Positions 1-64,000 of a DNA stretch of 64,000 nucleotides are shown here, piece by piece. The stretch comes from Paludisphaera mucosa (GTDB lineage Bacteria; Planctomycetota; Planctomycetia; Isosphaerales; Isosphaeraceae). The stretch's first letter is position 1. Each line of letters begins with the position of its first letter. A program made the translations under genes and the position numbers. Below the pieces are notes generated by a model that did not search any database, was not told the DNA's origin, and worked only from the letters and a program-made list of their open reading frames with translations. The stretch lies in assembly GCF_029589435.1 (NCBI RefSeq), contig NZ_JARRAG010000002.1:1550001-1614000 (forward strand). Reading direction: 5' to 3'.

Positions 1-1072
1 CATGATCGCCCACCACGGCCCCGGCGGCGGCGTGATCCACGTCGCGGCCGGAGTCGACCTGGAGCTGGCGACCCTGGACTTCCCCGCCGGCTCGTGGACG
101 ATCGCGGCCGAGCCCGGCGAGCGGCGGCCCCGGCTGCGGTTCCACCCGTCGCCGTTCGGCTCGTCGTCCTCGACCTGGACCAGCCTGTTCAACGTCCAGG
201 GGGGCGAGCTGAAGCTCCGGGGCCTGGACGTGATGATCCAGGACTTCGACCACCAGTCGATGGGCCGGCTCGCCGCCGTCGGCCTGTCCGCCGGCTCCGG
301 CCTCGAACTGGTCGACTGCACGATCAGCCTGGTCGGCCAGGCCCCCTCGCACGCCGTCGTCGCCGTCCTGCCCGTCAAGCCGACCGCCGCGCCGGCGACC
401 GGGACGGCGCCGCCCAGGCCGGCCGTGGTCCGCATCCGCGACGGCTTCCTGCGGACGGCGGGCGACGCGGTGGCCGTGGCCTCGAACCAGCGGCTCGACT
501 GCCGGCTCGACAACGTGATCGTCGCGGCCGACGGCAGCCTCCTCCGCACCCAGGGCGGGACGGCCCCGGTCCGCGACGAGCCCACGCTGACGCTCCGCCT
601 CGAACACGTCCTGGCGCGGGCCAAGGGGGGGCTGGTGCACATGGAAAGCTCCGTCGACGAGGCCGAGCTTCCGCTCGCCCAGGTCGACGCCCGCGACTCG
701 GTGCTGAGCACCGGCGCCGAGGGCTCCCCCCTGTTCCGCGTCGACGGCCGCGGCCGCGTCGAGGGCCTCGCCGACCGGATCCGCTGGACCGGCGAGAACG
801 TCGCCTATCACGAGATCTCCGTCTACCGCGTCGACGACGGCGGCCAGACCGGGGTGTCGCCCAAGCGCTACACCCGCACCGACTGGCTCAACAGCTTCGT
901 GGCCCGGGACGAGGCCCCCGTCCTCGACGTCGAGTTCGTCGACCGCAAGGCCCCCGCCCTCCCCGCCCGCGCCCTCTCGCCCGAGGCCCTCCGCCTCGCC
1001 CCGCGGGCTCCCCTCGCCCGCAAAGGCCCCGACTACGCCACCATCCCCGCCGCGCCCGACGCCGACTCCTAA
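1..1072 (+). CDS. C-terminal part of a beta-helix-like protein (5' end outside window)
   Basis: An open frame runs from the left edge to a TAA stop. The first ATG is at base 2, so the true start is probably upstream. About 356 residues are visible. They alternate short hydrophobic strands with Gly/Asp turns (for example RLDCRLDNVIVAADGSLL), which resembles a right-handed parallel beta-helix such as those in large planctomycete exported proteins. No catalytic motif is visible. It converges on the minus-strand GTPase gene 11 bases away. The fold is inference and no function is claimed. Confidence 0.6.
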   Translation, partial: MIAHHGPGGGVIHVAAGVDLELATLDFPAGSWTIAAEPGERRPRLRFHPSPFGSSSSTWTSLFNVQGGELKLRGLDVMIQDFDHQSMGRLAAVGLSAGSGLELVDCTISLVGQAPSHAVVAVLPVKPTAAPATGTAPPRPAVVRIRDGFLRTAGDAVAVASNQRLDCRLDNVIVAADGSLLRTQGGTAPVRDEPTLTLRLEHVLARAKGGLVHMESSVDEAELPLAQVDARDSVLSTGAEGSPLFRVDGRGRVEGLADRIRWTGENVAYHEISVYRVDDGGQTGVSPKRYTRTDWLNSFVARDEAPVLDVEFVDRKAPALPARALSPEALRLAPRAPLARKGPDYATIPAAPDADS

Positions 1073-1083
1073 GGCGGGCCGCC

Positions 1084-2250
1084 TCAGCGCCCCAGCAGGG
1101 TCCGCAGGATTCGCGCGGCGGCCTCGACCTCCCCGAGTTTGAGGGCGTCCCGCGCCGCGGCCAGCTCGACGACCTGCTCGTCGCGAAAGGGGACGCCGGC
1201 TCCCGGTTCGGGCGGGATGGGAACGAGGGCCCGCGCGATCGCCGCGCCCAGCTCGTCGAGCCCCGCTCCCGCCTCGGCCGAGACGACGACGAACGGCCGG
1301 TCGCCGCCGAGCGCCTCGGCCGGATCCCACGCCGCCGGCAGGTCGGCCTTGCTGGCGACGATCAGGGCCGGCCCGCCGCCCGTCGCCCGGGCCCGATCGG
1401 CGCCGTCGAGCGGTTGCGAGCGGTCCAGGACGTGCAGCGACAGGTCGGCCCGGGCGCGCTCGCGGAGGGCCCGCTCGACGCCCGAGCGCTCGACGACGTC
1501 GACGGCCTCGCGGACGCCGGCGGTGTCGACCAGCTCGATAGGCCAGCCGTCGAACGCGGTGCGCACGGTCACGGCGTCGCGGGTCGTCCCGGGCGTCGCC
1601 GCCACGATCGCGCGGGCGTAGCCCGCCATCGCGTTGAGCAGCCGGCTCTTCCCCACGTTGGGCCGGCCCGCGATCACGACCCGCCAGCCGTCGACGAGCC
1701 GCAGGCCGACGCGCGAACGAGCGATCAGCCCATCGAGCCGCGAGGCCGTTTCCGGGCTCCCCGTCTCGATCCCCGCGATCAATCCCACCAGCTCCCGGTC
1801 GAGCGCCCCCTGGGCCTGCTCCAGGAGAATCTCGGCCGTCCGCAGCGTGCCGGCCCCGGCGAGGTCCATCCACGCCGCCGCGCGGATCGGGCTCGGGGTC
1901 GCCTGGTCGACGAACGCGGTGGGCTCGGCGAGCCGCACGCCCCGCCCGCGCAACGCCTCGGCGACCATCTCGACGGCCGCCGAGCCGCCGTGGCACTGGA
2001 TCTCGACCCCGGGCGGATCGCCGTCGAGCACCACCGCGACGACCTCGTCGCCCAGCCCCGCGCCGAGCCTCCCGAGCCGGGGGCGTCCCGAGGGCGTCTC
2101 GGCGAGCCGCTTTCCGCGCGCCGGGCGGAACGCCGCGTCGGCCGCCGCGAGCGCGTTCGGGCCCCATAAGCGCAGCACGGCGACCGCCCCCCGGCCGGTC
2201 GGGGTCAGGACGGTCATGCGCGTTTCGCCCGCCGATTCGCTCGTCGCCAA
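1084..2250 (-). CDS. MnmE/TrmE-like GTPase, shortened and degenerate
   Basis: The product is 388 residues, against about 450 for MnmE, the GTPase that modifies the tRNA wobble uridine with MnmG. Visible are an N-terminal half with PTGRGAVAVLR and CHGG (86-89), then a G domain: G1 GRPNVGKS (195-202), G2 TTRD (222-225), G3 DTAG (242-245), and G4 SKAD (300-303) where NKxD is usual. The FTxRAFxNGK segment of the folate-binding region is not recognisable. The C terminus ends RTLLGR, without the catalytic CxGK motif. It is therefore probably a paralogue and not the working modification enzyme. A second ATG lies 11 codons in. It is divergent from the EVE gene. Confidence 0.85.
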   Translation of the reverse strand: MATSESAGETRMTVLTPTGRGAVAVLRLWGPNALAAADAAFRPARGKRLAETPSGRPRLGRLGAGLGDEVVAVVLDGDPPGVEIQCHGGSAAVEMVAEALRGRGVRLAEPTAFVDQATPSPIRAAAWMDLAGAGTLRTAEILLEQAQGALDRELVGLIAGIETGSPETASRLDGLIARSRVGLRLVDGWRVVIAGRPNVGKSRLLNAMAGYARAIVAATPGTTRDAVTVRTAFDGWPIELVDTAGVREAVDVVERSGVERALRERARADLSLHVLDRSQPLDGADRARATGGGPALIVASKADLPAAWDPAEALGGDRPFVVVSAEAGAGLDELGAAIARALVPIPPEPGAGVPFRDEQVVELAAARDALKLGEVEAAARILRTLLGR

Positions 2251-2278
2251 GTCGGATCCTCCACGCGGCCCGCCTTCC

Positions 2279-2307
2279 TCGACGCGATCCCCTCGTCATG
2301 ATAGAGT
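2279..2307 (+). promoter_or_regulatory. candidate promoter of the EVE-domain gene
   Basis: TCGACG and TAGAGT are separated by 17 bases. The predicted transcript start is about 35 bases before the ATG at 2350. Called by eye; the -35 element is weak. Confidence 0.35.
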
Positions 2308-2349
2308 ACCGGGGCGTCGGGACGTCGAGGGCCGGAGCAAGGATCTCGC

Positions 2350-2835
2350 ATGGGCTACTGGTTGTTCAAGTCCGAGCCCGATTCGTATTCGTTCGCCGAC
2401 CTGGTGCGCGACGGGACGACCGGCTGGAACGGCGTCAGGAACTTCCAGGCGCGGAACTTCCTGCGGGACGCGATCCGGGCCGGCGACGGGGTTTTGTTCT
2501 ACCATTCGAGCACCGACCCGGCGGCCGTCGTGGGGATCGCCGAGGTCGTCGAGGCCGGGCATCCCGACCCCTCGGCGTTCGACCCGAAATCGGATTACCA
2601 CGACCCCAAGAGCAAGCCCGACGCGCCCACCTGGTTCCAGGTCACGATCAAGCCCGTGCGGGCCGTCGACCCGCCGCTGACCCTGGCCCGGCTCCGCGAG
2701 GTCCCCGCGCTGGCCGGCATGGAGCTGCTCCGCAAGGGGAGCCGGCTCTCGGTCCAGCCGGTCTCCGAGGGCGAGTGGAAGGCGATCCAGGAACTGGCCG
2801 GGATCAAGCCGGCGAAGAAGTCACGGAAAGGCTGA
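2350..2835 (+). CDS. EVE domain-containing protein
   Basis: The 161-residue product starts MGYWLFKSEPDSYSF, the typical opening of EVE-domain proteins (thymocyte nuclear protein 1 family). These have a PUA-like fold that binds modified bases in nucleic acid. Further family features are the W-x-G-VRNFQARNF segment near residue 30, the GDGVLFYHS strand and an HDPKSKPDAPTWFQV stretch. Length matches a single-domain EVE protein. The VOC gene follows 7 bases later, so the two are probably co-transcribed. The ligand here cannot be told from sequence. Confidence 0.92.
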   Translation: MGYWLFKSEPDSYSFADLVRDGTTGWNGVRNFQARNFLRDAIRAGDGVLFYHSSTDPAAVVGIAEVVEAGHPDPSAFDPKSDYHDPKSKPDAPTWFQVTIKPVRAVDPPLTLARLREVPALAGMELLRKGSRLSVQPVSEGEWKAIQELAGIKPAKKSRKG

Positions 2836-2842
2836 GCGACTC

Positions 2843-3226
2843 ATGGCGCGACTGGAGCACTTCGCGATCTACGCGGCCGACCTGGAGGCCCTCAAGGACT
2901 TCTACGTCCGGACGATGGGCTTGCGGGTCGTCCGCGCCGGCGGCGGCAACCCGCCCGGCGGCTACTTCCTCGCCGACGACCACGGCGGCGCGATCGAGCT
3001 GATCGCCCGCCCCGCCGATCAGTCCAACGCCGACCAGCGGTGGGTCTGCCACCTGGCCTTCTGGGTCGACGACGTCGCCGCCAAGCAGGCCGAGCTGGAG
3101 AACCTGGGCCTCGCCTTCGAGACCGACACCGCCGCCGACGACGAGTCGATCAAGACCTCGTTCTTCCAAGACCCCGAGGGCAACCGCTGCCAGCTCGTCT
3201 GGCGCAGCAAGCCGCTCGTGGATTGA
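2843..3226 (+). CDS. VOC family protein (glyoxalase/bleomycin-resistance fold)
   Basis: This 127-residue protein has the two beta-alpha-beta-beta-beta modules of the vicinal-oxygen-chelate superfamily. The opening MARLEHFAIYAADLEALKDFY supplies a metal-ligand His, and the later CHLAFWVDDV and FFQDPEGNRCQLV strands supply the rest of the site. VOC proteins include glyoxalase I, dioxygenases and drug-binding proteins, and the substrate is not predictable here. It follows the EVE gene closely and converges on the next gene with a 33-base gap. Confidence 0.9.
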   Translation: MARLEHFAIYAADLEALKDFYVRTMGLRVVRAGGGNPPGGYFLADDHGGAIELIARPADQSNADQRWVCHLAFWVDDVAAKQAELENLGLAFETDTAADDESIKTSFFQDPEGNRCQLVWRSKPLVD

Positions 3227-3259
3227 ACGCGCGCCGAGTCGCCCCGGGCGGGCTCGTCC

Positions 3260-4501
3260 TCAGGGGAGGTCGGCGTCGAACTCGATCCGCTGGCCGGGGA
3301 CGAGCCGGTCGGATTCGATCGTCATCGGGCCGCCGCCGGCCTCGATCGGGAATTCCTTCGACTCGCCCGGCAGGAGGCCTCTGAGGGACGTCTTCGACCG
3401 GACGCCCGCCACGGCCGGGAAGGCGTCGTGGTAGATCGGCGCGATCCCCGCGTTGGCGATCGTCGCGACGGTATGGGTCTTCGATCCCTTCAACGCCGCC
3501 ACGCGAAACCGGTAGCCGATCGCCAGGCCCGCCTCGCGGATCCGTTCGGGGGGCTGAAATCGCGGCTGGGCGTCGCCGATCATGAACGAGATGTGGAACT
3601 TCGCCGCGTGCTCCGCGAACGAGACGCCGTGGGGGCCCTTCGCCGCCAGCGCCTGCTCCTGGTCCTTCTTCTCGAAGAAGCTGAACTCCCCGCCCGTCGG
3701 CGCGACCTTCCAACGCTCCCGCCCCAGCTTGTCCCAGTTGGGCTCGTTCCACTTGGCGTGCTGGGCGTGGTTGAACGAGTCGTCGAACAGGCCGAACGGC
3801 AGGGCGAGGAGCTTCGCGTCGGTGGCGAACGGGGCGTGGTCGCCGGCCGCGTCCACCGAGATCAGCCAGGGGGTCTGGCGGAAGACCTCGGCCATCCGGC
3901 CGGCGAACTCGCGCTGGTAGTCGAGCGAGGGGAAGGTCCCGCCGAGCGTCATCGGGCCGTCGTAGATGTGATATTCGGCCCACAGGCCGAACCCCACCTC
4001 CAGGAACGCCAGCCGCGGGTCGCGATCGTACTTCTCGGCGAACCGGCCGAAGAACTCCAGCACGGCCCGGCGCAGCTCCGGGTGCGACCAGTCGGAGAAG
4101 CCGGTCTGCTTCTTCTCGCTGAGGGCCACGGTCCCCTTGTAGTCCGGGAGGGCCTGGATGTACGCCGGGACGCCCGACGGCTTGCCCACATACGTGTCAT
4201 GGAACCGCAGGACCGCCTGATGCTTGCGGCCGGCGACCGCGTCGAGCAGCGTCTCGACGGGCCCCCAGTCGCACTCGCCCTTCCCCTTCACGACCTGGGC
4301 GTAGGTGAGGTAGCTGTACTCGAGCTGGATCGGGGCCGAGCGCACGGCCTCGTTGGTCGACCAGAGGACGATCCCCGTCATGGGCTGGACGTTCTCCACC
4401 CGCGACTTCAGGGGGATCGGCCTCAGGTCGTCGGCGAGCCCGACCGAGGCCAGCCCGATCCACAACGTCACGAATCCCGCCGGCGTGTTGCGAAGCCTCA
4501 T
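3260..4501 (-). CDS. exported DUF4832-like protein
   Basis: The 413-residue product has a short hydrophobic N terminus (MRLRNTPAGFVTLWIGLASVGLA) that looks like a signal peptide, so it is probably exported. The body has a TIM-barrel-like alternation. Acidic positions such as FLEVGFGLWAEYHIYDG near residue 165 recall glycoside-hydrolase-like DUF4832/DUF4874 proteins, and a beta-rich C terminus follows. No enzymatic activity is established for the family. It is the last gene of a minus-strand run after rtcB, 49 bases downstream. The family call is by general resemblance. Confidence 0.7.
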   Translation of the reverse strand: MRLRNTPAGFVTLWIGLASVGLADDLRPIPLKSRVENVQPMTGIVLWSTNEAVRSAPIQLEYSYLTYAQVVKGKGECDWGPVETLLDAVAGRKHQAVLRFHDTYVGKPSGVPAYIQALPDYKGTVALSEKKQTGFSDWSHPELRRAVLEFFGRFAEKYDRDPRLAFLEVGFGLWAEYHIYDGPMTLGGTFPSLDYQREFAGRMAEVFRQTPWLISVDAAGDHAPFATDAKLLALPFGLFDDSFNHAQHAKWNEPNWDKLGRERWKVAPTGGEFSFFEKKDQEQALAAKGPHGVSFAEHAAKFHISFMIGDAQPRFQPPERIREAGLAIGYRFRVAALKGSKTHTVATIANAGIAPIYHDAFPAVAGVRSKTSLRGLLPGESKEFPIEAGGGPMTIESDRLVPGQRIEFDADLP

Positions 4502-4550
4502 CGTTCTCCTCTCGGGGCCGGTGGGAAGGCCCGGCGACGTCTTCGGGGCC

Positions 4551-6017
4551 TCACCCCTTGATGACGCCGACGGGCCGGAGGCGGGCGACCTTCTTGGAGA
4601 TGCCGGCCTTGTCGACGACGTCGACCACGAGGTCGACGTCCTTGTAGGCGGCGGGCTGTTCCTCGGCCAGGCCCTTGTGGCCGCGGGCCTTGGCGATGAT
4701 GCCGATGGCGTCCAGCTCGCGGTCGATCCGACGGCCCTCGGCCAGGCGGACGGCCGCGGTGCGGCTCATCATCCGGCCCGCGCCGTGGCAGCTCGTGCCG
4801 AACGAGTGGACCATGCTGCCGGGCTGGCCGGCGAGGACCCAGCTCGCCGTCCCCATGCTGCCGGGGATGATGACGGGCTGGCCGGTCTCGGCGTAGGCCT
4901 CGGGGATCTCGGGGTGGCCGGGCGGGAAGGCCCGCGTGGCCCCCTTGCGGTGGACGCAGACCTGCTTGCTCACCCCGCCGCCGACGTCGTGATGCTCGAA
5001 CTTGGCGATGTTGTGCGCGACGTCGTACACCAGGTCCATCCCCAGGTCCTGCCAGGGCTTCTCGAACACCCTCGCGAAGACCTCGCGGGCCTGGTGCGTG
5101 AGCAGCTGGCGGTTGCACCAGGCGTAGTTGGCCGCGGCGCGCATCGCACCCAGGTACGCCTGGCCCTCGGGGCTCCGCACCGGGGCGCAGGCGAGCTGCC
5201 AGTCGGGGAGCGTGAAGCCGTACTTCCTGGGGGCGTCCTTGAACACCGCCAGGAAGTCGTCGCAGACCTGGTAGCCCAGCCCGCGCGAGCCCGAGTGGAT
5301 CAGCACCGTGATCTGGCCTTCGTGCAGCCCCATCACCTTGGCGGCGGGCGCGTCGAGGATCCGGTCGACCACCTGGACTTCCAGGAAGTGGTTGCCCGAG
5401 CCCAGCGTCCCGCATTGGTCGGCCCCGCGCATCAGGGCGCGGTCGCTGACGCGGCCGGGGTCGGCGTCGTCGAGCCGGCCGCCGGCCTCGGCGAACTGGA
5501 CGTCGCGATCCGTCCCCCACCCCTTGCCGACGACGTACGAGACCCCCTGCTCCATCAGTTCGACGAGCTGCGGCTTGGTGAACGCGAACGACCCGCGCTG
5601 GCCGACGCCGGTGGGGATGTCGCGGAAGAGCTGCTCGACGAGCGGCCGGATCCGGCCCTTCACGTCGGCCCATTCCAGGTCGGTGCGCAGCAGGCGGACG
5701 CCGCAGTTGATGTCGTAGCCGACCCCGCCGGGCGAGATCACGCCCCCCTCCTCCGGGTCGGTCGCCGCCACGCCGCCGATGCAGAAGCCGTAGCCCCAGT
5801 GGATGTCGGGCATGGCCAGGCTGGCCTTCTGGATCCCCGGCAGGGTGGCGACGTTCACCACCTGCTCGGGCCCCTGGTCGGCCTTGATGCTGCCGATGAG
5901 CGCGTCGTCGGCGAAGATCATCCCGTCGACCCGCATGTCCTCGCGATAGTCCTTCGGGATCCGGAACTGGAACGGCGAAATCTGCTCCAGCGGCCCCGCG
6001 TATCCGGCCTTGGCCAT
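4551..6017 (-). CDS. rtcB: RNA-splicing ligase RtcB
   Basis: This 488-residue protein is full length for the RtcB family, which joins RNA 2',3'-cyclic phosphate (or 3'-phosphate) and 5'-OH ends using GTP and Mn2+. Hallmarks seen are GGVISPGGVGYDINCGVRLLR with the metal-binding Asp and Cys (about residues 92-112), SGNHFLEVQ, HSGSRGLGYQV, and CHGAGRMMSR, which carries the histidine that becomes guanylylated. Its length and opening (QISPFQFRIPKDYREDM) match the longer, archaeal/eukaryotic-like form. No rtcA or rtcR lies beside it, so expression is not obviously tied to a dedicated RNA-damage regulator. Confidence 0.96.
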   Translation of the reverse strand: MAKAGYAGPLEQISPFQFRIPKDYREDMRVDGMIFADDALIGSIKADQGPEQVVNVATLPGIQKASLAMPDIHWGYGFCIGGVAATDPEEGGVISPGGVGYDINCGVRLLRTDLEWADVKGRIRPLVEQLFRDIPTGVGQRGSFAFTKPQLVELMEQGVSYVVGKGWGTDRDVQFAEAGGRLDDADPGRVSDRALMRGADQCGTLGSGNHFLEVQVVDRILDAPAAKVMGLHEGQITVLIHSGSRGLGYQVCDDFLAVFKDAPRKYGFTLPDWQLACAPVRSPEGQAYLGAMRAAANYAWCNRQLLTHQAREVFARVFEKPWQDLGMDLVYDVAHNIAKFEHHDVGGGVSKQVCVHRKGATRAFPPGHPEIPEAYAETGQPVIIPGSMGTASWVLAGQPGSMVHSFGTSCHGAGRMMSRTAAVRLAEGRRIDRELDAIGIIAKARGHKGLAEEQPAAYKDVDLVVDVVDKAGISKKVARLRPVGVIKG

Positions 6018-6138
6018 CGTCCTGCCTCCCGTCTCGGGTGAGACGTCATTCTGCGGCCCTCGTGTTCGTCAGGTCAAGGACGCGACGCGGGGGCGCGGGG
6101 TTCGGGGCGAGGATGTGCGATTCCCGTGCCCGGCGATC

Positions 6139-8946
<2,808 letters not shown>

Positions 8947-9049
8947 GGGAAGGGCCTCCGGGGGCGCTCCGACGGCGACGGAATGGAAGCGGCGAGCCGG
9001 CAGGGGCCGGCTCGCCGCGAGGTTGTCGCTTCAGTTCAGGCGGGAAGGA

Positions 9050-10864
9050 TCAGGGGGTGGCCTTCCGGAGGCTGAAGCCGGTCTGGGTGAACCCGTCGTC
9101 GTCCATCACGCTGTAGCTGCCGCCGAGCGAGAGGTACTTGGCGAAGACCTCGAAGTCGGGGAGCTTGGCGGGGTCGACGAGCTGCGGGATGTCGGGGACG
9201 GGCTGGCCGGGGCGGCTGGCGGCCATGCCCTGCTTGATGGCCTGCTCGAAGCGGCCGGTCTTGAACATGTCGTAGGTGAGGCGGGCCTGCTCGTCGGGGC
9301 GGACGAAGGTCATGCCGCTGACCTTCTCGGGCAGCTCCTTGACGACGGTCTGGAAGTCGGGGTTCTCCGAGAGCGGGACGACGCCCGGCCGGAGGATCTG
9401 CTCCAGCAGGGTGGCGTCGGTCGTCAGGAAGAAAGTGTCCTTGGCGACGGTGACGCTGACCGGGCCCTTGAACTGGGCCTGCACGCCGGCCTGGGCCGGC
9501 ATCTCGGGCAGCTCGAAGTCGAGGATGGTCACGCCCTGGAACTCGCGCTTCTTGGGGGCGGCGTGGGCCAGCTCGATCAGGCGGTCGAGGGTCCCCTGGA
9601 AGGCCTTGGCGTCCTCGAGGGCGACGCCCAGGATGATCCGCTGGCTGTCTTCCTTGATCGGCTTCTTGAAGTCGCCGACCATGGTGAGGCGGTCGCCGAG
9701 CGGGCCGAAGACGTCCTTCTGGAAGCTCAGCGGCTGGCCCCCCTCGGGGCCGACGAGCTGCTGCTCCAGCACGTTGAGCATGCCGGGCTGGAACTGGTTG
9801 ACCAGGTCCTCGATGGCCTTGTAGGCGTTGTCGAGGTCCCAGCTGAAGGTCTGGTAGCTGGCGACGGTGGCGGGGACCCAGGGCTCGGGGCGGATGGCGA
9901 CGGGCGGGAACGAGAAGAGCTTCAGCAGGCCCTTGATCCCGGCGGCGGGGGCGTTGAAGAAGGTCTTGGTCAGGCTGCTGTAGGCGCCCGAGTTGAGCGT
10001 CAGCGCGCCGCCGACCGACTTGAGGCCGTCGAGCCCCAGGGCCTGGATCTGGAAGGCGAGCTGCTGGGCCTGGGCGTCGTTGCCGCGGGAGCCGGCCTTG
10101 GTGCCGAACTGGATGAGCTTGACGACGTCGGCGTACCAGACGGCCTGGGCGGCCTCGCCGCCGATCTTGTTCTGGGTCTTGACGAACGCCTCGCTCGCGC
10201 CCAGGGCGGCGGAGCCGCGGCCGCCGGCGTTGGTCACGAGGTCCTTGATCGCGGCGACGTTGCTGCCGAGGAAGAACGTGTTGCCCGAGGAGGTCCAGAC
10301 GACCGGCGGCGGGGGCGGGTTCTTGCCGTCGCCGTCCGCGTCGGGGGACGTGATGACGTGCAGCGGGTTGTCCTTGAAGGTCTCGACGGCGACCTTGGCC
10401 CCGCCCTGCTCGGCCTGCTTGTTGCTGCGGGTGAGGACCTCGGTCAGCTTCGACGCGTTGGAGCCGGCGTCGGCGATGATCGCCAGCGACACGGTCGGCT
10501 TGGCCTCGTCGGTCCCGGCGATGGCGGCGACGGCGACCGGCCCCTGGGGCAGCTCGAGCAGCTCCTTCAGGGTGACGCCGACCTTGTCCTTGAGGGCGTC
10601 GCTGGTCGACTTGGTCTTCTCGGCCAGGTCGGCGCGGAGCTCGGCGAGGGCCGGGTCGTTCCAGAGCTGGCCGTACGTGCTGCCGCGGAAGGCCTCGCGG
10701 AACTTGCCGACGTCCGCGACCTTGAGGAAGAACAGGGTCGAGTCCGGCAGCACCTGCTCCGGCGGGGCCGCGGCCGCGGCGCGATCCGCGGAGAGTCCGA
10801 GGCCCGTCAGTCCGAGCCACCCGACGAGGGCCAGGCGAAGAATCGCCCCCTTGGCCTTAGGCAT
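9050..10864 (-). CDS. exported DUF3352-like protein
   Basis: The 604-residue protein has a signal peptide (positively charged start, WLGLTGLGLS core, cleavage probably after ADRAAAAA). The PEQVLPDSTLFFLKVADVGKF opening and the LVNQFQPGM and LGDRLTMVGDF segments are typical of large planctomycete exported proteins resembling DUF3352. A ribosome site GGAG lies just before the ATG. The role is unknown. It lies downstream of the S1C protease gene on the same strand, separated by two strong hairpins. Confidence 0.75.
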   Translation of the reverse strand: MPKAKGAILRLALVGWLGLTGLGLSADRAAAAAPPEQVLPDSTLFFLKVADVGKFREAFRGSTYGQLWNDPALAELRADLAEKTKSTSDALKDKVGVTLKELLELPQGPVAVAAIAGTDEAKPTVSLAIIADAGSNASKLTEVLTRSNKQAEQGGAKVAVETFKDNPLHVITSPDADGDGKNPPPPPVVWTSSGNTFFLGSNVAAIKDLVTNAGGRGSAALGASEAFVKTQNKIGGEAAQAVWYADVVKLIQFGTKAGSRGNDAQAQQLAFQIQALGLDGLKSVGGALTLNSGAYSSLTKTFFNAPAAGIKGLLKLFSFPPVAIRPEPWVPATVASYQTFSWDLDNAYKAIEDLVNQFQPGMLNVLEQQLVGPEGGQPLSFQKDVFGPLGDRLTMVGDFKKPIKEDSQRIILGVALEDAKAFQGTLDRLIELAHAAPKKREFQGVTILDFELPEMPAQAGVQAQFKGPVSVTVAKDTFFLTTDATLLEQILRPGVVPLSENPDFQTVVKELPEKVSGMTFVRPDEQARLTYDMFKTGRFEQAIKQGMAASRPGQPVPDIPQLVDPAKLPDFEVFAKYLSLGGSYSVMDDDGFTQTGFSLRKATP

Positions 10865-10931
10865 CGATCATCACTCCATTCTAATTCTGTCAAGCCACGG
10901 TTCACCGACCGAGGAAATCGAGATTCGTCAG

Positions 10932-10947
10932 GCGGCCGGTCGGCCGC
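10932..10947. terminator. hairpin between the S1C protease and DUF3352-like genes
   Basis: A perfect 6-bp stem GCGGCC/GGCCGC encloses the loop GGTC. It lies about 17 bases from the stronger hairpin at 10965. No U-run follows, so an attenuator or RNA-stabilising role is as likely as termination. Confidence 0.35.
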
Positions 10948-10964
10948 TGACCCTAACCTATCGC

Positions 10965-10987
10965 CCGCCGGGCTCCAAGCCCGGCGG
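10965..10987. terminator. strong hairpin downstream of the S1C protease gene
   Basis: A perfect 10-bp inverted repeat CCGCCGGGCT/AGCCCGGCGG has a 3-base loop. It lies 94 bases past the stop of the minus-strand protease gene and 100 bases before the next gene start. This is a terminator-like position, although no T tract is present. Confidence 0.45.
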
Positions 10988-11080
10988 ATCGCCGGCGGTG
11001 ACCGACGAACCCACCTCTCGAACGATCGTCTCGCCGGATGCCACCCCGGCCGCCGCGCCGCGGGGCGCGGGCCGGGTCGC

Positions 11081-12097
11081 TCACTTCGTCGCCGTCCGGT
11101 CGGCTTTCGGCCCGGCCAGGCCCTCGGGCTTCTCGCGCCGCGGCCGTCGCGGCGGGTCGAGGTAGCGGTAGCCGCTGTTGGGGTTGGTCTTGTCGAACGC
11201 GAAGGCCTCGCGATGGTGGAGGAAGTCCTTGACGTAGGCGATCGGGATGGCGAAGCCCAGATTGTCGGCCATGTCCGCCCGCGCGCCCCGGCTGGTGACC
11301 CCGATGACCTCGCCCCGCGCGTTGAACAGCGGCCCGCCCGAGTTGCCCGGGTTGATCGCGGTGTCGGTCTGGAGGAAGAGCTGGCCCTCCAGGTTCCGGC
11401 TGCGGTTGCTGATGATCCCCTGCGTCACCGAACGCTCCAGGCCCAGCGGGTTGCCGACGGCGAAGACCGAGTCCCCCGTGTTGACGTCCTCCCCATTACC
11501 CAGGATCACGTGGCTGGGTTTCACGTCGGCCGGCAGCGGCAGCTTGATCAGGGCCAGGTCGAAGAACGGGTTGACCGAGACGATCTCGGCGTCCTCGACG
11601 CGGCGGCGGGCCAGGCCGCCGCCGGCGGTGTTCTGGTAGAAGATCGCCGCGATCCGGGTCTCGCCCTCGATGACGTGGGCGTTGGTGATCGCGTAGCCCT
11701 GGTCGTTGATCAAAAACCCCGAACCCTTGCCCGAGGGGGTCTCGATCGAGACGACCGACTCGCCGAACTTGGCCACCAGCTCCTTGACCGGCGAGGGCCG
11801 CAGCACGCCCGTCGAGAAGAAGCCCGAGGCGTCGACGGTGGTCGCGCCCGGGGCCGCGGCGACGACGGCCCCGGCCTCCTCCCCCTTGGCCCGGCGGGCG
11901 ATCGACTCGCGGGGGACCTTCAGCAGGTCGTACCCCAGGTCGACGTAGAGGGCCTCCGGCTTCTCGGCCACGACGTCGCCGACGACCCGCTGGCCGTCCT
12001 TCAGGAAGATCGTCTCGAACCCGTCGCCCTGGGCCGCGCCGGCCCCGGCCGCGAGGCCGAGCAGGGTCGCGGCGCCGATCACTCGAATCCCACGCAT
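11081..12097 (-). CDS. exported trypsin-like serine protease (S1C, Deg/HtrA-like)
   Basis: The 338-residue protein has a signal peptide (VIGAATLLGLAAGAGAAQG), then a small beta domain (FLKDGQRVVGDVVAEK), then a chymotrypsin-fold protease. The catalytic triad is visible as TNAHV (His), DLALI (Asp) and GNSGGPL (Ser). The oxyanion region VGNPLGLERSVTQGI is typical of Deg/HtrA enzymes. No PDZ domain follows, and the C terminus is a short basic tail. It probably acts in the periplasm in protein quality control or processing. The gene is divergent from the one at 12430. Confidence 0.9.
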   Translation of the reverse strand: MRGIRVIGAATLLGLAAGAGAAQGDGFETIFLKDGQRVVGDVVAEKPEALYVDLGYDLLKVPRESIARRAKGEEAGAVVAAAPGATTVDASGFFSTGVLRPSPVKELVAKFGESVVSIETPSGKGSGFLINDQGYAITNAHVIEGETRIAAIFYQNTAGGGLARRRVEDAEIVSVNPFFDLALIKLPLPADVKPSHVILGNGEDVNTGDSVFAVGNPLGLERSVTQGIISNRSRNLEGQLFLQTDTAINPGNSGGPLFNARGEVIGVTSRGARADMADNLGFAIPIAYVKDFLHHREAFAFDKTNPNSGYRYLDPPRRPRREKPEGLAGPKADRTATK

Positions 12098-12429
12098 AGG
12101 CGGCGGAGTCCTTCTTGGTTCGTCCCGACGATCCGTCCCGGGCCGACGGCCCCGCGGCGCTTCATTGTAAAAGCCCGCGCAGGCGTTGCAACCCTGGCGA
12201 TGCGGCCGGCTTGCCGGAAAATCCCGCGTCGCCGGCCGACTCCCTTGGCTAGTTTGCTAAAAGACCGGCTAAACTTGAAGACGACTTGACGGACTTTGAC
12301 GATTCGGGCTAGCTACTCGCAGCGACGCCCGGGTCGCAACGACCGCGTCCGCCGACCTCCGCCCCCTTAAATACGATACGCTCTCGGCCCCGTCCCTTCC
12401 GCGGGACATAGACCTGGGGAGACAGTCCC
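12098..12429. other. 332-base divergent intergenic region
   Basis: It separates the protease gene (minus) from the gene at 12430 (plus). AT-richer patches occur near 12230-12300 (GCTAGTTTGCTAAAAG, ACTTGACGGACTTTGACG) and near 12368-12378 (TTAAATACGATACG). TACGAT at 12372-12377 could be a -10 for the plus-strand gene, but no good -35 precedes it. GTCCC/GGGAC forms a small hairpin at 12392-12407. No coding sequence or tRNA is seen. Confidence 0.4.
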
Positions 12430-13209
12430 GTGTGGATCCTCACAAGGCGGTTCGCGCTCGCCGTCGCGCTCTCGACGACCGTCGCGGCCGGCGTCGGCCG
12501 GGCGCAGGATGAACCCGCCGCCAAGCCGGCGGCCGACCCGGCCGACTTGGTCCGGCCCGAGAAGGACCCGTCGCCCAAGATGGTCCCCGACCTGCCGACC
12601 ATCCCCTGGCGGCACGACCGCCTCTCCCACGGCTGGACGCCGATCAAGACCACGCCCCTGCCCAAGGACCGCGAGGGGATCTGGGTCCTGGACTTCGCCT
12701 TCAAGCCGCTCCGCATCCAGACGGTCGAGGTCCCCGGCAAGGGGCGTAAGGCCGTGCATTACCTCTACTACAAGGTCGTCAACCGCACGGCCGCCCCCCG
12801 GCCCTTCTACCCCCAGTTCATCATGGTGAACGAGCGCGGGCAGCGGATCGAGGACGCCGTGGTCCCCGAGGCCGTGCCGGTCGTCCAGAACCGCGAGGAC
12901 CCCTCGATCCCGGTCCGGGGCGCGGTCAACATCATGGGGGTGCTCCCGCCCAGCACCAAGCAGGGCGTCGACGACGCCGTCTTCGGCGTGGCCGTGTGGG
13001 ACAGGTGGGACACGTCGTCCGACCGCTTCAGCATCTACGTCCGCGGCCTCTCCGACGGCTACAAGGAAGTCGCCCCGCCCGACGGCGGCAAGCCGATCGT
13101 CAAGTACAAGACGCTCCGGCTCGACTTCATCCGCCGGGGCGACGACCGCAACATCTCCGAGAAGGAGATCGAGCCCAACGAGCCCCCGTACGAGTGGGTC
13201 TACTGGTGA
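12430..13209 (+). CDS. exported protein of unknown function, planctomycete type
   Basis: The frame starts at GTG, giving 259 residues. The start is followed by a signal peptide ([20 protein letters not shown], cleavage near GRAQ). The mature part is beta-rich: [32 protein letters not shown] and FRIRR-type strands ending YEWVYW. This resembles a secreted immunoglobulin-like or beta-sandwich protein. No enzymatic motif is seen. The final EPPYEWVYW is a strikingly aromatic C terminus. It converges on queC with a 37-base gap. Confidence 0.75.
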
Positions 13210-13246
13210 GCCCGGCCCGACCCGGCCCCGCCCGCGCCGGGCGTCC

Positions 13247-13957
13247 TCAGCCGGCGTAGGCGACCGGGTCGCGCATCCCCAGCCGCTCGAAGGCCGCGAG
13301 CCGCAGGCGGCAGGAGTCGCAACGCCCGCAGGCCAGGCCCTCGGGCGTGGGGTCGTAGCAGCTGTGGGTCAGGCCGTAGTCGACCCCCAGCTCCAGGCCG
13401 CGACGGATGATGGCCTCCTTGGTCAGCTTCAGGAGCGGGGCGTGGATCTTGAACGCCCCCGCCCCCTCCACGCCCGCCTTGGTCGCCAGGTCGGCCAGCC
13501 GCTCGAAGGCGTGCAGGAACTCGGGCCGGCAGTCGGGGTAACCCGAGTAGTCGACGCAGTTGACGCCGACGAACAGGTCGAAGGCCCCGAGGCTCTCGGC
13601 CCAGGCCAGGGCCAGCGACAGGAAGACGGTGTTGCGGGCGGGGACGTAGGTGATCGGGATGCCCGAAGCCATCTCGGCCTCGTCGCGGTCCTTGGGGACG
13701 TCGACGTCGGCCGTCAAGGCGCTGCCGCCGAAGGCCCGCAGGTCGATGGCCAGCTCGACGTGGCGGACCACGCCCATCGCCGTCGCCACCCGCCGGGCCG
13801 CCGCCGTCTCGACGGCGTGCCGCTGGCCGTAGGCGACCGTCAGCGCGTAAGGCGCGAAGCCCGCCGCCACGGCCTCGGCCAGCGCCGTGGCCGAGTCGAG
13901 CCCGCCGCTGAGCAGGACCACCGCCGGCCGTTTCTCGTCGTTCGGGTCCACGCTCAC
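13247..13957 (-). CDS. queC: 7-cyano-7-deazaguanine synthase QueC
   Basis: The 236-residue enzyme makes preQ0 from 7-carboxy-7-deazaguanine with ATP and ammonia, in queuosine synthesis. Seen are the ATP pyrophosphatase motif [14 protein letters not shown] at the N terminus, the [14 protein letters not shown] motif and the C-terminal zinc-binding cysteines CGRCDSC with an earlier HSCYDP. The frame is open much further upstream. GTG at 13957 was chosen because GGAGG sits about 8 bases before it and the length then fits the family. No other queuosine gene is adjacent. The gene is divergent from rpmA. Confidence 0.93.
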
Positions 13958-14003
13958 GGGGCGTCCCTCCTGGTTCCAGGTCCGGCCGCCGGGAGATCCG
14001 GAC

Positions 14004-14033
14004 TTGTCGGGCCTTGGATCGTTCGGATAGTCT
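14004..14033 (+). promoter_or_regulatory. candidate promoter for rpmA-obgE-coaX-proC
   Basis: TTGTCG and TAGTCT are separated by 18 bases, about 140 bases before rpmA. Called by eye. Confidence 0.35.
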
Positions 14034-14173
14034 ATCATGATCGGCGGGAAACCGACCTGCGCCGCCTCACGCTGCGCCCGGACGGACCCGCCCCCGCCCG
14101 TCCCCGGCATGGACCGGACCGGACGTCGGCATTCCCTGCGACGGATCCCCAGAGACAGAGAAGGTCGAGCGAG

Positions 14174-14437
14174 ATGGCTCACAAAAAAGGACAGGGCTCG
14201 AGCCGCAACGGCCGCGACTCGAATCCCCAGATGCTGGGCATCAAGTTGTTCGGCGGCCAGGCGGCCAAGCCCGGCAGCATCATCTGCCGCCAGCGCGGCA
14301 CCCGCTGGACGCCCGGCAAGAACGTCGGCGTCGGCCGCGACTGGACGATTTTTTCGCTGATCGAGGGCAAGGTCAAGTTCGACCAGGAAGGCCGTCGGAT
14401 CAACGTCTTCCCCGCCTCCGAGGTCAGCTCCAACTGA
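14174..14437 (+). CDS. rpmA: 50S ribosomal protein bL27
   Basis: The 87-residue protein starts [20 protein letters not shown], the conserved N terminus of bL27 that reaches toward the peptidyl-transferase centre. It continues with [21 protein letters not shown]. The length is normal. The start lacks the cleavable N-terminal extension seen in some Firmicutes. A GAGCGAG-like purine stretch precedes the ATG. The rpmA-obgE order is a widely conserved pair. rplU (bL21), usually just upstream of rpmA, is absent, and queC is there instead on the other strand. Confidence 0.97.
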
Positions 14438-14545
14438 GATGATTCCTGCCCGGGCGCGAACGCCCGGATGCGGACGAGCGAAGAACAATGGGAGGGCGGG
14501 CGTCCCGCGGCCATCCGCCGGGGTTCCCGCTCTCCGTTCGCTTGA

Positions 14546-16424
<1,879 letters not shown>

Positions 16425-16428
<4 letters not shown>

Positions 16429-17273
16429 AGCCACCCGCCGCAACGGCCGACCGCGACGCACTCCGCTGGGGCTTCATCGGATCGGGCCGGATGGCCTCGG
16501 CCCTGGTCAAGGGGATGATCCGAGCGGGGGTGGCGACGCCCGACCGGATCGTCGCCAGCGACCCGCAGGCCGGCACCCGCGACGAGCTGGCGCGCGAGGC
16601 GGGTATCGCCGTCCACGCGTCGAACTCCCCCGTGGTCGAGGCGAGCGACGCCATCGTCCTGGCGGTCAAGCCGCAGAGCATGGCGAGCGTGCTGGCCGAG
16701 ATCGCCCCGATGCTCGCGCCCCGGCACCTGATCGTCTCGATCGCGGCCGGCGTGGGGATCGGCGCGATGCGCGCCGCCCTGGGTGCGTCGACGCGGATCG
16801 TCCGCGTGATGCCGAACACCCCTGCACTGCTGGGCGAGGGGGCCTCGGCCTACGCGCTCGGGCCCGACGCGACGGACGCCGACGCCCAGGCCGTGCAGCG
16901 GTTCCTGGACTCGGTCGGCCGCTCGGTGCGGGTGCCGGAGTCGCAGCTCGACGCCGTGACGGGCCTCTCCGGCAGCGGCCCCGCGTTCGTCTACATGGTC
17001 ATCGAGGCCCTCTCCGACGGCGGCGTCCGCGCCGGCCTGCCGCGCGACGTCGCGACGACCCTGGCCGCCCAGACGGTCCTCGGCGCCGCCAAGATGGTCC
17101 TGGAGACCGGCCTCCACCCCGGGGCCCTGAAGGACCAGGTGACGAGCCCCGGCGGCACCACCATCGCCGGCGTCCAGGTCCTCGAACGCGCGGCCCTCCG
17201 CGGCGCCCTGATCGACGCCGTCGACGCCGCCGCCCGCCGCTCGGCCGAGCTGGCGGGACCGGCTCGGCCCTGA
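16425..17273 (+). CDS. proC: pyrroline-5-carboxylate reductase
   Basis: The 282-residue enzyme makes the last step of proline synthesis, reducing pyrroline-5-carboxylate with NAD(P)H. Seen are the Rossmann start WGFIGSGRMASALVKGM, AVKPQSM, RVMPNTPALLGEG, and the family signature region TGLSGSGPAFVY and DQVTSPGGTTIAG. The ATG overlaps the coaX stop by 4 bases (ATGA). An in-frame opening exists further upstream, but it is the shadow of coaX. It is the last gene of the rpmA-obgE-coaX-proC run. Confidence 0.95.
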
Positions 17274-17355
17274 AGCTTGCGAAATGAAACCGGCCCCCTA
17301 GGATTCGGCGAGGGCTGAGAAAGTCCGCCGACCGGTCACAGGAAGGAGCGGGATC

Positions 17356-18429
17356 ATGAGTCGCAAGGCGTTGATCGTGGGCGGCACCGGCATCGTGGGC
17401 ACCAGCCTGGCCGAGCACCTGCTCGGGCGTGGATGGGAGGTCGTCAGCCTGGCGAGGCGGCCGTCCGGCGGCGTCGACGGGACGGTGCCCGTCGCGGCCG
17501 ATCTCTTCGATCCTGGCGGATTGCGCGTCGTCCTGGACAAAATCCGACCGTCGCACGTCTTCTACGCGACCTGGTCGCGCCATCCCACCGAGGCCGAGAA
17601 CATTCGAGCCAACGGGACGATGCTGCGCAACCTGCTGGACGTCCTGCGGGCCAACGGAGGCGTCGAGCACTTCGCGCTGGTGACGGGCCTGAAGCATTAT
17701 CTCGGGCCGTTCGAGATGTACGCGAAGGGGACGCCCCCCGTCACGCCCTTCCGCGAGTCGCTGCCGAGGCTGGACGTCCCCAACTTCTACTACACGCTGG
17801 AAGACGAGTTGTTCGCGGCCGCCGAGCGCGACGGCTTCGGCTGGAGCGTGCACCGGCCGCACACGATCATCGGCCATGCCGCCAGCAACGTGATGAACAT
17901 GGGGTCGACGCTCGCCGTGTACGCGTCCTTCTGCCGCGAGACCGGCCGGCCGTTCACGTTCCCCGGCAGCGCCGCACAGTGGTACGGGCTGACCGACATG
18001 ACCGAGGCTCGACTGTTGGCGCGGCATCTCGAGTGGGCCGCGACGACCCCCGCGGCGCGGAACCAGGCGCTCAACGTCGTCGACGGCGACGTCTTCCGCT
18101 GGAGCTGGATGTGGGGCCGCATCGCCGAGTGGTTCGGCCTGGAACCGGCCCCCTTCCCCGGCGAGCACAGCCCGCTCGCCGAGCAGATGGTCGACGCGGG
18201 CCCGGCCTGGGCGGACATCGCCGGCCGCCACGGCCTGGTCGAGCCCAGGCTCGATCGAATCGCCTCGTTCTGGCACACCGACGGCGACCTCTCGCGGCCG
18301 TTCGAATGCCTCGCCGACATGTCGAAGAGCCGCGAGCTGGGCTTCCGCGAATATCAGACGAGCGACCGCGCGTTCTTCGACCTCTTCGCGAGGCTGCGTC
18401 GCGAGCGGATCATCCCCGACGCGGCGTGA
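17356..18429 (+). CDS. PRISE-type SDR reductase (progesterone 5-beta-reductase/iridoid synthase-like)
   Basis: The 357-residue short-chain dehydrogenase-like protein starts with the NAD(P)-binding GGTGIVGTSLAEHL. It carries the PRISE signature residues, a Lys in GLKHYLGPFEMYAKG and a Tyr in NFYYTLEDEL. The family reduces activated C=C bonds of enones. It is best known in plants and also occurs in bacteria. The length is right for a full-length member (about 350-390). A ribosome-site-like GGAAGGAG precedes the ATG. The natural substrate is unknown. Confidence 0.85.
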   Translation: MSRKALIVGGTGIVGTSLAEHLLGRGWEVVSLARRPSGGVDGTVPVAADLFDPGGLRVVLDKIRPSHVFYATWSRHPTEAENIRANGTMLRNLLDVLRANGGVEHFALVTGLKHYLGPFEMYAKGTPPVTPFRESLPRLDVPNFYYTLEDELFAAAERDGFGWSVHRPHTIIGHAASNVMNMGSTLAVYASFCRETGRPFTFPGSAAQWYGLTDMTEARLLARHLEWAATTPAARNQALNVVDGDVFRWSWMWGRIAEWFGLEPAPFPGEHSPLAEQMVDAGPAWADIAGRHGLVEPRLDRIASFWHTDGDLSRPFECLADMSKSRELGFREYQTSDRAFFDLFARLRRERIIPDAA

Positions 18430-18478
18430 CGAGGACGACGTGCCGCGAGGTCCCGGATCCGCCGTGCGCCGGCCGCCT

Positions 18479-18931
18479 TCAACCCCCCAGGTTGGTCGCG
18501 GCGAGCTGGATCAGGGCGAAGATCAGGCCGACGAAGAAGATCAGGTAGATGAGTCGATAGCAGTTCAGCAGCGACGACAGGGCCGACATCAGGTGGGCGA
18601 CGTCGCGGCCCCGGGATTCGGCGACGCGGCCGAAGTCGCGGCCGGCGCGGTGGGTCCAGACGCCGAAGACCATGAAGAGCATCGTCAGGAATAGCAGGCC
18701 GACCTCGAACTCCTGGAACCGCGACCAGCGCTGGACGGCCGAAACGGCGAAGCAGAGGCCGATGCCGACCATGAACAGGCCGACGAAGCTCATCTTCGAG
18801 CCCAGGTCCAGGATGATCCGGTCCTCGGCCTCGTTGAACTCGTATTCGGGTCGGGCGGGGGCGGCCGGGGCGCCGACCTCGGCCGGGATCGGGGGTGTCG
18901 CGGGACCTACGCCGCCGGATGCCGTCGCCAT
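18479..18931 (-). CDS. small membrane protein, unknown function
   Basis: The product is about 150 residues. A Pro/Ala-rich N terminus is followed by three predicted membrane segments: FVGLFMVGIGLCFAVSA, VGLLFLTMLFMVFGVW and YLIFFVGLIFALIQLAA. The start at 18931 is supported by AAGGTGG seven bases upstream. Alternative ATGs at 18973 and 19015 lengthen it. No known family is recognised, and the pattern resembles small planctomycete integral membrane proteins. The gene is divergent from guaA. Confidence 0.7.
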   Translation of the reverse strand: MATASGGVGPATPPIPAEVGAPAAPARPEYEFNEAEDRIILDLGSKMSFVGLFMVGIGLCFAVSAVQRWSRFQEFEVGLLFLTMLFMVFGVWTHRAGRDFGRVAESRGRDVAHLMSALSSLLNCYRLIYLIFFVGLIFALIQLAATNLGG

Positions 18932-18986
18932 CGCTGCCACCTTTCGCGCGAGCCTTCCGCGGGGATTTTGCATCCCCCCTTCGTTT

Positions 18987-19015
18987 ATCTGACTTCGCGC
19001 CGCCGGGGCTGTCAA
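18987..19015 (-). promoter_or_regulatory. candidate promoter of the small membrane protein gene
   Basis: On the minus strand a perfect -35 TTGACA (19015-19010) is followed after 17 bases by TCAGAT. The transcript would start near 18980. Confidence 0.4.
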
Positions 19016-19085
19016 GCGGGGGGGGCGGCGTCTCGGGCGATCGGCCCCTCCGATCCGGCCCGCGGTGAAACCGGGGCTCTGCGGG

Positions 19086-19114
19086 TTTTCGATCCCCCGC
19101 CGGCGTGCTAGACT
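19086..19114 (+). promoter_or_regulatory. candidate guaA promoter
   Basis: TTTTCG and TAGACT are separated by 17 bases, about 60 bases before the guaA start. The -35 is weak; the -10 resembles those of other genes in the window. Confidence 0.35.
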
Positions 19115-19175
19115 GACGATTTGCCGAGCCGCGTCGCGACGCCTCGCGGCCGGACTTTTTCAACTTCGTCGCTGA

Positions 19176-20753
19176 ATGGGCAAGCCTGATATGGGTCCCT
19201 CCGATCCCTCGTCGCGGCCGGTCTTGGTGCTCGACTTCGGCGCGCAGTACGTGCAGCTCATCGCGCGCCGGGTCCGCGAGCGGCACGCCTTCGCCCGCAT
19301 CGTCCGCCACGACGTCACGGCCGAGCGCGTCCGCGAGCTGAACCCGCTGGCCCTGATCCTCTCGGGCGGCCCCAGCAGCGTGTACGAGCCGGGCGCGCCC
19401 CATTGCGACCCCGAGCTGTTCCGCCTGGGCGTGCCGGTGCTGGGGATCTGCTACGGCATGCAGCTGGCGGTGCAGGCCCTGGGGGGCAAGGTCGACGCGC
19501 CGCCGGCCCGCGAGTACGGCCGGACCGACTGCCGGGTGATCGACCCGGCCGAGCCCCTCTTCCACGACGTCCCTCGCGAGACGACCGTCTGGATGAGCCA
19601 CGGCGACCAGATCCTCGACGCCGGGCCCGACTTCCTGCCCCTGGCGGCCACGGCCACCTGCCCCATCGCCGCGGCCAAGCATCGGACCTACCCGTTCTAC
19701 GGCCTCCAGTTCCACCCCGAGGTCTCGCACACCCCTTACGGGGCCCTGATGCTGGGCAATTTCCTGGACCGGATCTGCGGCAACCCCCGCGCCTGGACCA
19801 TGGAAGCCTTCATCGAGCAGGCCCTGGAACGCGTCCGCTCGCAGGTGGGGCCCGACCAGCGGGTCGTCTGCGGGCTCTCGGGCGGGGTCGACTCGGCGGT
19901 CTGCGCGGCGCTGCTGGCGAAGGCGCTCGGGCCCCGGGTCGTCTGTGTGTTCGTCGACACCGGCCTGCTCCGCGGCGGCGAGCGGGACCAGGTGGAAGAG
20001 GTCTTCCGCGGCCACAGCGACGCCGAGCTGCGGGTCGTCGACGCCTCGGCGGCGTTCCTGAAGGCTCTCGAGGGCGTGACCGACCCGCAGGAGAAGCGGG
20101 TCAAGATCGGCCACACGTTCATCGAGGTCTTCCGCGAGGAGGCCCGCTCGATTCCCGGGGCCCACTTCCTGGCCCAGGGGACGCTCTACCCCGACGTCAT
20201 CGAGAGCGGCGGCGAGCCCGACGGCCCGGCGGCCACGATCAAGATCCACCACAATGTCGGCGGCCTCCCCGCCGAGCTGGGCTTCGAGCTGATCGAGCCC
20301 CTGCGCGACCTGTTCAAGGACGAGGTCCGCCGCCTGGGCCTGGAGCTGGGCCTGCCCGACTCGCTGGTCTGGCGGCACCCCTTCCCCGGCCCGGGGCTGG
20401 CCGTCCGCTGCCTGGGCGAGGTCACCGCCCCGAGGCTCGACGTCCTCCGCCAGGCCGACGCGATCTTCCTCGACGAGCTGCGGGCCGCCGGCCTGGAGCG
20501 CCAGACGGCGCAGGCGTTCGCCGTGCTGCTGCCGGTCCGCTCGGTCGGCGTGATGGGCGACGCCCGGACCTACGAGAACGTCGTCGCCATCCGCGCCGTG
20601 GACACCGAGGACTTCATGACGGCCGACTGGTCGCGGCTCCCCCACGACCTCCTCGCCCGGACGTCGACGCGGATCATCAACACGGTCAAGGGCGTCAACC
20701 GGGTCGTGTACGACGTCACGAGCAAGCCCCCGGGGACCATCGAATGGGAGTAG
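19176..20753 (+). CDS. guaA: GMP synthase (glutamine-hydrolysing)
   Basis: The 525-residue protein converts XMP to GMP with glutamine and ATP. The class I amidotransferase domain shows the nucleophile in LGICYGMQ and the His/Glu in QFHPEVSH. The ATP pyrophosphatase domain shows [11 protein letters not shown]. The C-terminal dimerisation domain shows [13 protein letters not shown] and ends KPPGTIEWE, the usual GuaA terminus. The ATG at 19191 is an alternative start, and neither has a clear ribosome site. Length is normal. It converges on the MaoC gene. Confidence 0.97.
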
Positions 20754-20807
20754 CCGCAACCCCCCGCCGCGGGATTCGAAGGCTGCGGTCCTGAATTTGC
20801 TTGCTAC

Positions 20808-20845
20808 TCGGTCGAACGTCGGTGGAAATGGTGAAGTTCGACCGA
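20808..20845. terminator. bidirectional terminator candidate between guaA and the MaoC gene
   Basis: A perfect 10-bp stem TCGGTCGAAC/GTTCGACCGA has an 18-base loop and lies between two convergent genes, 54 bases past the guaA stop. No long T tract is present. Confidence 0.45.
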
Positions 20846-20929
20846 AAGGTCCACGACGGGAAGGAGACGACGGATGCGACGGGTCGCCACCTGGGCCGAT
20901 CGCCGGATCGGGCGAGGCCGGGTGATTCG

Positions 20930-21463
20930 TCAGGCTTGCGACGGCTCGTCGTCGGCGGGGAGGCTGCGGGCCCGGACGAGGGTCTGGGTGCGACCCTCCT
21001 GCACCGGCCGGTCGTCCTGGTTCAACAGGCGACGACGCCAGATCACGACGGCCCGACGGCCGCGCGATTGGGGCTCGATCGACTCGACGGTCGAGACGAC
21101 CCGGACGGTGTCGCCGAACGCGATGGGGAGCAGGAATTTCCACTCGAGGACGGCCAGGAACGCCAGGGTGTCCATCCGGGGCGCCGTGCTGGCGAGCCCG
21201 GACGCCAGGGCGAGACCGAGCAGGCCGTGGGCGACCGGCCGGCCGAAGGGGCCCTTCGCCGCCCACGCATGATCCACGTGCAGGGCGTTGAAGTCCCCGG
21301 AAAGGCCGGCGAACGTCGCCACGTCCGCCTCCGTGACCGTCCTGCCGGCGCTCTCCCATTCGTCGCCGACCACGAGGTCGTTGAAACCGAGGACCGTCGC
21401 ACGATGTCGCGTCACCTTCGGCGGGCTCCCCGGGGTCGGGTGTGGATTTCGAGCCGTTTCCAT
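20930..21463 (-). CDS. MaoC-family (R)-specific enoyl hydratase-like protein
   Basis: The 177-residue hot-dog-fold protein carries the hydratase-2 motif: FAGLSGDFNALHVDHAWA followed by FGRPVAHGLL, with the catalytic Asp and His. MaoC-like enzymes hydrate trans-2-enoyl-CoA, for example feeding polyhydroxyalkanoate or fatty-acid pathways. Residues 1-25 are a poorly conserved extension. No PHA or beta-oxidation gene is adjacent, so the pathway is open. It is divergent from the ANTAR regulator gene. Confidence 0.9.
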   Translation of the reverse strand: METARNPHPTPGSPPKVTRHRATVLGFNDLVVGDEWESAGRTVTEADVATFAGLSGDFNALHVDHAWAAKGPFGRPVAHGLLGLALASGLASTAPRMDTLAFLAVLEWKFLLPIAFGDTVRVVSTVESIEPQSRGRRAVVIWRRRLLNQDDRPVQEGRTQTLVRARSLPADDEPSQA

Positions 21464-21615
21464 GTTCGTATTTCTTCGGGGACGCCGGGCTTCGGGCCGG
21501 GGCCCCCGAGTCTATCCGGTCCGTCGCGAGGGCGGAAGCCGCGTGCGTCGCGTTGAGCACCGGGGCTCGCGGGCGACGATCGAACAACCTATCGAGCGGA
21601 GGGGAAGGAACGAGG

Positions 21616-22266
21616 ATGTCACGCCCATACCGATTCGTGATCGCGGACGACGAGAAGGCGGTCGCCGCCGGCCTGCAAAACCAGCTGGAGTCGCTGGGCT
21701 ACGACGTCGTCGCGGTCGTCCACGACGGCCAGCGGGCCGTCGAGATCTGCCGACGGCTGGCCCCCGACGCCATCTTCCTGGACATCGAGATGCCCGGCCT
21801 CGACGGCCTCGCCGCGGCCCGGCAGATCGCCGAGGATCCCGGCACGCCGGTGATCATCGTCACGGCCCACGGCCACCCCAACCTGATCGACCAGGCCGTC
21901 GAGGACGGCGTGATCTCGTACCTGTTGAAGCCCATGACGACGCCCAGCCTCCAGGCCGCCGTCGAGGTCGCCGTGGCCCGCGCCCGCGAGATCCTGGCGC
22001 TGCAGGAGAACGTCGACCACCTCAAGATGACCCTCCGAGAGCGGAAGCTGATCGAGCGCGCCAAGGGCATCCTGATGTCGCGCAAGCAGCTCAACGAGAC
22101 CGAGGCCTTCCGCCTGCTCCAGCGCCAGAGCCAGGACCGCCGCGTCCCCATGGCCAAGCTCGCCGAATCGATCATCCAGACCGACGAGCTGCTCGACTCC
22201 CCCAGCCAGGCCGTGGCCCCCGCCGCGCGGCCCCTGCGGCGGCCCGTCGACCCCCCGCTCGACTGA
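21616..22266 (+). CDS. response regulator with ANTAR RNA-binding output domain
   Basis: The 216-residue protein has a receiver domain (about 1-125) with the phosphoacceptor in DAIFLDIEMPGLDG, the switch Thr in IIVTAHGH and the Lys in LLKPM. An ANTAR domain (about 140-200) shows RKLIERAKGILMSRKQLNETEAFRLLQ-type residues. ANTAR regulators bind paired RNA hairpins and block transcription termination. ATG 21616 was chosen for the purine-rich GGAAGGAACGAGG before it; the frame is open further upstream. A histidine kinase-like gene lies two genes on. Confidence 0.93.
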   Translation: MSRPYRFVIADDEKAVAAGLQNQLESLGYDVVAVVHDGQRAVEICRRLAPDAIFLDIEMPGLDGLAAARQIAEDPGTPVIIVTAHGHPNLIDQAVEDGVISYLLKPMTTPSLQAAVEVAVARAREILALQENVDHLKMTLRERKLIERAKGILMSRKQLNETEAFRLLQRQSQDRRVPMAKLAESIIQTDELLDSPSQAVAPAARPLRRPVDPPLD

Positions 22267-22267
22267 G

Positions 22268-22296
22268 TTGACGACGCCGGGGGATCTGGTTAGGCT
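22268..22296 (+). promoter_or_regulatory. candidate promoter of the BON-like gene
   Basis: TTGACG and TAGGCT are separated by 17 bases and start 2 bases after the ANTAR gene stop. The transcript would carry a leader of about 245 bases before the ATG at 22549. Confidence 0.4.
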
Positions 22297-22316
22297 ACGT
22301 GTGCGCCGGGACGCCC

Positions 22317-22366
22317 GGGTCGGGAGACCCCTCAAAAGGCGAGTTCGGCGCGCCCGCCCAGCGGGC
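22317..22366 (+). promoter_or_regulatory. tandem hairpins in the long leader of the BON-like gene
   Basis: Hairpin 1 is GGGTC/GACCC with a GNRA-type loop GGGA (22317-22330). Hairpin 2 is GCCCGC/GCGGGC with a 3-base loop (22352-22366). Paired hairpins are the known kind of ANTAR target, but these loops do not show the usual hexaloop with A at position 1 and G at position 4. A regulatory role is inference. Confidence 0.3.
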
Positions 22367-22548
22367 CGTCCCGATCGGATGCGGGGCTTCCGCGCGGCGA
22401 GGGGAAGGATGACCCGGCGGTCGGCCCTCGACCCGAATCGCCGCCTCGTCCGCCCGCCGCGGGCGACCCGCTTTGCAGGGATGGCGACCCGCCTCGGCCG
22501 GGCGTCCGGTTCATCTCGCATCGCGGCACCAAGGACGAGGACACGGTC

Positions 22549-22809
22549 ATGCCGATGCTGAACGTACGAACCGACCCCTTCGAGTTCCGGCCGGGCAAGA
22601 CGCACCGGGAACTCGCCCAGGACATCGAGGTCCACGTCAATCGGATGGCCAACGGCCGGATCCGCGACCTCCGCGTGGACTACACCGAGGATCGCATCCT
22701 GCTCCAGGGGCGGTCGCGCACCTACCACGCCAAGCAGATCGCTCAGCAGGCGGTCCTGGACCTGACCGACGGTCATCCCCTCCTGGCGAACCAGATCGTC
22801 GTCTCCTGA
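22549..22809 (+). CDS. BON-like domain protein
   Basis: The 86-residue protein follows the BON alpha-beta pattern: an amphipathic helix (LAQDIEVHVNRMANGRIRDL), a strand pair (LRVDYTEDRILLQGRSRTYH) and a second helix (AKQIAQQAVLDLTDGHPLL) ending in a strand, NQIVVS. BON domains are associated with membranes or phospholipids, but no signal peptide or membrane segment is present, so it is predicted cytoplasmic. It sits between the ANTAR regulator and the kinase-like gene. The assignment is by secondary-structure pattern only. Confidence 0.6.
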   Translation: MPMLNVRTDPFEFRPGKTHRELAQDIEVHVNRMANGRIRDLRVDYTEDRILLQGRSRTYHAKQIAQQAVLDLTDGHPLLANQIVVS

Positions 22810-22888
22810 TCCCTCCGCCCCATCGAGGCCCGATCGCCCCGGCCGAGCCGACGCGAGCCCCGATCCAGTCCTCCACCCCGAGCCCGCC

Positions 22889-23677
22889 ATGGATGCGCCC
22901 CTGGAAGCCTGTCCCGACAGCCACCCCACGCGGTTCGATCAGCGGGAACTGCACAAGTTGCTCTGCAGCCTCAGCGACGAACTCTGCCGCCCCCTGGCCT
23001 CGCTGCGGACGGGATTCGACCTGATGCTGGGCGACGGGCCGGCCGATTTCACGGGCGACCAGAAGGGGCACGTCGCCACCATGCGGTCGCTCTGCGACGA
23101 CCTGCTCCGCCTGACCCGCAGCTACCTCGACTACGCCGAGGTCATCCGCGGCGGCCGCTCGCCGAGCCTGGGCACCTTCTCGATCCGCGCCCTGGTCTAC
23201 GAGATCGACCGCTCGTTCGGGGCGGCGGCCCGCGCCAAGGGCCTCGACTGGCGCGCCGAGGCCGTCGACGGCGACGTCCTGGTGGCGACCGACGCCACGC
23301 GCTGCCAGCAGATCTTCGCCGCCCTGGTTTCGAACGCCATCAAGTTCACCCCCGCCGGCGGCCGGGTGCACGTCGAGGGGAAGGCCGACGCCGATTCCTG
23401 GAGCCTGATCGTCTCGGACGACGGCCCGGGCGTCCCGGCCGACCAGCAGGGGCGGATCTTCGAGCCCTTCTACCGGCTGAACCGCGACGAGCATTCGTCC
23501 GCCGAGGGGAACGGCCTGGGCCTCTCGATCGGCCTGGAGCTGGCCAATCAGCTCCACGGCCGCATCCTCCTGGATTCGGACGAGGGCCGCGGGGCCGTGG
23601 TCCGCGTCGTCTTCCCCAGGACCCCGCCCGCCCCGAACTCGGCCGCCGCCGGGAAGACGCGGGCCGATCGCCCTTGA
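22889..23677 (+). CDS. histidine kinase-like protein lacking the phosphoacceptor His
   Basis: The 262-residue protein has a HisKA-like helical region (about 15-85) and an HATPase_c domain. ATP-binding boxes look intact: N box ALVSNAIKF (Asn149), G1 DDGPGVP (178-184) and G2 GNGLGLS (207-213). The H box reads LSDELCRPLASL, with Asp30 where SHELRxPL carries the phosphorylated His. No membrane segment or sensor domain is present, so it is cytoplasmic. It is 79 bases downstream of the BON-like gene and shares its neighbourhood with the ANTAR regulator. It may act as a phosphatase or scaffold. This is inference. Confidence 0.85.
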   Translation: MDAPLEACPDSHPTRFDQRELHKLLCSLSDELCRPLASLRTGFDLMLGDGPADFTGDQKGHVATMRSLCDDLLRLTRSYLDYAEVIRGGRSPSLGTFSIRALVYEIDRSFGAAARAKGLDWRAEAVDGDVLVATDATRCQQIFAALVSNAIKFTPAGGRVHVEGKADADSWSLIVSDDGPGVPADQQGRIFEPFYRLNRDEHSSAEGNGLGLSIGLELANQLHGRILLDSDEGRGAVVRVVFPRTPPAPNSAAAGKTRADRP

Positions 23678-23810
23678 CCATCCGCCCGATCGGGCGTAGC
23701 CTTCGGGGGCTTCGATCCGGAAGGAAGAGGCGCGTCGTCCGGGCCCGTCCCGCGACGGCCGCGCCAGGGTTGGTTCGATCAGCCCACCCCAGGGAGGGGG
23801 GACCGATCGC

Positions 23811-24692
23811 ATGCGGCGCAAGGGCCTGATCGCCTTCGTCGGCGTCCTGATCTGGATGCTCCCGGCGCTCCCGGGGTGCAGCTGGGCGGGCGCGCGCCGG
23901 GGTTCGAAAGACTCCCTGAGCCCCGAGAAAGCCGCCCAGGCCAAGGCGGTCAGCGAGCGCGCGCAGGCGGCCGTCGACGCCGGCGACCTGACGACCGCCG
24001 AGGCCGAACTCGCCCAGCTCGTGGCGATCTCGCCCGGATCGCCCGAGGGATATCAGCGCCTGGGCGCGGTGCTCCAGCTCCGGGGCCGTCCCGCCGAGGC
24101 CGAGACCTGCTTCCGCAAGGCGCTCGACCTGGACCCCGATTTCGTCGGGGCCTTGATCGGACTGAGCCGGATCGAGGCGGCCCGCGGCCAGCTCGACTCG
24201 GCCCTCAAGCGGCTGGAGACGGCCATCGAGATCGAGCCCCACGACGCCGCCGGGCACCTCACGCTGGCCCAGGTGCTCGAAGCCCTGGGGAGGACCGACG
24301 ACGGCCTCGCCGCCTATTATCGCGCCCTGAAGGCCGACCCCTTCCTGATCGAGGCCAATCGCCGGATCGCCGCGATCCAGCTCTCGCGCAACGAGGCCGA
24401 TCAGGCCCTGGTGCGGCTGGACCAGACGATCGAGACCAACCCCGGCGACGCCGAGTCCGTCTTCCTCCGCGGCCGCGCCCACCTGGCCCTGCACCACGTG
24501 CCGCAGGCGGTCGACGACCTCCGCACCGCCTCCCAGCACCTGCCCGACCGCCCTGACGTGCACCTCGCGCTCGCCCACGCCCTCGACGCCGCCCGCCGCC
24601 CCGCCGACGCCCTGCAGGCCGCCGAGAACGCCCTCCGCCTGGCCCCCGGCGACGTCGAGGCCCTCAACCTCAGCGAACGCCTCCGCCGCTGA
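23811..24692 (+). CDS. TPR-repeat lipoprotein
   Basis: The 293-residue protein starts with a lipoprotein signal, LIWMLPALPGC, the Cys being the expected lipid anchor. TPR-like helical pairs follow over most of the length (for example PEGYQRLGAVLQLRGRPAEAETCFRKALDLDPD, split over two helices). It is probably attached to a membrane and facing the periplasm, and works as a protein-binding scaffold. Spacing from the kinase-like gene is about 130 bases, so co-transcription is uncertain. It converges on the DksA-type gene with 26 bases between them. Confidence 0.85.
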   Translation: MRRKGLIAFVGVLIWMLPALPGCSWAGARRGSKDSLSPEKAAQAKAVSERAQAAVDAGDLTTAEAELAQLVAISPGSPEGYQRLGAVLQLRGRPAEAETCFRKALDLDPDFVGALIGLSRIEAARGQLDSALKRLETAIEIEPHDAAGHLTLAQVLEALGRTDDGLAAYYRALKADPFLIEANRRIAAIQLSRNEADQALVRLDQTIETNPGDAESVFLRGRAHLALHHVPQAVDDLRTASQHLPDRPDVHLALAHALDAARRPADALQAAENALRLAPGDVEALNLSERLRR

Positions 24693-24718
24693 CGCGGCGG
24701 GGGACGTCCATCGAGGGA

Positions 24719-25504
24719 TCAACGACCGACGGACTTCTCGCCGCGTCCGGACCGGGGGGCGCGGCCGCCGCCGGCCTTGCGGCCGCCGGTCCTGGCTCCG
24801 CCGCCTTTGGCGGGCGAGGGATCGGCGGGCGCGTCCTCGTGGTCGTCGTCCGCCGCCTGGTCGAAGTCGCCGTTGGCCGTGGCGTCTTCCAGGTCGCCGA
24901 CGTCGGGATCGCCGTCGCCGATGTTGGTGCCGGCCAGCCCGCCGATCGCGGTGCCTCCGCCGGCGGTGCCGGCCGCGTGGACGTCCTGATCCCGACCCCG
25001 CCTCGGCGCGGCGTCGGTCGCGGCGTCGTCGAGGTCTTCCGCTGCCGTGTCGTCGTCCTCGTCGCCTTGGCGGAGTTCGAGTCCGACCATGCCGCCCTGG
25101 GGTCGGCCGTTGTTCAGGTTGACGTCGGCCCCGTCGGCGACCGCGGCCGAGCACGGGGTGCAGTAGCGCGTGTAGGGGAGGACTTCGAGCCGCTCCTCCA
25201 GGATCGCCTCGCCGCACCGTTCGCAGAGCCCGTACTCGTCGCGATCGAGCCGGCCCAGCGCGTCGCGGATCTCCAGGCGGATGTACGCCTCGTTCTCGAA
25301 CAGGGTCGCGTTCAACTCCTGCATGTACTGCTCGGTGCCGAGGTCGCCCAGATGCATCGGGGCGCCGGACAGGTCGCCGCCCGACTCGCCCCCCAGGCCC
25401 TTGCGGGTCTGTTCCTCCAGGCTCTGGAGGTCGCCCCGCACCCGCGCGTCCATCGTCTCCAAGATGCGTCGAAACTGCTCGGTCCGCTTCCGGGTCGTCG
25501 CCAT
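24719..25504 (-). CDS. TraR/DksA-type C4 zinc-finger protein with long disordered tail
   Basis: The first 130 of 261 residues look like a DksA/TraR protein: a coiled coil (RRILETMDARVRGDLQSLEEQT) and the zinc finger CERCGEAI-x13-YCTPC. DksA binds RNA polymerase through its secondary channel. Here the coiled-coil tip has no obvious DxxDxA motif. Residues after about 150 are low complexity: first acidic (EDDDTAAEDLDDAATD), then Gly-rich, finally strongly basic (GGRKAGGGRAPRSGR). The tail is unusual for the family and may bind nucleic acid. It is divergent from no gene; the phosphatase gene lies upstream on the same strand. Confidence 0.88.
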   Translation of the reverse strand: MATTRKRTEQFRRILETMDARVRGDLQSLEEQTRKGLGGESGGDLSGAPMHLGDLGTEQYMQELNATLFENEAYIRLEIRDALGRLDRDEYGLCERCGEAILEERLEVLPYTRYCTPCSAAVADGADVNLNNGRPQGGMVGLELRQGDEDDDTAAEDLDDAATDAAPRRGRDQDVHAAGTAGGGTAIGGLAGTNIGDGDPDVGDLEDATANGDFDQAADDDHEDAPADPSPAKGGGARTGGRKAGGGRAPRSGRGEKSVGR

Positions 25505-25584
25505 GATCGCCTCGCTCCCTGGGGCTCGTCCGCCTGGTGGTGTCGAAAGGACGGCCCCCTCTCTTGCATCCGACGTGCCGCGGA

Positions 25585-26187
25585 TCAGGGCGGCGAGCCT
25601 CGAAAATCCTCGTCGTTCCAGACCCGGATGTTCGGCTCGCCGCAGTCGTGGTCGAAGCTCAGGATGCTGACCGAGGCCGTCGTCAGGGCGAGCCGGCTGG
25701 CGGCGTGGATCTCCAGCCCGACCCAGCGCACCGCCAGGCCGCGGAGGATGTGTCCGTGCGCGAAGACCAGGACGTCGCCCCCGGCCTCGCGGAGCCGGCC
25801 GACCACCCGATCGGTCCGCGCGGCCACGTCCTGGGGCGAGTCACCCTCGGGACAGCCGTCGCGGAAGACGTCCCAGCCAGGCCGCCGGCGACGGATCTCG
25901 GCCGTGGTCAGGCCCTCGTACGCACCGTAGCGGAACTCGACGAGGTCGGGATCGACCACGGCCGCGTCGCCGAAGCCGGCCAGCTCGCACGTCCGTCGCG
26001 CCCGCAGCAGCGGGCTGGTGAGCACGAGCGCGAACTCCCTCCCCTGCAACCCCGCCGCCAGCCGTCGGGCGTCGGCCTCGCCCCGCTCGGTCAACGCGAC
26101 GTCCGTCAGGCTCGTGTGCCGGCCCGTCGCCGACCACTCCGTCTCGCCGTGACGCACCAGCACGATCCGCGGCAGCCGCTCGGACAT
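25585..26187 (-). CDS. histidine phosphatase family protein
   Basis: The 200-residue protein carries the phosphoglycerate-mutase-like signature LVRHGETEWSATGRHTSLTD with the catalytic RHG, the second Arg in TSPLLRARRTCELAG, the catalytic Glu in EFRYGAYEG and the second His in VFAHGHILRGLA. This cofactor-independent phosphatase fold covers many substrates (sugar phosphates, cobalamin or nucleotide intermediates), so the specific role is unknown. The length is normal. It is 80 bases upstream of the DksA-type gene on the same strand. Confidence 0.93.
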   Translation of the reverse strand: MSERLPRIVLVRHGETEWSATGRHTSLTDVALTERGEADARRLAAGLQGREFALVLTSPLLRARRTCELAGFGDAAVVDPDLVEFRYGAYEGLTTAEIRRRRPGWDVFRDGCPEGDSPQDVAARTDRVVGRLREAGGDVLVFAHGHILRGLAVRWVGLEIHAASRLALTTASVSILSFDHDCGEPNIRVWNDEDFRGSPP

Positions 26188-26399
26188 CGACGAACCTCCA
26201 GAATGCCGAAACTCGCGGCCGAGGCCGCCGAATCGTCAGCCGCCGGCGCTCGATCCCGGGGATTCCGGACCGGCGGGCCTCGCAGAGCGATCATCGTAGG
26301 AAATCTTGATGCATGACGCCAGCGACGGTGCGAAGGCACGTCGAAACGGGCCTGTCGACGGACCTCGGCCGACTCACCCGCCGACGGAGACGGCCTTCA

Positions 26400-27263
26400 T
26401 CACGCCTCGGCGGCGACGGGGTTCTGGAGGACGCCGAGGCCGTCGATCTCGACCTCGACGGAGTCGCCGGGCTTGAGCCAGACGGGGGGCTTGCGGGCCA
26501 TGCCGACGCCGGGGGGGGTGCCGGTGAAGATGAGGTCCCCGGGGAGCAGCGTCATGATGTTCGAGAGGTAAGAGACCAGCTCGGCGATCGGGAAGATGAA
26601 CTGCGCGGTGGACGAATCCTGCATCGTCCGGCCGTTGAGGCGCAGGCGGATGCCGAGGGCCTGGGGGTCGGGGATTTCGTCGGCGGTGGTGAGGAACGGG
26701 CCGGTGGGGGCGAAGGTGTCGAAGGTCTTGCCGGCGGTCCATTGCTTGGCCGGCTTGTTGAGCTGCCAGTCCCGCGCCGAGACGTCATGGCCGGGCATGT
26801 AACCGCCGACGTGCTTCAACGCCCACTCGCGGGGGATCCGCCGGCCGCCGCGGCCGATGACGACCACCAGCTCGGCTTCGTAGTCGACCTCGGCGCTCTC
26901 GGGGGGCAGGACGATCGCGTCGCCGTGGGCGATCAGCGTGTTGGGGTACTTGCTGAACAGGACCGGCTCGGGGGGGATCGCCGCGCCGCTCTCGATGGCG
27001 TGATCGCGATAGTTCAGGCCGATGCAGAGGATCTTCTGGGGGTCGGGGATCGGCGGCAGGAGTTTCGCCGTCGCCGGATCCAGGACGGCGCCGGCCTCCT
27101 TCGTGACCTCGCCGGCGCGGCGGACGCCGTCGGGTCCCAGGGCGAGGATCGCCTTGAGGCTCGCGGGCAGGGCCGGGTCGGCCGCGTTCAGGTCAATGTA
27201 GCCGTCCTGGCGGACGCCGCAGGCGCGCGGCCCTCGATCGGTCTCGACGGTGACGAAGCGCAC
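26400..27263 (-). CDS. fumarylacetoacetate hydrolase (FAH) family protein
   Basis: The 287-residue protein has the FAH C-terminal fold. It shows the entry IPDPQKILCIGLNYRDHA, metal ligands in PPESAEVDYEAELVVVIG (Glu pair plus a later Asp in HVGGYMPGHDVSARDWQ), the GKTFDTFAPTGPFL loop and the FTGTPPGVG end. Family members are hydrolases, isomerases or decarboxylases of 2-oxo acids, often in aromatic degradation. No aromatic-degradation genes are adjacent. It is 48 bases downstream of the NagB-like gene and probably shares its transcript. Confidence 0.93.
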   Translation of the reverse strand: MRFVTVETDRGPRACGVRQDGYIDLNAADPALPASLKAILALGPDGVRRAGEVTKEAGAVLDPATAKLLPPIPDPQKILCIGLNYRDHAIESGAAIPPEPVLFSKYPNTLIAHGDAIVLPPESAEVDYEAELVVVIGRGGRRIPREWALKHVGGYMPGHDVSARDWQLNKPAKQWTAGKTFDTFAPTGPFLTTADEIPDPQALGIRLRLNGRTMQDSSTAQFIFPIAELVSYLSNIMTLLPGDLIFTGTPPGVGMARKPPVWLKPGDSVEVEIDGLGVLQNPVAAEA

Positions 27264-27311
27264 GGTTACGGCTCCCTTCCCGAGGGCGATGGGTTGGCGG
27301 TCGGATGCGGA

Positions 27312-28106
27312 TCAGGATTCGAGGACGAGCCGGGCGGCGTCGCGGTCCAGGTAGAGCGTCGCGCCCCGGCGGCGGCGGAGGGCCGTCGCGGGGCAGGCCT
27401 CGGAGATCGGGCCGCGGAGCGTGGCCAGGACGGCGTCGGCCTTGCGCGGGCCGACCACGACCACGGAGACGACGGCCGCCCGCAGCAGCGCGGGGACCGT
27501 CAGCGTGTAGGCGTGCGTGGGGACGTCGGCGAGCGCGTCGAAGCAGCCGTCGTGGACCTGCTGCTCGCGGCAGGACGCGTCCAGCCGCACGACCTTGACC
27601 AGGAGCGGGTCGAGGAAGTCGGCGACGGGCGGGTCGTTGAACGCCAGGTGGCCGTTCTCGCCGATCCCCGCGCAGACGACGTCGGTGGGGTAGCGAAGGA
27701 GGATCTCCTCGTACGCCAGGCAGGCCAGCAGGGGCCGCTCGGCCTGCTCGCCGGGGATCAGGTGCAGGCCCTCCAGGTCGACGAGGCCGAAGAGGTGCTC
27801 GTGGAGGTAGCGCCTGAAGGAGGCCGGGTGATCGGCCGTCAGGCCCAGGTACTCGTCCATGTGGAAGCCGGCCACTCGGGACCAGTCGACGCCTTCGGCC
27901 GCCACGAGCCCGGCGAGGAACTCGTTCTGGCTGGGCGCGGCGGCGAAGATCACGTTGGCCTTGCCGGCCGTCTCCTGGCGGGCGGCGATCGCGAGGGCGA
28001 CGGCCGCGGCGGCGGCCCTGCCGGCCTGGCCGCGATCCTCGTAGACCAGGACGTCGAGTTCGTCGACGGTGAAGCGGGCGACGGGGGCGGGAGGGGGCGG
28101 GGTCAT
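27312..28106 (-). CDS. glucosamine-6-phosphate deaminase-like protein
   Basis: The 264-residue protein matches NagB/6-phosphogluconolactonase-fold deaminases: AAAPSQNEFLAGL (phosphate loop), FHMDEYLGL with the catalytic Asp, GIGENGHLAFNDP with the His of the proton relay, and the TLTVPALLRA strand. The enzyme converts glucosamine-6-phosphate to fructose-6-phosphate in amino-sugar use. ATG 28106 was chosen because the homologous region begins there; the open frame extends further upstream. The next gene on the strand encodes the FAH protein. Confidence 0.88.
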   Translation of the reverse strand: MTPPPPAPVARFTVDELDVLVYEDRGQAGRAAAAAVALAIAARQETAGKANVIFAAAPSQNEFLAGLVAAEGVDWSRVAGFHMDEYLGLTADHPASFRRYLHEHLFGLVDLEGLHLIPGEQAERPLLACLAYEEILLRYPTDVVCAGIGENGHLAFNDPPVADFLDPLLVKVVRLDASCREQQVHDGCFDALADVPTHAYTLTVPALLRAAVVSVVVVGPRKADAVLATLRGPISEACPATALRRRRGATLYLDRDAARLVLES

Positions 28107-28293
28107 CGTGGGCGGCTGGCCTCGGTCGTCCAACGTCGGGCGGTTCGGGTCGTCTTCCGGAAGAAAGAGACGATAGCCGAATCGGCCCGCGTCCGCCACC
28201 GTTCGGCGTCGGACGTCGCGCCAGGCTGCAACCCATCTCGAAGAGGATGGGGCTCGAATCCGTCGCAACGCCGATGGCGTCCAGGCCCGTCTT

Positions 28294-28345
28294 CCCCCTC
28301 ATCCGGCCCTGTCGGGCCACCTTCCCCCGCGAAGGGAGGAAGGCC
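28294..28345 (+). repeat. palindromic intergenic repeat (CCTCATCCGGCCC type)
   Basis: The segment contains GGCCC-TGTC-GGGCC followed by CCTTCC...GGAAGG with an inner CCC/GGG, a compound palindrome. The layout resembles short dispersed hairpin repeats found in several GC-rich genomes. A related single hairpin occurs at 57130. Family membership is inference. Confidence 0.4.
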
Positions 28346-28356
28346 GTGATGAGGGA

Positions 28357-28587
28357 TCAGGAGAGGACCATCTCGCGGGCGGGGCGGCGGTTTTTGGGGC
28401 CCCGGAGTTCTTCGCAGAGCTTCTGGCATTCGACGAGGTCGCCGATCAGGGAATCGGCGAGGAAGGCCTGGGTGGGGTCGTCGCTGGCCCACTGGAGCTG
28501 GTCGTGGCACTGCGACATGTGTTCGAGCAAATCCTTCATCCACAATAGGGTGTGTCGCCGATTTCTCATCGTGGGACGATCCTTCAT
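28357..28587 (-). CDS. small helical protein, unknown function
   Basis: The 76-residue product is mostly helical: HTLLWMKDLLEHMSQCHDQLQWASDD, then FLADSLIGDLVECQKLCEELRG, with a short basic C terminus. The start may be the first ATG or Met7. It has two Cys, His and many charged residues, and no known domain. Codon use fits the neighbours. It is the only gene in this gap and is transcribed away from the cytidylate-kinase-like gene. Confidence 0.6.
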   Translation of the reverse strand: MKDRPTMRNRRHTLLWMKDLLEHMSQCHDQLQWASDDPTQAFLADSLIGDLVECQKLCEELRGPKNRRPAREMVLS

Positions 28588-28936
28588 CCGGGTCCATCGT
28601 GATCGGGGGAACGCGGCCGATCCGCAATCGCGGGGCCGCCGACTCGTCCGGCCCTCGTCTGCTGACGTCGCTCACCAAGAGCAAGCCGCGTGCCGCTACC
28701 TGTCGCGGTCATCGCGCCGGCGCAGAACTCCTGGGCGGATCGGAACTTGAGCGAAAATCGACAATTTCCGCGAGTTCTTTCCGATCCCTCGCCGTTCTTG
28801 TAAGAGTTACACATCGGGGCCAAGTCGGTCGGAACGTCCTGGTTCCACGCCGCATGCCGGCGGGTCGGCGGCTTTTCAACGGCCCGCCGATGCCCTAGAG
28901 TGTCAGGAAGACCAGGCCCTCAGGAGGCACGGACAG
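28588..28936 (+). other. 349-base divergent intergenic region with a plus-strand promoter candidate
   Basis: TTTTCA (28873-28878) and TAGAGT (28896-28901), 17 bases apart, form a reasonable promoter for the gene at 28937. An inverted repeat TCGGCGG/CCGCCGA (28865-28890) overlaps the -35 and spacer and could be an operator. The AT-rich stretch near 28748-28775 could hold the promoter of the minus-strand gene. No tRNA or coding sequence is seen. Confidence 0.35.
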
Positions 28937-29848
28937 ATGGGCGCGTGGGAACCATTCTCGATCTCGACTTCGGAGACCCCGCCGCCGGCGGCCGATCGGG
29001 GCTGGGGCGGGCTCGGCGAGTGGCCCCGTTCCGTCGTGCGCTGGCTGTTCGGCTGGGGCGAGGACGAGCGCGAGCTGCCGCTGGCGATCGGCGGCTCGGC
29101 GCGGTTCCAGAACATCTGCATCAGCCGCGAGGCGGGCGCCGGCGGCGGCGCGATCGCGCGGATGGTGGGCCGTCGGCTGGGCTGGAAGGTGTTCGACCAC
29201 GAGCTGCTGGAGGCCATCGCCCACCGGATGCAGACGACGGTCGACGAGGTCCGAACGTTCGACGAGCTGGCCCCGAGCGTCATCCAGGACTGGCTCCTGC
29301 CGCTCCGCGAGGAGCATTACGCCCCCCAGGAAGCCTATCTCGACCACCTGGCGAAGTTGCTGGAGGCCATCGGTCGCGCCGGCCAGTCGGTGCTCGTGGG
29401 CCGGGGCGGCGGATTCCTGCTGCCGCGCGACGCGACGTTGTCGGTGCGGATCGTCGCCCCGCTGAAGGCGCGGGCCTACCGCCTGGGCGAGCGGATGGGG
29501 GTCTCGCCGCGGACGGCGCGACGGGCCGCGAAAGACCTGGACGCCCGCCGGGCGGCGTTCGAACGGACGATGCACCGGGTCAACAGCGCCGACCCGCACA
29601 ACTACGACCTGGTGCTGGACTCGAACAGCCTGGGCCTGGAGATCGCCGCCGAGGTGATCATCCGGGCCGTCGAGGCCGGCCGGCCGGCCTCGACGATCGC
29701 CGCGTCCGCCCCCGGGGCCTCGCCCTGGACGGTCCCCCCGGTCTCGCGGCCGGCCGCCGCGCCCGATCGGCCCGTGACGACCTCCGCGACTCCCCCGCCC
29801 GCCGCGCCGCCGAGCGTCGTTCCCGACGTGCTGGACCGCCCCGCCTGA
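28937..29848 (+). CDS. cytidylate kinase-like family protein
   Basis: The 303-residue protein has the P-loop fold of the cytidylate-kinase-like family. ISREAGAGGGAIARMVGRRLG is a variant nucleotide-binding loop; it continues with LGWKVFDHELLEAIA, GQSVLVGRGGGFLL and the LID-like region HRVNSADPHNYDLVLDS. A Trp-rich N-terminal region of about 55 residues and a Pro-rich C terminus are additions. The substrate is not known to be CMP. AGGAGG precedes the ATG. It is followed by a short minus-strand gene. Confidence 0.85.
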   Translation: MGAWEPFSISTSETPPPAADRGWGGLGEWPRSVVRWLFGWGEDERELPLAIGGSARFQNICISREAGAGGGAIARMVGRRLGWKVFDHELLEAIAHRMQTTVDEVRTFDELAPSVIQDWLLPLREEHYAPQEAYLDHLAKLLEAIGRAGQSVLVGRGGGFLLPRDATLSVRIVAPLKARAYRLGERMGVSPRTARRAAKDLDARRAAFERTMHRVNSADPHNYDLVLDSNSLGLEIAAEVIIRAVEAGRPASTIAASAPGASPWTVPPVSRPAAAPDRPVTTSATPPPAAPPSVVPDVLDRPA

Positions 29849-29888
29849 GCCGGGACGATCCCCGCCGCGGTCGGCGGCGTCGGACGGT

Positions 29889-30017
29889 TCACGACCCGGT
29901 CGGTGGCCTGCCGATCGGGGTCGGGATCGGCTTGGGAGGGGTGATGATCGTCTCCTTCTTGGCGGGCTCGGTCTCGGGCTTCGGCTTGGTCGTCGAATTG
30001 GACTGGGTCGCGGCCAT
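29889..30017 (-). CDS. 42-residue Pro/Thr/Lys-rich small protein
   Basis: A 43-codon frame on the minus strand starts ATG and is preceded by AGGAG at a suitable distance. The product begins MAATQSNSTTKPKPETEP and ends TPIGRPPTGS. It is rich in Pro, Thr and Lys and probably disordered. Codons follow the genome's GC-rich third-position habit, for example GAG, AAG and ATC. It is too short for most gene finders. The case rests on the ribosome site and codon use only. Confidence 0.5.
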   Translation of the reverse strand: MAATQSNSTTKPKPETEPAKKETIITPPKPIPTPIGRPPTGS

Positions 30018-30153
30018 CGATGGCTCCTGTCGCGGATTCAGGCGGAGGGGTCTCATCCCGGGTGCTCGGGACCTCGCGAGGTCCGTACGACGGGAACCTA
30101 CGGGGCCCCGGGCGTTTCCTTACAAACGAGCCGGGCGACGGGCGTGGGCCGGG

Positions 30154-33100
30154 CTACGGCGCGGGGGCGAAGGGCGGGTCGGGGAAGCCGACGTCGTCGC
30201 GGAGGTCTCGGGTCGCGGGCCGGTCGAGGGTCGTCATCAATTCGCGATCGCCCCGGATGCGGGCCCGGTCGGCGTACCCCAGGGCCAGGGCGAGGCGGAC
30301 GTCGTCCTCGGCCGTCGCGACGTCGAGCGATCGCGCCGCCTCGCCGGCGGCGGCGAGCGGGGTCCGGCCGTAGCCGACGAGGCAGGCCCTACGGGCCGCC
30401 CGCGCCGCCAGCTCGACGAGGCCCTCGGCGTCGCGCGGGCCCCACAGGCCGATCCGGCCCGAGTCGGCTTCCGCGGCCTCCTCGTCGAGTCCCCGGAGTC
30501 GTGCGACGTGGGATCGCAGCCAGAGGACTTCGGAGAGGGCCCCCCGCGCCTCCGCGTCGGGCGTCTCTCCCGCCGCCGTGCGGTTTCGTTCGCGGAGTCG
30601 CGCCTCCACGTCCTTGAGGATCGTCCTCGCCTCCGCGGGTCGTTTCGCGGCGATCAGGCAGGCGGCCTGCCGGGCTCGGATCGCGTCCAGGGCGGCGTCG
30701 CGGGCCGAAGGCGACGGGGCCGCGGGGGTCTCCCGGATCGCGGCGGCGAACTCGTCGAGCCGGGAGGACGCCCCGGCCGGGTCGCCGGCCTGGAGCCTCC
30801 ATTCGCCGCACGTCGAGGCGAGGGCGAGGCAGGTCGCGAAATGGGTCGGGCCGGCGGAGGCCGCCCGCAGGACGTCGAGCGAGCCGCGCGCCGCCTCCTC
30901 GGCGGCCGGCAGGGCCGCGTCGACGTCGCCCAGGTCGGCGTGCTGCTCCGCGAGGTTGAAGAGGCTGCTCGCGAGGTGGAAGCGATACTCGAGCACGTCG
31001 GTCGCGCCGGCCGTCGCCAGGCGGTGCTCGGCGATCGCCCGCTCGAACGCCGGGATCGCCTCGCGGTGGTCGCCGTGCTCGTCGAGGATGCTGCCGATGA
31101 CGTTCAGGGTCCAGCCGAGGTAGTCGTGCGCCTCGGGGACGTCGGAATCCAGCTCGATGAGCTCTTCGAAGGCGACCCGGGCCCGTCCCAGCGATTGCAG
31201 CGCCGCGGCGTCGTCGCCGCCGTAATGCTGGGCGTAGCCGAGGCCGCGATAGGTCAGCCCGAGGTGGAGCCGGTGGCGGGTGACCGTCGGATGCGCCGCC
31301 GCCAGCCCCTCGCGGGGCGGGCGACTCTGCTCATAGTGGTCCTTCGCCTCGGCGTACCGCCCCAGGGTCGACAGGATGTCGCCCGTGTTCGCGGCGCTGA
31401 CGCCGGCCAGCTCGACCACGCGGGTCGGCCGGGGCTCGCCCTCCGGCACCTGCTGGAGGAGCTTCCGGCAGATCTCCCCGCACTCGGCGAAGGCCTCCAT
31501 GGCCGCCGCATGATCGCCCTTCCGGCTGGCGGCGAAACCCTGGTTGTTGGCCACCTCGGCCAGGGCCGCCCGATAGGAAGGCCGGTCGGGGTCGGCCGCG
31601 AGCAGTTCGTCGAGGATCCGTCGCGCGCGGGTCGACGCCCGCAGGCTCAGCTCCACCTGACCCTGCTTCGCCTGGATCGCGGCGACGTCGGAGAGGCAGT
31701 CGGCCAGCTCGAGCGCCCGCGCGGGGGGCGTCCCCGGCCGGGCGATCAGGGCCTCCAGGGCGGCGATCGCCCGGTAGTAGGCCCCGAGGGCCTCCGCGGG
31801 CCGGTCCTGGAGCTTCCGGATCTTGCCGAGCCGCTGGAGCGTCCGGGTGCGGTCGAGGGCCAAGCCGACGTCGGCCGGGGTCGATTCCAGGAGCGCGTCC
31901 CAGATCTGCAGGGCGATCTCCAGGGCGACGACGGCGTCCTGCGGGGCGGCGATGTCCGTCTGGATGACCCCCAGGTTGTGGTGGGCCTTCGCCAGTCGAC
32001 GCCGCAGCTTGGGGTCGTCGCGGCGCTCGGCCACGAACTTCTCGTAGTATTGGAGGGCCGACTGGAGCAGGTCCTTGCGGAGCCTGCGCATGTCGACCGA
32101 GTCCTCGATGAGCAGCAGCTTGTCCTGGCTGATCCGGGTCAGGTAATCCTCGACGGCCTGCTGCGCCAGGTTGAAGTTCTCCTCGGCCTCGCCGCGGGCG
32201 GCTCGCTCGCTCCGCCAGGCTCGATCGATGGAGAAGGCCGCGGTCGTCGCGGCCAGGCTGACGCCCACGAGCACCGCCGCGGCGGCGTAGGCCAGGGTGC
32301 GGTGGCGTCGGACCCAGCGCGCCAGGCGACCGCGGACGCCGTCGGGATAGGCCGAGACCGGCTCGTCGGCCAGCCAGTTCTCGACGTCGCGCGCCAGGGC
32401 GCCGGCCGAGGGATAGCGGTCGGCGGGCTCGAAGGCCGTCGCCTTGAGGCAGATCGCCTCCAGGGCCGGCGGGATCGTCGGCACGATCGATCGCGGGGCG
32501 GCCGGCCCGCGGAGGACGGCGACGACGACCGCGTGTCGGTCGACCCCGTGGAAGGGGGACTCGCCGGTCAGCAGCTCGTGGAGCGTCGCCCCCAGGCTGT
32601 AGACGTCGGACGGGAACCCGATCCGGTCCAGGTCCCCCATGGCCTGCTCCGGGCTCATGTATTGCGGCGTGCCGAGCTGGTCGCCGGGGCTCGTCCCGCT
32701 CGGCGAAGGTCTTTCCTCGCCCTCGGGCGCGGTCGCGGGCCCGGCGGGCGGCTCCGGCCCCGATCCCACGTCCTTGGCCAGGCCCCAGTCGACGACGAGG
32801 GTCTCGCCGTAGGGGCCGACCATGATGTTGCCGGGCTTCAAGTCGCGGTGGATGTAACCCTTGCTATGGGCGTACTCCAGGGTCTCGCACGCACCCAGGA
32901 ACCGCCGCAGCAGCTGACGGAACTCGACCCCCCAGGCCTGCGCGGGGTCGCCGCCGGCGGCCTCGGCCTTCTTGCGGGCCTCGTGGAAGTCGCGGATCGC
33001 GACCGACAGGCTGTCCCCCTGGACGAACCGCATCGCGTAATAGGGGCGGCCCGCCTCGTCCTCGCCGAGGCTGTAGACCGGCACGATGCCAGGGTGTTCG

Positions 33101-33657
33101 AGCTTGCCGGTGATCTCCGCCTCCAGCAGGAAGCGGGCGCGCAGGTCCTCGCGGTCGGCGTTCCGGGGCTGAAGCTCCTTGAGCGCGACCTCGCGCTGGA
33201 GCTGGCGGTCGAGGGCCTTCCAGACCCGGCCGATCCCCCCCCGGGCGTGGACGTTGAGCAGCTCGTAGCGCGCGGCGAGGGCCTCTCGGGGGACGGCGGG
33301 CGAGGTCCGCGAGGGCGTGGGCGGTTCGCCCGGGAGGGTCGTCGCGAGCGAGTCCCCGGGGACGCCCCCGGCCGCCTCGTCGTCCCGGACCGTGGAGATG
33401 CGCCAGGCGGCCAGGCTGCGGGCCAGGTCGCAGCCGTTGGCCCGGTAGTGGGCCGACGCCACGCACCCCAGGGCCTCCATCTGGCTGGTGTCGAGCTTGC
33501 CGAGGTTCTGGAGCAGCTCGGAGAGGTGGACCTGAGGCGCGTGCGACCACTGCTCCAGGATGGACGCGGTCGCGTTCCGGGGGATCGCCCCCGTCATCCC
33601 CGCCAGGAACGCCCTGAGGACCTCCTCGTCGTCCCCGGCCCCGCCATGCTCGCCCAC
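30154..33657 (-). CDS. Ser/Thr protein kinase with membrane segment and TPR repeats
   Basis: The 1,167-residue protein starts at GTG. An N-terminal region of about 125 residues precedes a kinase domain of Hanks type: RYELLNVHARGGIGRVWKAL (modified glycine loop), VALKELQ (Lys), YIHRDLKPGNIMV (catalytic loop), VVDWGLAKDVG (DFG replaced by DWG) and LGTPQYMSPEQA. One membrane segment follows (TLAYAAAAVLVGVSLAATTAAF, in two halves). The long C-terminal half is TPR-like and should lie outside the cytoplasm. This architecture is common in planctomycetes. It may sense a periplasmic ligand or partner. No target is known. Confidence 0.92.
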   Translation of the reverse strand: MGEHGGAGDDEEVLRAFLAGMTGAIPRNATASILEQWSHAPQVHLSELLQNLGKLDTSQMEALGCVASAHYRANGCDLARSLAAWRISTVRDDEAAGGVPGDSLATTLPGEPPTPSRTSPAVPREALAARYELLNVHARGGIGRVWKALDRQLQREVALKELQPRNADREDLRARFLLEAEITGKLEHPGIVPVYSLGEDEAGRPYYAMRFVQGDSLSVAIRDFHEARKKAEAAGGDPAQAWGVEFRQLLRRFLGACETLEYAHSKGYIHRDLKPGNIMVGPYGETLVVDWGLAKDVGSGPEPPAGPATAPEGEERPSPSGTSPGDQLGTPQYMSPEQAMGDLDRIGFPSDVYSLGATLHELLTGESPFHGVDRHAVVVAVLRGPAAPRSIVPTIPPALEAICLKATAFEPADRYPSAGALARDVENWLADEPVSAYPDGVRGRLARWVRRHRTLAYAAAAVLVGVSLAATTAAFSIDRAWRSERAARGEAEENFNLAQQAVEDYLTRISQDKLLLIEDSVDMRRLRKDLLQSALQYYEKFVAERRDDPKLRRRLAKAHHNLGVIQTDIAAPQDAVVALEIALQIWDALLESTPADVGLALDRTRTLQRLGKIRKLQDRPAEALGAYYRAIAALEALIARPGTPPARALELADCLSDVAAIQAKQGQVELSLRASTRARRILDELLAADPDRPSYRAALAEVANNQGFAASRKGDHAAAMEAFAECGEICRKLLQQVPEGEPRPTRVVELAGVSAANTGDILSTLGRYAEAKDHYEQSRPPREGLAAAHPTVTRHRLHLGLTYRGLGYAQHYGGDDAAALQSLGRARVAFEELIELDSDVPEAHDYLGWTLNVIGSILDEHGDHREAIPAFERAIAEHRLATAGATDVLEYRFHLASSLFNLAEQHADLGDVDAALPAAEEAARGSLDVLRAASAGPTHFATCLALASTCGEWRLQAGDPAGASSRLDEFAAAIRETPAAPSPSARDAALDAIRARQAACLIAAKRPAEARTILKDVEARLRERNRTAAGETPDAEARGALSEVLWLRSHVARLRGLDEEAAEADSGRIGLWGPRDAEGLVELAARAARRACLVGYGRTPLAAAGEAARSLDVATAEDDVRLALALGYADRARIRGDRELMTTLDRPATRDLRDDVGFPDPPFAPAP

Positions 33658-33787
33658 GAATCGAGCCCCCGAATCGCCCGCGCCGCGACGCCCGGCCCGG
33701 CCGTCGTCACCCTCGCCGCGGTTGCATTCTGAACGATCCCCGGCCGGCCGGCAACGGGCCTCACGCCGGGGCCCGCCGCGTGCTCGA

Positions 33788-33813
33788 TTTTTCGCAATTC
33801 TTCTTGCGAGAAA
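33788..33813 (+). promoter_or_regulatory. inverted repeat, candidate SufR-type operator
   Basis: An imperfect palindrome TTTTTCGCAA-N6-TTGCGAGAAA has nine of ten pairs. Its core CGCAA-N6-TTGCG has the same spacing as the CAAC-N6-GTTG site described for cyanobacterial SufR. It lies 25 bases upstream of the -35 element and about 117 bases upstream of sufR. Operator function is inferred. Confidence 0.4.
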
Positions 33814-33837
33814 GTCGAGAAAGGGGCCCGCGGCGAG

Positions 33838-33866
33838 TGGACGGGACAGAAGAGGGCGTCTACAAT
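33838..33866 (+). promoter_or_regulatory. candidate suf operon promoter
   Basis: TGGACG and TACAAT are separated by 17 bases. TACAAT matches the bacterial -10 consensus at five of six positions. It would give a leader of roughly 57 bases before sufR. Confidence 0.45.
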
Positions 33867-33929
33867 AAGGTTCCGCGAGGGACGTGGGACGGTTGCACCG
33901 GGGCGACGAGCGATCGAAGGGCGGCTTCC

Positions 33930-34631
33930 ATGTCGGAAACTTCGGATCGGGCGTTGCTGGACCTCATCCGTCGTCGCGGGCCGCTGACCGTCTGCGAGCT
34001 GGCCGCGGCGGTGGGCGTGACCGGGACCGCGGTGCGGAACCGGCTGGCGCGGCTGCTCGGGGCCGGACTGGTGGAGCGGAAGACGCGCCAGGACGGCCGG
34101 GGGCGTCCCAAGCACACGTACGAGGCCAGCGTCGAGGCCCACAAGCGCCTCGGCCAGAACTACGCCGACCTCGCCGTGGCGCTTTGGGAGGAGATGATGG
34201 GGACGGTGGAGGACCGCAAGCTCCGCCGGGCCATCTTCCAGAGGATCACCGTCCGCCTGGCCGAGATGTATCGGACTCAGGTCGGGGGCGATGGCTGGGA
34301 AGGCCGGCTGACCCAGCTCAGCGGCCTGCTGCAGGTCCGCGGGGTCGAGGCCGAGGTGGCCCCCGGAGGCGACGGCCTGCCGCCCTTCCTCCGCCAGCAT
34401 TCGTGCCCCTACTACGAGCTGGCGGAGCTGGACCGGGCCATCTGCGGGCTGGAGCGGAAGATGTTCGAGAAGGTGCTGGGCCGGGGCCTGCGTCTCAGCC
34501 AGTGCCGGCTCGACGGCGGCCGCTCCTGCGACTTCGAGGCCAAGCCGACGGCCCCGGCCGTGCTGGCCCTGGGGCCGCCCCCCTCGGGGTTCGCACCGCT
34601 CTCTTACGAAGACGACGTCAACAGGGTTTAA
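33930..34631 (+). CDS. sufR: SufR-like iron-sulfur-responsive transcriptional regulator
   Basis: The 233-residue protein has a winged-helix DNA-binding domain near residues 8-60 (CELAAAVGVTGTAVRNRLARL) and a C-terminal domain with four cysteines at 159, 172, 192 and 200. The C-x12-C spacing resembles SufR. SufR represses suf genes when it holds a 4Fe-4S cluster. ATG 33930 was chosen since homology begins there and GAAGGG lies before it. It directly abuts sufC with no gap, so it is likely coupled to and controlling the operon that follows. Confidence 0.85.
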   Translation: MSETSDRALLDLIRRRGPLTVCELAAAVGVTGTAVRNRLARLLGAGLVERKTRQDGRGRPKHTYEASVEAHKRLGQNYADLAVALWEEMMGTVEDRKLRRAIFQRITVRLAEMYRTQVGGDGWEGRLTQLSGLLQVRGVEAEVAPGGDGLPPFLRQHSCPYYELAELDRAICGLERKMFEKVLGRGLRLSQCRLDGGRSCDFEAKPTAPAVLALGPPPSGFAPLSYEDDVNRV

Positions 34632-35471
34632 ATGTCGATGAGCAAGGTACTTCGGATCGAGAATCTGCGCGTCGCCGTCGAGGGCAAGGAGATCCTCCGC
34701 GGGGTCGACCTGACCATCAAGCAGGGCGAGGTCCACGCGCTGATGGGCCCCAACGGCTCGGGCAAGAGCACCCTGAGCTACGCCCTGATGGGTCATCCCA
34801 ACTACGAGGTGACGGGCGGCTCGGTCACGATCGACGGCGACGACGTCCTGGCCATGGAGCCCGACGAGCGGGCCAAGGCGGGCGTCTTCCTGGCGTTCCA
34901 GTACCCCACGGCCATCCCCGGCGTGACGGTCGCCAACTTCCTGCGGCACGCGGTCACGAACGTCCGCAACCCCGAGCGCCGCGAGGGCCAGGACCTGATC
35001 CCGATGCGCGACTTCCGCAAGGAGATCCGCCAGGAGATGGACGACCTGGGCATGGACCCGGCGTTCGCCCGCCGCTACCTCAACGAGGGCTTCTCGGGCG
35101 GCGAGAAGAAGCGGGCCGAGATCCTCCAGCTCGCCATGCTCCGCCCCGCCTTCGCCATCCTCGACGAGACCGACAGCGGCCTGGACATCGACGCCGTCCG
35201 GATCGTCTCCGAGGGGGTCAACCGGGTCGCCGCCAAGCACTCGACCGGGATCCTGGTCATCACCCACTACGAGCGGATCCTGACCTTCATCAAGCCCCAG
35301 TTCGTCCACATCCTCTTCGGCGGCCAGATCGTCGAGGAGGGGGGCGGCGAGCTGGTCAAGCAGCTCGAAGCCGAGGGCTACGACTGGATCCGCGCCAAGT
35401 ACCCCGAGGCCGCCCGCCGCGCCGAGGAGCTGGAAGCCTCCAAGCAGGACCAGCAGGGCGTGGGCGTCTGA
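34632..35471 (+). CDS. sufC: Fe-S assembly ATPase SufC
   Basis: The 279-residue ABC ATPase has Walker A GPNGSGKST, the SufC-specific LAFQYP Q-loop, signature FSGGEKKR, Walker B FAILDETDSGLD and the switch His in ITHYERIL. SufC powers the SufBCD scaffold on which Fe-S clusters are built. It starts immediately after the sufR stop. The C-terminal 25 residues form a charged extension. The order sufC-sufB-sufD, with sufC first, is less common than sufBCD. Confidence 0.96.
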   Translation: MSMSKVLRIENLRVAVEGKEILRGVDLTIKQGEVHALMGPNGSGKSTLSYALMGHPNYEVTGGSVTIDGDDVLAMEPDERAKAGVFLAFQYPTAIPGVTVANFLRHAVTNVRNPERREGQDLIPMRDFRKEIRQEMDDLGMDPAFARRYLNEGFSGGEKKRAEILQLAMLRPAFAILDETDSGLDIDAVRIVSEGVNRVAAKHSTGILVITHYERILTFIKPQFVHILFGGQIVEEGGGELVKQLEAEGYDWIRAKYPEAARRAEELEASKQDQQGVGV

Positions 35472-35564
35472 CGAGACGCCGCCCGGCCCGGCCTCGCCCC
35501 GAACCACCAAGCGAAGCGAAGAGACGAGAGGCGGGGAGCACCCCCCTAGACGAAGGGACCCGAG

Positions 35565-36980
<1,416 letters not shown>

Positions 36981-37000
36981 CGGCCGAACCTGTTTCCGCC

Positions 37001-37023
37001 CCCGACGGCGGCTCGCCGTCGGG
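37001..37023. terminator. hairpin 1 between sufB and sufD
   Basis: A perfect 10-bp stem CCCGACGGCG/CGCCGTCGGG has a 3-base loop and lies 20 bases after the sufB stop. No T tract follows, so it may reduce readthrough or protect upstream mRNA rather than end transcription. Confidence 0.45.
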
Positions 37024-37042
37024 CGGTCCCCGCGGTACGATC

Positions 37043-37074
37043 GCGACGAGGCGGCCTGCGGGCGGCCTCGTCGC
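37043..37074. terminator. hairpin 2 between sufB and sufD
   Basis: A second perfect 10-bp stem GCGACGAGGC/GCCTCGTCGC has a 12-base loop and lies 19 bases after hairpin 1 and 109 bases before sufD. The pair together is unusual inside a conserved operon. Confidence 0.45.
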
Positions 37075-37183
37075 CGTTCATGCTCGGCCTGGGCGTGCGT
37101 CCGCGAAGGATAGCGAGCCGGCGCTCGTCGGGCGTGTCGGCGATCCGATCGATTCTTTTTGATGTTCAAGTCCTGGAAGCACC

Positions 37184-38521
37184 ATGAGTAGCAGCCTTTC
37201 CGCGTCGACCCTGGCCCCCGCCGGCTTCTCGGAGGAAGCCTTCGAGGCGTTCCTGAAGGGGCGCGACGAGCCCGGATGGCTCGTCGACCGCCGTCGCGAG
37301 GCGTTCGCGCGGTTCCAGGCGTTCGCCTGGCCGACCGCTCGGGACGAGGAATGGCGGCGGACCGACATCCGCGCCTTCAAGCCGGCCGACTTCGGGCCGC
37401 CCGCGCAGGCCGAGGCCTCGGCCGCCGCGACGGCCGCGTTCGACCCGCTCTGGGAGAGCCTCTCCTCGCACTACGCCACAGGCGTCGCGCACGTCGACGG
37501 CGCCGTCGTCCGCAGGCCCGACCCGGCCAAGCTCGGCGGCGCGACGTTCGTCGACCTGGAGACGGCGGTCAAGGACCATCCCGAGATCCTCCGCAAGCAC
37601 CTCCTCACCGACGTCGTCAAGCCCTCGGACGACGTCCTGGCGGCCCTGCACGCGGCCTTCTGGAGCGGCGGCTCGCTGCTCTACGTCCCGAGGGGGGTCG
37701 CCGTCGAGCTGCCCCTGTTCAGCATCGCCGGCATGTCGGCCGACGGCCGCATCGACTTCGGCCACACCCTCGTCGTGCTCGAAGAGGGCGCCGAGGCCAC
37801 GCTCGTCCGCGAGACCGCCAGCGCAGGCCGCGGCGACGCGCCCGGCCTGCACGTCGGGGCGCTCGAGGTGGTGCAAGGAGCGTCGTCCCGGCTCCGCCTG
37901 GTCAACATCCAGAACTGGGACGCGTCGACCTGGCACTTCACCCGCGAGCGGGCCGTGATCGGCCGCGACGCGTCGCTGCAGTGGACCGTCGGGGCGCTCG
38001 GGTCGCGGCTGTCGAAGGTCAACCAGGAGGTCGTCCTGGCCGGCGAGGGGGCCTCCGCCCAGGTCAACGGCGTCATGTTCACCACCGGCCGCCAGCACCT
38101 CGCGTACTTCACCCGCCAGGACCACCAGGCCCCCCACACCACCAGCGACCTGCTCTACAAGGGGGGCCTCAAGGGCCACTCGCGGATCGTCTGGAAGGGC
38201 ATGATCCGCGTCGAGAAGGACGCCCAGCGCACCGACGCCTACCAGAAGAACGACAACCTGATCCTCTCGGATTCGGCCCGCGCCGACTCGATCCCCGGCC
38301 TGGAGATCGAGGCCAACGACGTGCGCTGCACGCACGGGGCCACCGCCGGCCGCGTCGACGAGGAGATGATCTTCCTCTGCCAGGCGCGGGGCATCCCCCG
38401 CGACACGGCGGTCCGGCTGATCGTCGAGGGGTTCTTCGCCAACGTCTACGACCGCATCACCCTCGACCCCGTCCGGGAGACGCTCCGGCGCGCCGTCGCG
38501 GCGAAGCTCGGGGATTCTTGA
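37184..38521 (+). CDS. sufD: Fe-S assembly scaffold SufD
   Basis: The 445-residue SufD partners SufB and shares its C-terminal beta-helix: [50 protein letters not shown] with the family His, and [17 protein letters not shown]. The N-terminal helical region carries the [12 protein letters not shown] motif typical of SufD. It is separated from sufB by a 203-base gap with two hairpins. The rhodanese gene begins 29 bases after its stop (or 5 bases with an earlier start). Confidence 0.95.
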
Positions 38522-38550
38522 TCGTCATGGAAAGCCAGGGAGCCTGTCTC

Positions 38551-39411
38551 ATGGGGGAAGCTTACGCGCATCCCGAAGTCCTCGTCTCGACGCAATGGGT
38601 GCTGGACCACCTCGACGACCCCAAGGTGCGGATCGTCGAGAGCGACGAAGACCTCCTGCTCTACGACCTGGGCCACGTCCCGGGCTCGGTGCGGATCGAC
38701 TGGCAGGGGGACCTGCAGGACCAGATCGTCCGCGACTACATCGACGCCGAGAAGTTCGCCGACCTCTGCTCGAAGAACGGCATCGCCGCCGACACGACGG
38801 TCGTGTTCTACGGCGACAAGTCGAACTGGTGGGCCTGCTACGCCTTCTGGGCCTTCACCCTCTTCGGCCACGAGAGCCTGAAGGTGATGGACGGCGGCCG
38901 GAAGCTCTGGATCGACGAGGGCCGGCCGATCACCCGCGAGACCCCCAAGCCCCCCCGGACCGACTACAAGGTCGCCGGCGGCGACGAGGCGGCCATCCGC
39001 GCCTTCCGCGACGAGGTGATGACCCACGTCCGCGCCGGCAGGCCCCTGATCGACGTGCGGAGCCCCAAGGAGTTCACCGGCGAGATGCTCCACATGGAGG
39101 ACTACCCCCAGGAGGGCTCGCTCCGCGCCGGCCACATCCCGGGGGCCAAGAGCGTCCCCTGGAGTCGCGCCGTCGAGGACGACGGCACGTTCAAGTCGGC
39201 CGCCGCCCTCAGGGCGATCTACGAGGGCGAGGTCGGCCTCAAGCCCGCCGACGACGTCGTCGCCTACTGCCGGATCGGCGAGCGTTCCAGCCTGACCTGG
39301 TTCGTGCTGACTTACCTTCTGGGCTACCCGCGCGTCCGCAATTACGACGGCTCGTGGACCGAGTGGGGCAACCTCGTCCGCGCCCCGATCGAGCGCGGGG
39401 CCGGCGCCTGA
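38551..39411 (+). CDS. sseA: thiosulfate sulfurtransferase (rhodanese, SseA type)
   Basis: The 286-residue protein has tandem rhodanese domains. The second has the active-site loop CRIGERSS (Cys240), as in thiosulfate:cyanide sulfurtransferases of the SseA type. The opening [20 protein letters not shown]-like and [15 protein letters not shown] segments also fit. It carries sulfane sulfur as a persulfide. ATG 38551 has AGGGAG in front; 38527 is an alternative start. Its place between sufD and sufE suggests it supplies or buffers sulfur for cluster assembly. This is inference. Confidence 0.9.
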
Positions 39412-39580
39412 ACAACGCGCCTTGCCCAGCCTCGCGCCATCGTGAAGAATGGAACGAACCCGGGAGCTCGGAGCCCGGTCCGATCGGTCGGCGACCCGCG
39501 TGCGGCGCCGACGACCCGACCGCGACCGAGCCCGCCGGGGCCGGCCCTCTCCCAACAGCCGGAAGGAGCAGACCATCTCC

Positions 39581-40018
39581 ATGCCCGCCGCACTCGACGC
39601 CATCATCGACGAGCTGAAGGAGTCCGACCGCCAGGAGCGGATCGACCTCCTGATCGACTTCGCCAAGAACCTGCCGCCCCTCCCGCCCGAGCTGGAGGCG
39701 CGCAAGGACGCCGAGCACCGGGTCGAGGAGTGCCAGTCGCCGGTCTACCTGTTCGTCGAGATGATCGGCGACCGCGTCGCCCTCTACGGCGAGGCCCCCG
39801 CCGAGGCGCCGACCGTCCGGGGCTTCGTCTCGCTCCTGCTGGAGGGGCTCAACGGCGCGTCGCCCGAGGACGTGCTGAAGGTCCCCGGCGACCTGGTCGA
39901 CCTCTGCGGCCTGACCGAGGTCCTGGGCATGCTCCGGGTCCGCGGGCTCTCCGGGGTCCTGCGTCGCATCAAGCGCGACGTCGCCCGCGTCGCGTTCGCC
40001 CACCACTCGACCCCCTGA
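39581..40018 (+). CDS. sufE: sulfur-transfer protein SufE
   Basis: The 145-residue protein has the SufE fold. It opens with LDAIIDELKESDRQERIDLL and FAKNLPPLPPEL, with the conserved Cys in HRVEECQSPVYLFVE. The strands that follow (DRVALYGEAPAEAPTV) lead to FVSLLLEGLNG. SufE takes persulfide sulfur from a cysteine desulfurase and gives it to SufB. AAGGAG lies about 13 bases before the ATG. The frame is open further upstream, but that region is not conserved in character. Confidence 0.94.
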   Translation: MPAALDAIIDELKESDRQERIDLLIDFAKNLPPLPPELEARKDAEHRVEECQSPVYLFVEMIGDRVALYGEAPAEAPTVRGFVSLLLEGLNGASPEDVLKVPGDLVDLCGLTEVLGMLRVRGLSGVLRRIKRDVARVAFAHHSTP

Positions 40019-40038
40019 TCGGATCGGACGAGACGCCC

Positions 40039-40353
40039 ATGTCGGAAGCCGTCAAGATCGCCGCCGCGTCGGAACTCGCCCCCGGCGGCAAGAAGCTCGT
40101 GGACGTCGACGGCCGCGCCCTGGCGCTGTTCCGGGTCGGCGACGAATACTACGTCATCGACGACGTCTGCACCCACGACGGCGGCCCCCTCGCCGAGGGC
40201 GAGCTCGACGGCGTGCAGGTCGAATGCCCCCGCCACGGCGCGCGGTTCGACGTCCGCACCGGGGCGGCGGTCCGCTTCCCGGCCATCGAGCCGGTCCCCA
40301 CCCACCCGGTGGAAGTCCGCGACGACGGCGTCTACGTCCGGATCGACGGCTGA
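40039..40353 (+). CDS. Rieske 2Fe-2S ferredoxin
   Basis: The 104-residue protein is a soluble Rieske-type ferredoxin like those of non-haem oxygenase systems. Cluster ligands are Cys44-Thr-His46 and Cys63-Pro-Arg-His66, in the two loops VCTHDGGPLAEG and ECPRHGARFD. It carries one electron. It lies in the suf cluster 20 bases downstream of sufE, where such small Rieske genes are sometimes found. It has no membrane segment. Its partner oxidoreductase is not in the window. Confidence 0.94.
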   Translation: MSEAVKIAAASELAPGGKKLVDVDGRALALFRVGDEYYVIDDVCTHDGGPLAEGELDGVQVECPRHGARFDVRTGAAVRFPAIEPVPTHPVEVRDDGVYVRIDG

Positions 40354-40390
40354 GGCCCGAAACGGCACCCCCCCCTCCGAGGATCCCGCG

Positions 40391-40690
40391 ATGATCGAAC
40401 ACGAGGCCCTCGTCCAGGCCCTGAAGACCGTCAACGACCCCGAGCTCAACGTGAACGTGGTGGACCTGGGCCTGGTCTACTCGATCCGCGCGGAGGACGA
40501 CCGCGTCGACGTCGAGATGACCCTGACCTCGCCCGCCTGCCCGATGGGGCCGGAGATCCTCCGCAACTCGGTCGCCGCCCTGGAGAAGGTCGAAGGGGTC
40601 GCGAAGGTCGACGTCAAGCTCGTCATGACCCCCCCCTGGACCCCCGACCGCATGACCGACGACGCCCGCGACGAACTCGGCATGTTTTAA
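40391..40690 (+). CDS. sufT: SufT-like metal-sulfur cluster assembly factor (MIP18/DUF59)
   Basis: The 99-residue protein has the DUF59 pattern: ALKTVNDPELNVNVVDLGLVY, then the conserved Cys in TLTSPACPMGPEI, and VMTPPWTPDRMTDDARDELG at the end. SufT aids Fe-S maturation. It closes the suf gene run, 37 bases after the Rieske gene. A weak hairpin (ACCGG/CCGGT) overlaps the stop, but no clear terminator is seen. Paralogues such as PaaD share this fold, but the setting favours SufT. Confidence 0.9.
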   Translation: MIEHEALVQALKTVNDPELNVNVVDLGLVYSIRAEDDRVDVEMTLTSPACPMGPEILRNSVAALEKVEGVAKVDVKLVMTPPWTPDRMTDDARDELGMF

Positions 40691-41104
40691 CCGGGCCGGG
40701 TCCGGTCGCCGCCCCTTCCCCCCTTCGTTCTCCTTGCTTGAGAAAGCCGATCGCGCGTCGCCCCCGGCCGCGTCGCGGTCGGCGACCCGCCTCATCTTTC
40801 CCGTCGCCGCCGGATCACGCCGAAAAGGCATCGTATGTAGGATGGAACCTGCAAGCATGCGGCCTGCGTTGCCGTTTTCCGACATCGTCATACACTTCTT
40901 TAGACATGTCGCCGTCCCCTGATGACGCGGCCCGTCCCGTGTGTTAAGTTGGCCCGCCAGGGCGGGAGACTCGTGCAGGGTCGTCCGCCGAAGGCTGCCG
41001 GAAGGGATTGATCCCCGTCTTGCTCGGCCCTCCCTCCCTAAGCGTTTTTCCAACCCATACTTCGCGACCGATGATCAGGGTATGGGGCCCACTGGTCCCC
41101 TTTC
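40691..41104 (+). other. 414-base intergenic region with a possible promoter
   Basis: It is less GC-rich than the genes around it. TTGCCG (40869-40874) and TACACT (40891-40896), 16 bases apart, form a weak promoter candidate, giving a leader of over 200 bases. A palindrome lies at 41084-41100 just before the regulator start. No tRNA or small gene with a credible ribosome site was seen. Confidence 0.35.
41084..41100 (+). promoter_or_regulatory. palindrome abutting the S24-like regulator start
   Basis: GGGGcCCA-C-TGGtCCCC pairs at seven of eight positions and ends 4 bases before the ATG at 41105, where a ribosome site should be. It could be an autoregulatory site. The gene lacks an obvious ribosome site. 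Confidence 0.3.
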
Positions 41105-41938
41105 ATGGGATCGAGCGCCGTGGCTCGGAAAAAGACCCCCAAAGTCCGCCTGACGATCAAGACGTCGCTCTCGCGTCGACTGCGAGAGATCCGCCAGGAA
41201 CTCTTCGGCGATCACGGCGGTCCGGAACTGGCCCGCCGCCTGAACCTGCCGGCGCGCACATGGTACAACTACGAGACGGGCGTCACCGTCCCGGCCGAGA
41301 TCCTGCTCTCGTTCATCGAGCTCACCGGCGCGTCGCCGACCTACCTGACGACCGGCGAAGGCCCGCGGTACGTCGGCCCGTCGGAGGACCGCCGGATGAC
41401 GGACCTCTCGCCGCTCGAGCTGATCCGCCGCGGACTTGAGAAGCTGGAACGGGAACGCCCGATCTTCTCCTCCTCGCCGGGGTCGGGCCAGGACGGGCCC
41501 CTGGCCCCCGGGCGCGAAGGGACGGAGTTCCAGGCCGTGCTGGTCTTCCCCTTCGAGGAGCTGAACCGCCCGACGCTCGATACGGCGCGGTCGGTGGGCC
41601 GCGTGCTGGCCTATCGTCACTGGCTCCCCAACCCGGGGGCGACGATCGCGGTGCGGGCCGTCGACGAGTCGATGAGCCCGATCCTGCCCAAGGGCTCGAT
41701 CGTCGCCATCGACCGGTCCCTGACCGACCCGAGGGAGCTGCGGGGCAAGATCGTGGCCGCGCGGCTCGAGGGCGAGGTCATGATCCGCTGGCTGGACCTG
41801 AGCGGGCGGCACGTGATCCTGCGGCCCAACCACGCCGGCCCCGACCACCCGCTGGTCCCGGTCGAGATCGACGACGCGCCGGCCGATTTCCTCATCGGCC
41901 GGGTCGTCTGGTCGTGGAGCCGGTTCGGCGAGGGTTGA
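41105..41938 (+). CDS. HTH regulator with S24 (LexA/CI-like) domain, catalytic Lys lost
   Basis: The 277-residue protein has an XRE-like helix-turn-helix (about 22-80: RRLREIRQELFGDHGGPELA) and a C-terminal S24 domain. The expected serine is in DESMSPILPKGS (Ser191). The lysine of the Ser-Lys dyad is replaced by Arg in GEVMIRW (Arg228). It is thus unlikely to cleave itself. An alternative GTG start exists at 41120. The next gene is 25 bases downstream. No SOS-type box was recognised, and its targets are unknown. Confidence 0.85.
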   Translation: MGSSAVARKKTPKVRLTIKTSLSRRLREIRQELFGDHGGPELARRLNLPARTWYNYETGVTVPAEILLSFIELTGASPTYLTTGEGPRYVGPSEDRRMTDLSPLELIRRGLEKLERERPIFSSSPGSGQDGPLAPGREGTEFQAVLVFPFEELNRPTLDTARSVGRVLAYRHWLPNPGATIAVRAVDESMSPILPKGSIVAIDRSLTDPRELRGKIVAARLEGEVMIRWLDLSGRHVILRPNHAGPDHPLVPVEIDDAPADFLIGRVVWSWSRFGEG

Positions 41939-41963
41939 GCCGACCAGACGCAAGAGGCTCGCG

Positions 41964-43364
41964 ATGCCGCCTTCCCGCCCCCCGACCCTGCGGCCGGAAC
42001 AGGTCTGGCGATCGGCCCGCGAGCCACTCTTCTGGCTCGACGCCGGACTCCGGGTCGCCTGGGTGAACCCGGCCTTCGAGGAGCTGACGGGGGTCGCGGC
42101 CGCCGCGGTCGTGGGGTCCGCCTGCCCGGCGTACGGGCCGTCGGGCGAAGGGGACGCCGCCGACCTCGCGGCCAGCCTGTCGCCCCCGCCGGAGGCGCTC
42201 GCCGGCCGCTGCGCGACGGCCTTCGCCCTCTTCGTGCGCCCGGACGGCGCGCGGCTGCGACGGGCCGTCGCCTTCCAGCCGTTCCGCGACGGCCGGGGCG
42301 CGCTGCTGGGTCTGCTGGGGCGGATCCTCGAGGCCGACGAGTCGCCCCCCTCGCCGCCGCCCGGGGCCGAGTCCGAGGGGCATCGCCTGCGCGTCCTGCT
42401 GATGGACGCCCGTGCCTCGCTCCTGGAGCGCTTCGGCTTCGACTCCATGGTCGGATCGGGACCGGCGCATCGGCGGCTCCTGGAGCAGGTCCGGCTGGCC
42501 GCGGCGGTGCGCCGGCCCGTGTTGTTCGTCGGCGAGGCCGGGACCGGCAAGCGGCACGCCGCCCGCGCCGTCCACCAGCTCGGCGCCGGCGACGGCCCCG
42601 CGCTGAAGGTCCTCGACTGCGAGGCCCTGCCCGCCGAGATCCTCGACCGCGAGCTGTTCGTCGCGGCCGAGACCGGGGCGGCCGCCGAACCCGCCGCGCG
42701 GCCCCGGCTGGCCGCGGCCGACGGCTCCTCGCTCCTGATCGGCGACCTCGCGGCGCTGCCTCGCGACATCCAGGCGAAGCTGGCCGCCGCGCTCGAAGCC
42801 GGCGACGACCGGGTGCGGATCCTGGCCGTGACGACCGGCGACCCCGAGGCCGACGTCCGCTCCGAGGTCCTCCGCGGCGACCTCTACCTGGCCCTCTCCG
42901 TGCTGACCATCCGTCTGTCCCCCCTGCGCGATCGACGCGACGAGATCCCCCTGCTCGCCCAGAACTTCCTGGAGCGTCTCAACCGCCGCGGGGGCCGCCA
43001 GCGGCCCGGGTTCGCCCGCGCCGCCGAGGACGCCCTGGCCGCCTACCACTGGCCGGGGAACCTCCGCGAGCTGGCGCGGGTCGTCGAGCACGCCCACGGC
43101 CGGGGCGAGGCCGGCCTCGTCTCCGAAGCCGACCTCCCCGCCGACGTCCGCGGGAACCTGGGAGACGCCCATCCCCCGCCCCGGCCCGCCCCCCCCCGCC
43201 CCCTCGACGAGATCCTCACCGACGTCGAGCGCCGGCTGATCGAGAACGCCCTGTCCCGGTCCCGCCGCAACAAGTCGCGGGCCGCCGAGATCCTGGGCGT
43301 CTCCCGGCCCCGCCTGTACCGCCGCCTCAAGGAGCTGGGCTTCCCCGACGCCGACGAGGACTGA
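41964..43364 (+). CDS. enhancer-binding-protein-like regulator without GAFTGA motif
   Basis: The 466-residue protein has a PAS-like domain (about 15-125), an AAA+ domain and a C-terminal Fis-type HTH (RRNKSRAAEILGVSRPRLYR). Walker A is GEAGTGKR (190-197). The GAFTGA loop that contacts sigma-54 is absent (ELFVAAETGAAAEPA here), and the Walker B segment reads SSLLIGDLAAL in place of GTLFLDEI. It is probably not a sigma-54 activator and may not hydrolyse ATP. It follows the S24-like regulator by 25 bases, so the two may work together. Confidence 0.85.
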   Translation: MPPSRPPTLRPEQVWRSAREPLFWLDAGLRVAWVNPAFEELTGVAAAAVVGSACPAYGPSGEGDAADLAASLSPPPEALAGRCATAFALFVRPDGARLRRAVAFQPFRDGRGALLGLLGRILEADESPPSPPPGAESEGHRLRVLLMDARASLLERFGFDSMVGSGPAHRRLLEQVRLAAAVRRPVLFVGEAGTGKRHAARAVHQLGAGDGPALKVLDCEALPAEILDRELFVAAETGAAAEPAARPRLAAADGSSLLIGDLAALPRDIQAKLAAALEAGDDRVRILAVTTGDPEADVRSEVLRGDLYLALSVLTIRLSPLRDRRDEIPLLAQNFLERLNRRGGRQRPGFARAAEDALAAYHWPGNLRELARVVEHAHGRGEAGLVSEADLPADVRGNLGDAHPPPRPAPPRPLDEILTDVERRLIENALSRSRRNKSRAAEILGVSRPRLYRRLKELGFPDADED

Positions 43365-43489
43365 CGCCCGGTTCGCCTTCCCGGCGCGGGGGGATTCTGA
43401 TAGGGATCACGGTCCTGGACGCGGATCGCGGCCGTGACCCGTCGCGATCCGCCCCCTCCGAACCGAGCACGGAAGCGAGCGACCCAAGG

Positions 43490-44740
43490 ATGAAGATCTT
43501 CATCTCGGCCGGCGAGCCCAGCGGCGACCTGCACGCCGCGAACCTGATCCACGCGCTGCGCGAGCGCGTCCCCGAGGCCGAGTTCACCGGCTTCGGCGGG
43601 CCCAGGATGATCGAGGCGGGCGCGACGCTGAAATACCCGCTCGTGAACCTGGCGGTGATGTGGTTCCTGAGCGTCTTCCAGAACATCGTCACGTTCGTCC
43701 GCGTGCTCGTCATGGCCGACCGCTGCTTCCGGGACGAGAAGCCCGACGCCGTGGTGCTGGTCGACTACCCGGGCCTGAACTGGTGGGTCGCCCGCCGCGC
43801 CCGGGCGCGCGGGGTGCCGGTGTTCTACTTCGTCCCCCCCCAGCTCTGGGCGTGGGCCGGCTGGCGGGTGGAGAAGGTCCGCCGGTTCGTCGACCTGGTC
43901 CTGTGCAGCCTGCCGTTCGAGCCGGCCTGGTATCGCGAGCACGGCTACGCGAACGCGGTCCACGTCGGCCACCCGTACTTCGACGAGCTCCAGGACCGCG
44001 ACCTGGACGAGGCGTTCACGACCGCCCAGGAGGCCCACGGCCGGCCGCTGCTGGCGATCCTGCCCGGCTCCCGGACGCTCGAACTGAAGCGGAACCTGCC
44101 GATCCTGATCCGCGCCGCGGCCAAGCTCGCGGCCCGCCGGCCCGACGTCCGCTTCGCCGTCGCCTGCCTGCACGAGCCCCACCGCGTGCTGGCCGAGGGG
44201 ATCATCGCCGACACGCTCCAGGGGCTCGCGGGCCTGCCCGCCCCCGACCTGGAGGTCTTCTCCGCCCGGACGCCCGAGCTGATCCGGGTCGCGGACGTCG
44301 CCTGGTCGGTCTCCGGCTCCGTCAGCCTGGAGCTGATGATGGAGGCGCTGCCGACCGTGATCCTGTACAAGGTCCGGCCGATCGACCTGGTCATCGCGCG
44401 GCCGTTCATCAAGGCGAAGTACATCACGCTCGTCAACCTGCTCGCCGACGCCGAGCTGATGCCCGAATACCTGACGAGCCGGGACGTCTCGGACGAGCTG
44501 GTCCGCCACGCCGAGAGCTGGCTCGGCGACCCCGAGGCGAAGGCCCGCGCCACGGCCGCCCTGGCCGCGCTCCGCTACACGGCCGCCCGCCCCGGCGCGA
44601 CCGCCCGCGCGGCCGACCGGATCCTCGCGTGGCTCCGCGACCACGCCGCGACGGATACGGCCTACCGCGGCCCCCACGCCCGGTCGCTCGACCTCGACCC
44701 GGTCGGGCTCGATTCCGTCGAGGCGGACGACGGCGTCTGA
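43490..44740 (+). CDS. lpxB: lipid-A-disaccharide synthase
   Basis: The 416-residue GT-B enzyme joins UDP-diacylglucosamine and lipid X in lipid A synthesis. Motifs seen are the start FISAGEPSGDLHAANLI, the GFGGPRMIEAG region, YFVPPQLWAWAGWR, ILPGSRTLELKRNLP, and the sugar-nucleotide region SGSVSLELMMEALPTVILYK. It is cytoplasmic or membrane-peripheral. Together with lpxD and lpxI later in this window it points to a lipid-A-bearing outer membrane. It stands alone, and converges on the CYTH gene with 37 bases between them. Confidence 0.95.
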   Translation: MKIFISAGEPSGDLHAANLIHALRERVPEAEFTGFGGPRMIEAGATLKYPLVNLAVMWFLSVFQNIVTFVRVLVMADRCFRDEKPDAVVLVDYPGLNWWVARRARARGVPVFYFVPPQLWAWAGWRVEKVRRFVDLVLCSLPFEPAWYREHGYANAVHVGHPYFDELQDRDLDEAFTTAQEAHGRPLLAILPGSRTLELKRNLPILIRAAAKLAARRPDVRFAVACLHEPHRVLAEGIIADTLQGLAGLPAPDLEVFSARTPELIRVADVAWSVSGSVSLELMMEALPTVILYKVRPIDLVIARPFIKAKYITLVNLLADAELMPEYLTSRDVSDELVRHAESWLGDPEAKARATAALAALRYTAARPGATARAADRILAWLRDHAATDTAYRGPHARSLDLDPVGLDSVEADDGV

Positions 44741-44777
44741 ATCGCCCCCGGCGTTCGATCGACCGATGCAGGCGCGT

Positions 44778-45347
44778 TCACGGACGCGCCTGCCGCCGTT
44801 TCTCCAGGAGCATGCGGAGGTACGAGCGGGGCTCGACCTCCGTCAGGCCGAGCTTCGCGGCGAGGCCGAGGACCGCCTGCTGGGCCCGGGGGAGGTCGTC
44901 GCGGCCGTGCGCCAGGGCCTCGACCTCGGCGAAGTCGCCCAGCCCCTCGGCGCGGTCGAGGGTCGTCTCCAGGTCGTGGCCGTCGAACCGGAGGTGGAAC
45001 GAGGTCCGCCGCTTGCGGACGACGGCCACGCGCCGGAACCCGAGCCGGTCGAACAGCCGGGCGAGCTGCTCGTGGCGTTCCGGGCCGGCGTCGAAGGGGA
45101 TCTCGATCTCCTCGCGGGTCTTGGTCGGCCCGGCCTCCTTCGGCCCCTTGTAGGTGACGCGGTTGTCGCCGCCGACGCGCCGGATCCGGAACGCCTCGTT
45201 GGTGACGGCGAAGTCGCGCGCCGGGTGGTTCAGGTACGAATCCTCCTCGTCGACGGTCCCCCGCTCCTCGGCCCCGAGCGCGGCCAGCGCGCGGCGCAGG
45301 GCGTCGTGGTCGACGTCGCGATACTTCACCTCGACTTCGTAGCCCAT
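44778..45347 (-). CDS. CYTH domain protein (class IV adenylate cyclase/thiamine triphosphatase-like)
   Basis: The 189-residue protein starts MGYEVEVKYRD, the ExExK motif that defines CYTH metal-triphosphate tunnel enzymes. It continues with strands carrying paired basic and acidic residues (AFRIRRVGGDNRVTYKGPKE, TREEIEIPFDAG). Members hydrolyse or cyclise triphosphates (ThTP, ATP or PPPi). Substrate cannot be assigned. It is transcribed toward lpxB and lies 52 bases upstream of the FkbM gene's end. Confidence 0.9.
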   Translation of the reverse strand: MGYEVEVKYRDVDHDALRRALAALGAEERGTVDEEDSYLNHPARDFAVTNEAFRIRRVGGDNRVTYKGPKEAGPTKTREEIEIPFDAGPERHEQLARLFDRLGFRRVAVVRKRRTSFHLRFDGHDLETTLDRAEGLGDFAEVEALAHGRDDLPRAQQAVLGLAAKLGLTEVEPRSYLRMLLEKRRQARP

Positions 45348-45399
45348 GGGGTCCCGATCCGCAAAGGGGACGGACGTCGCCCCGACGTCCGGCCGAGGA

Positions 45400-46260
45400 C
45401 TATTCCGCCCGCGTGGGCCCGTCGAGCGCGCGATTCCGGAAGACGACCACGGGGCTGCTGGGCGTCGCCGCCACGAGGCATTCGAAGCCCGCCCGCTCGA
45501 GCTTCTCGAGCATCTTCTCGGTCCCGTCGCCGGTGAGGAAACGCGCGTGGGTTTCCATGACGATGTGCTTGACGTGCGCGCGCAGGGTTTCCAGCTCGTC
45601 GTCGACCAGCGCGATCTCGGCCCCCTCGACGTCGATCTGGAGGTTGATCGTCTGGAAGCCGCGATGCTTGAGGATGTCCTTCAGCCCGATCGCGGCGACC
45701 GTGACGCGGCTGTCGCCCCCGCTCGAGATCCGGCTCTCGAGGTGGTCGTCGATCTGGAACTCGATGAGCGCGTTCTCGGCCCCGACGGCCGCGGAGATGA
45801 TCTGGAAGCGGCAGCCGTTGAGTTCGCGGTTCTTCAGCAGCGTCGGCACGACCACGGGGTTCGCCTCGACGACGACGTGCTCGGTCGGCCGCTGCAGATG
45901 GCGGTTCGTGATGCAGGACAGGGCCCCGATCGACGCCCCGAACTCGACCGTCGGCAGGGCCGGGTCGAGGTACTTGAGCGTGTAGTCGATCTCGTCGTTC
46001 TCGTGCCAGCCGTAATACATCAGGCTCTTGGCGCGCGTCCGGATCAGCGGGTTGTCGAGGGAGACCTTGACGCCGTGGAAGTCGATCACGTCCCCGGTGA
46101 GCTCGATGTACCTGCCGATGTACCAGTTGTCCTTCTTGAACCGCCAGACGTAGGACTTCATCTGCTGGATGCGATTCTCGCTGAGGACCTTGTCAGCCAC
46201 GCGACGGTACCATCGGCGGGGCTTGGGCTTCGTCGTCTCTCGCACGGCGCTCGTTTCCAT
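45400..46260 (-). CDS. FkbM family methyltransferase
   Basis: The product has about 286 residues from the ATG at 46260, chosen because AAAGG lies 11 bases upstream; an ATG at 46332 would add 24 residues. It has the FkbM fold: VEFGASIGALSCITNRHL (SAM-binding start), VVEANPVVVPTLLKNRELNG, INLQIDVEGAEIALVDDEL and IVMETHARF. FkbM enzymes O-methylate small molecules or sugars. A basic N-terminal region of about 50 residues precedes the domain. The acceptor is unknown. Confidence 0.88.
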   Translation of the reverse strand: METSAVRETTKPKPRRWYRRVADKVLSENRIQQMKSYVWRFKKDNWYIGRYIELTGDVIDFHGVKVSLDNPLIRTRAKSLMYYGWHENDEIDYTLKYLDPALPTVEFGASIGALSCITNRHLQRPTEHVVVEANPVVVPTLLKNRELNGCRFQIISAAVGAENALIEFQIDDHLESRISSGGDSRVTVAAIGLKDILKHRGFQTINLQIDVEGAEIALVDDELETLRAHVKHIVMETHARFLTGDGTEKMLEKLERAGFECLVAATPSSPVVVFRNRALDGPTRAE

Positions 46261-46520
46261 GTCAGCGTCAGCCTTTCTCGACCCGGAGGCTTCGCCGGAG
46301 ACCTGGGTTTTGGAAGCACGAATCATAACCAAGGACGGCGCCCGTCGCCACCCGCCAGGAGGCCGGCCCCCCGCGGGACGCCGGCCGGGAGGGAGCGATC
46401 CCCCCTTGATTCCGGCGCCCCGAACGCGGATACCCGTTCGAGGGAGGGGTGCGGAGTCGCCGAGGCGGCCCGCAGCCCCGACGAAGATCGAACCCGCCGC
46501 CGACGATGGGAAGCCGAGCC

Positions 46521-47444
46521 ATGCCGATCCATCTGCCCCCGACCTCGCGTCGCACGTTCCTCAACAGCCTCGCCCTGGGGGGGGCCGCGCTCGTCCTCCC
46601 CGGGATCCGGCCGACGTCCGCGGCCGGGCGCGACGAGCCGGGCGGCTACGTCGCGCTGCTGGCCGACACGCACATCGACCAGGACGCCGGCAAGGTCGTG
46701 CGCGACGCCTTCAACGTGAGCGCCAGCCTGCGCGCCGTCGTCGCCGACGTGCTCGCGCAGCCGAGGCCGCCCGCGTGCGTGGCGGTCGTCGGCGACCTCG
46801 CGCTCAAGAACGGCCAGCCCGGCGACTACGGCCGGTTCCTGGAGCTCGTCGCCCCGCTCCGCGAGCGCGGGATCCCCGTCCACCTGACCCTGGGCAACCA
46901 CGACGACCGCGACGCGTTCCGCAAGGCGCTGCACCAGGAAGCCGAGGCCGCGGTCGAGGGCCGATGCGCCGCCGTCGTGGAGGCCGCCGGCGCGCGGCTG
47001 GTGCTGCTGGATTCGCTCGACAAGGTGGACGAGGTCCCCGGGCTCCTCGGCGAGGCCCAGCGCGCCTGGCTGGCGAGGACCCTCGACGCCGCGCCCGCCG
47101 CGGCGACGGTCGTCCTGGTGCACCACAACCCCTCGCCCACGGCCGAGCCCGCGCCGGGGACGTTGCAGGACACGGCCGCGCTGCTCGACATCCTCCGGCC
47201 TCGCAAGCAGGTGAAGGCCCTCGTGTACGGCCACACCCACGCCTGGCGGCGGAGCGAGGAGGACGGGCTGCACCTCGTCAACCTGCCGGCGGTCGCCTAC
47301 CCCTTCGAAAAAACCGAGCCCGTGGGCTGGTGCCGCTTCGAGCCGCTCCGCGACGGCCGGGGGGCGACGTTCGAGCTGCGATGCACCGGCGGCGATCGGT
47401 CGAAGGACGGCGAACGCGCCGAGTTGGCCTGGCGCGGTGCCTGA
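46521..47444 (+). CDS. Tat-exported metallophosphoesterase
   Basis: The 307-residue protein has a Tat-like signal (SRRTFLNSLALGGAALVLPG) and a calcineurin-like phosphoesterase domain. Metal-binding motifs seen are ADTHIDQD (usually DxH), VGDLALKNG, LGNHDDRD and YGHTHAWR. ATG 46521 follows GGGAAG; 46506 is an alternative. It is probably periplasmic and acts on phosphoesters such as nucleotides or phospholipids. The gene is divergent from the FkbM gene across a 260-base gap that includes a GGCCGGC/GCCGGCC inverted repeat (46361-46386). Confidence 0.9.
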   Translation: MPIHLPPTSRRTFLNSLALGGAALVLPGIRPTSAAGRDEPGGYVALLADTHIDQDAGKVVRDAFNVSASLRAVVADVLAQPRPPACVAVVGDLALKNGQPGDYGRFLELVAPLRERGIPVHLTLGNHDDRDAFRKALHQEAEAAVEGRCAAVVEAAGARLVLLDSLDKVDEVPGLLGEAQRAWLARTLDAAPAAATVVLVHHNPSPTAEPAPGTLQDTAALLDILRPRKQVKALVYGHTHAWRRSEEDGLHLVNLPAVAYPFEKTEPVGWCRFEPLRDGRGATFELRCTGGDRSKDGERAELAWRGA

Positions 47445-47554
47445 CGACCCCGCGGCGAGCCGTCCGGCGCCGCCGCGAATCCGAAAAAAACGCCATTTCG
47501 TCCGCGCAAGTGCGGTCGTCGCCGTGGGGCTCGGTCGCGGGCCGGAGTAAGCGA

Positions 47555-47582
47555 TTGACGGGTGGGGGCGCCTCGCTACAAT
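47555..47582 (+). promoter_or_regulatory. candidate csrA promoter
   Basis: TTGACG and TACAAT are separated by 16 bases. This is the best-scoring promoter noticed by eye in the window. The leader is about 70 bases and contains several GGA triplets. Confidence 0.5.
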
Positions 47583-47659
47583 CGGGAGGTCGTGCCGCCC
47601 GCCGTCCTCCCCGGGCGTCGGTCGGATGGGACCCAGGGGCTTAGCAACGAGGTGGAACC

Positions 47660-47854
47660 GTGATCATCATCCCCAGGGAAGAGGGCGAAGGCGTCGTGAT
47701 CGGTGACGACGTGGTCGTCACCGTCGTGGAGATTCGGGGCGACCGCGTGCGGCTGGCCATCGAATACCCCGACGACACGTCCGTCGAGCGTGGGGAGGAT
47801 CGATCCCGGATTCGGACCTATCGCGACGTCCTCCTGTCGTCGCTCTCGTCCTGA
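47660..47854 (+). CDS. csrA: carbon storage regulator CsrA homologue
   Basis: The 64-residue protein follows the CsrA pattern: MIIIPREEGEGVVIGDDVVV, VTVVEIRGDRVRLAIEYPDD and a C-terminal arginine-rich stretch. CsrA dimers bind GGA motifs near ribosome sites and control translation. Its start region differs slightly (MIIIPREEGE in place of MLVLTRKxGE), and R44 in the usual VRLGIEAP region is retained by position only in part. Its leader holds GGA triplets, including one next to the start (GTGGAACC), so autoregulation is plausible. Confidence 0.88.
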   Translation: MIIIPREEGEGVVIGDDVVVTVVEIRGDRVRLAIEYPDDTSVERGEDRSRIRTYRDVLLSSLSS

Positions 47855-48102
47855 GCCAGGCCAGGAGTCGTCGCGCATCGGGGCGTCCCTCGAAAGGCGC
47901 CATCGGCCCGGTCATCCGGGCCCCGGTCGAGAGGCGTCGCCGCGCGACCTCGGCGCCTCGAGTCGTGATGGCCGCCTTGACCTTCCACGCCTCGGAAAGG
48001 CCCGCTAGAATGCGGCGGGAGGCCGCCGATCCGGATGCGAATCCGCAACGGCGCGGTCGCGGGGAGTCGGGCGGGCTCCTCCCATTCTCACCGAGGACGA
48101 GG

Positions 48103-48327
48103 ATGAGCGTTCCCGAGCTGGAGCTCTTCGCGACCGAGGACCTCATCGAGGAGGTCCTCCGCCGCACCACGTTTCAAGGCGTCGTCATCCACTCCCGAGA
48201 CGCCGTCGGCAATGGTTCGGAACCGGACGAGAGGACGTTCAGCGTCCGGTTCAACGGCAATTTCCAGACCGGAGAAGTCGGGCGACTGCTCGACGTCGTC
48301 AGTCGTCGACTCGCCGACGCGGTCTGA
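48103..48327 (+). CDS. small protein, unknown function
   Basis: The 74-residue product begins MSVPELELFATEDLIEEVLR and ends in RLLDVVSRRLADAV, with a strand-rich middle (FQGVVIHSRDAVGNG, FSVRFNGNFQTGE). ATG 48103 has a strong purine stretch GAGGACGAGG just upstream. A TAGAAT -10 element lies at 48006. It is probably a small globular cytoplasmic protein of an alpha-beta type. No family is recognised. It lies between csrA and another small gene, and both could be planctomycete-specific. Confidence 0.65.
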   Translation: MSVPELELFATEDLIEEVLRRTTFQGVVIHSRDAVGNGSEPDERTFSVRFNGNFQTGEVGRLLDVVSRRLADAV

Positions 48328-48377
48328 CCCCGACCCCTGGCGGACGACCCTCCCTCCGCCGGCCTGGGAGCCCGAAC

Positions 48378-48605
48378 ATGTCCACCGAAGAAGAGCGCAA
48401 GCACGCGTACAAGGCCTTCAAGAAGCGGCTCAAGCTCGCGCGCCTGGACGACCAGTCCGGCCTGAGCCCCGGCACCAAGACCTCGCGCATCGGCGGCATC
48501 ACCCCCCCCGCCGGCCACCCCCCGGGCATCTGGGAAGAGCTGGCGACCGAGGGCAAGCTCAAGCGCGAGGGCCACGGCATCTACTCGCTGGCGAACGAGG
48601 TCTGA
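48378..48605 (+). CDS. small basic protein, unknown function
   Basis: The 75-residue product starts MSTEEERKHAYKAFKKRLKL and has the central loop TPPAGHPPGIWEELATEGKL, with a C-terminal EGHGIYSLANEV. The pattern of a short basic helix and a wing-like hairpin is typical of small conserved bacterial proteins. It has no known domain to my recognition. It is 50 bases after the previous small gene and probably in the same transcript. Codon use matches the neighbours. Confidence 0.7.
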   Translation: MSTEEERKHAYKAFKKRLKLARLDDQSGLSPGTKTSRIGGITPPAGHPPGIWEELATEGKLKREGHGIYSLANEV

Positions 48606-48633
48606 GGCCGGCCCGCGAATCGCCCGGGCGTCG

Positions 48634-48663
48634 TTGACGACGTAGCGCGCGGGGGCCTAGAAT
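48634..48663 (+). promoter_or_regulatory. promoter of the DUF255 gene, predicted leaderless
   Basis: TTGACG and TAGAAT are separated by 18 bases. TAGAAT ends 6 bases before the ATG at 48670, so transcription should start at or next to the A of the start codon. Confidence 0.5.
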
Positions 48664-48669
48664 CCCGGC

Positions 48670-50793
48670 ATGTCGTCATCACATGCGAGCCCCGATCGCG
48701 CCGGCGCGTCCGAGCACCCCGCCAACCGCCTGGCGGGCGAGACCAGCCCCTATCTGCTGCAGCACGCGCACAACCCGGTGGAGTGGCACCCCTGGGGCCA
48801 CGAGGCGCTCGAGCTGGCGAAGGCCGAGGACCGGCCCATCTTCCTGTCCATCGGCTACTCGGCGTGCCACTGGTGCCACGTCATGGAGCGGGAGAGCTTC
48901 GAGAATCCGGACATCGCCCGGATCATGAACGCCCACTTCGTGAACATCAAGGTCGACCGCGAGGAGCGTCCCGACCTCGACCAGATCTACATGAACGCCG
49001 TCCAGGCGATGACCGGCCAGGGGGGCTGGCCGATGTCGGTCTTCCTGACGCCTGAAGGGGAGCCGTTCTTCGGCGGCACGTATTTCCCCCCCAGCGACTC
49101 GCGGGGCATGCCGGGGTTCCCGCGCGTCCTGCTGAGCGTCCATCGCGCATGGGCCGAGCGCCGGGGCGAGATCCGCCAGTCGGCCGTCGAGATGACCTCG
49201 CACCTGCGGAACGCGGCCGATGCCGGCCGGGGGAAGGGCGAGGCGTCTCCGCTCTCGACCGCGCTGCTCGACCACGCGGCGAAGGCCCTGATCCGGAACT
49301 TCGACGCCCGCCACGGCGGCTTCGGCCAGGCGCCCAAGTTCCCGCACCCGATGGACCTCCGCGTGCTGCTGCGGCAGTTCGCGCGCACCGGCGACGCCCA
49401 GGCGCTGCACGCCGCGACGTTCACGCTCGGCAAGATGGCTCGGGGCGGCATCTACGACCACCTCGGCGGCGGCTTCGCCCGCTACTCCACCGACGAGCGC
49501 TGGCTGGCCCCCCACTTCGAGAAGATGCTCTACGACAACGCCCTGCTGGCCTCGGCCTACGTCGAGGCCTTCCAGGCGACCGGCGAGGCGAGCTTCGCCC
49601 GCACGGCGCGCGCCACGCTGGGCTACGTCCTGGACCGCATGACCGACCCCGACGGCCCCTTCTACTCGACCGAGGACGCCGACAGCGAGGGCGAGGAGGG
49701 CAAGTACTACGTCTGGTCGCTGGGCGAGATCCTCGAAGTCCTCGGCGTCGACCTGGGGCGGAACTTCGCGCTCACCTACGACGTCTCGCCGGCCGGCAAC
49801 TGGGAGCGGAAGAACATCCTGAACCTCCCCCGGCCGATCGCCGAGTCCGCCAAGGACCTGGGCCGCGACGCCGACGAGCTGGAGGCCGAGCTGGCCGAGT
49901 CGCGGGCGACCCTGCTGGCCGTGCGCGGCCGCCGCATCGCGCCGGGCAAGGACACGAAGGTGCTCGTCGCCTGGAACGGCCTGGCGATCGCCGCGCTCGC
50001 GCAGGCGGGGCGGGCCCTGGCCGAGCCCCGCTTCCTGGAGACCGCCGAAAAGGCCGCGGCGTTCCTGCTCGACCGGCTGCGGACGTCCGACGGGCGGCTG
50101 CTCCATACTTACAAGGACGGGATCGCCAAGCTCAACGGCTATCTCGACGACTACGCCTGCCTGATCGACGGCCTGACCCGGCTGTTCGAGGCGACCGGCG
50201 GCCCGCGCTGGCTGGCCTCGGCCGTCGAGCTGGCCGACGTGATGGTCGCCGAGTTCCGCGACGCCGGGCACGGCGGCTTCTACTACACGGGCGCGAGCCA
50301 CGAAACCCTGCTCACGCGCCAGAAGGACCTGTTCGACGACGCGACCCCCTCGGGCAACGGCATGGCGGCGACCGCCCTGGTCCGCCTGGCCGCGCTGACG
50401 GGCCGGGAGGACCTCGCGACGATCGGCCGCCAGGCCGTCGAGGCCGCCGCGAAGATCCTCGAAGGCGCGCCCTCCGCGGGCGGCCAGACCCTCATCGCGC
50501 TCGACTTCCTGCTCGCCCCCCCTCGCGAGCTGGCGATCGTCGCCGGGTCGGACCGCCGCGAGTTCGCCGCCGCGCTCGACGCCGCCTTCGCGCGGTTCCT
50601 CCCCCACGCCGTCGTCGCCCCGGCCCCCGCCGAGGATCGCGAGGCGTTGGCGAAGCTCGTCCCGCTGCTGGAAGCCCGGCCCGCCGTCGACGACCACGTC
50701 ACGCTCTACGACTGCGAGAACTTCACCTGCCGCGCGCCGGTCGCGGGGACGTCGGGCGTCCTCGCGGCGCTGGCGGGGGCCGGCCGGGGCTGA
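48670..50793 (+). CDS. thioredoxin-like DUF255 protein (YyaL/SPATA20 type)
   Basis: The 707-residue protein joins an N-terminal thioredoxin-like domain (opening [21 protein letters not shown]; CxxC in [11 protein letters not shown]) to a long alpha/alpha-barrel domain with the [19 protein letters not shown] segment. The family occurs in bacteria and eukaryotes. Its biochemical role is not well defined. No ribosome site lies before the ATG, and a promoter ends 6 bases upstream, so the mRNA is predicted to be leaderless. The next gene begins about 100 bases later. Confidence 0.93.
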
Positions 50794-50795
50794 GC

Positions 50796-50825
50796 TTGCC
50801 GCTCGCGGCGGTCGTCGACTAGACT
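50796..50825 (+). promoter_or_regulatory. candidate promoter of the S41 protease-tsaD pair
   Basis: TTGCCG and TAGACT are separated by 18 bases, and the transcript would start about 60 bases before the ATG at 50894. Confidence 0.4.
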
Positions 50826-50893
50826 TGAACGACTGGACCGCTCGGCCCCAACGGGGCGGGCGGCGTGGGTGCGACAACCTGGGAGGCTCGCCG

Positions 50894-52378
50894 ATGTCGA
50901 GACGGAGACGGATCTTTCTGGCCCTGGCCGCCGCGGCCGTCCTGAGCCCCTTGTGCTGGCTGGCGAGCGGGACCCGCGCCGCCAAGCCCAAGGACGAGAT
51001 GCTCGAGCTGTACGGCCTCTTCGTCGACGCGGTCGAGAAGGTCGAGGCCAATTACGTCCGCCCCGTCAACCGCAAGGAGCTGCTGGAGAGCGCCCTGGAA
51101 GGGATGCTCCAGAACCTCGACCAGCATTCGTCTTACATCAACATGGGCGAATGGCAGCAGTTCCGCAAGCAGATCGAGGGCAAGTTCGGCGGCATCGGCA
51201 TCCAGGTCGGCATCGACCACGACACGGGCCGCCTCCGGGTCATCGCGCCGATGGTCAACACCCCGGCGTACGAGGCCGGGATCCTGGCCGGCGACCTGAT
51301 CCTGGAGATCGACGGCCACTCGACCGAGGGCATGTCGTCGGACAAGGCCGTCGAGACCCTGACCGGCCGCCCCGGCACCGAGGTCGAGCTGAACGTGCTG
51401 CACGAAGGTTCCGAGCAGCCCACGCCGATCAAGCTCAGCCGGGCCGTCATCGAGGTCCCCAGCGTTTTGGGCGAGCGCCGCGAGAAGGACGGCAGCTGGG
51501 ACTTCATGCTCGATAAAGACAAGAAGATCGGCTACATCCGCATCACCAACTTCATGCAGTCGACCGGCGACGAGGTCCGCAAGGCCCTCGACAAGCTGAA
51601 GGACGAGGGGGCCAGGGCCGTGGTCCTCGACCTCCGCGACGACCCGGGCGGCCTCCTGAGCGCGGCGGTCGAGGTGTCGGACCTGTTCCTCGACAAGGGG
51701 GACATCGTCAGTACCAAGGGGCGGAACACCATCCCCAAGTCGTACGTCGCCCAGCAGGACAGCCCCTACGAGTCGCTGCCGATGGCCGTCCTCGTGAACG
51801 GCAACTCGGCCTCGGCGTCGGAGATCGTCTCGGCCGCCTTGCAGGACCACAAGCGGGCCGTGGTCGTCGGCTCGCGCAGCTACGGCAAGGGCTCGGTCCA
51901 GAACATCCTGGAGCTGGAAGACGGCAACAGCGTGCTCAAGCTGACCGTCGCCAGCTACCACCGGCCCTCCGGCGAGAACATCCACCGCTTCCGCGACGCC
52001 AAGGCCAGCGACAAGTGGGGCGTCACGCCCGACCCGGGCATGGAGGTCAAGCTCACCCCCGCCGAGTACCGCGACTGGTTCCTCGCCCGCCGCGGCCGCG
52101 ACCTCCCGGCGCTTGCCAAGCTCAACGCGGCCAAGAAGCCCGTCGAGGCCAAGTCCGACGCCGAGAAGGCCCAGGACAACAAGGAGAAGGTCGAGACCAA
52201 GGACGTCCCCAAGGACGAGAAGCCCCCGGCCGATCCGACCAAGCCCGAGCCCCCCAAGGCCGCCACGCCTCCCGAGGGCGCGCCCCCCTTCGTCGACAAG
52301 GTCCTGGACAAGGCCCTCGAAGTCCTCAAGGGCAAGCTCGACGCCCCCGCACCGGCCGAGGAGAAGAAGGCCGCGTGA
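50894..52378 (+). CDS. S41 family C-terminal processing peptidase
   Basis: The 494-residue protein has a signal anchor (RRRRIFLALAAAAVLSPLCW), a PDZ domain (GGIGIQVGID..., ILAGDLILEIDGHS) and the S41 catalytic domain. The Ser-Lys dyad is seen as Ser in NGNSASASEIV and Lys in RSYGKGSVQ. It cleaves protein C termini in the periplasm. ATG 50894 has GGGAGG seven bases upstream. The last 70 residues are rich in Lys, Glu and Pro. Its stop overlaps the tsaD start (GTGA), so the two are translationally coupled. Confidence 0.93.
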   Translation: MSRRRRIFLALAAAAVLSPLCWLASGTRAAKPKDEMLELYGLFVDAVEKVEANYVRPVNRKELLESALEGMLQNLDQHSSYINMGEWQQFRKQIEGKFGGIGIQVGIDHDTGRLRVIAPMVNTPAYEAGILAGDLILEIDGHSTEGMSSDKAVETLTGRPGTEVELNVLHEGSEQPTPIKLSRAVIEVPSVLGERREKDGSWDFMLDKDKKIGYIRITNFMQSTGDEVRKALDKLKDEGARAVVLDLRDDPGGLLSAAVEVSDLFLDKGDIVSTKGRNTIPKSYVAQQDSPYESLPMAVLVNGNSASASEIVSAALQDHKRAVVVGSRSYGKGSVQNILELEDGNSVLKLTVASYHRPSGENIHRFRDAKASDKWGVTPDPGMEVKLTPAEYRDWFLARRGRDLPALAKLNAAKKPVEAKSDAEKAQDNKEKVETKDVPKDEKPPADPTKPEPPKAATPPEGAPPFVDKVLDKALEVLKGKLDAPAPAEEKKAA

Positions 52379-53427
52379 TCCTGCTGGCGATCGAGTCGAC
52401 CTGCGACGAGACCGGCGCGGCGGTGCTGGAAGGGCGGGAACCCCTCGGGGAATCGGTCCCGCGGATCCTGTCGAGCGTGGTCTCGTCGCAGATCGGCCTG
52501 CACCAGAGGTTCGGCGGGGTGGTGCCCGAGATCGCCTCGCGGGCCCACGTCCGCCAGGTCGTGCCGATGATCGACGAGGCCCTCAAGCGGGCCGGCGTCG
52601 GCCTCAAAGATGTGGGCGCGGTCGCCGTATCGACCCGCCCCGGCCTGGTCGGGGCCCTGGTCGTCGGCCTGACCGCCGCCAAGGCCCTCGCCCTGGCGCT
52701 CGACGTCCCGCTGGTCGCCGTGGACCACCTCGAAGGCCACCTTTACGCCTGCCAGCTCGCCCACCCCGACCGCCGGGTCTTCCCCTGCGTGGGCCTGGTC
52801 GTCTCCGGAGGGCATTCGAGCCTCTACGCCTGCCGAGAACCGCTCGACTGCGCGTTCCTGGGCGGGACGATCGACGACGCGGCCGGCGAGGCGTTCGACA
52901 AGGTCGCCAGCCTGTTGAACCTGGGCTACCCCGGCGGCCCCGAGATCGAGCGCGCGGCGAAGGCCGGGAACCCGAAGGCGTTCGCCTTCCCCCGGTCGTT
53001 CCTGCACGAGCCCCGGCTGGCTTTCAGCTTCTCGGGCCTCAAAACGGCCGTCCTGTACGCCCTGCGGGGGCCGAACCAGGAGCGCGGGGTCGTCGAGCCG
53101 ACGCCCGAGCTGACCGCAGACCTCGCCGCGAGCTTCCAGGAGGCCGTGGTCGACATCCTGGTCGCCAAGGCCCGCCAGGCGCTCGAGCAGACCGGCATGG
53201 AGCGGCTGGGGGTCGGCGGCGGGGTCGCGGCGAACGGCCGCTTCCGCGAGAAGCTCGGCGCGGCGATGGACGCGATGGGGGTCGAGACCTTCATCCCCCC
53301 CCTCTCGCTCTGCACCGACAACGCGGCCATGGCCGGCGTGGCCCTGCTCAAGCTGGCCGCCGGCCGGACCGCGGACCTCGACGTGGACGTCGCCGCGGGC
53401 CTGGTCCGGCCGAAGCCGACGGCCTGA
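52375..53427 (+). CDS. tsaD: tRNA threonylcarbamoyltransferase TsaD
   Basis: The 350-residue protein transfers threonylcarbamoyl to A37 of ANN-decoding tRNAs. Seen are the ATP-binding IESTCDETGAAVLEG, the metal-binding VDHLEGHLYA (HxxxH), VSGGHSSLY, GTIDDAAGEAFDK and VGGGVAANGRFRE. It starts at GTG overlapping the S41 stop by 4 bases. Length and motifs are complete. tsaB, tsaC and tsaE are not nearby. Its stop lies inside a small palindrome shared with the convergent gene. Confidence 0.95.
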   Translation: MILLAIESTCDETGAAVLEGREPLGESVPRILSSVVSSQIGLHQRFGGVVPEIASRAHVRQVVPMIDEALKRAGVGLKDVGAVAVSTRPGLVGALVVGLTAAKALALALDVPLVAVDHLEGHLYACQLAHPDRRVFPCVGLVVSGGHSSLYACREPLDCAFLGGTIDDAAGEAFDKVASLLNLGYPGGPEIERAAKAGNPKAFAFPRSFLHEPRLAFSFSGLKTAVLYALRGPNQERGVVEPTPELTADLAASFQEAVVDILVAKARQALEQTGMERLGVGGGVAANGRFREKLGAAMDAMGVETFIPPLSLCTDNAAMAGVALLKLAAGRTADLDVDVAAGLVRPKPTA

Positions 53428-53436
53428 TCAATCAGG
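53423..53436. terminator. small palindrome between tsaD and the convergent gene
   Basis: CCTGA-TCAA-TCAGG forms a 5-bp stem that contains the stop codons of tsaD and of the minus-strand small gene. It is too short to be sure of termination. Confidence 0.3.
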
Positions 53437-53617
53437 AGGGGGGCCGGCGTCCCGATCCCGAGTTCGGGCTCGGCGTGTGCATACCCTGGTAGGCCCGTTG
53501 CTGCTGGTCGAGCGTCCGGCGCCGATCGAGCGCCTGGACCTGCTCGGGCGGCAGGGTCTCGGCGTGGACGTGGGGACCCTGGCGAACGGGGCTCGGGCCG
53601 TGGTGGAGCGAACGCAT
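53432..53617 (-). CDS. small protein, unknown function
   Basis: A 61-residue frame starts ATG with AGGGAG eight bases upstream. The product is His/Pro/Gln/Arg-rich, for example HVHAETLPPEQVQALD and DQQQRAYQGMHTPSP, ending GRRPPS. Codon use is GC-rich at third positions like neighbouring genes, which supports its being real. No domain is recognised, and it may be disordered. It converges on tsaD. Confidence 0.5.
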   Translation of the reverse strand: MRSLHHGPSPVRQGPHVHAETLPPEQVQALDRRRTLDQQQRAYQGMHTPSPNSGSGRRPPS

Positions 53618-53805
53618 GGCGGCGACTCCCTGGGTGAAAAGGACGCGTCTCCCGCTCGGTCGAAAATCCGACTTCCCCTGACGTCCATCAGCCCCGACAA
53701 TATCAACGCGGCTTACCCAGTGTGACGGGGCCGCGAGCCGAAGGTCGGGACGAGATGCGGAACTCAGCCTGGCCGAAGAACCACGGTGCCAACCAACGGA
53801 CGTCG

Positions 53806-54522
53806 ATGAACACGCAACCGAAATGGGAACGTATCCAGGGTATCGTCCTCGACGCCGTGGGGACTTTAATCAAGCCGACGCCTTCCGTCTCCGAGGCCTA
53901 CACCGAGGCCGCCGCGCGGCAGGGGGTGGAGCTGGCTCCCGAGCTGGTGCGGGGGCGGTTCCATGCGGCCTTCCGGGGCGACCTGGTCCAGGGGGCGGAC
54001 GGCGTCCTGTCGACCGACGAGGGGGTCGAGCGGCGGCGGTGGCGGGCGATCGTGGCCCGGGTCCTGCCCGAGGCGCCCGACCCCGATCGGGCCTTCGACG
54101 AACTCTGGGATCATTTCGGCCGGCCCGAATCGTGGCGGGCCTTCCCCGACTCGGCCCCGGCCGTCGAGGCCATCCGCGAGGCCGGGATGCGGGTCTGCAT
54201 CGGCTCGAACTTCGACGGCCGGCTGCACAGGGTGGTCGCCGGCCTGCCGGAGCTGGCCGACGTCGTCGAGGCGATCGTGGTCTCGTCGGAAGTCGGCTAC
54301 CGCAAGCCCCATGCGGCCTTCTTCCGGGCCGCCTGCGAGCGCATGGGGCTCCCCCCCGACCGGGTGCTGTCGGTGGGCGACGACCTGGAGAACGACGTCC
54401 ACGGGGCGCGTCGGGCCGGGCTCTCGGCGCTCTTCCTGAGCCGCCGCGGCGAAGGGGTCGACGACGTGCCCAGCGTCACCGATTTGACCGCCCTTACGGC
54501 GCTTCGGGGGGCGGAAGCCTGA
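53806..54522 (+). CDS. HAD-family hydrolase
   Basis: The 238-residue protein has the haloacid-dehalogenase fold. It starts with IVLDAVGTLIKP, motif I with the nucleophile Asp, but the second acidic residue is Val. Motif II is IGSNFDG (Ser), motif III the Lys in SSEVGYRKPHAAFF, and motif IV VGDDLENDVHGARRAG. The helical cap is large. The start could be further upstream at 53755 (AAGG before it). It resembles phosphatases of the HDHD family. The substrate is unknown. Confidence 0.88.
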   Translation: MNTQPKWERIQGIVLDAVGTLIKPTPSVSEAYTEAAARQGVELAPELVRGRFHAAFRGDLVQGADGVLSTDEGVERRRWRAIVARVLPEAPDPDRAFDELWDHFGRPESWRAFPDSAPAVEAIREAGMRVCIGSNFDGRLHRVVAGLPELADVVEAIVVSSEVGYRKPHAAFFRAACERMGLPPDRVLSVGDDLENDVHGARRAGLSALFLSRRGEGVDDVPSVTDLTALTALRGAEA

Positions 54523-54615
54523 AGTTCGGCGGGCCTCCTGGACGATTGACGAGAGGGGACGGCGTCGAGGACGTCGCCAGGGCGGCCTCGGGCCGTCGGC
54601 GGCCCTCGACTCGGC

Positions 54616-54644
54616 TTGCCCGCGGGGACGAGTTGGTTTAGATT
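54616..54644 (+). promoter_or_regulatory. candidate lpxD-lpxI promoter
   Basis: TTGCCC and TAGATT are separated by 17 bases, about 150 bases before lpxD. Confidence 0.4.
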
Positions 54645-54801
54645 CCCGGCGGCCGGCAAGGCCGACGACGGATCGGAACGGATCGCGGCTCCCAGGGAAA
54701 CGGATTTCCAAAGAGACCGGACTGGAACGGAAGCTCCACCTCCTGATTCGTCGCCTTGGTCCTTCCTGGTCTGCTCCTTTCAGGGAAGAAAGGAATCGCC
54801 A

Positions 54802-55920
54802 GTGGTCGCAACGGTCGAACAGCTCGCGGCCTTGGTCAGCGGCCGCCTCGTGGGCGACGGCAACGTCGCCATCCGCTCGGCGCGGCCGGTGGACGAGGCG
54901 GGCCCCGGCGACATCACGTTCATCGAGAACGAGCGCTACGCGAAGCTGCTGCGGACGTCCCCGGCGTCCGCCGCGATCGTCGGCCCCCACTTCCGCAGCA
55001 AGCGCACGCCGGTCAAGGACACCCTGGCCGTGATCGAGGTCGACGACCCGATCGCCGCGTTCATCATGGTGCGGAAGCACCTCTCGGGCGCGAGCAAGGC
55101 CCGCTGGGTCGGGGTCCACCCCCAGTCGTGGGTCGCCCCCACGGCGCTGATCGGCCCCGAGGCCGCCATCTACCCGTTCGCCTACGTCGGCGACCAGGCG
55201 GTGGTCGGCGAGGGCTCGACGATCCATCCCGGGGCCGTGGTCGGCGACCGCGTCCGCATCGGCCGCGACTGCGTCATCCACCCCAACGTCGTGCTCTATC
55301 CCGACGTCGTGCTGGAGGACCGGGTCGAGATCCACTCGGGCACCGTGCTGGGCGGCGACGGCTTCGGCTACCGCCAGGTCGACGGCCGGCACGTCAAGGT
55401 CCCCCACACGGGCCGCCTCGAAGTCGGCTCCGACGTCGAGATCGGCGCGAACTGCACGATCGACCGGGCGACCTTCGAGGCCACCCGGATCGGCGAGGGG
55501 ACCAAGATCGACAACCTGGTCATGATCGCCCACAACAACCAGGTCGGCCGCCACAACCTGCTCTGCGCCCAGGTCGGGATCGCCGGCAGCTGCAAGACCG
55601 GCGACTACGTCGTGATGGCCGGCCAGGCCGGGATCAAGGACAAGACCGTGATCGGCGACGGCGTGGTGGTCGGCGCCCAGGCGGGCGTGCACCGCAACAT
55701 CCCCAGCGGCCAGCAGGTGCTCGGCTCGCCGGCGATCCCCGTCCGCGAGCAGCGCCGGCTGTTCCAGATGATCGCCCGGCTCCCCGACATGTACAAGCAG
55801 CTCCGCGAGCTGACCGCCCAGATCGAGGCCGTCTCGGCGATCCTGCCGATGACCCCCAGCCACGACGGGACCGTCGGCTTCGACGACGGCGACGGGGCCG
55901 CCGACCCGACCGGCTTCTGA
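54802..55920 (+). CDS. lpxD: UDP-3-O-acylglucosamine N-acyltransferase
   Basis: The 372-residue protein starts at GTG with AAAGGA seven bases upstream. The N-terminal LpxD domain (VEQLAALVSGRLVGDG, DITFIENERY) leads to a left-handed beta-helix of hexapeptide repeats (TVLGGDGFGYRQVDG, GANCTIDRATF with the region of the catalytic His in IAHNNQVG). It adds the second acyl chain in lipid A synthesis. A C-terminal extension of about 40 residues is longer than usual. lpxI follows 28 bases downstream. Confidence 0.95.
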   Translation: MVATVEQLAALVSGRLVGDGNVAIRSARPVDEAGPGDITFIENERYAKLLRTSPASAAIVGPHFRSKRTPVKDTLAVIEVDDPIAAFIMVRKHLSGASKARWVGVHPQSWVAPTALIGPEAAIYPFAYVGDQAVVGEGSTIHPGAVVGDRVRIGRDCVIHPNVVLYPDVVLEDRVEIHSGTVLGGDGFGYRQVDGRHVKVPHTGRLEVGSDVEIGANCTIDRATFEATRIGEGTKIDNLVMIAHNNQVGRHNLLCAQVGIAGSCKTGDYVVMAGQAGIKDKTVIGDGVVVGAQAGVHRNIPSGQQVLGSPAIPVREQRRLFQMIARLPDMYKQLRELTAQIEAVSAILPMTPSHDGTVGFDDGDGAADPTGF

Positions 55921-55948
55921 GCCCGAATCTCAACCAGGGAGACTCGAC

Positions 55949-56872
55949 GTGCCGTCGCTGCAGGAAACGACCCGTCGCGGCCTGGGACTGGGCCGCCTCC
56001 GCCGGGGCCCCGCCCGCGTCGACCCCGACGCGCCCGCGATCGGCCTGCTGGCCGGCAGCGGCCGGTTCCCGATCCTCTTCGCCGAGGCCGCCCGCCGCCA
56101 GGGCTACGCCGTCGCCTGCGTGGGGATCCAGTACGAGGCCCCCGCCGAGCTGCGCGAGATCTGCACCACGTTCGACGTCGCGGGCGTGGCCAAGATGGGC
56201 CGGATGATCCGCACGTTCCGCCGCCGCGGCGTGAAGGAGATCGTCATGGCGGGCAAGGTCACGAAGAACGTGATCTACACCCCCATGCGCTGGCTGCACC
56301 TCTGCCCCGACCTGCGGACCGTCCAGTGGTGGTACCGCCGCGACCGGGCCGACAACCGCGACGACTCGCTGCTGCTCTCCGTCATCGCCGAATTCGAGAG
56401 GGACGGTATGACCTTCACCTCGGCACTCGACTACTGCCCGGAACTCCTCGTGAAGGAGGGGGTCCTCACCCGCCGCGCCCCGTCGCCCGCGGAGCGCCTG
56501 GACGTGCAGTTCGGCTGGCGGATGGCCAAGGAGATGGGCCGCCTCGACGTCGGCCAGTCGGTCGCGGTCAAGGAGAAGGCCACCCTGGCGATCGAGGCCA
56601 TCGAGGGGACCGACCGCTGCATCGAACGCGCCGGCCAGCTCTGCCGGGCCGGCGGCTGGACCCTGGTGAAGGTCGCCAAGCCCCAGCAGGACATGCGGTT
56701 CGACGTCCCCACCATCGGCGTGAAGACCGTCGAGAACCTCCACAAGGCGGGCGGCCGCGTGCTCGCCGTCGAGGCCGACAGGACCATCGTCGTCGACCAG
56801 CCCGACGTCGTCGCCCTCGCCGACCGCTACGGCATGACGATCATCGCCGTCCGCGACGACCCCGCCGCCTGA
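55949..56872 (+). CDS. lpxI: UDP-2,3-diacylglucosamine diphosphatase LpxI
   Basis: The 307-residue protein has an N-terminal extension of about 28 residues, then the LpxI domain: IGLLAGSGRFPILFAEAAR, TFRRRGVKEIVMAGKVTK, DDSLLLSVIAEFERDGM and FDVPTIGVKTVENLHKAGG. LpxI makes lipid X from UDP-diacylglucosamine and replaces LpxH in many bacteria. It follows lpxD directly, an order that fits pathway coupling. LpxB, which uses its product, is about 11 kb upstream. Confidence 0.93.
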   Translation: MPSLQETTRRGLGLGRLRRGPARVDPDAPAIGLLAGSGRFPILFAEAARRQGYAVACVGIQYEAPAELREICTTFDVAGVAKMGRMIRTFRRRGVKEIVMAGKVTKNVIYTPMRWLHLCPDLRTVQWWYRRDRADNRDDSLLLSVIAEFERDGMTFTSALDYCPELLVKEGVLTRRAPSPAERLDVQFGWRMAKEMGRLDVGQSVAVKEKATLAIEAIEGTDRCIERAGQLCRAGGWTLVKVAKPQQDMRFDVPTIGVKTVENLHKAGGRVLAVEADRTIVVDQPDVVALADRYGMTIIAVRDDPAA

Positions 56873-57129
56873 ACGGACCCGAAATCGGCTTCGATCCTCG
56901 GGTTCGCTCCTGCGCAGTTTTGAAGCCCGTGGGTTGATGCAAAGTCAATCCGAGGTTTTGTTTGCGCTGCGATCGCCGGTCCCGGAAATCGGCTTCGTTC
57001 GGCCCAAACGACGCATCATTTTCGACCCCCCCCGCAAGTCGCTCATCAAGATCCTCCCCACGCGGCCCCTTCTCCTGGATTGTACTACCAGGATGCCAGT
57101 TCGAAACTCTCGACCGCTCTTCGTCCCGT

Positions 57130-57150
57130 CCTTCTCCCGGGGGGAGAAGG
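57130..57150. repeat. palindromic hairpin repeat
   Basis: A perfect 9-bp stem CCTTCTCCC/GGGAGAAGG has a 3-base loop. It resembles the second half of the compound palindrome at 28294-28345, so it could belong to the same dispersed family, or serve as a terminator of lpxI. Confidence 0.4.
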
Positions 57151-57168
57151 GTCAACGCCGCGGAGCTT

Positions 57169-57186
57169 CACCTGGGTTTTTAGGTG
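57169..57186 (+). promoter_or_regulatory. candidate BlaI operator 1
   Basis: CACCT and AGGTG are separated by 8 bases and lie just upstream of the -35 element of the predicted promoter. Confidence 0.5.
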
Positions 57187-57192
57187 ATACTC

Positions 57193-57221
57193 TTGACGGA
57201 CCGACAAGGACTCGCTACTTT
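57193..57221 (+). promoter_or_regulatory. candidate promoter of the BlaI-M56 operon
   Basis: TTGACG and TACTTT are separated by 17 bases. It lies between operator 1 and operator 2, and the transcript would start about 30 bases before the ATG. Confidence 0.5.
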
Positions 57222-57222
57222 T

Positions 57223-57245
57223 CACCTAACTTAATAAGTCAGGTG
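57223..57245 (+). promoter_or_regulatory. candidate BlaI operator 2
   Basis: A 23-base palindrome, CACCT...AGGTG with a near-symmetric core ACTTA-A-TAAGT, has 10 of 11 pairs. It covers the predicted transcription start and overlaps the ribosome site by its edge, a typical repressor position. Confidence 0.55.
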
Positions 57246-57259
57246 GAGGGAGGCGAACC

Positions 57260-57658
57260 ATGTCCGAATCGGAGCCGAGTCCGAGGGAGCTGGACGTGCT
57301 CAAGGCGCTCTGGGCCCTGGGCTCGGGGAGCGTGCGCGAGGTGCATCAGCGGATGTGTCCCGGGGGCGAGCTGGCGTTCAACACGATCCAGACGCTGCTG
57401 CGGATCATGGAGACGAAGGGGCTCGTGCGGCATCGCGCCGACGGGCGGACGTTCGTCTACGAGCCGACCTACACGCGCGACCGGGTGACCTCGCGGCTGC
57501 TGAACCGGATGTTCGACGGGGCGCTCGATCAGGTGGTTTTGAGCCTGCTCGAAGTCAAGGACGCCAGCGGAGCGGAGCTTCGCGAGCTGGAGCGGCTGAT
57601 CGCCGCGGCGCGGAAGCGGAAGGAGTCCGGAGGCGGCACGAACACCGAAGGAGGCTGA
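57260..57658 (+). CDS. BlaI/MecI-family repressor
   Basis: The 132-residue protein is a BlaI-type winged-helix repressor: SPRELDVLKALWALGSGSVREV, FNTIQTLLRIMETKGLVRHR and RTFVYEPTYTRD, with a C-terminal dimerisation helix (ALDQVVLSLLEVK). Family repressors are inactivated by proteolysis triggered by a partner M56 protease. GGAGG precedes the ATG. Its stop is one base before the start of the M56 gene, so they form one operon. The two palindromes upstream are its likely operators. Confidence 0.93.
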   Translation: MSESEPSPRELDVLKALWALGSGSVREVHQRMCPGGELAFNTIQTLLRIMETKGLVRHRADGRTFVYEPTYTRDRVTSRLLNRMFDGALDQVVLSLLEVKDASGAELRELERLIAAARKRKESGGGTNTEGG

Positions 57659-57659
57659 G

Positions 57660-60353
57660 ATGGACTGGCCGATCTTCGACGGCGGCCGGCTGGCGAACGC
57701 CGCCGGCGGCGGCCTGGTCGTCCTCGTCCTGGGGAGCCTGGCCGTCCGACTCAGTCGACAGCCCGTGCATCGCGCCCGGCTCGTCGTCCTGACACTGCTG
57801 GGCGCGGCCGCGATTCCCGGCCTGGCCGCCCTGCCCTTCACCCCCCGATGGTCGCTGGGCCTCCTCCCGGCGTCGGCCGTCGCTCCGCCGGTCGAGCGGA
57901 AGACGGCCGCCCCGATCGCGGCGAGGCTCCACGATGAGACGGTCCATGAAGGACCCGTCGAGCGACCGTCGCCGAAGGCCCGTTCCGTCCAGGGATCCGC
58001 CGCACCGCCCGCCCCACGACGGGCCTCCTGGCGCGAGGTCGCGCCCTCGTTCGGGGTGATGGCGGCCGGGGCCTATATCGTCGCGGCGGCCGGCTGGGCG
58101 GGCTGGTGGTGGCTCGGGCAGTTCGCCCTCTGGCGGATCGCCCGCGCGGCGCGGCCGGCTCCGAGGGCGGCCCGCGACGTGTTGATCGACCTCGCCGGCC
58201 CCGCGGGCGAGCGGGTCCGATTGCTCGAAAGCGACCGGATCGCCCTGCCGTTCACGTACACCTGGCTCCGGCCGGTGATCCTGCTCCCCGCGTCGCTCTG
58301 CGACGGCCGGGAAGGCCGGGCGCTGCGTTACGCCCTGGCGCATGAGTGGTCGCACGTCGAGCGGCGCGACGCCTGGGGCTGGAACCTCGCCGGGCTGGCG
58401 GGCCTGGTCCTCTTCTATCAACCGCTGTTCTGGTGGCTCCGGCGTCAGCTCCGCCTCTGCCAGGACTATCTCGCCGACGCCCGCGCCGCCGCGGCGGGCT
58501 CGGCCGAGGACTACGCCGCGTTCCTCCTCCACCTCGCGCGGATCCACGAGGCCGGGCCGTCCCGGGCCGCCCTGGGGATCGGCGACCGTCGCTCGAGCCT
58601 GTACCGGAGGGTCGTCATGCTGATTCAGGACCGCGAACCGCTGGAGCCCCGCTGTCGCGCCGCCTGGAGCCTCGCCGCCGTGGCCACGTCGGCCGTCGTC
58701 GTCCTCGCCGCCTCGGGCCTCCGGCTCGACGCCGCCCCGGCCCCGAAGGAGGCCGCTGCTCAAGACGCCCCGAAGCCGCCCGAGGCCGCCAAACCGGCGG
58801 GCGAGACGCTGAACTACAAGGGGATCGTCAAGGACAAGGACACCGGCAAGCCGATCGCGGGGGCCGCCGTGGTCGTCCGCCGCTCGATCTATCGGGATGA
58901 CGTGTATCGGATTTTGCAGGAGACCCGGCACACGACCGCGGCCGACGGGACATTCGCGTTCACGATCCCCCCCGAGCAGGCGGCCGAGCGGGCGCTCTAC
59001 GTCCAACTGGACGTCGAGCACCCCGATTACGCCACCCGCACCGGGTTCGGCAAAGCCCTGGCGATCATCCGCAAGGACGAAGGGTTTGGAGTCCGGCCCT
59101 TCTTCGAGAGGATCGAATTGGACCCTGCGCAGCCGATCACCGGGCGCGTCGAGACGCCCGAGGGCACGCCTGCGGCGGGTGTCGAGGTGCATGCCTATTC
59201 CCGTGTCGACAAACACCCCTGGGGCATGTACGCGCCCGGCTCCTTCGCTCACACCAGGACGGACGTCGATGGCGCGTTCCGCTTGCCGATCACCACGCCC
59301 GGTCCGGGGGTCTTCTGGATCCTGCCGAAGACTTACGCCCCGCAGATGCACGTGCTGGCCGACGGCCGGCGCGGGGACCTCGGGACGTTTCGTTTGAAGC
59401 CGGGCGCGTCACTGACCGGGCGCGTCGTCGACCTCCAGGGGACGCCTCTCGCGCGCCTGCTGATCGCGGCCCGACGCGAGCAGGAGAGCGGGCCGGATGC
59501 CGACGCCCTCAACCAGATGAATGTCGCCGACAAGATCCGCAGCACGACCGAGACCGACGCTGAAGGGCGGTTCGTTTTCAATCACCTGCCCCCTGGGGAG
59601 TATCAAGTCGCCCCCACCGCCATCGATATCCGCGTGGACCCCTCGGAACGCCGGGGCCGCAAGCTGCCTGGGGTCTTCTTGCCGCGGAAGGTCTCGATCG
59701 CGGAGGACGCCACTCCCCCCGTCCTGGAGATCCGCGAATCGCCCCACGTCGTGGTCGAGGGCCGCTGGCTCGACAGCCAAGGGCGACCCAGATCGGGTTG
59801 GAGCAGCACTCTCTTCGGACAGATCGGCGGCGAATCCTGGTTCGCAAGAACCAACCCGGATTCGCAGGGGATCTTCTCGCTGATGGTCCCACGCGGGCTG
59901 CGGCTGGCGAAGGTCGACACCTTGGCGGGCGAGTACACCTCGATGCGACGCAGGATCGGCAAGGAGGCTCCGTTGGCGGTGGGCGAGATCGCCGACCTCG
60001 GCACGCTCGACCACGACGTCAAGGATTTCGACATCGTCCGCTACGACGCCCCGGTCATCCTCATCAACGCCACGACCAGGGAGGGGCGGCAGATCGAGGG
60101 ATTCCAGGCCGACGTCCAGTACCACGCGCTCGACCTGGAGGGCGATCCCGCGGTCCGCGTGCTGGGCGGGCGGCGACAGGCCGATTCGCTCCGACGCGAG
60201 ATCAACGACGGCCGCTATCGGACGTTGCAAATGCTGCCCGACCGCGAGGTGCTCGTCAGCGTGAGGGCCGACGGCTATGTCTCGGCGAGCCGGACCATGA
60301 AGCTGGCCGAGGGCCAGACGGAAGAGGCGACGTTCGTGCTCGAACCGAGGTGA
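57660..60353 (+). CDS. M56 (BlaR1-like) membrane protease with carboxypeptidase-regulatory-like domains
   Basis: The 897-residue protein has N-terminal membrane segments (about 17-30, 41-60, 132-152) and an M56 zinc-protease motif HEWSH (228-232), with CQDYLAD as the likely third ligand region. A further membrane segment lies at about 340-355. After a Pro/Ala linker come several beta domains, such as YKGIVKDKDTGKPIAGAAVVV, ITGRVETPEGTPAAGVEVHA and LTGRVVDLQGTPLARLLIAA, typical of CarboxypepD_reg-like repeats. BlaR1 has a penicillin-binding sensor there, and none is seen here. It probably senses something else outside the cell and relieves BlaI repression. Confidence 0.9.
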   Translation: MDWPIFDGGRLANAAGGGLVVLVLGSLAVRLSRQPVHRARLVVLTLLGAAAIPGLAALPFTPRWSLGLLPASAVAPPVERKTAAPIAARLHDETVHEGPVERPSPKARSVQGSAAPPAPRRASWREVAPSFGVMAAGAYIVAAAGWAGWWWLGQFALWRIARAARPAPRAARDVLIDLAGPAGERVRLLESDRIALPFTYTWLRPVILLPASLCDGREGRALRYALAHEWSHVERRDAWGWNLAGLAGLVLFYQPLFWWLRRQLRLCQDYLADARAAAAGSAEDYAAFLLHLARIHEAGPSRAALGIGDRRSSLYRRVVMLIQDREPLEPRCRAAWSLAAVATSAVVVLAASGLRLDAAPAPKEAAAQDAPKPPEAAKPAGETLNYKGIVKDKDTGKPIAGAAVVVRRSIYRDDVYRILQETRHTTAADGTFAFTIPPEQAAERALYVQLDVEHPDYATRTGFGKALAIIRKDEGFGVRPFFERIELDPAQPITGRVETPEGTPAAGVEVHAYSRVDKHPWGMYAPGSFAHTRTDVDGAFRLPITTPGPGVFWILPKTYAPQMHVLADGRRGDLGTFRLKPGASLTGRVVDLQGTPLARLLIAARREQESGPDADALNQMNVADKIRSTTETDAEGRFVFNHLPPGEYQVAPTAIDIRVDPSERRGRKLPGVFLPRKVSIAEDATPPVLEIRESPHVVVEGRWLDSQGRPRSGWSSTLFGQIGGESWFARTNPDSQGIFSLMVPRGLRLAKVDTLAGEYTSMRRRIGKEAPLAVGEIADLGTLDHDVKDFDIVRYDAPVILINATTREGRQIEGFQADVQYHALDLEGDPAVRVLGGRRQADSLRREINDGRYRTLQMLPDREVLVSVRADGYVSASRTMKLAEGQTEEATFVLEPR

Positions 60354-60459
60354 CGCGCGGTCGAGGCCGTCGGGCCGTCGCCATCGGGGGGCCGCTGGGG
60401 TATCTTCGATGCCGCGGGTCGGTCGGCCGGAATCGGGGACGTCGTCGCGAGGTGTCGGC

Positions 60460-61449
60460 ATGGGGTTGCGATGGGGCTTGCTGGGTTGCGCGCGGATCTG
60501 TCGGCGCGGGCTGATCCCGGGGATCCGGGCGTCGGAATCGGGGACGCTGGCGGCGCTGGCGAGCCGGGACGCGGGGCAGGCGAAGGCGTGGGCCGGGGAG
60601 TTCGCCATCCCCCGGGCGCACGGCTCGTACGAGGAGCTGATCGCCGACCCCGAGGTCGACGCGGTCTACGTCCCGCTGCCCAACGAGCTGCACAAGCCCT
60701 GGGTGATGCGGGCGGCCGACGCCGGCAAGCACGTCCTCTGCGAGAAGCCGCTGGCGCTCGACGCCGACGAGGCCGGGCGGATGGTGGAGCACTGCCGATC
60801 GCGCGGGGTCTTGCTGATGGAAGCCTTCATGTGGCGGCATCAGCCCCGGACGCTGGCGATCCGGAAGATGGTCGACGAGGGGGCGATCGGCCGGCTCAGG
60901 CTGATCCGCTCGTCGTTCTCGTTCCCGATCGACCTGTCCGACTGGCGGCTCGACCCCGCCCGCGGCGGCGGCTCGGTGTGGGACGTCGGCTGCTACGGCG
61001 TGAACGCCGCGCGGCTGTTCGCGGGGGCCGAGCCCAGGAGCGGCCAGGCCGTCGGCACCCGGTCCGCCAGCGGCGTCGACATGAACGTGGCCATCGTGCT
61101 CCACTTCCCGGGCGACGTCCTGGCCGCCGTCGACTGCAGCTTCGAACAGCCCTTCCTATGCACATACGAGCTGGTCGGCACCCGGGGCTCGATCACGGTC
61201 CCCGACGCCTACCTCCCCCCCGCATCCGGCCCGACGGCCGTCCTGCGGACGATGTCCGCGCCTTCCGACGTGGGAGCGGGCGACGACCGCGTCGAGACCC
61301 TGACGTTCCCCGCCGTCGACCAGTACGCGGCCATGGTCGACTCGTTCGACCGCTCGGTCGCCGCCGGCGCGCTCGAAGCCCCCGCCGAGGACGGCCTGGC
61401 GCAGATGCGGGTCCTCGAACGGATCTTGCGATGGGTGGGGACGGATTGA
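60460..61449 (+). CDS. Gfo/Idh/MocA family oxidoreductase
   Basis: The 329-residue NAD(P)-dependent oxidoreductase starts with RWGLLGCARICRRGLIPGI, the Rossmann nucleotide-binding site. It carries the family motif HVLCEKPLALDADEA with the Lys-Pro pair, MEAFMWRHQP and GGSVWDVGCYGVNAARL with a candidate catalytic region. The C-terminal half is a beta-sheet substrate domain. GAGGTG lies seven bases before ATG 60460. The sugar substrate is unknown. It is about 100 bases downstream of the M56 gene and may not belong to that operon. Confidence 0.92.
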   Translation: MGLRWGLLGCARICRRGLIPGIRASESGTLAALASRDAGQAKAWAGEFAIPRAHGSYEELIADPEVDAVYVPLPNELHKPWVMRAADAGKHVLCEKPLALDADEAGRMVEHCRSRGVLLMEAFMWRHQPRTLAIRKMVDEGAIGRLRLIRSSFSFPIDLSDWRLDPARGGGSVWDVGCYGVNAARLFAGAEPRSGQAVGTRSASGVDMNVAIVLHFPGDVLAAVDCSFEQPFLCTYELVGTRGSITVPDAYLPPASGPTAVLRTMSAPSDVGAGDDRVETLTFPAVDQYAAMVDSFDRSVAAGALEAPAEDGLAQMRVLERILRWVGTD

Positions 61450-61459
61450 GCGGACCGCC

Positions 61460-61858
61460 TCAGCGGAACATTTGGCCACGGCCCTGGGCTTCGAAGGCGT
61501 CGCGGTAATGCTCGAGGGTCGGCTCGCCGTCGTCGTCGGGCCAGAGGACGGAGACGACGTCGAACCGCGAGCGGCATTCGAGCAGGCCGTGCCGCTTGAG
61601 GAAGTGGAGCGCGGCGAGGGTCAGCCGGCGTTGCTTCTCGACGGTGACGGCCTCGGCCGGGACGCCGCGGCGGCGGGCCTTGACCTCGACGAAGACGAGG
61701 ACGTCCCCGTCGCGCGCGATCAGGTCGATCTCGCCGTGCGCCGTCCGGTAGCCGCGGCGGAGCACGCGCAGGCCCTCGCGGCGCAGCAGCCGGGCGGCTG
61801 CGCGTTCGCCACGGTCGCCGAGGAGCCGGTTGAGCAGGGCTCGCAGGATCGGGTTCAT
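61460..61858 (-). CDS. YraN family (UPF0102) nuclease-fold protein
   Basis: The 132-residue protein has the YraN pattern: RLLGDRGERAAARLLRREGL, RRGYRTAHGEIDLIARDGD and VLVFVEVKARRRG, with the Asp and ExK residues of the restriction-endonuclease-like fold. Its function is not established. It converges on the oxidoreductase gene with 10 bases between them. The lipoprotein gene is 4 bases upstream on the same strand, so the two are probably co-transcribed. Confidence 0.92.
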   Translation of the reverse strand: MNPILRALLNRLLGDRGERAAARLLRREGLRVLRRGYRTAHGEIDLIARDGDVLVFVEVKARRRGVPAEAVTVEKQRRLTLAALHFLKRHGLLECRSRFDVVSVLWPDDDGEPTLEHYRDAFEAQGRGQMFR

Positions 61859-61862
61859 GCCG

Positions 61863-62132
61863 TCATCGTACGCCGAGGCTGGCCTCGATGTCGCGGGCTT
61901 CGTCGCTGAGGCCGCCGGTCTTGCGGCTGTTCTTGAAGAAGGGCGCGGGCTTCTTGGGGTCGGCGTCGAGGCCCAGCACCTTCTCGGCCGAGCCGCCGAC
62001 CGCCTCGACCTCGTCGGCCTTCACGGCCTCGGCGTGCTTCCGGGTCGAGGGCTTCAGGGTGTCGCAGCCGGCCGCCGAGAAAGCTGCGCAGGCCGTCAAG
62101 AGACACGCCGGGACGAGTATGCGTCGCCGCAT
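61863..62132 (-). CDS. small lipoprotein, unknown function
   Basis: The 89-residue protein starts with a lipoprotein signal, CLLTACAAFSAAGC, with the lipidated Cys at 23. The mature part is short and charged (KADEVEAVGGSAEKVLGLD, NSRKTGGLSDEARDIEASLG). It is predicted to be anchored in a membrane and facing the periplasm. The family is not recognised. It lies just upstream of the YraN gene and divergent from the UDP-sugar dehydrogenase gene. Confidence 0.8.
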   Translation of the reverse strand: MRRRILVPACLLTACAAFSAAGCDTLKPSTRKHAEAVKADEVEAVGGSAEKVLGLDADPKKPAPFFKNSRKTGGLSDEARDIEASLGVR

Positions 62133-62444
62133 GGCCGCACCATCCTTGCTTTGAGCCTTGCGGAGCCTCGGGCCGATCGAAAGCCGGCGGGCGGGCTCCA
62201 GGTCTTCCCACGGGCGAGGGCCCGTGGCGGGACGTCTCCACGAAATGGCGACGTACTATGTCCGGTCCGCCCGAGTTGGTCCAGCTCAAGTTCCGGCCGG
62301 CCTCGCGCGGCGTCCGAGCCATGCGGACGACGCCCCCGGAAGGCCGGGACGTCGCTATCTCGACGGTCGCGGCCTGCGGTATGATCGGACGTGTCGACGC
62401 GACCGCCTCCGGGGAGGTCCTCGCGGCGGGGAGAGGCACGTTCC
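62133..62444. other. 312-base divergent intergenic region with a strong hairpin
   Basis: A perfect 8-bp stem CCACGGGC/GCCCGTGG with a 4-base loop lies at 62208-62227. TATGAT at 62380-62385 could be a -10 for the plus-strand gene, but no clear -35 precedes it. No coding sequence is seen. Confidence 0.4.
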
Positions 62445-63764
62445 ATGAGCGCGGCAGCGGCACTCGCGGCGAAGATCCGGTCGGGCGACGTCACGGTCGG
62501 GGTGATCGGCCTGGGCTACGTGGGCCTGCCCCTGGCGCGGGCGTTCATCGAGAAGGGCGTCGACGTGCTCGGCTTCGACGTCGACCCGGCCAAAGTCGCG
62601 AAGCTCCGCGAGGGCCGCAGCTACATCGGCCACATCGATTCCGACGTCGTCCGCTCGATGCGTGCGAACGGCTTCGACGCCACGGCCGACTTCGGCCGGC
62701 TCGACGAGCCCGACGCGATCCTGATCTGCGTCCCCACGCCGCTCACCGAGACCCGCGACCCGGACCTGGCCTACGTCGTCGAATCCGCCCGCGCCATCGC
62801 CGCGCGGCTGCGTCCCGGCCAGCTCGTGGTGCTGGAGAGCACGACCTATCCCGGCACCACGCGCGACGTCGTGCTGCCGATCCTGGCGGCCGGCGGCCTG
62901 CGCCCGGGCGTCGACTTCCTGCTGGCGTACAGCCCCGAGCGCGAGGACCCGGGCAACCCGGATTTCTCGGCGCCGACGATCCCCAAGGTGGTCGGCGGGC
63001 TCGACGCGGAGAGCCTCGCGGCGGCGACGGCCCTCTACGCCCGGATCGTGGTCCGCGTGGTCCCGGTCTCGACCGTCGAGGTCGCCGAGGGCTGCAAGAT
63101 CCTGGAGAACACCTACCGGGCCGTGAACATCGCGCTCGTCAACGAGCTGAAGGTGCTCTACGACCGCATGGGGGTCGACGTCTGGGAGGTCATCGAGGCC
63201 GCCAAGACCAAGCCGTTCGGCTTCCAGGCGTTCTACCCCGGGCCCGGACTGGGCGGGCACTGCATCCCCATCGACCCGTTCTACCTGACCTGGGTGGCGC
63301 GCAAGCACGGCCTGGCGACCCGCTTCATCGAGCTGGCCGGCGAGATCAACACGTCGATGCCCGCATACGTCGTCGGCCGGATCGCCGACGCCCTCAACGA
63401 CCGCGAGAAGCCGGTCAAGGGGAGCCGGATCACGATCCTGGGCATGGCCTACAAGCGTGACGTCGACGACCCCCGCGAGTCGCCGGGCTTCGAGCTGATG
63501 GACCTGCTTTTGCAGAAGGGGGCGGACGTCGAATACAACGACCCCCACATCCCGACCCTCAAGCCGATGCGCCGCTACCCGAACCTCAAAATGTCCAGCC
63601 GCGAGCTGACCCCGGAATACCTGCGCTCGCGCGACTGCCTGTTGATCGCCACCGACCACTCGGCCTACGACTGGCCGAGCATCGTCGCCCACGCGTCGCT
63701 CATCGTCGACACCCGCAACGCCCTGCGCGGCCTGTCGGGCCGGGCGACGATCATCCGGGCGTGA
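62445..63764 (+). CDS. nucleotide-sugar dehydrogenase (UDP-GlcNAc/ManNAc 6-dehydrogenase family)
   Basis: The 439-residue protein oxidises a UDP-sugar C6 to the carboxylate using NAD. Motifs are VIGLGYVGLPLARAF (Rossmann), VLESTTYPGTTRDVVLPIL, the active-site GPGLGGHCIPIDPFYL with its Cys, and the C-terminal ILGMAYKRDVDDPRESPGFEL. The DDPRESP motif is typical of WecC/WbpA-type dehydrogenases, so surface-polysaccharide sugars are likely. GGAGAGG precedes ATG 62445. A hairpin follows its stop. Confidence 0.94.
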   Translation: MSAAAALAAKIRSGDVTVGVIGLGYVGLPLARAFIEKGVDVLGFDVDPAKVAKLREGRSYIGHIDSDVVRSMRANGFDATADFGRLDEPDAILICVPTPLTETRDPDLAYVVESARAIAARLRPGQLVVLESTTYPGTTRDVVLPILAAGGLRPGVDFLLAYSPEREDPGNPDFSAPTIPKVVGGLDAESLAAATALYARIVVRVVPVSTVEVAEGCKILENTYRAVNIALVNELKVLYDRMGVDVWEVIEAAKTKPFGFQAFYPGPGLGGHCIPIDPFYLTWVARKHGLATRFIELAGEINTSMPAYVVGRIADALNDREKPVKGSRITILGMAYKRDVDDPRESPGFELMDLLLQKGADVEYNDPHIPTLKPMRRYPNLKMSSRELTPEYLRSRDCLLIATDHSAYDWPSIVAHASLIVDTRNALRGLSGRATIIRA

Positions 63765-63787
63765 GGATCGACTTCCGGCGGCCCGGC

Positions 63788-63807
63788 CGCGCCGGCATGC
63801 CGGCGCG
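63788..63807. terminator. perfect 20-base palindrome after the dehydrogenase gene
   Basis: CGCGCCGGCA and its exact reverse complement meet without a loop, 24 bases after the stop and 78 bases before the next gene. As RNA it could form an 8-bp stem with a 4-base loop. No T tract follows. Confidence 0.4.
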
Positions 63808-63885
63808 ACTCTCAGTCTGATTCGGGCCGAGGCGCGGCCCCGCAGCCCCGCAGTGGACGGCGATCAATCTCGGATCAGGAGGATC

Positions 63886-64000
63886 ATGGTGACGATCTCG
63901 GAAACTTCCTCGGGGCGGCGCGGATTCACTCTCATCGAACTGCTCGTCGTCGTCGCCGTCGTCGGGCTGCTCGTCGCGATCATCCTTCCCGCCGTGCAGG
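63886..64000 (+). CDS. DUF1559 type IV pilin-like protein, N-terminal fragment
   Basis: The window ends after 38 codons. The product begins MVTISETSSGRRGFTLIELL and continues with the hydrophobic stretch VVVAVVGLLVAIILPAVQ. This is a type III (prepilin) signal with cleavage expected after the Gly before FTLIE, followed by a single helix. The GFTLIELLVV-AIIA-like opening is that of the DUF1559 proteins abundant in planctomycetes. AGGAGG precedes ATG 63886. The rest lies beyond the window. Confidence 0.9.
   Translation, partial: MVTISETSSGRRGFTLIELLVVVAVVGLLVAIILPAVQ

Follow-up and report, generated by a model that had tools for sequence, protein, structure and literature searches.

The locus raises two questions: to what signal a BlaI/M56 pair with an unusual C-terminal part responds, and which genes it controls. 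The window (the whole stretch of Paludisphaera mucosa DNA analysed, 64,000 nucleotides) comes from a genome of 8.2 Mb. A blaI-type repressor gene (57260-57658, + strand; 132 aa) is followed after a single base by an M56 gene on the same strand (57660-60353, + strand; 897 aa). BlaI passes the curated cut-off of the Penicillinase_R family (PF03965; E-value: 6e-23, 81.8 bits against 22.6) and the M56 protein that of PF05569 (E-value: 6.8e-15, 55.4 bits against 31). The M56 protein also has the CarboxypepD_reg domain (PF13620; E-value: 3.1e-27) in four stretches. Both fall below the cut-offs of the equivalog families compared: the M56 protein scores 27.4 bits against 400 for NCBIfam BlaR1, and BlaI 46 bits against 121.95 for CopY/TcrY. 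The preliminary description of this DNA had read the two genes as a one-base-spaced operon of a repressor and an M56 protease, and the reading frames and Pfam assignments bear this out. Between the M56 gene and the next gene, a scan of the window gave no terminator-like site, and the interval shows no marked RNA structure (z-score: 0.30). Within the genus sample, the M56 query is matched at an E-value of 1e-30 in four of the six genomes, G028 and G032 being the exceptions. The phylum search, in which two candidates per genome were scored, gave a count of at least 4 of 392. No relatives of the C-terminal part were found in the viral contigs searched.

The M56 part comprises residues 1-354 (57660-58721, + strand), with four predicted transmembrane helices, the gluzincin residues H228, E229, H232 and D269, and D237, D273, Y285 and R317. 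An AlphaFold model of the full-length protein (8 sequences) has a pLDDT of 73 and a pTM of only 0.44; its long helices span residues 8-31, 35-57, 131-163 and 328-354. Residues 7-325 match the fold of Staphylococcus aureus BlaR1 (8exs) over 245 residues (VIA-align; Z 19.0, rmsd 3.6). The model supports a BlaR1-like transmembrane and gluzincin fold, with its core predicted to be largely intact. The zinc motif is HEWSH (228-232). The functional residues of BlaR1 given in PMC9834060 (H201, E202, H205, D210, D246, Y261 and R294) correspond in a profile alignment to H228, E229, H232, D237, D273, Y285 and R317, all of which, including the zinc-motif residues H228, E229 and H232, are invariant in the eight aligned orthologues. 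The remaining zinc ligand differs. BlaR1 E242, the third ligand (E242xxxD), aligns with D269, while the second acidic residue of the motif is retained (D269xxxD273). Asp occupies this position in 12 of the 14 orthologues read (Glu in L082 and L084), against Glu in all nine other M56 proteins of the same genome and in all 80 planctomycete M56 proteins surveyed (by a motif scan without alignment). At the predicted third ligand, the change from Glu to Asp is specific to this clade. Because most of the clade has Asp here, protease activity is not assured.

The C-terminal part (residues 378-897; 58791-60350, + strand), presumed to be extracytoplasmic, was modelled alone with a pLDDT of 84.6 and a pTM of 0.76. 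By reading of the strands, the model consists of five prealbumin/CnaB-like beta-sandwich domains: D1 (383-489), D2 (490-582), D3 (583-696), D4 (697-786) and D5 (787-897). This accords with the several carboxypeptidase-regulatory-like beta domains, over about 500 residues, of the preliminary description; they follow the fourth transmembrane helix. Structural neighbours include CnaB, pilin, transthyretin-like carboxypeptidase, teneurin and SusC N-terminal-extension domains, at largely tied Z scores of about 8-10 (a Foldseek list was also made). As such folds are general and serve in binding or in structure, they do not name a ligand, and they speak neither for nor against the glycan or wall-derived signal that the preliminary description had considered. 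The absence of a penicillin-binding domain, also claimed earlier, agrees with the beta-sandwich model and with the searches made: no transpeptidase or penicillin-binding Pfam family was listed for the M56 protein at a limit of E 10 (although the filters of this search let through few matches beyond about 0.1), and no penicillin-binding fold occurred among the best structure-search matches listed for the C-terminal part. Among eight orthologues, mean pairwise identity is 0.55 in D1 and 0.48 in D2, compared with 0.47 in the stretch of the third transmembrane helix and protease, 0.35-0.41 in D3-D5 and 0.23, the lowest value, in the loop at residues 58-130. D1 and D2 are constrained like the protease, which argues against a mere spacer.

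In sequence comparison, BlaI matches the MecI/BlaI structures 1okr, 1sd4 and 1p6r. Its predicted cleavage point, from alignment to MecI N101|F102, is S95|L96. Among 94 BlaI proteins, the residue opposite MecI F102 is Leu in 68, Met in 14, Ile in 4, Ala in 4, Phe in 2, Tyr in 1 and Val in 1, a pattern that may reflect just the dimer core. When the autocleavage-loop residues of the M56 proteins were compared by eye with the cleavage sites of their cognate repressors (94 pairs, with many loops unalignable), no general match was found. Agreement between loop and site seemed good in L081 and L082.

Two palindromic sites lie upstream of blaI, flanking a putative core promoter. The palindromes mentioned in the preliminary description thus exist, but outside the two genes that it covered. 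The upstream operator-like site, TCACCTGGGTTTTTAGGTGA (57168-57187, + strand), has the form CCTGG-N4-TTAGG; 5 bp separate its downstream end from the -35-like hexamer of TTGACG-N17-TACTTT (57193-57221, + strand), which is a putative promoter from its position relative to the operator. On the other side of this element is the putative main operator, CACCTAACTTAATAAGTCAGGTG (57223-57245, + strand; CCTAA-N9-TCAGG), which is recognised by its conservation. In the N9 form, one could also see a pair of N4 sites that overlap with a shift of 5 bp. The pattern of TCACCTGGGTTTTTAGGTGA is present without mismatch in all four Paludisphaera genomes with the pair; by eye, the corresponding site is degraded in G014 and G002 and none is seen in G008.

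If up to 2 mismatches in 10 positions are allowed, the palindrome CCTAA-N4/N9-TTAGG occurs in all 14 orthologous promoters. It beats shuffled sequences at P values of 0.017 or less in 12 of them (L089: 0.047; L082: 0.09), values that are flattering because the motif was defined from those same promoters. None of the ten other BlaI promoters of the genome reaches P 0.05, the best being L028 (2 mismatches, P 0.067). The end of the -10 hexamer lies 3-4 bp from the operator in nine of the 14 promoters; in four others the two overlap by 2-3 bp, and G030 falls outside this rule, so that placement is near constant in 13 of 14. The hexamer score exceeds that of shuffles (P of 0.053 or less) in nine promoters and not in the window (0.127), G002, G029, G030 and L080, and a stricter consensus scan of the window found no promoter. 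As the hexamers are weak in five of the 14 and the strict scan is empty, the promoter call rests on comparison. An operator conserved at the putative core promoter, with BlaI predicted to bind it, is what these alignments suggest. The 14 promoters include those of L084 and L091, where mostly the N-terminal half of the M56 query is matched. They exclude L090 (G069; BlaI only 41% identical, upstream palindrome of another type), the other paralogue groups L041-L044 and L046 (BlaI 34-45% identical), L040, L045 and L047 (no BlaI match in the fetched stretch) and L085 (not a planctomycete, no BlaI match). L083 is truncated by a contig end.

The operator appears to have few, if any, further copies. 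With up to 3 mismatches allowed, the full Paludisphaera operator occurs once per genome in seven of seven genomes, each time at the locus of the pair. The pattern of the upstream site (up to 2 mismatches) is confined to this locus in G000, G030 and G029 and has scattered two-mismatch matches elsewhere in G002, G008 and G031; in G008 there are nine matches, including the main operator, where a reversed control gives five. A search for ACCTAA-N4-TTAGGT with at most 1 mismatch found the locus alone in G014 and nothing in the Paludisphaera genomes G000, G031, G030 and G029, which is weak evidence because this pattern misses both sites of the window itself. The preliminary description had proposed that the pair regulates genes with CACCT/AGGTG palindromes. 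CACCTN8-13AGGTG has four matches in the window against 0.12 expected, two of them being the sites at 57168-57187 and 57223-57245. Genome-wide, it shows no enrichment, with 26 sites where the reversed control has 50. With the operator also occurring once per genome, the proposed regulon is not supported. From these pattern searches, the pair would mainly control itself, its own operon being the sole putative target identified in Paludisphaera. With a five-domain stalk in place of the penicillin-binding part, and with the operator found only before the pair's own genes, the sensor probably responds to something other than penicillin.

Candidate outputs are found beside the pair in other lineages. 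A gene encoding PSCyt2/PSD1 domains (DUF1549/DUF1553) follows the M56 gene on the same strand in four of the nine orthologous units scanned (eight plus the window): L078 (an Isosphaeraceae MAG), L080 (a Gemmataceae MAG), L081 (a Planctomycetia MAG) and L089 (G225). A DUF1501 gene, confirmed by Pfam, comes next in L078, L080 and L089, and the contig of L081 ends just past the start of an ORF resembling it. When the same strand was searched up to 2.5 kb downstream (97 of 98 M56 genes had at least 600 bp visible there), the arrangement occurs in 4 of 98 M56 genes, all in the orthologue group, whose members are not independent of each other, and in none of the 89 others. By eye, no PSCyt2/PSD1 gene follows the pair in G031, G029, L084 and L091, which are outside the nine-unit count. 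The four PSCyt2/PSD1 proteins share 42-56% identity (583-848 bits), compared with at most 448 bits to those from ten loci of the P. mucosa genome. As the four are closer to each other than to these, the linked genes seem to have been passed on together, by descent or by transfer. The P. mucosa genome has 21 stretches matching PSCyt2/PSD1, none of them at the locus of the pair. PSCyt2/PSD1 and DUF1501 proteins are the best candidate outputs in those other lineages, not at the Paludisphaera locus. Their domains are listed in Pfam as of unknown function; PMC2754498 gives 41 occurrences each of PSCyt2 and PSD1 in Rhodopirellula baltica and suggests a redox role for proteins of this type. In G002, two cellulase-family (GH5) genes are found downstream of the pair instead. 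A Gfo/Idh-type gene lies 3' of the pair in four Paludisphaera genomes. Because its distance varies (about 1.3 kb intervenes in G030) and it was not found near the pair in G014, G002 and G008, we do not count it among the targets.

BlaI/M56 pairs are common in planctomycetes. The P. mucosa genome has 10 M56 and 11 BlaI matches, 10 of them paired, and M56 proteins exceed the cut-off in 24 of 59 planctomycete genomes, with up to 16 matches at E-values of 0.001 or less in one genome. Of 80 surveyed M56 genes, which were the best of a longer list from outside this genome (G096:C68 was dropped for an in-frame stop), 76 have a BlaI gene just upstream. Their C-terminal families include CarboxypepD_reg (11), WD40-like (5), AhpC/TSA (5), TPR (4) and HEAT (3); CarboxypepD_reg domains are also present in 4 of the 10 M56 proteins of P. 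mucosa. A transpeptidase family was found in none of these 10 and does not appear in the 25 commonest families of the 80 (each with at least 3 members), a bound that allows for up to 3 of 80. Given how common such pairs are and how varied their C-terminal parts, the pair described here is one member of a class. Planctomycete BlaI/M56 pairs were the subject of no paper among the literature matches listed, which were titles and abstract openings mostly from outside the subscription literature.

The reading that we favour, with reasonable though incomplete confidence, is that of an autoregulated one-component transmembrane relay of the BlaI/BlaR1 type with a different ectodomain. In the resting state, BlaI dimers would sit on CCTAA-TTAGG over the -10/+1 region of the putative promoter and keep the operon low. 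The M56 protein would lie in the membrane with its protease in the cytoplasm, an orientation taken from BlaR1, and its five modelled beta-sandwich domains outside. D1-D2, the domains nearest the membrane, would be the likeliest to meet a ligand or partner, which would shift the transmembrane and protease module, upon which the protease would cut BlaI in the dimerisation helix near S95|L96, as placed by alignment; we infer this step from external signal to cleavage. The operon would then be switched on, giving more sensor and repressor. In several other planctomycetes, the PSCyt2/PSD1 and DUF1501 genes, close by on the same strand and probably cotranscribed, would be the effectors.

Four other explanations bear on parts of this relay. 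The beta domains could be an inert stalk or an adhesion or assembly module, with sensing left to the 58-130 loop, the membrane or an unlinked partner. Their nearest folds (pilin shaft, CnaB, teneurin, transthyretin-like) are often structural and the distal domains D3-D5 are less conserved. Against it, conservation in D1 and D2 equals or exceeds that of the protease, and the loop is the least conserved stretch of all. We hold this explanation to be unlikely, though it is the strongest of the four. Somewhat less probable is an attenuated or dead protease, with the M56 protein sequestering BlaI or signalling without cutting. It would account for an Asp confined to this clade when paralogues and surveyed relatives have Glu; on the other side, Asp is able to ligate zinc, the remaining catalytic residues are invariant and the diverged orthologues L082 and L084 retain Glu.

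The other two explanations concern the reach of the repressor and the origin of its inducer. A broader regulator with many unlinked targets behind degenerate operators is improbable to nearly the same degree as an attenuated protease. Fixed-pattern searches would miss strongly degenerate sites, the silence of the relaxed N4 pattern says little when it misses the window's own two sites, and 24 further loose CACCT palindromes, counted by pattern, lie in the genome; yet the full operator is single in each of the seven genomes, the upstream-site pattern is restricted to the locus in three genomes and the loose palindrome is not enriched. Least probable of the four is a cytoplasmic inducer acting on BlaI directly, such as the peptidoglycan-turnover dipeptide proposed for Bacillus licheniformis. 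According to PMC3305447, a dipeptide binds BlaI/MecI and destabilises the repressor-DNA complex, which would suit the wall-derived signal suggested in the preliminary description, but the fact that an M56 protein dedicated to this repressor is conserved speaks for proteolysis as the principal mechanism.

A wider proposal, which we hold to be evenly balanced between right and wrong, is that planctomycetes use BlaI/M56 pairs as a general one-component class. A common protease-repressor chassis would carry swappable ectodomains (prealbumin stalks, WD40, HEAT, TPR or thioredoxin-like), and each pair would have an operator of its own, so that many relays could run in parallel without crosstalk, the pair studied here switching a PSCyt2/PSD1-DUF1501 operon in several lineages. 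If true, M56/BlaI would be a reusable sensor chassis of which the beta-lactam form is one case, rather than essentially an antibiotic-resistance switch, and there would be a regulatory handle on the PSCyt2/PSD1 and DUF1501 proteins. As the operator is single and its placement at the promoter nearly constant, the idea is directly testable.

The BlaI/M56 relay is a kind of system already known; its ectodomain, operator and operon partners make the present pair a variant of it. With other planctomycete pairs, the one described here shares the two-gene layout (76 of 80 surveyed and 10 of 10 in its own genome). Three features set it apart within the class, namely the operator, the Asp ligand and the operon partners: the other pairs have different upstream palindromes (by eye), a Glu third ligand and, in 0 of 89 cases, PSCyt2/PSD1 just downstream, and their C-terminal parts are WD40-like, AhpC/TSA, TPR, HEAT or unassigned. 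The operator consensus of BlaI/MecI control of beta-lactamase is TACANNTGTA, for which the window has 0 matches at up to 1 mismatch against 0.52 expected by chance. Unlike BlaI-BlaR1 and MecI-MecR1 of S. aureus, which use this operator, the present pair has CCTAA-TTAGG, five prealbumin-like domains in which no penicillin-binding sensor was found, and Asp as third ligand. What it has in common with the S. aureus systems is a repressor adjacent to a membrane M56 gluzincin, the transmembrane and protease fold, the catalytic set save one residue and a repressor cleavage site that can be aligned.

Most BlaI paralogues encoded by the P. mucosa genome are preceded by a palindrome of their own, as judged by eye in the upstream regions of L022-L030 (BlaI loci outside the window). 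The blaI gene of L024 is preceded by ATGGCAATCGATTGCCAT and that of L025 by GTTAG-N4-CTAAC; among these regions, that of L028 has no clear palindrome by eye. These separate palindromes hint that the BlaI repressors of this genome may be insulated from one another. An orphan BlaI (L032, C2:669409-669750), for which no nearby M56 match was found, has the palindrome TGAGACAGTTGTCTTA upstream.

The L025 BlaI/M56 pair (L025:2941-7002, at approximately 2.70 Mb of contig C2) encodes an M56 protein with a C-terminal end composed of CarboxypepD_reg and AhpC/TSA-thioredoxin domains, which suggests a redox-linked version of the system. An AhpC/TSA match is also present in the C-terminal part of five of the 80 M56 proteins surveyed from other planctomycete genomes.

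Upstream of the pair under study are two genes (54616-56872) that appear to resemble lpxD and lpxI of lipid A synthesis. Similar genes precede the orthologous pair in the Paludisphaera genomes G031 and G030, with another ORF intervening in the latter. Directly upstream of the blaI promoter is a copy of the palindrome CCTTCTCCCNNNGGGAGAAGG (57130-57150). This palindrome occurs 45 times genome-wide (this copy and 44 elsewhere), compared to zero for the reversed control, and from their positions 16 copies can be read as eight pairs spaced by approximately 120-127 bp. It looks like a short dispersed element, similar to a REP or MITE.
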